A stretch of DNA of 35,763 nucleotides, taken from contig JALHTW010000193.1 of NCBI GenBank assembly GCA_022866045.1, positions 1 through 35,763 on the forward strand, given 5' to 3'. Position 1 is the stretch's first letter. Each line of letters begins with the position of its first letter. The notes below the pieces were generated by a model. It was given only the letters and a program-made list of their open reading frames with translations, made no database searches and was not told the origin of the DNA. Source of the stretch: Candidatus Aminicenantota bacterium (GTDB lineage: Bacteria; Acidobacteriota; Aminicenantia; Aminicenantales; UBA4085). Positions 1 to 35,763 of the stretch are shown here, in pieces. A program made the translations under genes and the position numbers.

Positions 1-675
1 ATGTCCGAATACATGGAAAAGCACTCCGTTTCCAGGCTCATCGGCGCGCCGCCCGGGTATGTCGGCTATGAAGAAGGCGGACAGCTTACGGAAGCCGTCA
101 AACGGCGGCCGTATTCCATCATCCTTCTCGACGAGATCGAAAAGGCCCATCCCGACACCTTCAACATCCTGCTTCAAATTTTGGATGACGGCCGCCTTAC
201 GGACGGAAAGGGACGGACGGTCGATTTCAAGAACACGCTGGTCATCATGACCTCGAACTTGGGCAGCCAAATCATCAAGGAGTTTAGCCTGGACTACGAA
301 ACCATGGAACGGGAGATGAAGAAGATCCTGGAGGGCCATTTCCGGCCGGAATTTCTCAACCGCATCGATGAGGTGATCATTTTCAAATCCCTGACCAAAG
401 ATACGATCCTCAAGATCGTTGACCTCCAAATGGAGCTGCTCCGCAAGCGTCTCAAGGAGCGGAAAATCGGCATTGAACTCACCCTGAAAGCCAGGCAGAG
501 CCTGGCAGCCAAAGGTTATGATCCGGTCTATGGGGCCCGGCCTCTCAAGAGGACGATTCAGCAGGAGATCCAGAATCCTCTAGCCATGAAGATCCTGGCT
601 GAAGAATATAAAGAAGGAGACACGGCTAAGATCGACGTGAATGAGAACGATGAGTTCGTTTTCATGAAGGAATGA
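1..675 (+). CDS. clpB: ATP-dependent chaperone ClpB, C-terminal part (5' end outside window)
   Basis: [41 protein letters not shown]...TSNLGSQ...[10 protein letters not shown]...[18 protein letters not shown]+ domain 2 and C-terminal D2-small domain of ClpB. Confidence 0.9.
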
Positions 676-709
676 CGATATATCGAATGGACCCCTCTTT
701 ATATTTAAT

Positions 710-738
710 TTGACAAGTTCTTGAGAATTTTGTAAATA
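710..738 (+). promoter_or_regulatory. candidate sigma70-type promoter for the porin gene
   Basis: TTGACA (710-715), 17-nt spacer, TAAATA-like -10 (733-738); weak -10. Confidence 0.35.
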
Positions 739-774
739 GAGAGCACGTTTCATTTTTAATAGCAGGAGGTTAAC

Positions 775-2157
775 ATGAAGAAGGGCAAAAGTATTCTCTT
801 TGTTCTCGCGGCGCTCCTTATGCTCAGCCCGCTCACATTTGCCAACGGCTTAAACCTGAACAGCCTCGGCACGCGCGCGTTGGCCATGGGAGGCGCCTTT
901 GTCGGCCTGGCGGACGATTTCAGCGCCATCTACTGGAACCCCGCCGGCCTAGCTAATTTTAAGAGCAGGACGTTCGGCTTCTACGGCGTCGACATCATCC
1001 CGTCCGGGACGTATAAGATTGTCGTCCCCAACAGCGTGGGGAAATACATCTTCCCCGGCTCGACAGCCGACGTGACTGCGGTCGACACGAAAACAAAAAC
1101 CAAGCACTACTTGGGTGGAATGGGCGCTTACATCCATCCGATCAACGAGAAGCTTGTGGCCGCGATCGGCTTCTATACTCCCTCCGGTCTCGGCTCGAAC
1201 TGGGATGGCTCCAAACTTGCCTTTATTTCCGGCGGCCGGGCGGACATCGAGTGGACGAGCAAGATCGGACTCCTAACGATCGCTCCTACGCTGGCTTACA
1301 AGATCTCCGACAAATTTCAGATCGGCGCTTCCCTCAACATCAACTACGGAATGTTCGATATCAAAATGTATGGGGGGAATCCGGATTTAACTCCCTTGGG
1401 TATCCCAATCACGGCCTACGACCTGGGCCAGTATGAGGAAAGCGATACCGGATGGGGCCTGGGCGCGACCTTCGGCTTCATGTTCAAACCAGATGATACA
1501 ACCAGCCTCGGCTTGACGTTCCGCACACCCAGCAAAGTGAAATTCAGCGGTGAGGCAAAGCTTCCGGGTTTTGCTGGCCTAGGAGCTCCGGGCAGCAGCG
1601 GAATAGATCGTGAGGTCACCTGGCCGATGTGGATCGCCGCCGGCCTGGCCTTTAAGCCCGATCCGAAATTCACCATCACCTTCGACGCCCAATGGACGCA
1701 GTGGTCGAAAATCGAGAAGCTCGTGGCCACTTATAAAGACTCCACGTGGAGTTCACTAATGGCCAAGACCGGCAAGAACGAGATGTCGATGTTGTGGGGG
1801 GACCAGATGCAGGTCCGCTTCGGAGCCGAATACCAGCTCACCAAGGACCTGGCCCTCCGCGCGGGATATTATAAGGACGGGTCGCCCGCGCCGGACAGGA
1901 CGATGAACATCCTCCTTCCCAACTATGACTTCCAAGTCGTGACGTTCGGCCTGGGCTACTCCCTCGGCGCGCTCCAGATCGACGCCGGCTTGGAATATCT
2001 CATGGGATCAGACCGGGACATCCCGTTCTTGAAAACATTCTACAAGCCGCCCATCCCGAACCCCTCCTATGACTCATTCTACGAAAAAGCTCAGCCCGGC
2101 CTCTACGGGATGAAGATCATCGCTCCCAACATTTCCATCAGCTATAGGTTCGATTAA
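775..2157 (+). CDS. OmpP1/FadL/TodX family outer membrane protein
   Basis: Signal peptide, then NGLNLNSLGTRALAMGGAFVGLADDFSAIYWNPAGLA, typical FadL-family N-terminus; ends in an aromatic-rich beta strand (SISYRFD). Confidence 0.85.
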   Translation: MKKGKSILFVLAALLMLSPLTFANGLNLNSLGTRALAMGGAFVGLADDFSAIYWNPAGLANFKSRTFGFYGVDIIPSGTYKIVVPNSVGKYIFPGSTADVTAVDTKTKTKHYLGGMGAYIHPINEKLVAAIGFYTPSGLGSNWDGSKLAFISGGRADIEWTSKIGLLTIAPTLAYKISDKFQIGASLNINYGMFDIKMYGGNPDLTPLGIPITAYDLGQYEESDTGWGLGATFGFMFKPDDTTSLGLTFRTPSKVKFSGEAKLPGFAGLGAPGSSGIDREVTWPMWIAAGLAFKPDPKFTITFDAQWTQWSKIEKLVATYKDSTWSSLMAKTGKNEMSMLWGDQMQVRFGAEYQLTKDLALRAGYYKDGSPAPDRTMNILLPNYDFQVVTFGLGYSLGALQIDAGLEYLMGSDRDIPFLKTFYKPPIPNPSYDSFYEKAQPGLYGMKIIAPNISISYRFD

Positions 2158-2188
2158 GAGTCGGGTTTAGAGCGGAAGAATTTATTTC

Positions 2189-2241
2189 GGCCCTTAGCCG
2201 GCAAGTCGAAAGACCGCGCGCCGGCGAAGGGCCTTTTTTTT
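2189..2241 (+). terminator. Rho-independent terminator
   Basis: GGCCCTTAGCCGGC ... GCCGGCGAAGGGCC followed by T8. Confidence 0.75.
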
Positions 2242-2280
2242 ATTAGATTTTCCTGATATATTCCGAAGGAAGAGGAAGGC

Positions 2281-3141
2281 GTGAGAGTCCGCAAAGCTAT
2301 CATTCCCGCGGCCGGCTTCGGCACCCGCTTTCTTCCCGCCACAAAAGCCGTCCCAAAAGAGATGCTGGCCGTAGTGGATAAGCCGATGATCCAGTACGTC
2401 GTAGAAGAGGCAACGGCTTCGGGTATCGAACAGATCGGGATCGTGACGAGCTCCTGGAAAACGGCCATTGAAAAGCATTTCGGCCGGAGCGAGGAGCTTG
2501 AAAACTTTCTAAAGGAAAAGGGAAATATTGAATCATTAAGGGAAGTCGAAAACCTGAAACGTCTGGCAAATATGACAACCATCGACCAGCCCGCGCAGCG
2601 AGGCCTGGGACATGCCGTCCTCATGGGGAAGAAATTCACGGGAGGTGAGCCTTTTGCCGTTCTTAATCCGGACACGATCTATGACTGCCCGGTGCCCTGC
2701 CTGAAACAGCTTTTGAACGTTTTTGAAGAAAAGAAAGCGACAGTCGTTGTCTTAGGACGAATCGATGTCGAAGGGACGCACAAGCATGGTGTCGTCAAAG
2801 CGAAACAGATCTCGGAGCGGGTCTTTGAGCTCCTGGACATGGTCGAAAAGCCCGGTCCGGAAAGAGCTTTTTCAGACCTGGCCATCTTGGGCCGATATGT
2901 CTTCATGCCCGATATTTTTGAGGCCATAAAAAAGACGCCGCCGGGCGAAGGCGGGGAGATCCAGATCACCGATGCCCTCCGAATCTTATTGGACAGCCGG
3001 CCTGTCTATGGCCTGCTTTTCGAGGGGAGGCGTTACGATGCCGGCGACAAATTCGGGTTCCTCGAAGCCGCGATCAACTTCGCCCTCAAGCGGCCGGAAT
3101 TCCGGGATAAGCTCAAAGACCTGTTGAAAGCTTTATCTTAA
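2281..3141 (+). CDS. galU: UTP--glucose-1-phosphate uridylyltransferase
   Basis: VRKAIIPAAGFGTRFLPATKAVPKEMLAVVDKPMIQYVVEEA; GTG start. Confidence 0.92.
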   Translation: MRVRKAIIPAAGFGTRFLPATKAVPKEMLAVVDKPMIQYVVEEATASGIEQIGIVTSSWKTAIEKHFGRSEELENFLKEKGNIESLREVENLKRLANMTTIDQPAQRGLGHAVLMGKKFTGGEPFAVLNPDTIYDCPVPCLKQLLNVFEEKKATVVVLGRIDVEGTHKHGVVKAKQISERVFELLDMVEKPGPERAFSDLAILGRYVFMPDIFEAIKKTPPGEGGEIQITDALRILLDSRPVYGLLFEGRRYDAGDKFGFLEAAINFALKRPEFRDKLKDLLKALS

Positions 3142-3174
3142 ACAGAACATTCGATGGTTCGAATGATGGGGGAA

Positions 3175-3247
3175 TGGCGAGGGACGGATTTGAACCGCCG
3201 ACGCAGGGATTTTCAGTCCCTCGCTCTACCGACTGAGCTACCTCGCC
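3175..3247 (-). tRNA. tRNA-Phe (GAA), CCA not encoded
   Basis: Minus strand GGCGAGGTAGCTCAGTCGGTAGAGCGAGGGACTGAAAATCCCTGCGTCGGCGGTTCAAATCCGTCCCTCGCCA: 7-bp acceptor stem, AGGGA/TCCCT anticodon stem with CTGAAAA loop, T-loop GTTCAAATC. Confidence 0.95.
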
Positions 3248-3400
3248 ACGAGAAAATGCCGGCGAACGCCGGAATCGGATTATAGTATATTTTTACGCCC
3301 TCGGCTTGTCAATTATTTGATTTTGCTCTGATTTGCTTTGATTGATTCTTCATCAGGGGCACGGATTTTGCTAGAATAGACGCTGACCGGGCTAGAAAAA

Positions 3401-4399
3401 ATGAAAATGGCCGCTTTGCTTCCCCACGTCGAGGTCTTTGGAGGAGTCCGCCGTTATCTCGAGCTCGGCAATGAATTCGTCCGCCGCGGCCATGATTTCG
3501 TGCTCTTCCATCCTCGGGGCGACAAGCCCGCCTGGCTGGGCTTTCAAGGCGCGACAAGACCGTTCTCCTCATTGGAAGATGAAGAGTTCGACGTTGGGTT
3601 ATGCAGTGAATATTCCATCCTTTCTCAATTTGAAAAGCTTAAAGCCCGGTCGAAATATTTCTATTTTGTTCTCGAAGGCCATAAAAAAGAAAAAGAGGTC
3701 GTCCGGAAAAATTTCCTTTTTCTCGGGAATTCCGAGGGCATCTGCCGGCGCATGGAGCGAAAATACGGGATTACCTGTCACCGGGCGCCAGGCGGGGTCA
3801 ATCCAGACATCTTTCACCCCCTCTCCGAAAAGCCCGAGCGCGAGGCGATAAACATCCTCTGTTATGGCCGTATCTACAAGCGCCGCAAGGGGATTAAGTA
3901 TGTCATTCGGGCCGTGGAAGGCCTCACCCGAGAATTCCCTCGGCTGCGCCTCATTTTTTTTGACACCCTAGTCGGCCGGGATCAGCGGGACCCTCGCCCG
4001 CTCATCAAAACCCGCGTCCCCCATGATTTTTACCTCAACCTGCCCCAGGACCGGATGGCCTGGATTTTCGGTCAGGCCGATATCCATGTCAGCGCTGAGC
4101 GGCGGGCAGGCTGGGCTAACACGTCGGCCGAAGCTATGGCCTGCCGGCTGCCGGTCGTTTGCACCAGATCCGGGACCCGAGACTTCGCCTTTCACGGCCG
4201 AACCGCTCTCGTCGTCCTTCTCCCGCTCCCTTTTCTTCTTCGCCGCCAGATCCGCAAGCTGATTGAGAATCCAGCCCTCCGGGAGCGTCTGGCCTGGACC
4301 GGCCACAAAAAAATCCAGGAGTTTACCTGGTCCGTTTTGGCGGATAGGCTCCTGACGCTATTTAATAAACCGAAATCAGCCGATTTCCGAAGCAAATAA
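3401..4399 (+). CDS. glycosyltransferase, GT-B/family 4-like
   Basis: GGVRRYLELGNEFVRRGH N-terminus; ILCYGRIYKRRKGIKYVIRAV; SAERRAGWANTSAEAMACRLPVVCT. Confidence 0.85.
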   Translation: MKMAALLPHVEVFGGVRRYLELGNEFVRRGHDFVLFHPRGDKPAWLGFQGATRPFSSLEDEEFDVGLCSEYSILSQFEKLKARSKYFYFVLEGHKKEKEVVRKNFLFLGNSEGICRRMERKYGITCHRAPGGVNPDIFHPLSEKPEREAINILCYGRIYKRRKGIKYVIRAVEGLTREFPRLRLIFFDTLVGRDQRDPRPLIKTRVPHDFYLNLPQDRMAWIFGQADIHVSAERRAGWANTSAEAMACRLPVVCTRSGTRDFAFHGRTALVVLLPLPFLLRRQIRKLIENPALRERLAWTGHKKIQEFTWSVLADRLLTLFNKPKSADFRSK

Positions 4400-4521
4400 T
4401 ATCGGACGGAAGGCAGGGCGTGCTGCCGCCAACGCCCGCAGCGCAAAATTCATGGGACACGATACCGATTTCAGAAATCAGGTAAGGTAAAAAGAATTTG
4501 AATTTGTGATATTAATCCCCT

Positions 4522-4551
4522 CTTCCCCCCTTGGGCAATCAAGGGGGGAAG
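4522..4551. repeat. perfect 12-bp polypyrimidine/polypurine palindrome, 6-nt loop
   Basis: CTTCCCCCCTTG-ggcaat-CAAGGGGGGAAG followed by A-tract. Confidence 0.7.
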
Positions 4552-4634
4552 AAAAAAAGTCGGTCCAAGAATCTTGCGTCAAATTGAAATGACTTATTCA
4601 TTATGATATTCTTAGCCGTCGGAGGAGTAACCTC

Positions 4635-4856
4635 ATGGAAGAGAGCAAGTTGAAAGAGCGGCTGCTCCAGGAGAACGCCGAATTCCAGAACCTCTTCGAG
4701 GAGCACCAGCGTCATGAGAAAAAATTGACCTCGCTCAAGGAAAAACATTTCCTTTCGGAAGACGAAAGACTCGAAGAAAAGGAGCTGAAGAAGAAAAAGC
4801 TTGCCCTTAAAGACCGGATGTACGAGATCATGAGAGATTTTCAACGGTCTTTCTGA
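4635..4856 (+). CDS. DUF465/YdcH-like small coiled-coil protein
   Basis: EFQNLFEEHQRHEKKLTSLKEKHFLSEDERLEEKELKKKKLALKDRMYEIM resembles the DUF465 family. Confidence 0.7.
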   Translation: MEESKLKERLLQENAEFQNLFEEHQRHEKKLTSLKEKHFLSEDERLEEKELKKKKLALKDRMYEIMRDFQRSF

Positions 4857-4867
4857 ATCAACCTCCC

Positions 4868-5896
4868 ATGAAGGCGAAAAGACGGCTCAAACTGGCCCTG
4901 GTTGGGACGAAATCCCTGCGCGGCAGGGAGATCAAGAGCGTCCTCAGCCAGAAGAAATTCGCTGCGTTCAACCTCGAATTCTACGACCCGGAGGTCAAAG
5001 AGGAGTACAGCAAGCTCACCGAGTTCAAGAAAGAGCCAAAGGTCATCCACGGAACGGACGGCGTCCTCCTGGCAGGGACGGACCTTGTCTTCCTCGCTTC
5101 CGATCAGGAGACCAACCGCGCCTTCGGAATGAAGGCGGCCGAGCAGGGTTTTCTGGCCATCGACCTGAGCGAGACATTCAACGACCGCAAGGATGTCCCT
5201 CTTCTCGTGGCGGGCGTCAACGACGGCGACGTCAGCGCCGGAAAGAACAAGCTCATCGCCAATCCCCATCCGGCGACCATCATCCTTTCGCACCTGTTCC
5301 ATCTTGTCGCTCCCCGGTTCGGGGTCGCCAAAGCGGTCGTCTTCGTCCTTCAGCCTGCCTCGGCCTTTGATGACGCCGGCATCCAGGAGCTGGCCAGCCA
5401 GAGCGTGGCCCTTCTCAACGGCAGCGTTCCCAAGAAGAAAGTCTTCAAAGAGCAGATCGCGTTCAACATCCTGTCCCACACCGAAACACCCGACGCCTAC
5501 GGCTTCGGCGCGAGAGAACGCCGGATCGTGACGGAGATCAAGCGTGTCATCGGGAAGCCGGACTTCCCGCTTTTCTTGTCGGCCATCCAAGCTCCCGTGT
5601 TCCACACGTATTCGCTGATGACGTATCTCGAGCTTGAGCGGGAGACCGACATCGCCCCGCTCGAAGCGCTGTTCCGGGAAAACGCATTCTTCAAGATGAC
5701 GGTGTTTCGCGACGCGTGCACGGTGTCGTCCATCTCGGTCTCCGGCAAGGACGGGATTTTCATCGGGCAGATCAAAAAGGAGGAATCTTCTCCCCGGGCC
5801 TTCTGGGTTTGGCTCGTCGCCGATAACCTCACCCGGGGCTCAGCCCTCAACGCCTTCGATATCGCCAATAGAATTCTTCTGACCGGGAAGGCCTGA
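4868..5896 (+). CDS. aspartate-semialdehyde dehydrogenase/Usg-like paralog, probably lacking the catalytic Cys
   Basis: Asd-like layout (LALVGTKSLRGREIKSVL, IDLSETFNDRKDVPLLVAGVN, ANPHPATIIL, Asd dimerization-like C-terminus); the NPNCST-type motif reads NPHPAT. Confidence 0.7.
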   Translation: MKAKRRLKLALVGTKSLRGREIKSVLSQKKFAAFNLEFYDPEVKEEYSKLTEFKKEPKVIHGTDGVLLAGTDLVFLASDQETNRAFGMKAAEQGFLAIDLSETFNDRKDVPLLVAGVNDGDVSAGKNKLIANPHPATIILSHLFHLVAPRFGVAKAVVFVLQPASAFDDAGIQELASQSVALLNGSVPKKKVFKEQIAFNILSHTETPDAYGFGARERRIVTEIKRVIGKPDFPLFLSAIQAPVFHTYSLMTYLELERETDIAPLEALFRENAFFKMTVFRDACTVSSISVSGKDGIFIGQIKKEESSPRAFWVWLVADNLTRGSALNAFDIANRILLTGKA

Positions 5897-5907
5897 TCCG
5901 CAGGACG

Positions 5908-7707
5908 ATGTTTCAACTGTTCAAACTGACGCTCCGCGAGAAGAAGTGGGTCGTCCTGTCCTTTCTCTGCACGATCTTCGTGGCCTTCTTTTCCTACGTC
6001 TTCGTGGACATGATCCAGCCCATCATCGACGAGATGTGGGGCCTGGGCTCGCCGGCCGTGCAGGCCGCGCCGGCGAAGTTCCGCTTCATGGACGTCGTCT
6101 TCCGGTTCCTCCATGTCAGCAAGCAGGACATCCGGCTTGTCCTCCCGTTCATCGTCGTTGTCGTCATCTTCGGCAAGGGCCTGTTCACCTTCCTCTCCTC
6201 GTTCTTCATGAAGGCCGTCGGCAACAAGGTTGTCAAGACGATGCGGGACGATCTCTACGGCCACATCCTCTACCAGTCCACGGGCTATTTCGACAAGGTC
6301 ACGACCGGCGACCTCATGGCCCGGCTGACCAACGACGTGGACAAGATCCAGCAGGCGGTCTCGAGCGCCATGAGCGACATGATCGAAGAGGTGTTCATCC
6401 TGCTGGCGCTCCTCGCCCAGATGTTCCTCAGGGACTGGACTCTGGCGCTGTCGTCGTTCGTCATCGCGCCGCTGGCCGTCATCCCCCTCGTGGCCTTCAG
6501 CAAGCAGCTCAAGAAAAAGGGGCTCCAGAGCCAGGTGAAGATGGGCCAGATCTACTCCCTGCTCCATGAGACCATCACCGGCAACAGGATCGTCAAAGCC
6601 TTCACCATGGAGCAGTTTGAGCTCAAAAAATTCCTGAAGTCCACCTGGAGCTTCTACAAAATCAACCTGAAATTGGCCTGGATCTCTTCGCTCTCCTCGC
6701 CGTTCATGGAGTTCATGGGAGGGATCGTCGGCGCGTTCATCCTGTATATCGGCACGAAGCGGATCGCCGATAACCAAATCAGCCCCGGCGATTTCGGCGC
6801 CTTCGCCATAGCCATCTTCATGATGTTTACCCCGATCAAAAGGCTCAGCCGGGCCAACAACGTCATCCAACAGGCCGCCGGCTGTTACGGCCGGATCCAG
6901 GAAGTCCTGGAGAGTCAGCCGCAGATCCAGGATATCCCCGGCGCTTATCCGCTGCCCTCGGTCAAAGGATATGTGAGCTTTGAAAACGTGAGCTTCTCCT
7001 ATAACGAATCGCGACCGGTGCTCTTTGATGTGAGTTTCGAGGTCCTGCCCAACGAGATGGTGGCCATCGTCGGGCTGAGCGGCGCCGGCAAAACGACGAT
7101 CATCAATCTCCTTTCGCGGTTCTATGAGCCGACGTCCGGGAAGATCACGGTCGACGGGATCGACATCCGGGACGTCACGCTCGCCTCTCTTCGTTCCCAG
7201 ATCGGGCTCGTGACCCAGGACATCATCCTTTTCAACGACAGCGTCCGCAACAATATCGCCTACGGCCTTGAGGATATGTCCGAGGAGAGGATCGTCGCCG
7301 CGGCCAAGGCCGCGGAATGCCACAATTTCATCATGGAGCTTCCGGAAGGCTATGAGACGTCGATCGGAGAGCGGGGCGGCCTGCTCTCGAGCGGCCAGAG
7401 GCAGCGGCTGGCGATCGCCCGCGCCCTTCTCAAGGATCCGCCGATCCTGATCCTCGACGAGGCGACCTCGGCCCTGGATTCCGAGTCGGAGCGGCTGATC
7501 CAATCGGCGCTGGCTTACATCATGAAGGACCGGACGACGTTCGTCATCGCCCACCGGCTGTCCACTATCCGCAACGCCGATAAGATCCTGGTCATCGACA
7601 AGGGGATCATCGTCGAGTCCGGCTCCCATGAGACGCTGCTAAAAAATGAGGGTATCTATAGAAAACTGCATGACCTCCAGTTTCCCGAGGTTGAGGAGAT
7701 CGGATGA
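5908..7707 (+). CDS. MsbA-like ABC exporter (fused membrane and ATPase domains)
   Basis: Six-TM N-terminal domain; Walker A GLSGAGKTT, signature LSSGQRQRLAIARALL, Walker B PILILDEATSALD. Confidence 0.93.
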   Translation: MFQLFKLTLREKKWVVLSFLCTIFVAFFSYVFVDMIQPIIDEMWGLGSPAVQAAPAKFRFMDVVFRFLHVSKQDIRLVLPFIVVVVIFGKGLFTFLSSFFMKAVGNKVVKTMRDDLYGHILYQSTGYFDKVTTGDLMARLTNDVDKIQQAVSSAMSDMIEEVFILLALLAQMFLRDWTLALSSFVIAPLAVIPLVAFSKQLKKKGLQSQVKMGQIYSLLHETITGNRIVKAFTMEQFELKKFLKSTWSFYKINLKLAWISSLSSPFMEFMGGIVGAFILYIGTKRIADNQISPGDFGAFAIAIFMMFTPIKRLSRANNVIQQAAGCYGRIQEVLESQPQIQDIPGAYPLPSVKGYVSFENVSFSYNESRPVLFDVSFEVLPNEMVAIVGLSGAGKTTIINLLSRFYEPTSGKITVDGIDIRDVTLASLRSQIGLVTQDIILFNDSVRNNIAYGLEDMSEERIVAAAKAAECHNFIMELPEGYETSIGERGGLLSSGQRQRLAIARALLKDPPILILDEATSALDSESERLIQSALAYIMKDRTTFVIAHRLSTIRNADKILVIDKGIIVESGSHETLLKNEGIYRKLHDLQFPEVEEIG

Positions 7708-8585
7708 TGATCCAGAGCATGACGGGATTCGCCGAGAAGAGCTTTGACTCGCCCACGATCCGGGTGAAGGTGAGCATTAAAAGCCTGAACCACCGTTTTT
7801 TCGATTGGAACTATAAGGGCGTGCCTGTCGGCGAGGTCGAGAACAGGCTGAGAGTCCTCTGCCAGGATAGGATCAAGCGGGGTCGGATCGAGGTCTCTCT
7901 GGACCTCGATTTTCACGACCCTTCGAGCTGGGACATCCGGATGAACGAAGGCCTGCTCGAAAAGATCCTTGTCTCGTTCGAGCGGATCTCGACGCGCCTC
8001 AAAAAAGAGATGACCTTTTCCCTGGAGAACCTGTTCCGGATCCCCCAGCTCGTCGAGCTCAAGAGGAAGGAATTCTCGGCTTCCGAAATGGCTTTTTTGG
8101 AGAGACGCTTTTTACGGACCCTGGATGAGGTCGTAAAGACGCGCAGGATCGAGGGGAGAAAGACCGCGGCCCAGATCAAGAAGCACCTGCAGAAGGTCAA
8201 ACAGGCCGTGGGCCGCATCGAAATACGGGCGAGAAAACAGCCCCGGACCGTCGAACAGAGGCTGCGGCAAAGACTGGCAGAGCTGAGCGGCAACGGTCCG
8301 CAGAACGAAGAGCGGCTGTCGGAGGAAGTCGCCTACCTGACGAGCCGCTACGACGTCTCGGAGGAGCTCCAGCGTCTCAAAAGCCATCTGGACGCCGCGT
8401 TGAAGCTCGTGACGTCGCGGAAGGGAGAACCGGCCGGCAAGATGCTCGATTTCATAGCCCAAGAGCTCACGCGCGAGGCCAATACACTGAACTCCAAGTC
8501 TCAGGACATCGGGATCACGCGGGAAGGGCTCCTGATCAAGGGCGAAGTCGAGAGCATCCGCCAGCAGGTGCAGAACCTGGAGTAA
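7704..8585 (+). CDS. YicC/YloC family protein (endoribonuclease family)
   Basis: MIQSMTGFAEKSF N-terminus and EANTLNSKSQDIGITREGLLIKGEVESIRQQVQNLE C-terminus. Confidence 0.92.
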   Translation: MMIQSMTGFAEKSFDSPTIRVKVSIKSLNHRFFDWNYKGVPVGEVENRLRVLCQDRIKRGRIEVSLDLDFHDPSSWDIRMNEGLLEKILVSFERISTRLKKEMTFSLENLFRIPQLVELKRKEFSASEMAFLERRFLRTLDEVVKTRRIEGRKTAAQIKKHLQKVKQAVGRIEIRARKQPRTVEQRLRQRLAELSGNGPQNEERLSEEVAYLTSRYDVSEELQRLKSHLDAALKLVTSRKGEPAGKMLDFIAQELTREANTLNSKSQDIGITREGLLIKGEVESIRQQVQNLE

Positions 8586-8597
8586 AAGGAGGGACGG

Positions 8598-9194
8598 GTG
8601 CTTTTCGTTGTCAGCGGGCCATCGGGATGCGGGAAGTCGACCATTATCCACCACGTGATGAGGGACCTGCGGAACGTCCAGTTCTCGGTCTCGTACACGA
8701 CTCGCCCGAGACGTCCGTCGGAACAGGACGGGAGAGACTATCATTTTGTGACCAAGCCGGAGTTCGAGCGGATGATCGCGAGAAGGCAGTTCGTCGAATG
8801 GGCCGAGGTCCATGGGCACTATTACGGAACGTCGAAGAAAGAAATCGCTCAAAAGGCGAAAGCCGGCGACCTCGTCCTGGATATCGACATCCAGGGAGCG
8901 CGCCAGATCAAGTCCAGGCCTGTTCGCGCTGTGTTCGTCTTCGTCCTGCCGCCGATGTTCGACGAGTTGAAACGGCGGCTCAAGGAGAGGGGCGAGGACA
9001 AGCCCGAGGTCATCGGCCAGAGGCTCATGCACGCCAAGAAGGAGATCAGGCACTACGTGCTCTTCGATTACGTCGTGATCAACAACAAGCTCGACCGGGC
9101 CGTGCTCGAGCTCGAATCCATCATCCTCGGCGGGCGGTGCCGGCTCGACGTCCGGAAGCCGCAGATCAAAGAAATATTGAAAAGTTTTCGATAA
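8598..9194 (+). CDS. gmk: guanylate kinase
   Basis: LFVVSGPSGCGKSTIIHHV; SVSYTTRPRRPSEQDGRDYHFV; DIDIQGARQIK; GTG start. Confidence 0.95.
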   Translation: MLFVVSGPSGCGKSTIIHHVMRDLRNVQFSVSYTTRPRRPSEQDGRDYHFVTKPEFERMIARRQFVEWAEVHGHYYGTSKKEIAQKAKAGDLVLDIDIQGARQIKSRPVRAVFVFVLPPMFDELKRRLKERGEDKPEVIGQRLMHAKKEIRHYVLFDYVVINNKLDRAVLELESIILGGRCRLDVRKPQIKEILKSFR

Positions 9195-9262
9195 CACGAA
9201 TTCCCTTTTTTCCCTTTTAAGAAAGGGGGTCGAAGGGGACTTGAAAGACAAAAGGTGTAACC

Positions 9263-10456
9263 ATGGCCAAGATCGCATTGGGTGTCACGTCCTCTGTCAG
9301 CATTTATAAGGCCTGCGAGGTCCTGCGAGGCTTCCAAAAGGCCGGCCACGACGTCCAGGTGATCATGTCCCGGAACGCGGCAAAGCTTATCTCTCCGCTC
9401 CTCTTCAATTCTCTGTCCGGACACAAGACCATCGTCGAGCTGTTCGAGGAGGACCATCCCTGGTCCGTGGCCCACATCGCCTTGGCCAAGGAGGTCGGCC
9501 TTCTTGCCGTGGTGCCGGCGACGGCCAACATCATCGGGAAATTCGCCTCGGGTGTGGCCGATGATTTCTTGTCCACGTTCTACCTGGCGGTCGAGGCGCC
9601 CATCCTTGTCGCGCCCGCTATGAACGAAGCGATGCTCCTCCACCGCCAGACGCAGGATAATATGATGAAGCTCCGCGCCCAGGGCGTGGACTTTGTCGAG
9701 CCCGCGAAAGGGTACCTTGCCTGCGGGGATGAAGGGTGGGGGAGGCTTGCCGACCCGGACGATATCGTCCGCCGCGGCCTCGAGCTCTTAAAAAAGAGGG
9801 TCAGCCTTCAGGGCAAGACCATCCTCGTGACCGCCGGGCCGACCCGCGAATATCTCGATCCTGTCCGCTTTCTTTCCAACCGGTCCTCGGGAAAAATGGG
9901 TTTTGAGATGGCCCGGGAGGCTCTCTTGCGCGGGGCCCGCGTCATCCTCGTGGCGGGACCCTCCCAGGTCGCGCCGCCGGCCAAGGCTGATCTCGTCCGG
10001 ATCGAGAGCGCGGCCGACATGGAAAAAGAGGTTTTGAAACGGTTCCCGAAAGCGGATATCGTGGTCATGGCCGCCGCCGTCGCCGATTTCACGTTCGCCG
10101 AGAGGACCGGCCGGAAGATCAAAAGACAGGACTTGCCGGAAGCCCTGAGGCTCGTTCGGACGATGGATATTTTGAAGGCCTTGGGCGAACGAAAGAAGGG
10201 CCAGTTCCTCGTCGGTTTTGCCGCGGAGACTGAAGACCTGCGGGCCAACGCTGGCAAAAAGATCAAAGCGAAAAAATTGGATTTCATCGTGGCCAATGAC
10301 GTCTCCAGGGAGGGGACCGGGTTCGACGCGGACGATAATCAGGCTCTTCTCATCGATGCCAAAGGCCATGCGACCGAGACCCAGAAAATGAGCAAACGCG
10401 AGCTGAGCCGCGTGATCTGGGACGCGATCGAGGCATCTCTTGGAAAAAGACGCTGA
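9263..10456 (+). CDS. coaBC: bifunctional phosphopantothenoylcysteine decarboxylase/phosphopantothenate--cysteine ligase
   Basis: CoaC part: PATANIIGKFASGVADDFLSTFYLA...APAMNEAM; CoaB part: ILVTAGPTREYLDPVRFLSNRSSGKMG...MAAAVADF. Confidence 0.95.
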   Translation: MAKIALGVTSSVSIYKACEVLRGFQKAGHDVQVIMSRNAAKLISPLLFNSLSGHKTIVELFEEDHPWSVAHIALAKEVGLLAVVPATANIIGKFASGVADDFLSTFYLAVEAPILVAPAMNEAMLLHRQTQDNMMKLRAQGVDFVEPAKGYLACGDEGWGRLADPDDIVRRGLELLKKRVSLQGKTILVTAGPTREYLDPVRFLSNRSSGKMGFEMAREALLRGARVILVAGPSQVAPPAKADLVRIESAADMEKEVLKRFPKADIVVMAAAVADFTFAERTGRKIKRQDLPEALRLVRTMDILKALGERKKGQFLVGFAAETEDLRANAGKKIKAKKLDFIVANDVSREGTGFDADDNQALLIDAKGHATETQKMSKRELSRVIWDAIEASLGKRR

Positions 10457-11156
10457 CAAGCTCCTGTCCAATCTCGAAGAGAGGTTGAAGTTCTTCCGGG
10501 ACATTGGAGCGGACTTCGTTTTTAAAAACGAGACGGCACCGGTGCGGACGCCTTCGCCGCCCGGCGGACCTTCTTCCTCTCCGCCTCCCGCTTCGATGGA
10601 CATCCAGGCGGTCCACGAGGAGATCCTCCGCTGCCGGAAATGTCCCTTGGCGGCCGGCCGGACACAGGCCGTCCCCGGCGAAGGACACCTCCACGCCGAG
10701 CTTATGTTCGTCGGCGAGGGGCCGGGACACGACGAAGACGTTCAGGGCCGGCCGTTCGTCGGCCGAGCTGGCCAGCTCCTGACAAAGATCATTCGGGCGA
10801 TGACGTATGAACGCGCGGATGTCTTCATCACGAACATCGTCAAATGCCGACCGCCCAACAACCGCGTCCCCCGCCGGGACGAGATCGAGATCTGCTCGCC
10901 CTATCTCCGCGAGCAGATCCTGAACATCCGTCCCAAGGTGATCGTTACGTTGGGAAAGGTTGCGACCGATTTATTCGTCCCCGATGCCTTCGGCGCCATG
11001 ACGACGCTCCGCGGTCAGTTCTATGACTGGAACGGCATCCCGGTCATGCCGACCTTTCATCCGTCCTACCTCATCCGCAATGAAGGGAACAAGGAAATCA
11101 AGAAGATGGTCTGGGACGATATGCAGAAGGTCATGGTCCGCCTCGGCAGAAAATGA
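10440..11156 (+). CDS. type-4 (Fe-S) uracil-DNA glycosylase
   Basis: CRKCPLAAGRTQAVPGEG...LMFVGEGPGHDEDVQGRPFVGRAGQLL...TNIVKCRPPNNRVP...EICSPYL; MPTFHPSYLIRN; TTG start overlapping coaBC. Confidence 0.92.
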   Translation: MEKDADKLLSNLEERLKFFRDIGADFVFKNETAPVRTPSPPGGPSSSPPPASMDIQAVHEEILRCRKCPLAAGRTQAVPGEGHLHAELMFVGEGPGHDEDVQGRPFVGRAGQLLTKIIRAMTYERADVFITNIVKCRPPNNRVPRRDEIEICSPYLREQILNIRPKVIVTLGKVATDLFVPDAFGAMTTLRGQFYDWNGIPVMPTFHPSYLIRNEGNKEIKKMVWDDMQKVMVRLGRK

Positions 11157-13306
11157 CCCTCTACGCCGAAGTCGTTTTTCCTCTTCCTCTCAGTCAGAGC
11201 TTTTTTTATATCATCCCGCCCAAAGACCTCGACGGGGCAAAGCCCGGCGTCAGGATCATCGCGCCGTTGGGCCATAAAATGCAGGCCGGATTCATCGTCC
11301 AGGTTCATGAGCACAGACCGTTGGCTGATATCCCTCTCAAGGAGATCCGCGAGGTCATTGATGAAGAAGCCGTGATTTCTCCGGTTGCACTATCCTTCAC
11401 CCGCCGTCTGAGCGCGCATTATTGTTCATCCTGGGGAGAGTTCCTCCAGGCGATGCTTCCTCCGTCCCTGGAGATCAAGACATCGGCCAAGGTTCGCCTG
11501 ACAGAAAAAGGGATCGAGGCCCTTCAGAACAAGACGCTGTCCAGGGAAGAAAAGAAAGTCGCCGAGATTCTCGGGACGAACGCCTACAGCGCTTTTTATC
11601 TGCGCCGAAGATCCGGCGTGAAGAGCCTTCGGTCCTTGATCTTGCGCATGGACAAAAAAGGTCTTGTCCAGGTCCTGGAGGGGAAAAAGAGACCGAAGAA
11701 GAGAGAGCCGGCCCCTCTCCGCGCCCGGCCGACCCAGCTCGAGCTTGATTTTCTGGTCGATCCCGCCGCCCGGAGCGCTTTGGACGCAATGGCCGGGCCG
11801 CTCGAAAAAAAGATATTCGCCCCTTTTTATCTCTTTGGGGACAGGGACGCACGGCGGGCGGCCTATGTCCATTTGATCCGAAGCGTGCTGGCGCGCTCCA
11901 AACAAGTCCTTTATCTCCTTCCGGAGCTGGCGCCGTCCGGTCCTCTCCGGGACATGCTGGAAATACGCCTTGGTGAAGCCGTCGGGTCGTTCCACGGCCA
12001 GATGTCAGAAAATGCCCGGGAACGCGAATGGCAGAAGATCAAGGCCGGGACAAGGCGCATCGCGGTCGGTCCGCGGTCGGTCCTCTTTGCTCCGGCGGAA
12101 AACGTTGGCCTGATCATTGTCGATGAAGAGCACGACGATGCCTATGTTCAATCTGAAAGTCCGGTCTATGACGCGCGAAGGGGAGCATGGCTGATAGCGG
12201 CCGAACGGGGCTCGTTGCTGGTCTCCGGCTCCGATGTCCCGACCGTCGAGGCTTTTCACAAAGCGCGGACCGGAGGCTATCTCATCACCCTGGCCGGCTC
12301 CGGAGAGAAAAAAAATGTCTTGATCGCCGACGACAGGTCTGAGCGGGGCCTGTTAACTCAAGCTCTTCGGGAAGGTCTTCAAAAGAATCTCAGCGCCGGG
12401 CGGCCCAGCCTGGTATTCTTAAACCGCCGCGGATATGCGTCCCTGCTTTTTTGTCCGCGGTGCGGCCTTATCCCCAAGTGCGAGCGCTGTGATATTTCCC
12501 TGGCTTACTATAAAAAAGAAGAAAGGCTGGTCTGTCGGTATTGCAACAGCTCCCGGCCGAAAACCTCGTCCTGCCCGGCGTGCGGAAGCCGGGTGATGGA
12601 GCCGAGAGGGGTCGGAGTGGAAGCCGTAGAGGAAGAGCTCCGGAGGCTTTTCTCTCGAGCCCGCATTTCGAGCTTCGACAGCGACCGGGTGAGGACCAAG
12701 GCGGCGGGCGAAAAGGTTTTGCGGAATTTCAGGGAAGGGAAGATCGATATCCTCGTCGGAACGCAGATGCTCGCTCACCAGACGGAGCTCCCGCCCGTGG
12801 CGATGGTCGGAATTATCAATCCCGAAGCGTTGCTGGCCTTCGCGGATTTCCGGGCTTCCCAGAAGGCCTTTCAAGCCATCCATCGCCTGATGCGTTTCGC
12901 CGCCTCTGGAGACTCGGGAGCCGAGATCGTGATCCAGACGGCCTTCCCCGACCACTACAGCATCCGGGAGGCGGCGGGTCAGGATTATCTCGCCTATTTC
13001 GACCAGGAGATCCGGTTTCGCCGGCTCATGAATTATCCGCCGTTTGCGGCCATGGCCGAGGTCGTGCTGGTCGGCAGAGACCGGAGGCCGCTCGCCCGCA
13101 AAGCGAGAGATCTCGTCGGCCGGGTGAAGGCGTTCAGCCGGGACATCGAGATCCTAGGACCGGCCGTGTCGCCGCCGTCCCCGGGCAAAGGAGAGAGGGG
13201 AGTCCAGGTGATCCTGAAGTCCAGGGAAAGCGAAACGCTCGAAGCGTGTCTGGCCGAATGTCTGAAAACGATCGGTGCCAGGCGGTCCGTCGTAAGATAT
13301 GATTAA
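11153..13306 (+). CDS. priA: primosomal protein N' (PriA) with degenerate helicase motifs
   Basis: N-terminal 3'-DNA-binding domain (YAEVVFPLPLSQSFFYIIP), DEEHD motif, zinc-binding CPRC/CERC/CRYC/CPAC cysteines. Confidence 0.9.
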   Translation: MTLYAEVVFPLPLSQSFFYIIPPKDLDGAKPGVRIIAPLGHKMQAGFIVQVHEHRPLADIPLKEIREVIDEEAVISPVALSFTRRLSAHYCSSWGEFLQAMLPPSLEIKTSAKVRLTEKGIEALQNKTLSREEKKVAEILGTNAYSAFYLRRRSGVKSLRSLILRMDKKGLVQVLEGKKRPKKREPAPLRARPTQLELDFLVDPAARSALDAMAGPLEKKIFAPFYLFGDRDARRAAYVHLIRSVLARSKQVLYLLPELAPSGPLRDMLEIRLGEAVGSFHGQMSENAREREWQKIKAGTRRIAVGPRSVLFAPAENVGLIIVDEEHDDAYVQSESPVYDARRGAWLIAAERGSLLVSGSDVPTVEAFHKARTGGYLITLAGSGEKKNVLIADDRSERGLLTQALREGLQKNLSAGRPSLVFLNRRGYASLLFCPRCGLIPKCERCDISLAYYKKEERLVCRYCNSSRPKTSSCPACGSRVMEPRGVGVEAVEEELRRLFSRARISSFDSDRVRTKAAGEKVLRNFREGKIDILVGTQMLAHQTELPPVAMVGIINPEALLAFADFRASQKAFQAIHRLMRFAASGDSGAEIVIQTAFPDHYSIREAAGQDYLAYFDQEIRFRRLMNYPPFAAMAEVVLVGRDRRPLARKARDLVGRVKAFSRDIEILGPAVSPPSPGKGERGVQVILKSRESETLEACLAECLKTIGARRSVVRYD

Positions 13307-13318
13307 TCCGTTCGTTAT

Positions 13319-14515
13319 CTATCCCTCGCTCTTTTTCTCACGCTCTCTCTTGTGCTTCAGCAGGCGGCGGGTCATGATGCCGAGGCCAGTAAATATTGCT
13401 GCGGCTGGGATGAGTGCCCAACGGAGGAAAGGCCTCGGATCAATCACCTCGATGTGTTCAAGCAGAACGGGCGGCTGGCTTTCGGGCATCTTTGAAGCCG
13501 ACGTGAGGTGAGTCTGGCCGGTCGAAAAAATGCGAAGTCGTCCTTCGCCCAGGGCTTTATCCACATCCATCTCGCCCAGGCCAGACTCGTAGGCATGATA
13601 GAGATGCGCCACTTCTTCCGGTTTGAATGAAAAAAAGTTAAGACAGCCATAGGCGTCAATGAGAACCGGGTCTACGCCAGCGATAATCTGGTTCAGACGT
13701 TTGATCTTTTCCGGATGAGTGATGTCGGTTTCTGGGCCTCCGGCTTGAAGGCGGGGCCTGGTAGGCAATCGGACCCGGATGGCCTCCAAGATATGAAGAT
13801 GGGCCTGGACCGGCGATGGCGTGTTAATATCAGCAATGCCTTGTTCGAGCTGAGCGTGCAAGGCGCTTGGCATCTCAAGAAAACCCATCATATGTTTGAG
13901 GCACATGGTCAGCCTGGTGACAACATGGCTCTTAGCGACGGCCATATTGATTCGCACATCGGCCTCAACCGCCGCTTTGATAACACCCAGCCTTTGAAAG
14001 GCCTTCCCTTTGGGGAGATCGACCTGGCAAAAAAGACTTTTAGGCGAGAGATTGCGGTCGGGAAAAATTTTTTCCACACCGAGGTTATCGACTGTGCCGC
14101 CGATGCCGTTGATTCGTAAGCAATCGGCGGTGCCCGGATCCAGGGAGCAGTGATCCATGACAGTAATACGGGCTGCGCCGGCACTCTTGACCATGAGAAT
14201 AAGCGCCGCCAGCAACCTGGGATCTGTCGAAGAAGCCGTCAAAGGGGGATAGGCCCAGGTTGCATTTGGCTTGATGGCGACTGTCTGGCCGGGCTTGATA
14301 AAGCGCTCTAGGCCGCCCAGCCCGTCGAAGGCCGTCTTGAGGATGGTTTCAGGAAAATCGGCGTCCGTGCCTTTGGATACCGCAACGGAGGGCGGGATTT
14401 CGGCGTTTGGAGCTAAATCGGACTCCGCCGGCCGGGCCAAATTGCGGCCCAACTCATGGGATGCGATGGCTACGAGTGCATTTTGGAGGAACTTGCGCCG
14501 GGTGAGTTTGGGCAT
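13319..14515 (-). CDS. DUF362 domain protein with Tat-like signal and C-terminal TM anchor
   Basis: TRRKFLQ Tat-like motif; VAIKPNATWAYPPLTASSTDPRLLAALI...ITVMDHC; C-terminal LRWALIPAAAIFTGLGIM. Confidence 0.8.
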   Translation of the reverse strand: MPKLTRRKFLQNALVAIASHELGRNLARPAESDLAPNAEIPPSVAVSKGTDADFPETILKTAFDGLGGLERFIKPGQTVAIKPNATWAYPPLTASSTDPRLLAALILMVKSAGAARITVMDHCSLDPGTADCLRINGIGGTVDNLGVEKIFPDRNLSPKSLFCQVDLPKGKAFQRLGVIKAAVEADVRINMAVAKSHVVTRLTMCLKHMMGFLEMPSALHAQLEQGIADINTPSPVQAHLHILEAIRVRLPTRPRLQAGGPETDITHPEKIKRLNQIIAGVDPVLIDAYGCLNFFSFKPEEVAHLYHAYESGLGEMDVDKALGEGRLRIFSTGQTHLTSASKMPESQPPVLLEHIEVIDPRPFLRWALIPAAAIFTGLGIMTRRLLKHKREREKKSEG

Positions 14516-14661
14516 GCTCGGTCTCCATAACTTATCATTCCGGACTCGTTGATGAAATTATTTCAAGTTTAGCGAAAAACATGGGCCCTGTCCATAGAGA
14601 ATGCGACGTTGTCAGCATCTCGTTTTTCCTGATGACCTAACATTGTGATTCCGGGGGTCCT

Positions 14662-14738
14662 TTCGAGGGGTGCCTGGCCGAATGTCTGAAGACGATCAGG
14701 GCCAGAAGATCCGTCGCAAGATCATATATGATTAATCG
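14662..14738 (+). pseudogene. diverged duplicate of the priA 3' end (matches 13238-13310)
   Basis: Translates as FEGCLAECLKTIRARRSVARSYMIN versus PriA tail LEACLAECLKTIGARRSVVRYD; 17-nt identical core CTGGCCGAATGTCTGAA. Confidence 0.8.
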
Positions 14739-15202
14739 GGAGCTCTGAGAACGTGGACGGTCACATCCTTGTAGAGATGACCTGGGGAGTTGGTTTCCAG
14801 TTGGGCCCGGATCACGACATCTTGGTCCGTGGCAATCTCGGATTGGAGAGGACCCAGAAACATCACTGAGGCGACGCCGTTCTCGTTGGAACGAACGATG
14901 CAGCGCTGGGAATAATCATAGAAATAGCCCGGTCCGCTGAGGATGGAGAAATAGACAACGGCATTCATGAGGGGAACGTTTCCGTCCTTGAGGACGACCT
15001 TGATCTGCGATGTCGGCCGTAGCGCCGTGGCATTGATCACGTTGGGGTTGGCCGTCAGGGTGAAGGTCAGGTGGATGGTGGACGGCCCATCCGGCGACGG
15101 CTCTTTGAGCGCGTCGCGAGAGCAGGCGGATGTCATGATCAGGGCGATGCCCAGACCCAGGATGAAAAGCACGGTTCTCGTTCTCATGGTCGTTGTCCTC
15201 AT
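14732..15202 (-). CDS. putative lipoprotein with Ig-like (Big_1/invasin-type) domain
   Basis: Lipobox-like TSAC; SQIKVVLKDGNVPLMNAVVYFSILSGPGYF...NENGVASVMFLGP. Confidence 0.65.
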   Translation of the reverse strand: MRTTTMRTRTVLFILGLGIALIMTSACSRDALKEPSPDGPSTIHLTFTLTANPNVINATALRPTSQIKVVLKDGNVPLMNAVVYFSILSGPGYFYDYSQRCIVRSNENGVASVMFLGPLQSEIATDQDVVIRAQLETNSPGHLYKDVTVHVLRAPD

Positions 15203-15813
15203 CGGTCGGCATAGTTCGCGAAGTAGACGGGCAGAAAGCCCGTGGCCTTGACATTTTTATTGGCCAGGTCATGGCCGTAAAAATCCACCCGGGCGGTGAC
15301 GTTCAACACGTCGCCCTGATAGGCCTGATACAGGCTCAAAAGCGGCTCTTCCTGTTTGGCCACTTCGCGCACGATCACGAAGCGCACGTTCGCCAGTTGC
15401 CCGATGCGGACCAAAACAGAGAGTTCGCCCCCGAACGAATAGGGAACATCCAGGCCCTGGATGTTCTTGCCGTCCGATCGAATATAGGTCACGACATAGC
15501 GCGTGACCTGGATATCGTTGTATTGGGACGTCCCGAAAAGCGGGTCGGGGTTGAGCATCGAAGCGGAGAGGGTTACATTGGAGGTATCAGCCCGCCAGGA
15601 CTGCGCTCCCGTTACGGAGTCCGTGAGCACGACATCGGACTGTAAGAAGTCCGTAGCGATGCCGGCGATATCGGTCCCCATGATGCTCTCCACGACAAGG
15701 AGGCTGGCGGATTGTGTTTCATTTTCAATGGGATTGCAGGCGGCAAGGAAGAATGAGACGGCAATGAGGGACACGGCTTCAAGGACGTGTTTGAGGAGTC
15801 TTGCGTTTTTCAT
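15199..15813 (-). CDS. putative lipoprotein in the pil operon, unknown function
   Basis: Signal sequence with lipobox-like LAAC; ATGA overlap with the next gene. Confidence 0.65.
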   Translation of the reverse strand: MKNARLLKHVLEAVSLIAVSFFLAACNPIENETQSASLLVVESIMGTDIAGIATDFLQSDVVLTDSVTGAQSWRADTSNVTLSASMLNPDPLFGTSQYNDIQVTRYVVTYIRSDGKNIQGLDVPYSFGGELSVLVRIGQLANVRFVIVREVAKQEEPLLSLYQAYQGDVLNVTARVDFYGHDLANKNVKATGFLPVYFANYADR

Positions 15814-15826
15814 CGGTTTGTTCCTC

Positions 15827-18040
15827 CTATTTGAGGATCCTCGGCGTTATGAAGATGAGGAGCTCGCGGTTTTGGGTCGTCTTGGAAAACGATTTGAACA
15901 GGCTTCCCAGGAGGGGAATCCGATACAGGAAGGGAACCCTCTCCCGGGTGATGGCGTCTTCGACCCGATAGATGCCGCCGATGACCGTCGTCCCGCCGTC
16001 CGGCACCATCACGGTCGTCCTGGCGCTCTGGGTTGTGATGGGGGGAATCCCGTTGACGAGGTTGGCAAAGTCGGCCGCGTTGTTCTGGATGTCGAGGGTC
16101 ATGATGATCGTCCCTTCGGCGGTGATCTGCGGTGTGGCCCGGAGCTCGAGGCCGGCATTGACGTATTGCGTTGTGACGGTGAAGTTGGCCTGAGTTTGGA
16201 CGGGGATCTGCCGTCCTTGATTGATGTAAGCCTCCTTATTGTTCTGGGCGGTGACTCTCTGGCTGGACACGATCCGTCCATTGCCGTAGGTTTCAAGGGC
16301 CGAGATAGCCATGTCCAAGCGGAACGTATCGAGGATGTTGGCCAAGGAAATGCCGAGGACGCTGTTGAAGGCGGGGGCGGGCAGGTTGACGCCATAGCCG
16401 CCGAGGGGGCCGCCGATGCCTTTTGTGATCTGGCCTTGCGGGATCATGGCTCCGTCCACGATGACCTGATTCGGAAATTGCAGAGACGTCTGATTGCCGT
16501 AGAACGGATCGACGATCCCCCTGCTTCCCCACTGGATCCCCTGGTTCCGGACGAATGTCGTTGTCGCTTCAATGATCCTCGTCTCGATCTGGACCTGCGG
16601 CGTCTGTGTGTCGAGGGTGGCGATGAGCTTTTCGATGAGATCGAGTTTCTCGGCGACGTCCGAGACGATGATCGTGTTCGTCCTCTCGTCCGGAGAAACC
16701 TCTCCCCGGGGGGATTTCTTGTTCTTTATGAGCTCAAGCACGTCTTTGGCTTTCGCGTAGGACAGCGTATACGTCTTGGTTAGGAGGGTGCCGCCCTGCT
16801 CCTTGGCATCGCGCAGCGTTTGGAGAGCCCTTTCTTCTTCGGCAAGGGCTCCGAGAGGCGCGATCCGGAGGACATTGCCTTCCAGGCTCCGGCCCTGATT
16901 GTTGTTTCTCAGGATGAGATCCAAAAATTGGTCCCACGGGACATCGACAAAGCTGCAGGTGACGGTCCCGCGGACATTGGGGTCGAACATGACGTTCAGC
17001 CCGACTCTCTCGCCCAGCCAAAGCACGACGTCTCTGAGGTCGGCGTCTTTGAATCTCGGGCTCAAGAGTTCGCCGCTGTATTTTTCTTGGGTATCGTGAA
17101 TGGTCTTGGTTTTCAGCTTCTCTTCCTTGGCCTGGACGGTTGGCTGAACGACGGGTGGAGGATTCGCCGGCGGGGTCGTCTTAGCCTCTGTCCCGGCGTC
17201 GGTTTTGGCCGGCGGTTGAGGGGCAGGAGCGGGCGGCAAGATCACGGCGCTCGATTCACCGGGAAAAGAGATGGTCAGCTCTTTCGGGCTGTTAGAGACA
17301 GCGTAGAGCCGCGGCTCTTTGAGTTCTAAGACCAGCCGCGTGATGGAATACGGCGGGGGCGTTTTGAACTGCCCGATCTTGATCTTTTCAACACCGAATT
17401 TTCCAAAAGGATAAGTCTGTGTCGGCTTGTCAAAGACCGCATCGTAGATATCCGTGACCAGACGGAGCGGGTTGTCCAGAGCAAAGATATTGATGGTCGC
17501 TTTTTGACCAAGCCGCGCCGTAATATCCAGGCGATCGTCCTTGTCGGCGATCTCGACATCGGACAGGGCCATGCTTTTGCGCGGAGTTTGGCTGAGCTCC
17601 TGTTGCGTTTCGGGAGCGATCAGCTCTTCGCCCGACCTGTGGATCTTGGTCAACTCGATGACGGTTGTTTTGGCCTCCACAAAAATACGGTAGGGGACAG
17701 CTTCTTTAAGTGTCAGGAAGAGCAGGGCTCGAAGGTCCGCCGTCATCTGGATTTTGACGTCTTTGATGAGCTGCAGTCCGTCGGCCGGCACCGCGGGTGC
17801 CGCCGGCATTTGGACCTTGCCCAGCTCGACGACAAGGATGGAAGGGAACTCCTTGGGGTAAGCCGAATTGATATTCTGGAGCGGAGCGCTGGATTCCAAA
17901 AGGATCCGGGTGTTGGTCTGGGCGGGAAGGATCGAGATCTTGTTTATGGAAATGAGGGGCTGGCTTTGCTGGCTCAGTCCGGCCAGAACGAACAGGAGGC
18001 CGAAAACGGGGAGAGAGAGCCATATAAGATACCTTTTCAT
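15827..18040 (-). CDS. pilQ: type IV pilus secretin PilQ
   Basis: AMIN-like N-terminal repeats; LSPRFKDADLRDVVLWLGERVGLNVMFDPNVRGTVT; VPDGGTTVIGGIYRVED...VPFLYRIPLLGSLFKSFSKTTQNRELLIFITPRIL. Confidence 0.95.
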   Translation of the reverse strand: MKRYLIWLSLPVFGLLFVLAGLSQQSQPLISINKISILPAQTNTRILLESSAPLQNINSAYPKEFPSILVVELGKVQMPAAPAVPADGLQLIKDVKIQMTADLRALLFLTLKEAVPYRIFVEAKTTVIELTKIHRSGEELIAPETQQELSQTPRKSMALSDVEIADKDDRLDITARLGQKATINIFALDNPLRLVTDIYDAVFDKPTQTYPFGKFGVEKIKIGQFKTPPPYSITRLVLELKEPRLYAVSNSPKELTISFPGESSAVILPPAPAPQPPAKTDAGTEAKTTPPANPPPVVQPTVQAKEEKLKTKTIHDTQEKYSGELLSPRFKDADLRDVVLWLGERVGLNVMFDPNVRGTVTCSFVDVPWDQFLDLILRNNNQGRSLEGNVLRIAPLGALAEEERALQTLRDAKEQGGTLLTKTYTLSYAKAKDVLELIKNKKSPRGEVSPDERTNTIIVSDVAEKLDLIEKLIATLDTQTPQVQIETRIIEATTTFVRNQGIQWGSRGIVDPFYGNQTSLQFPNQVIVDGAMIPQGQITKGIGGPLGGYGVNLPAPAFNSVLGISLANILDTFRLDMAISALETYGNGRIVSSQRVTAQNNKEAYINQGRQIPVQTQANFTVTTQYVNAGLELRATPQITAEGTIIMTLDIQNNAADFANLVNGIPPITTQSARTTVMVPDGGTTVIGGIYRVEDAITRERVPFLYRIPLLGSLFKSFSKTTQNRELLIFITPRILK

Positions 18041-18041
18041 G

Positions 18042-18488
18042 TTAGCGCTCCTCGGACGTGATTTCTTTGATGACGTCCCTGGGCTTGGTGAGTGGGATCC
18101 CTTTGCTGTCCCGCGTTTTGCGGAAGACGACCTGGGTCTCTTCGATCAACAGGACGAAGCCATCGGCCAGCTTGTCTCCTTCATGGATCGTGAGGGGGAA
18201 TCCTTCCGTCAAACTGATGAAGGCTTCGAGTTTCCCCCTCGCTTTGACGATCCCCTTCAGGGTGATGTCGTCGATCGAGAGGTCGGAGAGGCCGCTGATT
18301 GTTTTTTTCTCTTTCACGTCGCGTCCCCCAAGGAGGTCTTTGAACGGGTCGCGGCGCCCACCGGGATTGTAGGAAAAAGAGGGCCCCGTCGCTTTTTTCT
18401 CCTCTTGAGGGGGAGTTTGGGCGAGCCCCAAAGAGAGGGCGAGGGCGAGAACCGCGGCGAAACGGACGATCGTTTTACCGAATTTCAT
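18042..18488 (-). CDS. pilP: type IV pilus assembly protein PilP
   Basis: YNPGGRRDPFKDLL, ITLKGIVKARGKLEAFISL; position between pilO and pilQ. Confidence 0.85.
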   Translation of the reverse strand: MKFGKTIVRFAAVLALALSLGLAQTPPQEEKKATGPSFSYNPGGRRDPFKDLLGGRDVKEKKTISGLSDLSIDDITLKGIVKARGKLEAFISLTEGFPLTIHEGDKLADGFVLLIEETQVVFRKTRDSKGIPLTKPRDVIKEITSEER

Positions 18489-19077
18489 TTTCTTCCTTCA
18501 AAGGCTTATTGGGTTTAACGGACGCAGGTTTTTTGAGCTGGCTTTCTTCAAGAAAGAAATACGTCTTGGCCGTAAAGAGGGCCGAGATCGTAAACTCCTC
18601 GGACTGGTTGGGGAGGGTTTTGATCGAAAAACCGTCGATGTTGAAGATCCGCGGAAAATGGAGGACCCGATCGAAGAATAGGCCGAGGTTATGATAATTG
18701 CCGACGATCTCGATCGGGATGGGCTGCTCGGAGTAAAAATCCCTATTAATCTCTTTCTCCGGGGTGAAATGGATGACTTCGAGCTGGGATTCGGACGCCA
18801 TCTGTTGGATGTTCCTCAGGATCTCGCCGTGCTCCTTTCGTCGCGGGATGATGACCTCGAGCTCGGTGAGGGCCTTATTCAGGCCGACCAGCTCACCCTC
18901 GATCTTGTCGAGCTGTCTTTTTTTGGACTTGAGATTTGTCACTTCGCCTTCAATCTTGGCCCGTTCGGCGCGCAGGTTTTTGAGCTCTGTCTCCCGTCTC
19001 TTGAAATAGCCCAAATACACAAGGCCGACGAGAAGGATTCCGACCAAGGCATAAACATACCACGGCTGGCTCTTCAT
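18475..19077 (-). CDS. pilO: type IV pilus assembly protein PilO
   Basis: Start reset to MKSQPWYVYALVGILL (ATGA overlap with pilN); one TM then coiled coil, PIPIEIVGNYHNLGLFFDRVLHFPRIFNIDGF. Confidence 0.9.
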   Translation of the reverse strand: MKSQPWYVYALVGILLVGLVYLGYFKRRETELKNLRAERAKIEGEVTNLKSKKRQLDKIEGELVGLNKALTELEVIIPRRKEHGEILRNIQQMASESQLEVIHFTPEKEINRDFYSEQPIPIEIVGNYHNLGLFFDRVLHFPRIFNIDGFSIKTLPNQSEEFTISALFTAKTYFFLEESQLKKPASVKPNKPLKEENEIR

Positions 19078-19703
19078 CGGGCCCCCTTCGTCTTGGCCTG
19101 TTCGGCCGGCTTCTTCTCTAGCGTGGTCTCCTGGGGAGGCACGACACCGGCCGACAGGGTGAATTCCAAGAACAGGCTTCCCTGCTGGCTCTTCTGCGCG
19201 GAACCGAGCAGTCCGATGTTCTGGAAGAGACCCTCGCTCCCCAGATTGCGCATGTAGTCCGAGATCAGAATGTTGGATAATGCCTTGCCCTTGATTTGCA
19301 AGTTCTGCTGGGTGAGCGTAACTTCGGTCAGCCAGACCCATTCGGGAAGGGTTGCGCTGAGCCCTTCCATGATTCTCACGGCGTTGCCCTGGAGGGCCTT
19401 AAGCCGGTTGATGAGGCTGATTTTTCTCTCCAGAAACGATTTCTGTTGTTCGACCAGGTTCAACTTGGCCAGCGCGGGCTCGAGACTTTTCTTCTCTTCC
19501 TGGGCGGTCTTAAGAAGCCCGCGCTCGGTGTCAAGGGCTCTTTTTTGGAGAAAGGCGAAGACGGCCAGGACAAGGATAGCAAAGAAGATGAGCAGGTTTC
19601 CTTTGGGCACCTTTTTTTTGATTTTGAGTTCGGCCTCGGGCCCGCGGGCCGATTTAGCTTCAGCTTCTTTTTTCTCGACCTTCAGCAGGTTGATGCGGAT
19701 CAT
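19074..19703 (-). CDS. pilN: type IV pilus assembly protein PilN
   Basis: MIRINLLKVEKKE N-terminus, one TM, fimbrial assembly domain LPEWVWLTEVTLTQQNLQIKGKA. Confidence 0.92.
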   Translation of the reverse strand: MIRINLLKVEKKEAEAKSARGPEAELKIKKKVPKGNLLIFFAILVLAVFAFLQKRALDTERGLLKTAQEEKKSLEPALAKLNLVEQQKSFLERKISLINRLKALQGNAVRIMEGLSATLPEWVWLTEVTLTQQNLQIKGKALSNILISDYMRNLGSEGLFQNIGLLGSAQKSQQGSLFLEFTLSAGVVPPQETTLEKKPAEQAKTKGAR

Positions 19704-19707
19704 GGAT

Positions 19708-20787
19708 TTATTTCTCTTTTTTCCGGGTGGCGAGTCCCACCGCCACGCCGAAGAACGGCGCCATTTCCTGGTAATAAACAGGCTTCAGCTTTTTTTCATT
19801 ATAAAAGACCGTGCGGAAAGGATCAAACAGAATGGTCTTGACCCCGAATTTCTGCTCAAAAGCGACGGAGATGTTCTTAAGGCTGGCCAAGCCTCCGCTG
19901 AGGAAGATCTGCTCGATCTTTTTTTGCTGCTGGTCTTCGGCTTCATAAAAGGTGAATGTTTTTTCCACTTCTTCAAGAAGGCTTTTGATGTTTGCGTTCA
20001 GGACGGCCGCGAATTCGTAGGGTTTGACGGCCTTGGGCGGGATCCCCTTGAGCATCTCTTCCGCCTCTTCGTATCTGACATTCAGGTCTTTTCGGATGTT
20101 CTCGGCGAAGTAAAATCCGCCGATCGGGAGGTCCCGGAAGAGCTGGGGAACGCCCTTCTTACAGATGACGATCGTGGTGATTGTGGCCCCCATATTGACC
20201 AAGACCGTCGTTTGCTCCTGGAAATCCTCGGGGTAATTGACCTCGAGGGCGTTAAAGAGGGCGAAGGCGTCGACTTCAACCGCTTCCAGAGTTTTGCGAG
20301 CCTGATGGATCACGTTGCTGTATGAGGCGATCTTGTCCTTTTTGGCGGCAACCAAGAGGATCTCCAGGTTTTGGATTTCGGCGGCCGAAGACGGTTTCAG
20401 GATGGCGTAGTCGACGTGAGTCTCCTCATAGGGATAGGGGATATTGTGCTTTGCCTCCCAGATGATCGATTCCCTGAGCTCCTCGGTCCCCATGACGGGG
20501 AGGGAAATCTTCTTGATAATGACGGAATTGCCCGAGACCGAGATGACGACGTCCCGGCCTCCGATCTTGTTCTTGTCGAAGACGGTCTTGATGGTCTCGA
20601 CAACGGCCGTCGAGTCGATGATCGTTCCTTCCACGATTGCGTCGTGAGGCAGCGGTTCGTAGCCAATCCGGGCGACCTCAAAGCCGTCCTTCTTGCCCTT
20701 CCTCCGGACTTGGAGTTCCACGGCTTTGACGGCGTGCGAACCGATGTCAAGGCCGACAAGGGCTTTTTCCCGCTTAAAACTGAACAT
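19708..20787 (-). CDS. pilM: type IV pilus assembly protein PilM
   Basis: ALVGLDIGSHAVKAVEL; INMGATITTIVICK-like phosphate-binding motif (VLVNMGATITTIVI); IFLSGGLASLKNI. Confidence 0.94.
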   Translation of the reverse strand: MFSFKREKALVGLDIGSHAVKAVELQVRRKGKKDGFEVARIGYEPLPHDAIVEGTIIDSTAVVETIKTVFDKNKIGGRDVVISVSGNSVIIKKISLPVMGTEELRESIIWEAKHNIPYPYEETHVDYAILKPSSAAEIQNLEILLVAAKKDKIASYSNVIHQARKTLEAVEVDAFALFNALEVNYPEDFQEQTTVLVNMGATITTIVICKKGVPQLFRDLPIGGFYFAENIRKDLNVRYEEAEEMLKGIPPKAVKPYEFAAVLNANIKSLLEEVEKTFTFYEAEDQQQKKIEQIFLSGGLASLKNISVAFEQKFGVKTILFDPFRTVFYNEKKLKPVYYQEMAPFFGVAVGLATRKKEK

Positions 20788-20818
20788 CTTACTCCTGTCC
20801 TATGTATATATGAGAGGA

Positions 20819-21307
20819 CTATTTTAATTTTTGAAATTTCTCATGGAGCCGCTTCTCGACCACGAGAGGGACAAGGTCGCTGACGCATCCGCCCAGGGCG
20901 AAGACTTCTTTGACGAGGCTGGAGCTCAAAAAAGTGTATTTGACGCTGGGCATCATGAAGATAGTTTCGACGGTGGGGTTGATCTTCTTGTTCATGAGGG
21001 CCATCTGGAATTCATACTCGAAATCGGAAACAGCTCGGAGACCTCGGATGACGATACGGGCATAGTGTTTCTTGGCGAACTCGACCAGCAGGCCACGAAA
21101 GGCCCTGACCTCGATATGGGAGTGGTCCTTGAAGATCTCCCGGATGATCTTGATCCGCTCAGCCGTGGAAAAGAGGGTTTTCTTTTTGGGATTTTCCAGA
21201 ACGGCGATCAAAATATGGGGAAAGAGCTTCTCTCCCCTGAGAATGATATCGACATGGCCGTTGGTGATCGGGTCGAAAGAACCAGGATAGATTGCTCTTT
21301 TTTCCAT
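20819..21307 (-). CDS. coaD: phosphopantetheine adenylyltransferase
   Basis: MEKRAIYPGSFDPITNGHVDII; VIRGLRAVSDFEYEFQMALMN; SSSLVKEVFALGG. Start set at internal Met 21307. Confidence 0.95.
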   Translation of the reverse strand: MEKRAIYPGSFDPITNGHVDIILRGEKLFPHILIAVLENPKKKTLFSTAERIKIIREIFKDHSHIEVRAFRGLLVEFAKKHYARIVIRGLRAVSDFEYEFQMALMNKKINPTVETIFMMPSVKYTFLSSSLVKEVFALGGCVSDLVPLVVEKRLHEKFQKLK

Positions 21308-21514
21308 GGGCGTCCGGCTTTTTTTCATTAAATCCAAGGTCTACTCATGTGATTAGCAGAAAAAACCTTTCATGTCAAACTCAATTTTGACAATTTTTGG
21401 CAAAAATAATATTCATTTCGCATTTTAGCCCTCTCATTATGCACCAGGGGACTAAAACGGCAATCCCCCAGGACGGTGAATCAAGGGGTGAAATTTGCGT
21501 CACCTTGAAGGGGG

Positions 21515-21806
21515 AAGAAGGCTTCGGAAAGGAGTCTGTTCCTTCAAGGAGGGCTCGGGGAGGAGATTCGCTCCCGAGCCGAGGACCTAACGCCTGGGTA
21601 TTTCGATTTTCTTGGCGGTGCGGAACTCCGCCCGGATATTATTTAAGGGGAACCCTTCTGCTGAGTTCCCCTTCAATGGGCGCCGGGAAGATCCGGCCGC
21701 CCGGCCTCCCCTCCAAGGAGCATTATGGGACGCATTTTCTCGGAAAAGAGGTTTTCCGGGGACATGCTTTCCAAAGCTCCCTCTTTCAGCGATGCTCGCT
21801 TTTTTC
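21515..21806 (+). ncRNA. candidate structured RNA/leader in a 0.5-kb non-coding stretch
   Basis: Hairpins GGCTCGGGGAG/CTCCCGAGCC, AAGGGGAAC/GTTCCCCTT nested in CGCCC/GGGCG, and a short AGCGA-TGC-TCGCT stem followed by T5; no convincing protein in any frame. Confidence 0.3.
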
Positions 21807-21829
21807 CCGAGCTTGATTTAGCTTTTTAA

Positions 21830-22585
21830 GTGAGCGAAAATACAATTATGAGACAGGAGACAAAAAGAAGCGGATGGGGATGGTCCGCTTTTCTTGTAAC
21901 ATTGAGCGTAGTACTTTATTCTGCCCCTCAGGATGAAGCGTGGTTTGTCAAAAAACGGCAAGCGATGGTGGACGAACAGCTCAAGGCTCGGGATATCACG
22001 GACCCCAGAGTGCTGGATGTCATGGGAAAAGTGCCCCGCCATGAGTTCATCGAGCCCGGCCTCCGACAGGAAGCCTATGAAGATTATCCTCTGCCGATCG
22101 AGGAAGGTCAGACAATATCCCAGCCTTACATCGTGGCCCTGATGACCCAGAGCCTAAAGCTCAAGGGAAAAGAAAAGGTCCTTGAAGTCGGAACGGGATC
22201 GGGTTATCAAGCCGCGGTTCTGGCCAAGTTGACCGCCAATGTCTATTCCATCGAAATCAATGAGCCTCTAACCAGAAAGGCTTCGGCTCTGTTGCGGAGG
22301 CTTGGCTATGCGAATATCGAAGTCAAATGCGGCGACGGCTATTTCGGCTGGCCCGAGCAAGCTCCGTTTGACGGGATCATCGTGACCTGCGCTGCGAGCC
22401 GGATTCCCGACCCGCTTTTCGAACAGCTTAAGGAGGGCGGGAGGCTGATCATTCCGGTCGGGGAGGCCGGCGGTGACCAGACGCTTACTCTTGTCAGTAA
22501 AATCAAGGGCAAGCCGAAAATCGAACACATCACGCCCGTCCGCTTTGTCCCCATGACCGGAGAAAATTTAAAAAAGAAAAAATAA
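21830..22585 (+). CDS. pcm: protein-L-isoaspartate O-methyltransferase with N-terminal signal/TM segment
   Basis: MVDEQLKARDITDPRVLDVMGKVPRHEFIEPG...YPLPIEEGQTISQPYIVALMTQ...VLEVGTGSGYQAAVLA; hydrophobic WSAFLVTLSVVLYSA before the domain. Confidence 0.9.
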   Translation: MSENTIMRQETKRSGWGWSAFLVTLSVVLYSAPQDEAWFVKKRQAMVDEQLKARDITDPRVLDVMGKVPRHEFIEPGLRQEAYEDYPLPIEEGQTISQPYIVALMTQSLKLKGKEKVLEVGTGSGYQAAVLAKLTANVYSIEINEPLTRKASALLRRLGYANIEVKCGDGYFGWPEQAPFDGIIVTCAASRIPDPLFEQLKEGGRLIIPVGEAGGDQTLTLVSKIKGKPKIEHITPVRFVPMTGENLKKKK

Positions 22586-22600
22586 GTCGCTATCCCAGGG

Positions 22601-22846
22601 AAGCAATTCTTTTTTCGGGGCGCCGCTCGTCGAGCAGGGGTGGCGCGGCGAAGGGGCTCCCCGCCCGCGCGCAGCGGCCTGGCGGCGAGCACGGCCGGGG
22701 AAGAGCCGCGACAGGACCCCGCCCGAAATTAATACAAACGCAATAAATAAAGTGACAATGTATGAGCGGCGCTTGGGCCGCCCGAACGGGGATGTCATTC
22801 TAACTAATGCGTCGATATTAGCCTGACACCGGAAAAAGAACTGCTT
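22601..22846 (+). mobile_element. MITE-like non-coding element, copy 1 (246 bp)
   Basis: Terminal inverted repeats AAGCAATTCTTTTTTCGG / rc AAGCAGTTCTTTTTCCGG; near-identical inverted copy at 34573-34924. Confidence 0.75.
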
Positions 22847-22901
22847 ACCCGTCTCAGAGCGGGGTTGCTTTTCCCCGTTTCTTGTGCTAATTTTTGAAGA
22901 A

Positions 22902-24302
22902 ATGATTCATTTCGGCACTTCCGGATGGCGGGCGGTCATGGGGGAGGAGTTCACCTTCCAGAACGTCCGGATCGTCGTCCAGTCCATTGCCAATTTCCTC
23001 AAGCGGAAGTTCCCCGGCCAGGACATTTCGGTCGTCGTTAATTATGATACCCGTTTTCTTTCCGAGCGATACGCTTCTGAAGCGGCCAAGATCCTTTCCC
23101 ACAATAAGATCCATGTCTTCTTGGCCGAGCGGGACGCCCCGTCCCAGGCCCAGGCATTCCAGATCATCAAGCGCAAGGCCCAGGGAGGCATCAATTTTAC
23201 CGCCTCGTTCAATCCGCCGGAATATAATGGTCTGAAATATAACACGGACAAGGGAGCGCCGGCGTTACCCGCGGAAACCGATGCCATCGAGGCCGAGGTC
23301 CGGAGCCTTCAAAAAGCCTATTCCTTCTTGCCCTGCTATCCGAAGACGGAATTCATCGAAAAGATCGATCTGCAGAAGGACTATCTAGCCTTCCTCCAGG
23401 ACAAGATCGATTTCGACCTCATCCGCAGGTCGGGCATCAGGGTCGGAGTGGATCTCCTCTACGGAACGAGCCGGGAATATCTCGACGAGATCCTTGAGGA
23501 GAATCAGGTGCCTGTCGAGGAGATCCACGGTTTCATCGACCCCTACTTTGGCGGCATCGCCCCCTCCTGCACGGAGGAGAACCTGGAAGAGTTGAAGCAA
23601 CTTGTCCGGGAGAAGAAATGCGACCTCGGGATCGCCACGGATGCCGATGGAGACCGGTTCGGGATCGTTGATCACAAAGGAAATGTCGTCATCCAGAACC
23701 TCGTCCTATCGGTCCTGCTGAACTATGTCGTAGCGAACAAGGGCTGGCGCGGCGGTGTGGCCAGGTCGGTGGCGACCACCCACTTTTTCGACCGCATCGC
23801 CCGAAAATATGGCCTTCCTCTGTATAAGACGCCGGTCGGGTTCAAATTCCTGGCTGACCTGTTCCTGAAAGGCCAGATCATCTTCGGCGGCGAGGAAAGC
23901 GCTTCGATCGCCGTCAAGAACCACCTTCCGGAAAAAGACGGGATCTTCGCCGGCCTCCTCGTGGCCGAAATGGTGGCCGCGACCGGAAAAAGCCTCGCCG
24001 TGCTGATCGAGGACTTGTTCAAGGAATACGGCGAGCGGATCGGGATTCAGAAGAACATCCCGCTTGTCCCAGAGCGCAGAAAGAAGCTCAAGAAACTGAT
24101 CGAGCACGCGCCCTCCCGGCTGGCCGGCCGCCCGGTCTTGAACATGGAGACCATCGACGGCGCAAAATTCAACTTTTCCGATGATGACTGGCTCCTCCTT
24201 CGGTTCTCGGGAACCGAACCCCTCATCCGCTGCTATGCAGAAGCGGGCTCCAAGAAAGAGCTCCGGAACCTCGTGAGAGCGGCCTTGGAGAAGCTGTCGT
24301 GA
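22902..24302 (+). CDS. phosphoglucomutase/phosphomannomutase
   Basis: MIHFGTSGWRAVMGEEFT; TASFNPPEYNGLKY; ATDADGDRFGIVD; RFSGTEPLIRCYAEA. ATG at 22902 preferred over the track's 22884. Confidence 0.93.
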   Translation: MIHFGTSGWRAVMGEEFTFQNVRIVVQSIANFLKRKFPGQDISVVVNYDTRFLSERYASEAAKILSHNKIHVFLAERDAPSQAQAFQIIKRKAQGGINFTASFNPPEYNGLKYNTDKGAPALPAETDAIEAEVRSLQKAYSFLPCYPKTEFIEKIDLQKDYLAFLQDKIDFDLIRRSGIRVGVDLLYGTSREYLDEILEENQVPVEEIHGFIDPYFGGIAPSCTEENLEELKQLVREKKCDLGIATDADGDRFGIVDHKGNVVIQNLVLSVLLNYVVANKGWRGGVARSVATTHFFDRIARKYGLPLYKTPVGFKFLADLFLKGQIIFGGEESASIAVKNHLPEKDGIFAGLLVAEMVAATGKSLAVLIEDLFKEYGERIGIQKNIPLVPERRKKLKKLIEHAPSRLAGRPVLNMETIDGAKFNFSDDDWLLLRFSGTEPLIRCYAEAGSKKELRNLVRAALEKLS

Positions 24303-24601
24303 CCGAGAAAAGCTCGGGGTCCTTGAAGAAAAAGATCTTCATCTTTGGCTTCGCCTTTCTCCTCCTCGTCCTGTTCATCACTTCGATATTCGGGAGAAAA
24401 GGCCTGATCGAGATCTACCATATCAGGAAGAATTATGCGGCCCTGCTTCAGGAGATCGACAAACTTAAAAAGGAAAAAAGCGGCCTCGAAAAAGAGATCG
24501 CCGAGCTCGAAAAAAACCCCCGGGCCGTTGATAAAGAGGCGAGGGAAAAGCTTTGGCTGATAAAGCCGGACGAAAAGGTCCTCGTCAAAAAACGCAAATA
24601 G
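24299..24601 (+). CDS. FtsB/DivIC-like septum formation initiator
   Basis: Single TM then coiled coil, NPRAVDKEAREKLWLIKPDEKVLVKK. Confidence 0.82.
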   Translation: MTEKSSGSLKKKIFIFGFAFLLLVLFITSIFGRKGLIEIYHIRKNYAALLQEIDKLKKEKSGLEKEIAELEKNPRAVDKEAREKLWLIKPDEKVLVKKRK

Positions 24602-24614
24602 AGGCAACCTTCTT

Positions 24615-26327
24615 CTATTCGAGTTTCATTCCAAGAGGCATGATCGCCCAGATCCTGTCTTCGTTCATGAGGTCGGCCCATTTGAGCGCTTTTTCGAGCT
24701 CTTGAGGAAGCGGCGTGAGAAGCCGGGCTTCCCTCCGCCCGAAAAGGCTCCCGAAAAAGGAGATCCTTTTCGGCCAGACGACGAGGCGGACGTCCTCGTC
24801 CTCGGCGATGCCGGCCAACCTTTTAGCCGCTTCGATGGCTGTCGAAAGGCCCCCGATCTCATCAACGAGGTTGATCTCTTTGGCCTGGCTTCCTGTCCAG
24901 ACGCGGCCTTTTCCGATCTTGTCCACGTCCTCTTTGGGTATCTTCCGGCCTTCGGCGACCTTGGTCAGAAACTGATCATAGATCCACAGGATCTCTTTTT
25001 TCAGAAGTTGCCGCTCTTCCTCGGTCAAACCCCGAAACGGCGAGAAAAGACCCGACCGTTTGCCGGTGCGGATCTTTTCCGTGGTGATGCCCAACTTATC
25101 TAAGAGCTTCTCCAGATTGAATTTTCCCGAAAGGACGCCGATCGATCCGGTCAGGGTCTGGGGCTGGGCGATGATCTTATGAGCGGCCATGGAGATCCAG
25201 TAGCCTCCCGAGCCTGCCATGTCGGACATCGAGACCACGAACGGCTTTTCTTTGCGGCAGAGCATGACCTCGCGCCAGATCGAGTCCGACGCCACGGCTG
25301 AGCCGCCCGGGCTGTCTACCCGGAAAACGACAGCGGCGATGGATCTGTCTTCCCGAGCCGACCGGATCCACCGGGCGATCGTGTCCGAACCCATGGACTG
25401 GTAAAGGCTTTCGCCAGAATGGATCGGACCGATGCCGTAAATGAGGGCGATCTTTCGGCCCCTGTTCAGGCCGACGGACGTCGGATCGATCTGGGCATAT
25501 TCCCCAAGGGTCACCCGGCGACATTTCCTCCCATCTTTTTGAAAGAGAGACGTGACCTGGTCATCGAAGAGAAGGTCGTCGACGAGACCGGCTTTCAGAG
25601 CCTTCTCACCTTGGAAGAACGCCTCGTCGATTAAAGCCCGGATCTCGGCTTCGCTTTTCTTGCGGGATTCGGCGATCGTCTTGACGTACTGGGCAAACTG
25701 GTCGCCGATGATCGCCTCCATCATTTTTTTGTGGGCTTCGGTGAAGCCGCTCTCGGTGAACATGTTGTAAGCGGTCTTGAATTCTTCGACGTGCTCGATT
25801 TGAGCCTCGATGCCCAACTTATCCAAGGCTTTTTTGAAGAACGGGATATCGCCACCGATGCCGGTGATGCCCAGCCAGCCGAGGGGGTGGAGGATGATCC
25901 TGTCGCAGGCCGTGGCCAGGTAATATTCCTTGTTGAATTCCGGGGCCTCTTCAATATAGGCGAAAACCTTTTTCCCCGACTTCCTGAAGTCAAGGACAGC
26001 ATCCCGGATCTCAGCGCATTTGGCCCAGTCGCAGGCGAGCGGGCCGAGCCTCAGAAGAATCCCCGCGATACGGCTGTCACCCCGGGCCTTCCTGAGGCAC
26101 ATCCAGATGTCATAAACAGATAAAGGGTGCGCGCCCGTGATGAGCGAGCCCCAGAAATTCGTCTCCGGGAATTCAACGAGCGAACCTTCAAGCTTGATCT
26201 CTAAATAAGAAAAAGAACCGACGGCAGGAGGCCTTCCGATTTCGAAGTACAGAAAGGAAAAGACGGTGGCGATGATCAAGAAAAAAAAGATGAGAAAAAG
26301 GATCAAGACATATCGACCTTTCTTCAT
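24615..26327 (-). CDS. sppA: signal peptide peptidase SppA, 67-kDa type
   Basis: RVDSPGGSAVASDSIWREV...SMSDMAGSGGYWISMAAHKIIAQPQTLTGSIGV; tandem N-terminal domain with HVEEFKTAYNMFTE. Confidence 0.93.
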   Translation of the reverse strand: MKKGRYVLILFLIFFFLIIATVFSFLYFEIGRPPAVGSFSYLEIKLEGSLVEFPETNFWGSLITGAHPLSVYDIWMCLRKARGDSRIAGILLRLGPLACDWAKCAEIRDAVLDFRKSGKKVFAYIEEAPEFNKEYYLATACDRIILHPLGWLGITGIGGDIPFFKKALDKLGIEAQIEHVEEFKTAYNMFTESGFTEAHKKMMEAIIGDQFAQYVKTIAESRKKSEAEIRALIDEAFFQGEKALKAGLVDDLLFDDQVTSLFQKDGRKCRRVTLGEYAQIDPTSVGLNRGRKIALIYGIGPIHSGESLYQSMGSDTIARWIRSAREDRSIAAVVFRVDSPGGSAVASDSIWREVMLCRKEKPFVVSMSDMAGSGGYWISMAAHKIIAQPQTLTGSIGVLSGKFNLEKLLDKLGITTEKIRTGKRSGLFSPFRGLTEEERQLLKKEILWIYDQFLTKVAEGRKIPKEDVDKIGKGRVWTGSQAKEINLVDEIGGLSTAIEAAKRLAGIAEDEDVRLVVWPKRISFFGSLFGRREARLLTPLPQELEKALKWADLMNEDRIWAIMPLGMKLE

Positions 26328-26512
26328 CGGCGGCTCCTTTCCGAATGGATAAATCCGAGTTTGAGTCTTAAATATAGCATAAATTGGATTTTTTTTGAGA
26401 ATTCGGCTATTTTATTGGTTTGATAACTTCCGAGCAGGAATTTCGTATTTTCATATTCTTGGATGAGAAGTGAACTTTGGCTGAAAGGAACGAGACAAGA
26501 AAAGGATCAACC

Positions 26513-27415
26513 ATGTATGCCCTAGAGATTGACAACATTTCAAAACGATTCGGAAATTTCTACGCGGTCCAAAACTTATCGCTCAAGATCCCGCAGGGCA
26601 CGATCTACGGCCTCCTCGGCCCGAACGGAGCCGGAAAAACGACCACGCTCCGGATGATCATGAATATCATCATCCCGGACGAGGGCAAGATCCGGGTGCT
26701 CGGGCGGACCATGGGCGAGGACATGAAGCAACGGATCGGCTACCTTCCCGAGGACCGCGGCCTTTATCCAAAAATGAAGGTCGGCGATATCCTCGAGTTC
26801 TTGGGCGAAATCAAAGGTGTCCCCAAAAACGCGATGCCCGGGAAAATCGACTATTGGCTGGACAAGTTCGAGCTCACGGGCTGGAAGACGAAGAAAGTGG
26901 ACGAGCTGTCCAAGGGCATGCAGCAGAAAATCCAGTTCATCGTGACGATCATCCACGATCCCGAGCTTATCATTTTGGATGAGCCATTCGCCGGGCTCGA
27001 TCCCGTGAACACGAAGCTCATTAAGGACATTATGCTCGGGCTCAAGGACCAGGGCAAGACGATCATCTTCTCGACACACCGCATGGAGCAGGTCGAGATG
27101 ATCTGCGACAACATCTGCCTCATCAACAAGGCCCGCATGGTGCTCGAAGGAAACCTGGCCGGCATTAAAAAACAATATGGCAAGAATACGATCCTCTTGG
27201 AGTACGAGGGCGACATCGGATTCCTCCGGAATAGGCCCGAAGTGGAGAAGATCGATGACTATGGCCGATCGGCTGAGATCAGGCTCAAGGATAAGGCCGA
27301 CGCCCAGGGCGTCCTGGCCGGGCTCGTCGGCAAGGTCCGGATCGGCAAATTCGAGATCCAGGAGCCATCCCTCAACACCATCTTCATCGAAAAAGTCGGC
27401 AGGAACGAACAATGA
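26513..27415 (+). CDS. ABC transporter ATP-binding protein, NatA-like with DUF4162-like C-terminus
   Basis: GLLGPNGAGKTTTLRMI; LSKGMQQKIQFIVTIIHDPELIILDEPFAGLDP. ATG 26513 used. Confidence 0.93.
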   Translation: MYALEIDNISKRFGNFYAVQNLSLKIPQGTIYGLLGPNGAGKTTTLRMIMNIIIPDEGKIRVLGRTMGEDMKQRIGYLPEDRGLYPKMKVGDILEFLGEIKGVPKNAMPGKIDYWLDKFELTGWKTKKVDELSKGMQQKIQFIVTIIHDPELIILDEPFAGLDPVNTKLIKDIMLGLKDQGKTIIFSTHRMEQVEMICDNICLINKARMVLEGNLAGIKKQYGKNTILLEYEGDIGFLRNRPEVEKIDDYGRSAEIRLKDKADAQGVLAGLVGKVRIGKFEIQEPSLNTIFIEKVGRNEQ

Positions 27416-28686
27416 ATAAGATCTTCGCCGTCATCAAAAGGGAATATTTCCAAATCGTCAAGACCAAAGGGTTCATCATCAGCACCGTGCTCGCCCCTGT
27501 CATCATGATCGCGTTCATCGCCGTCCCGGTGCTGCTCTCAGTCAAATCCACGGGCGAGAAGAAAACCATCGCCGTCGTAGATATGACCGGTCAGGTCTTT
27601 CAGGAATTCGACCGCACCCTGGCGGAATATAAGATGAAAGACGAGAGCCGGCGTTACACGGTCCAGGAATTCAGGCCGACGGCGGAAATCTCCGGGCTGC
27701 GAAGCTTGCTCAGCCAGAAGGTCCTGGTCAATGAGTTTTCCGCCTACATATTCATCCCGGACAGCATCCTGAGCGGCGGCGAGGCTGAGTTCGTCTCCCA
27801 ACACGTGTCGGACTTCGATGAGATCAAACGTCTCAGCGAATCCCTCAACAGAGTCGTCGTCGGTCTGCGCCTGAAGAAGGAAGGCCTGGATCCGCAGAGG
27901 GTCTCCGATTACATGAAGCATGTGGGCTTGAAAACGATCAAGGTCACCCCCCAGGGAGAAAAGGAAGACGTCGGCGGCACCTTCGCCATGGCCTATGTCC
28001 TCGTCCTGCTCATTTATATGACCCTGATCTTTTACGGATCGATCATCCTCCGGGGGGTCATCGAGGAGAAAAGCAATCGCGTCGTCGAGGTCGTGCTGTC
28101 GTCCCTCAAACCCTTCGAGCTCATGATGGGGAAGATCCTGGGCATCGGCGCCGTCGGGCTGACGCAGTACGCCGTCTGGGCATTGATCGGGCTCGTGATG
28201 TCGCAGTACGGGATGTCCATGGTGACCTCCCTGGTCCCCGCGGCATCGGGGATCAAGTTTGCCATCCCCCCCTACATTTTCTTCTATTTCGTCGTTTTCT
28301 TCATTCTGGGATATTTCCTCTACGGCACCCTCTATGCCGCGGTTGCGTCCACGGTCAATAACGAAAAAGAGGCCCAGCAGATGCTTATGCCCATCACCAT
28401 GTTCCTGGTCCTTCCCATCCTCCTGATGACCATGGTAATCAAAGATCCCAGCGGATCGACGTCGGTCATCCTCTCGCTCATCCCGTTCTTCGCCCCGATC
28501 ATCATGTTCATGCGCATCTGCGTCCTGATGCCTCCGGCCTGGCAGGTGGCCCTGTCGATCGGGCTGCTCGGACTGACGGTGGTGGCCATGGTCTGGCTTG
28601 CGGCCAAGATCTATCGCATCGGGATCCTGATGTACGGCAAGAAGCCCAGCCTGCCCGAGATCGTCAAGTGGATCAAATACAGCTGA
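27412..28686 (+). CDS. ABC-2 type permease, NatB-like
   Basis: N-terminal TM, large extracytoplasmic region, GVIEEKSNRVVEVVLSSLKPFELMMGKILGIGAVGL; ATGA overlap with the ATPase gene. Confidence 0.92.
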   Translation: MNKIFAVIKREYFQIVKTKGFIISTVLAPVIMIAFIAVPVLLSVKSTGEKKTIAVVDMTGQVFQEFDRTLAEYKMKDESRRYTVQEFRPTAEISGLRSLLSQKVLVNEFSAYIFIPDSILSGGEAEFVSQHVSDFDEIKRLSESLNRVVVGLRLKKEGLDPQRVSDYMKHVGLKTIKVTPQGEKEDVGGTFAMAYVLVLLIYMTLIFYGSIILRGVIEEKSNRVVEVVLSSLKPFELMMGKILGIGAVGLTQYAVWALIGLVMSQYGMSMVTSLVPAASGIKFAIPPYIFFYFVVFFILGYFLYGTLYAAVASTVNNEKEAQQMLMPITMFLVLPILLMTMVIKDPSGSTSVILSLIPFFAPIIMFMRICVLMPPAWQVALSIGLLGLTVVAMVWLAAKIYRIGILMYGKKPSLPEIVKWIKYS

Positions 28687-28810
28687 CGGGAATTTTCTCT
28701 TGATTTTCCTTTTCAGTTATGGAAAAATGGGGCGACCTTTTTACCGAGAGGGCTCAACTTCGGGGCGAAGAAAGAGCGGACGGTAAAGAGAGGTCAAGGA
28801 GGATTTTTTT

Positions 28811-29101
28811 ATGTCTTCTACAAAACTTTATGTCGGTAACCTCAATTACAAGACCACCGACGAGAAGCTCAAGGAATTGTTTTCTCCGTACGGCGAGGTT
28901 ACCTCCGTCAACATCCTTCAAGGAAGAGGCTTTGGCTTTGTGGAAATGGCGACTCCCGAATCTGCGCAAGAGGCCAAGGACAAGCTGAACGGAACGGACG
29001 TCGAAGGCCGGAAGATCATCGTTAACGAAGCCCGGCCCCGGACCGAGCGGCCCAGAGAGCGGAGAGAGGGAGGAGAGAGAAGAGATTTTCGTAAGTTCTA
29101 A
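28811..29101 (+). CDS. RRM-type RNA-binding protein
   Basis: KLYVGNLNYKTTDEKLKELFSPYGEV (RNP2) and GRGFGFVEM (RNP1); Arg-rich tail. Confidence 0.93.
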   Translation: MSSTKLYVGNLNYKTTDEKLKELFSPYGEVTSVNILQGRGFGFVEMATPESAQEAKDKLNGTDVEGRKIIVNEARPRTERPRERREGGERRDFRKF

Positions 29102-29184
29102 TATAGATCGCTAATCTTTCCTGACGGCGACAATTCCCCCCTTTTGAGAGAGAAATCTCGAGAAGAGGGTCGTCTGTTTTAAAC

Positions 29185-29260
29185 GGGGACATGGACCGAA
29201 TTAAGAACCCTGCAATAAGGTCTCACCCGGGTTATCGGCGCTAATTCGGTTCATGTCCCC
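29185..29260. repeat. 76-bp palindromic element with 19-bp arms and nested stem
   Basis: GGGGACATGGACCGAATTA (29185-29203) / TAATTCGGTTCATGTCCCC (29242-29260), 18/19 pairing; inner AACCC/GGGTT. Confidence 0.85.
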
Positions 29261-29274
29261 ATTTTTTTATGGCG

Positions 29275-29302
29275 TAAACCTTTCCCGAAAAGATTTCGTA
29301 AC
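29275..29302 (+). promoter_or_regulatory. candidate ECF-type promoter for the sigma-factor operon
   Basis: TAAACC, 16-nt spacer, CGTAAC, upstream of the lipoprotein ATG at 29334. Confidence 0.3.
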
Positions 29303-29333
29303 TACTGGTGGAGTCCAAAAAACGAGGTTGACC

Positions 29334-29762
29334 ATGAAAAACACCGTCAAATCAGGAAAAATTGCAGCGTTGATCACGGGTTCCCTGTTCTTGTCCGCAT
29401 GCTTCCGGGTCCAGGTTATCCGCCATGTGGACAACCCTGACGTGTATTTCGCCAATCTCCATAAGCAAATCGAGCAGATCGAGCGGGAGAACCCGCGAAG
29501 GCTGGGGCGGGCCCATGACCTCTGTCTTTTCGTCTACGAGCACGGGGAAGACCAGATCATCAAACTGACCATTCCGCTCTGGATCGTCAACCTGGCCATC
29601 GACGCGGGCCATGAGGCGGCCGAGAACGACCGTGAATGGAGAAAATGGAAAAGCCGCTATGATCTCGACTGGGACGTCCTCCATGATCTGGGACAGTTCG
29701 GGCCCGGCCTGCTCGTGGCCGTCGATGACGAGCAGGACAAGGTTTTGATATGGTTAAAGTAG
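29334..29762 (+). CDS. putative lipoprotein with C-terminal YvlB/LiaX-N-like domain
   Basis: Lipobox LSAC; C-terminus DQIIKLTIPLWIVNLAID...YDLDWDVLHDLGQFGPGLLVAVDDEQDKVLIWLK. Confidence 0.65.
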   Translation: MKNTVKSGKIAALITGSLFLSACFRVQVIRHVDNPDVYFANLHKQIEQIERENPRRLGRAHDLCLFVYEHGEDQIIKLTIPLWIVNLAIDAGHEAAENDREWRKWKSRYDLDWDVLHDLGQFGPGLLVAVDDEQDKVLIWLK

Positions 29763-29775
29763 GAGATAAAATGTT

Positions 29776-29815
29776 GTCGCTCGGATTGCCGGGCCCTTTC
29801 AGGGCTCGCAATGAC
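29776..29815. repeat. REP-like palindrome (GTCATTGCGAG...GCAATCCGAG type)
   Basis: ATTGC-CGG-GCCCT-TTC-AGGGC-TC-GCAAT imperfect hairpin. Confidence 0.65.
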
Positions 29816-30425
29816 TACTGAGAAAATCATATCATTATATGGCATGGAAGAGATAAAAGAGTTCAATCATGATAACACCTGGACTCTGGTTCAAAAGGTC
29901 AAGGACGGGGACCGGGAGGCCTTCATGACCCTCACCCGGATGTACCAAAAGAAAGTGTTCGTCCTGACCTATTCATTCTTCCGGAACAAGGAGGACGCCC
30001 TCGACCTGGTCCAGGAAACCTTCCTGAAGCTTTACCAGAAGATCGATTCCTTCCGCCGCGGCCATAATTTCGAAGCCTGGCTCCTGCAGATCTCGAGGAA
30101 CCTCTGCATCGATTATTACCGTAAGAATATGAGCCGACGCCGCGAGCTCGAAAGCGAAAAGACCGTCGAGGAGCTGAACGTTCCAGACGGCCGGTCGCAG
30201 GGCGGTGAGCAGGCTCAGGATCTCAAAGACATCCTCTCCCGTTGCGTGGACAAGCTGGCCGAGCGCCAGCGCACGATCTTCATCATGCGGCACTACAACC
30301 AGCTCAAGAACGAGGAGATCGCCCAGGCTCTTGGCATTTCTCCGGGGACGGTGAAATCCCTCCATTTCAAGGCCGTCCATAATTTGCGGGCGCTGATGGG
30401 CCCGTATCTGGGGTGGGAAACATGA
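29811..30425 (+). CDS. ECF-family RNA polymerase sigma factor (start may be 29844)
   Basis: DREAFMTLTRMYQKKVFVLTYSFFRNKEDALDLVQETFLKLYQ; LAERQRTIFIMRHYNQLKNEEIAQALGISPGTVKSLHFKAVHNLR. Confidence 0.93.
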   Translation: MTTEKIISLYGMEEIKEFNHDNTWTLVQKVKDGDREAFMTLTRMYQKKVFVLTYSFFRNKEDALDLVQETFLKLYQKIDSFRRGHNFEAWLLQISRNLCIDYYRKNMSRRRELESEKTVEELNVPDGRSQGGEQAQDLKDILSRCVDKLAERQRTIFIMRHYNQLKNEEIAQALGISPGTVKSLHFKAVHNLRALMGPYLGWET

Positions 30426-31225
30426 GCGACTGTCAAAAGATCCAAGGATGCCTGGCCGCTTTCCTTGATGGAGAGCTCAACGGCAACGATGAGGTTCACA
30501 TGAAAAAGCATCTCGACGACTGCCCGGAATGCCGGCGGAGTCTGGAGGATATGCGTCGGATCCTGGACGGCGCCGAGGCCGTTCGCGAGGACATTCAAAA
30601 AGTCATGGACACGGTCGATTGGGATGCCCTGCCGCGGCAGATCGCGGAAGCTGCTTTTGCCGGGAAAGGACGCGCTCCCAGGGTTTCGAGAGCGTCATCA
30701 TTCTGGCAGGCGTTGGTCCAGCCGCGCTTCCGGCCGGTCTATGCCGGATTGCTCGCCGGGATCGTCGTCGGCGCCGTCGGCATGTTTTTCGCTCTTAAAC
30801 CGCAGATCTTCCGCCCGGCCGCCGGCCTAAAATATTCCGCCTCGAGCGATTTCATCGACCGCGTGGAGCTCCAGCTCGCGAAACGGGAAACGCTCGATTA
30901 TCTCGACAAAAGCCAGTATTTGATCCTCGATTTCATCCAATCCCCGCCCGGCCGGGTGCGGCTCTCACAGAAGGATCTGAATCCTCAGAGAGCGCGGGAC
31001 ATGCTTTCCAAGAAACGCTACATCAATCAGCAGCTGGACAAGATGCAATTGGCCAGGGCCCGGGAGGTCTGCAACCAGATTGAGTTCCTCTTCCTCGAGC
31101 TTTCCCAGATCAGCGACGAGCTGACCGCGGAGGAAGCGGCCAGGATCAAGGATTTCGTCGAACAAAAACAGCTCCTTCTGAAAATCAAGCTCTTAAAGAA
31201 AGAGCTCCAGAAAAGCGAGGTCTGA
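30422..31225 (+). CDS. zf-HC2 anti-sigma factor with TM helix and long C-terminal coiled-coil domain
   Basis: CLAAFLDGELNGNDEVHMKKHLDDCPECRRS (HxxxCxxC); TM AGLLAGIVVGAVGMFFAL; ATGA overlap with the sigma gene. Confidence 0.85.
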   Translation: MSDCQKIQGCLAAFLDGELNGNDEVHMKKHLDDCPECRRSLEDMRRILDGAEAVREDIQKVMDTVDWDALPRQIAEAAFAGKGRAPRVSRASSFWQALVQPRFRPVYAGLLAGIVVGAVGMFFALKPQIFRPAAGLKYSASSDFIDRVELQLAKRETLDYLDKSQYLILDFIQSPPGRVRLSQKDLNPQRARDMLSKKRYINQQLDKMQLARAREVCNQIEFLFLELSQISDELTAEEAARIKDFVEQKQLLLKIKLLKKELQKSEV

Positions 31226-31226
31226 G

Positions 31227-32090
31227 ATGAAAACGATTCGAATATATATGGCGGTTTTGATTTTTATCGCGGCAGGCCTGGGTGCCCTGGGCGAGACGAT
31301 TCAGACGGCGCAAACGGCCGATGAGAAGTCGTTTCAGGAGATCAAGCTCCTGGTCTTTGATGAAAAGTGGATGGAAGCCCAGTCCCGACTCGAGGATTTT
31401 CTCGCTCGGTATCCCCAGAGCTCCTATTATTCGCAGGCCCTCTACTACAGGTCGAAATGCCTGGAAGAGCAGGAAGGAAAGGAGCGGGAGGCCATCAGCT
31501 CCTACAAGGAGTACCTGAGGCTCAAAGACAGGAACAAGAACCTGGCCGAGGACGCCGAGGTCTCGGTCATCGACCTGGCCATGAAGCTCTACGATGAGGG
31601 AGATAAGGGATTCGTCCGGGAAGTCGAAGACCGGATTTCCAGCCCGAACAGGGTCGTCCGCTACTTCGCGGCCGTGCAACTGAGCTACGTCAAAGAGAAG
31701 CGGATCGCCGACAAAAGCGTTCCCGTGTTGAAGCAGATCATCGAAGAGGAGAAGAGCACCGAGCTTCGGGACAAGGCGAGGATCGCTCTGCTCCGCGTCT
31801 CCCCCGAGGCTCTGGCCGGGATCGAAGAAAAGCGCGACGAAAAAAAAGTCCGGATGCTGAAGATCGTCGTTATGGACGACCGGGCGAAGAAAATTGAGTT
31901 CCAGCTCAATATCCCCTGGGCGCTGGCTGACCTGGCCCTCGGGGCCATCCCGGAGGAGGAGAAAGCGACGATGCGGATGAAGGGTTATGACATCAACAAG
32001 ATCCTCAAAGAGCTTCAATCCGTTAAAGGCCGGATCCTCGAGATCAACGACGCCAAAGAAGGAAAAACCATTAAAATTTGGATCGAATAA
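31227..32090 (+). CDS. exported TPR/HEAT-like repeat protein with C-terminal YvlB/LiaX-N-like domain
   Basis: Signal peptide; helical repeats (RLEDFLARYPQSSYYSQALYYRSKCLEE); C-terminus KKIEFQLNIPWALADLALGAIP...YDINKILKELQSVKGRILEINDAKEGKTIKIWIE. Confidence 0.7.
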   Translation: MKTIRIYMAVLIFIAAGLGALGETIQTAQTADEKSFQEIKLLVFDEKWMEAQSRLEDFLARYPQSSYYSQALYYRSKCLEEQEGKEREAISSYKEYLRLKDRNKNLAEDAEVSVIDLAMKLYDEGDKGFVREVEDRISSPNRVVRYFAAVQLSYVKEKRIADKSVPVLKQIIEEEKSTELRDKARIALLRVSPEALAGIEEKRDEKKVRMLKIVVMDDRAKKIEFQLNIPWALADLALGAIPEEEKATMRMKGYDINKILKELQSVKGRILEINDAKEGKTIKIWIE

Positions 32091-32106
32091 ATTCAAGGAG
32101 GCACGC

Positions 32107-32493
32107 ATGAAAAAATTCGCTGTTTGGACCCTGGCCGTATTCATGCTGGGTTGTTTCGCGGCACCCGTCGTGAAGGCCGAAAAAAAGGATGACCTTCAGG
32201 CCATCAAAAAGGCCGTCAAGGAAAACCCGGCTTATGAGGCCGGCAAGGATGTGAAGTGGTTCAAGGTCCTGGTCACGGACGCGAAGACCAACAAGGACAA
32301 GGTCCGGATCACACTGCCCATCTCGATCGTCGAGATCGTTCTCCGCTGCGCCGACGACAAGCGCATCCGGATGCACCGCGAAGACTGCGATATCGACATC
32401 GGGGCCCTCTTCGCCGAGCTGAAGAAGGTCGGTCCCGCGTCGTTCATCGAGGTCATGGACGAGGACGAGATCGTCAAGGTCTGGCTGGAATAG
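32107..32493 (+). CDS. small exported protein, essentially signal peptide plus YvlB/LiaX-N-like domain
   Basis: Start at ATG 32107 (MKKFAVWTLAVFMLGC); KVRITLPISIVEIVLRCADDKRIRMHREDCDIDIGALFAELKKVGPASFIEVMDEDEIVKVWLE. Confidence 0.7.
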   Translation: MKKFAVWTLAVFMLGCFAAPVVKAEKKDDLQAIKKAVKENPAYEAGKDVKWFKVLVTDAKTNKDKVRITLPISIVEIVLRCADDKRIRMHREDCDIDIGALFAELKKVGPASFIEVMDEDEIVKVWLE

Positions 32494-32520
32494 CCCGCCG
32501 TCCCCAGGCCTACGCCGAGA

Positions 32521-32572
32521 TCCCCCTTTCTTCTCCCTTCTTTAAAAGGGAGGAGGAAGGGGGATTTTTTTT
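32521..32572 (+). terminator. Rho-independent terminator ending the sigma-factor operon
   Basis: CCCCCTTTCTTCTCCCTT / AAGGGAGGAGGAAGGGGG stem (two G.U pairs) followed by A then T8. Confidence 0.8.
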
Positions 32573-32650
32573 ATCCCGCCTTGCGTCCTTGGCCGGGACA
32601 GCGTATTGTATTCTTCTGAGAACGGTCCGCGCCCGGAAGGAGAGGACGCC

Positions 32651-33091
32651 ATGGAGATCAAGCTAACGAAAAGGCAATACGAAGTCTTGATGCGGCTGGC
32701 CTATCTTGGAAATTGGGTCGTCAACGGTTTCCATCCCGAAGACAGCGATGCGGAAACGGACGCCGTCGAGGACGCCGTTTACGGTAAGGCGCGGGATTTC
32801 GGGCTTGGGAAGCTCGTGTATTACGATGAGGACGTCGATGAATGGTATCCGACCAACGAAACCGAGGATCTCTGGCTGGCCGACCTTGATCAATATAAAA
32901 ACGACGTGTTCTGGGAGGAGCTGGAATACCGGCTCGCCGACCGGGATCTCGTCGCCCGGTACGGAGAGAGTGCTGTCGATGGTATGAGCGCAGAAGAACG
33001 CGAGCGGATGGACCGGGAGCTCGTCGAGCATTATTATGAAGAATTTGCCCGGAACGGCCTCAAGAACCTGGCCCTCGTCCGTCCCAGCTGA
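32651..33091 (+). CDS. conserved-looking acidic hypothetical protein
   Basis: 146-aa ORF from ATG 32651, MEIKLTKRQYEVLMRLAYLGNWVVNGFHPED..., not antisense to a better ORF. Confidence 0.6.
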   Translation: MEIKLTKRQYEVLMRLAYLGNWVVNGFHPEDSDAETDAVEDAVYGKARDFGLGKLVYYDEDVDEWYPTNETEDLWLADLDQYKNDVFWEELEYRLADRDLVARYGESAVDGMSAEERERMDRELVEHYYEEFARNGLKNLALVRPS

Positions 33092-33121
33092 CGGGCCTCA
33101 GGCCCCCCGCAAATTGAAACA

Positions 33122-34492
33122 CTATTTTTTCTTCGTTTTTCCGACCAGTCTGTCATAGACGGCCAGGCCGATCATCGAAAGCACCGAGATCCCGGTGATG
33201 ATCAGCCACATGGGGGCTATGTTTACCGCCAGGCCGTTTTTCTGCGGCGTGGTGATGAATTTCTCGAACAATGCGCCGCCCAGCAGGCCGCTGATGATGC
33301 TCCCGAGGGCGATGGGCAGGTTGACGTACCCGAGATATAATCCTTCCTGGCCCTTGGGCGCGATGGCGCCCAGATATTCGTAGATTCGCGGCGAGGCCAG
33401 CATTTCGCCCATGGCCATGGAGGCGATGGAGATGATCATAAAGATACCGGCCAGCGGAAGGGCCAGCCCCAAGAAGCTGACTTTGCGGGCCACATCAGAA
33501 AAGAGGAGCGGAGGAAGGACATTGACCAGCATCCCGGCCGTTATAACCGCGGCGCCGAAGAGCATGGATTTGACCGGCGGCCACTTCTTGACCATTTTTG
33601 TGATCAAGAGCTGGAGGCTGACGATCATGACCGGATTGGTCAGTGTATAGAGCTCCACGGCGGCATTGGGGTCGATGAACCTCAGGAAAAGAGGCATGAG
33701 GTTATAAAGCTGGGTATAGGGAACCCAGAACAGCCCGATGACGATCAGGAAAAAGACGAACTTGATGTTGCGTAGAACGATGAAGATTCCGAGGATCGCC
33801 TGGCCGAGCGTTTTTTTCTGGACTTGCTGGCTGTCCTTTTTGCCGTCGCTCACGTATTCCGGTTCCTTATAAATAAAGAGCACGACCGCCAGGCCGATCA
33901 GGGCGAATATCGCCGAAGCAAAGGTGAAGATGGCCGGGATGCCGAGGCCGAGGATTTTACGGATAAAATATGAAACGCCGCGGCCCGTGATCGAGCCGAT
34001 GTTGATGATCATGTAAAAAATGCCGAAGGCGAGCGTCGCCCGTGTCCCCGCTGTTTTCTGGACCGTGCCGGCGATGCAGGGCTTGACGATCGAGCCGCCC
34101 ATGCCGAGGAGGAGAATCCCGAGCAAAATGGGGAGGGTGTAATCGATCGTTTCTGCGGCTTGATGACCGCTGAGGCCGGGCCAGAATTTCTGGACGTTGC
34201 CGAGGACGAAGTAGGCGAGCGAGATCATGAAGAAAGAAAGAGTCAGCAAGCGTTTATAGCCGAATTTGTCGGCCAACGTTCCGGAAAGGATGGGCAGGAA
34301 ATAGATAAGCCCCCAGAGGAGCGATCCGTTGAGAAATGTCGCGACCGTCGGCCGCATGCCCAGGCTCTCCTTGAGGTAGATCACCATGAAGGAGGCCATC
34401 GAGTAATAGGCGGCCCGTTCGAAGAGCTCGATCGTGTTGGCCGTCCAAAAAGTCTTCGGAAATTTTTGCTTGGCGGGAATCACGTCGTTCAT
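33122..34492 (-). CDS. POT/PTR2-type MFS transporter
   Basis: TFWTANTIELFERAAYYSMASFMVIYLKESLG; LPILSGTLADKFGYKRLL; 12-TM-like hydrophobicity. Confidence 0.85.
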   Translation of the reverse strand: MNDVIPAKQKFPKTFWTANTIELFERAAYYSMASFMVIYLKESLGMRPTVATFLNGSLLWGLIYFLPILSGTLADKFGYKRLLTLSFFMISLAYFVLGNVQKFWPGLSGHQAAETIDYTLPILLGILLLGMGGSIVKPCIAGTVQKTAGTRATLAFGIFYMIINIGSITGRGVSYFIRKILGLGIPAIFTFASAIFALIGLAVVLFIYKEPEYVSDGKKDSQQVQKKTLGQAILGIFIVLRNIKFVFFLIVIGLFWVPYTQLYNLMPLFLRFIDPNAAVELYTLTNPVMIVSLQLLITKMVKKWPPVKSMLFGAAVITAGMLVNVLPPLLFSDVARKVSFLGLALPLAGIFMIISIASMAMGEMLASPRIYEYLGAIAPKGQEGLYLGYVNLPIALGSIISGLLGGALFEKFITTPQKNGLAVNIAPMWLIITGISVLSMIGLAVYDRLVGKTKKK

Positions 34493-34572
34493 GCCTGGCT
34501 CCTTATGTGTCTTTGAGGATGGCGGCAGTATTCTATTCGCACTCCAGCCGAAAAATCAACGGAATTCGTCGT

Positions 34573-34924
34573 AAGCAATTCTTTTTCCGGTGTCAGGCTA
34601 ATATCGACGCATTAATTAGAATGACATCCCCGTTCGGGCGGCGCTTAGGCCGCCCCCAGCCCCCGGGCCCCGGGGAACCAGTCCCGTCGGTTCCCCCCGT
34701 CGGAAAAGCCGACGGGGCCCCCCTCCGCTACGGGGACTTGAGGGCGGCCCAAGCGCCGCTCATACATTGTCACTTTATTTATCGCGTTTGTATTAATTTC
34801 GGGCGGGGTCCTGTCGCGGCTCTTCCCCGGCCGTGCTCGCCGCCAGGCCGCTGCGCGCGGGCGGGGAGCCCCTTCGCCGCGCCACCCCTGCTCGACGAGT
34901 GGCGCTCCGGAAAAAGAATTACTT
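34573..34924 (-). mobile_element. MITE-like non-coding element, copy 2 (352 bp, inverted relative to copy 1, 106 bp extra)
   Basis: Terminal inverted repeats AAGCAATTCTTTTTCCGG / rc AAGTAATTCTTTTTCCGG; internal sequence nearly identical to the reverse complement of 22601-22846. Confidence 0.78.
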
Positions 34925-35139
34925 CGAATGCATGTATGAAAGCGCTGCTGATGTCAAGGATCTAAAAAGGTGATTCTTTAATGATGGCATCTTCCTCCTT
35001 GAGAGAACAGTGGTTACGTTTCTTAAGCTCGATCCGTTTCGCCGGAGGCATGTATTCGCCGTCAGTGCGGCATGAGCATCTTCCCCAGCGAGTCGCGCAT
35101 TCAATGAACGAATCTCGAAGATTCATGCGAGCGACGCGC

Positions 35140-35763
35140 TTACTCCTGGGTCGACGAAATCGGTTTCTGCGGTTCTTTGTAAGCCTCATTCTTTTTCAAC
35201 ACCCAAAATACGGCTTCCGCCATGTGCCGAGCCACGGCGACGACCGCCTTGGCATGGCCTTTCCGTTCCCGGAGTCGATGATAAAGTCGGGTCATATGGT
35301 AATGCGACCAGTGCCTTTGATGAAGGACGATCATGTTGGCCGCTTCGATCAGAGCCCACTTCAAGTACCGATTCACGTCCGGCCGGACCTTCCCGAAGAA
35401 AGTCTTTCCGCCGCTCGACTTCACCCGAGGAACCGTTCCGGCGTAACTGGCCAGATGCTCCGGACCGGGGAATCTCGTGATATCCCCGATCTCCAAAGCG
35501 ATGACCACGGCCAGGATTTTCCCGATCCCGGGAATCGTCATCAACAGCTTCATCGCCGGAGTCGCCTCGACAACCTCCTGAATCTCCTTTTCACTCAACC
35601 GAATATGATCCTCAACCTGATCCAAGAGCTCGAGCTGCGTCTCCACGGACCGGCGCGTGTAGGGAGGCAGTTCCTTCAGCCGCTTCGCCAGGATCTCCCG
35701 CCCCTTCATCCCAAACAGATCGCTGACCTCGTCAATCTCGATCGCGTACTTGGCCAAGGTCGC
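35140..35763 (-). CDS. IS110-family transposase, C-terminal part (5' end outside window)
   Basis: LLMTIPGIGKILAVVIALEIGDITRFPGPEHLASYAGTVPRVKSSGGKTFFGKVRPDVNRYLKWALIEAA: Transposase_20 (IS116/IS110/IS902) domain. Confidence 0.92.
   Translation of the reverse strand, partial: ATLAKYAIEIDEVSDLFGMKGREILAKRLKELPPYTRRSVETQLELLDQVEDHIRLSEKEIQEVVEATPAMKLLMTIPGIGKILAVVIALEIGDITRFPGPEHLASYAGTVPRVKSSGGKTFFGKVRPDVNRYLKWALIEAANMIVLHQRHWSHYHMTRLYHRLRERKGHAKAVVAVARHMAEAVFWVLKKNEAYKEPQKPISSTQE

Follow-up and report, generated by a model that had tools for sequence, protein, structure and literature searches.

We describe an operon in which a sigma factor of the ECF type and its membrane anti-sigma factor lie among the genes of three exported proteins, A, B and C, which by profile comparisons share a homologous C-terminal domain of about 80 aa. 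This domain is unnamed in the Pfam, NCBIfam and PDB sequence libraries, and its family gains here a genomic and regulatory context. Taken as a whole, the locus is probably an autoregulated ECF-sigma envelope-response operon, with a possible assembly of A, B and C and a more doubtful feedback exerted by B.

Operon layout, sigma factor and anti-sigma factor

The operon lies on the forward strand of a Candidatus Aminicenantota contig, near the end of the window (the whole stretch of 35,763 nt that was analysed), with the following features:

29274..29301, + strand: predicted ECF-type autoregulatory promoter, GTAAACCTT-N14-CGTA(A), best PWM site
29334..29762, + strand: gene A, lipoprotein (lipobox LSAC) with C-terminal shared domain, 142 aa
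29811..30425, + strand: ECF sigma factor, 204 aa (Pfam Sigma70_r2, PF04542, E = 1.6e-19; Sigma70_r4_2, PF08281, E = 3.3e-16)
30422..31225, + strand: membrane anti-sigma factor, zf-HC2 (PF13490, E = 1.5e-9, above cut-off, and alignment)
31227..32090, + strand: gene B, exported TPR/HEAT helical-repeat protein with C-terminal shared domain, 287 aa
32107..32493, + strand: gene C, small exported protein, mostly shared domain, 128 aa
32519..32566, + strand: intrinsic terminator-like stem-loop (20 pairs, 10 GC) and T-run, end of the operon

As the preliminary description had claimed, the five genes run in the same direction (29334-32493) and are nearly contiguous, with gaps of +48, -4, +1 and +16 nt, and Pfam confirms the sigma and zf-HC2 domains. 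The claimed terminator was also recovered, as the stem-loop and T-run at 32519-32566; it is backed by its position and strength, since the region as a whole holds only 9 terminator-like stem-loops against 5.2 expected. The start of A is at 29334 and not at that of a longer ORF, 29253, which is excluded because the promoter falls between the two.

The sigma factor consists of regions 2 and 4 only and scores 117 bits with the NCBIfam model sigma70-ECF (cut-off 42.9). Its gene is overlapped by that of the adjoining zf-HC2 anti-sigma factor, a pairing kept across the phylum. Regions 2 and 4 only, an adjoining membrane anti-sigma factor and an ECF-type promoter together identify it, by sequence, as an ECF (group 4) sigma factor. 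The N-terminal zinc-binding domain of the anti-sigma factor, which is of the zf-HC2 (class I) type, carries the HxxxCxxC motif, whose residues H30, C34 and C37 are nearly invariant in the alignment of orthologues, some of them being absent in a few proteins (e.g. L062 and L071). One transmembrane helix can be read from the sequence at about residues 108-127, and the extracytoplasmic part, of about 140 aa, is helical and conserved. Both factors are ordinary members of known families.

The earlier claim of export for all three proteins is supported by the lipobox Cys that can be seen at the N-terminus of 17 orthologues of A and by the signal-peptide-like N-termini of B and C (both read by eye). 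The AlphaFold model of B (mean pLDDT 90) is a TPR/HEAT solenoid followed by the shared domain. Its N-terminal repeats are of the BamD/YbgF type, matching NCBIfam TIGR02795 (E = 2.9e-6) and the BamD model OM_YfiO (E = 0.002; 17.6 bits, cut-off 81.4), both below cut-off, and the TPR part of the model is nearest to BamD structures (Foldseek, 3qky, E = 4.5e-4). Pfam and NCBIfam gave no MucB/RseB domain in B and no named family for A or C.

A shared C-terminal domain and its other homes

The copies of the shared domain in the window are:

29508..29759, + strand: shared domain, copy in A
31845..32087, + strand: shared domain, copy in B
32248..32490, + strand: shared domain, copy in C

The C-termini of the three proteins had been described as alignable over about 75 aa; the likeness stands, and its length is rather about 80 aa. 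Profile-profile comparison of the three paralogues, each represented by an alignment of its orthologues, found their C-termini mutually homologous, with E-values of 2.3e-14 for A-C (98%), 7.9e-14 for B-C (98%) and 8.2e-7 for A-B (92%). Single-paralogue profiles were run on the 181 ORFs of the window, with 9,050 shuffled ORFs as a control. The profile of C ranked C, B and A first, with B and A at 28.4 bits at least and the best shuffled ORF at 10.6; that of B ranked B, C and A, at 17.6 bits at least versus 12.6 for shuffled ORFs; and that of A found C (34.9 versus 6.4) and not B at a significant score (5.7).

A Pro that follows the second strand of the domain is invariant, and a Trp of the last strand is nearly so; this last strand is usually the end of the protein, with the sequence [VI]-x-[IV]-W-[LI]-E. 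Conservation falls on hydrophobic or structural positions (P, W, L/I), with no polar or catalytic residue prominent among them. AlphaFold models of C and B, built from separate alignments, both give the order strand-strand-helix...helix-strand-strand, the model of C being modest (mean pLDDT 75, pTM 0.52). With this model no clear neighbour was found among PDB folds, the best match being Top7 (E = 0.35), a result of little weight at such model quality. A search of PDB sequences returned no match, and scans of 38 members with Pfam and NCBIfam returned singletons only, with E-values of at least 0.014 and 0.036, respectively. Two further proteins found with the domain at an E-value of about 3e-5 (L072 and L073) read as RND efflux adaptors and were set aside as chance matches.

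Could short hydrophobic strands have converged on a similar C-terminus? Identity among the three domains of the window is only about 20-25%, and in single-pair BLASTP, where C-A reached 5e-8 and C-B 8e-5, the E-value of A-B was only 0.37. Against convergence, profiles made independently recover the other copies in register and above the shuffled controls, except that of A on B, and the models of B and C share the same outer order of two strands, helices and two strands, so that we regard it as very improbable.

The same domain was found in other exported proteins of Acidobacteriota. Tandem two-copy proteins of about 180 aa, often encoded by two adjacent genes, occur at eight loci (L119-L122, L124, L125, L144 and L146), and small single-domain proteins at three (L123, L141 and L143). 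Neither a sigma nor an anti-sigma gene was detected at L122, L124 and L141. At L125, the tandem-domain genes face a sigma/anti-sigma pair.

The preliminary description had compared the segment with the SHOCT-like/DUF2089-C type (PF22746), which is related to the N-termini of YvlB and LiaX. The comparison holds in part: Pfam gave no PF22746 match in A, B or C at E-values up to 10, but in five cytosolic SHOCT-like_DUF2089-C proteins of Acidobacteriota (L148-L152) a domain homologous to that of A, B and C follows the SHOCT-like helix (hhalign, 93.9%, E = 1.6e-7), and an HMM of the shared domain matches two of them, L150 and L152. In A, B and C a signal peptide takes the place of the helix, and an ECF sigma gene adjoins. 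These alignments mark the shared domain as a neighbour that travels with the SHOCT-like helix and is not itself SHOCT-like. They also link the exported proteins to cytosolic SHOCT-like proteins, which are relatives of known envelope-stress families. In searches of plasmids, a SHOCT-type protein was found on a plasmid of Embleya (Actinomycetota), with 35% identity over its whole length, and no match was found for B or the tandem protein; with the Embleya protein, the family extends beyond a single phylum.

Conservation of the operon and its predicted promoter

A profile of the domain matches 108 of 297 Acidobacteriota genomes, and C is present in 48 of the 60 genomes of the order, including its own; a scan of the genome contigs with B returned two close relatives only. 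The gene order proved to be conserved in relatives, as had been proposed: among 56 sigma/anti-sigma operons, a domain gene B follows the anti-sigma gene in 55, C follows B in 45, and A precedes the sigma gene in 19, in a sample that was gathered mostly via C or the shared domain and is hence biased. To correct for this bias, we searched 109 genomes with a profile from the side of the anti-sigma factor and took the 17 strongest loci by E-value. A domain gene adjoins 13 of them (in one case divergently, as a tandem copy); of the others, L282 is cut by a contig end, and L291, L295 and L302 have no domain gene nearby. Weaker matches mostly cover the zf-HC2 half only and have no domain gene. Therefore, the pairing is specific to this type of anti-sigma factor and is not general for zf-HC2 operons. 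By these comparisons sigma factor, anti-sigma factor and B form the conserved, phylum-wide core, and A and C are accessory paralogues, neither being needed for the core because A is often, and C sometimes, missing.

The predicted promoter at 29274-29301 is the best PWM site of the window, with 29.0 bits against 11.1 for the next, and sits 32 nt before the start of A. Ahead of 48 of the 56 homologous operons stands the pattern GTAAACCTT-N14-CGTA, or one very similar to it, at constant spacing. In its exact form it occurs 7 times in the genome of the window, compared with none for the reversed pattern, and 40 times versus 4 in 31 genomes. The matches in the window's own genome include sites inside genes, probably by chance; the recurrent sites outside the operon all precede genes for membrane or exported proteins. 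One of these is a conserved membrane protein of 63 aa, present in 35 of 45 genomes, at which 16 of the 25 scored loci reach at least 10 bits (reverse-strand control maximum, 5.3), the distance to the start being about 50 or 70 nt in most cases. The motif also precedes a DUF3352-type lipoprotein in four genomes and, in a single lineage, PspC (three genomes; 3 of 12 scored loci). PspC was accordingly rejected as a general member of the regulon; that of the window's own genome (L255) has no site (-6.5 bits).

The conservation of the promoter and its recurrence before envelope genes support an autoregulated, envelope-associated regulon, which we consider likely on this evidence, and they agree with the earlier claim of an envelope-linked ECF/anti-sigma circuit. 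The recurrent sites could all be read by the sigma factor of this operon and by no other. However, the motif is similar to generic ECF promoters, and other zf-HC2 anti-sigma loci exist in the genome of the window, so a different sigma factor may use some of the target sites. New in this analysis are the conserved ECF-type promoter and its recurrence before these three kinds of gene (PspC in one lineage only). They provide a defined promoter and a list of candidate targets for an ECF sigma factor of a phylum in which regulation has seldom been studied by experiment.

Possible roles of the domain proteins

Membrane anti-sigma factors with a zf-HC2 domain sequester their ECF sigma factor until a signal frees it. 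In the present case, the anti-sigma factor would hold sigma until an envelope signal releases it, and free sigma would then transcribe its own operon together with the genes for the 63-aa membrane protein and the DUF3352 lipoprotein, to which PspC would be added in one lineage. After export, A (lipid-anchored), B (a helical-repeat scaffold) and C would associate through their shared domains into an envelope complex; an assembly of the three by this domain is quite possible, if just short of an even chance. B, or B together with C, would be the best candidate for a feedback on the helical extracytoplasmic domain of the anti-sigma factor, since the genes of the two are constantly found side by side, and the role of B would be RseB-like by position, not by homology. 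That B itself acts directly on the anti-sigma factor is a tentative proposal and rather doubtful. Less likely again is that the shared domain represents an undescribed module of bacterial envelope regulation that serves on either side of the membrane and whose three copies would here form an extracytoplasmic complex controlling the anti-sigma factor, a class distinct from RseB and RsiV. The domain does occur on both sides, in the cytosol behind SHOCT-like helices and as an exported domain in the tandem-domain proteins and in A, B and C.

The strongest rival to this scheme holds that A, B and C are only effectors of the regulon, for example an aid to envelope repair or outer-membrane assembly with a BamD-like TPR scaffold, and take no part in sensing or feedback. 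The BamD/YbgF-type repeats of B would suit such a task, as would the exported domain proteins at loci where neither a sigma nor an anti-sigma gene was detected, and we regard this explanation as a serious minority possibility; yet B stays beside the anti-sigma gene even where C and A have been lost, a pattern often seen for regulators. Alternatively, the domain could be a sensory module that binds a ligand (a lipid, a peptide or a cell-wall fragment), with A, B and C as alternative receptors reporting different signals to the anti-sigma factor; receptors, with the extracytoplasmic part of the anti-sigma factor as possible partner, had been suggested in the preliminary description. Three divergent copies per operon, one lipid-anchored and the others soluble, and the tandem copies of other Acidobacteriota would be in keeping with receptors, but conserved columns without prominent polar or catalytic residues and a cytosolic version behind SHOCT-like helices fit an assembly module better, and we consider receptors improbable.

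The autoregulated envelope-response operon favoured here can be compared with several known systems. Those of the RpoE-RseA-RseB type comprise an ECF sigma factor, a membrane anti-sigma factor, an adjoining gene for an exported protein and an autoregulatory promoter; all four have counterparts in this operon, with B as the exported protein and a promoter that is predicted. In contrast, its anti-sigma factor belongs to the zf-HC2 kind and differs in its extracytoplasmic domain, which is helical, and B, in which RseB homology was not found, combines TPR/HEAT repeats with the unnamed domain. A survey of PSP and Lia systems (Ravi et al. 2024, PMC11237479) has defined SHOCT-like and Toastrack partners and notes a DUF2089/Toastrack context to which a sigma factor is linked by operon, and the accessible part of that survey describes neither the shared domain nor the operon. 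As in those systems, PspC and a small membrane protein are among the promoter-linked genes here, but PspC is linked in one lineage only, and neither PspA nor Toastrack turned up among these genes. YvlB, according to the same part of the survey (PMC11237479), also has a Toastrack (DUF4097) domain; unlike YvlB and LiaX with this beta-helix, A, B and C have no Toastrack/DUF4097 match in Pfam. Finally, B has N-terminal repeats of the same kind as the TPR proteins BamD and YbgF, with scores below the family cut-offs, but it differs from them in having no lipoprotein Cys and in adding HEAT repeats and the shared domain.

Genes behind the operon's promoter motif

The ECF-type promoter motif of the operon was also found ahead of other genes, two of which lie in genome G000:

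G000:C174, 1310-1498, (-) strand: 63-aa membrane protein without a Pfam match
G000:C364 (locus L168), 3051-4085, (-) strand: DUF3352-like lipoprotein

The membrane protein is kept in 35 of 45 relatives, and the motif precedes its gene in most of the loci scored. The ECF promoter lies ~8-24 nt 5' of the start of the lipoprotein, an arrangement present too in G003, G004 and G008. At L219 (G014:C28) the gene downstream of the motif encodes an exported protein resembling YtfJ (Spore_YtfJ, 2.7e-6), a family for which this setting is unusual.

Possible remnants of A and tandem copies of the shared domain

At six loci (L038, L039, L040, L041, L053 and L058) full-length lipoprotein A is absent between promoter and sigma. 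Short ORFs or fragments with an A-like last-strand ending persist there, for example closing on KDEENKILIWLE in L039, on IDEENKILIWLE in L040 and, in a very short lipoprotein of L053, on KEKMLLWLE, each at the stop; these may be decaying A genes or retained mini-peptides.

In other Acidobacteriota classes (L119-L122, L124, L125, L144 and L146), small exported proteins are encoded side by side as pairs, and most of these proteins consist of two copies in tandem of the C-terminal domain shared by A, B and C.

Repeat and contig-end elements

Two further features lie in the window:

29185-29262: inverted repeat GGGGACATGGACCGAATTA ... TAATTCGGTTCATGTCCCC, directly upstream of the operon promoter
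35140-35757, (-) strand: ORF at the contig end

The inverted repeat is a REP-like element, its half-site occurring 14 times in the genome (≤1 mismatch) versus 0 for the reversed control. The ORF, judged by eye from its sequence, looks like an IS110-type transposase.
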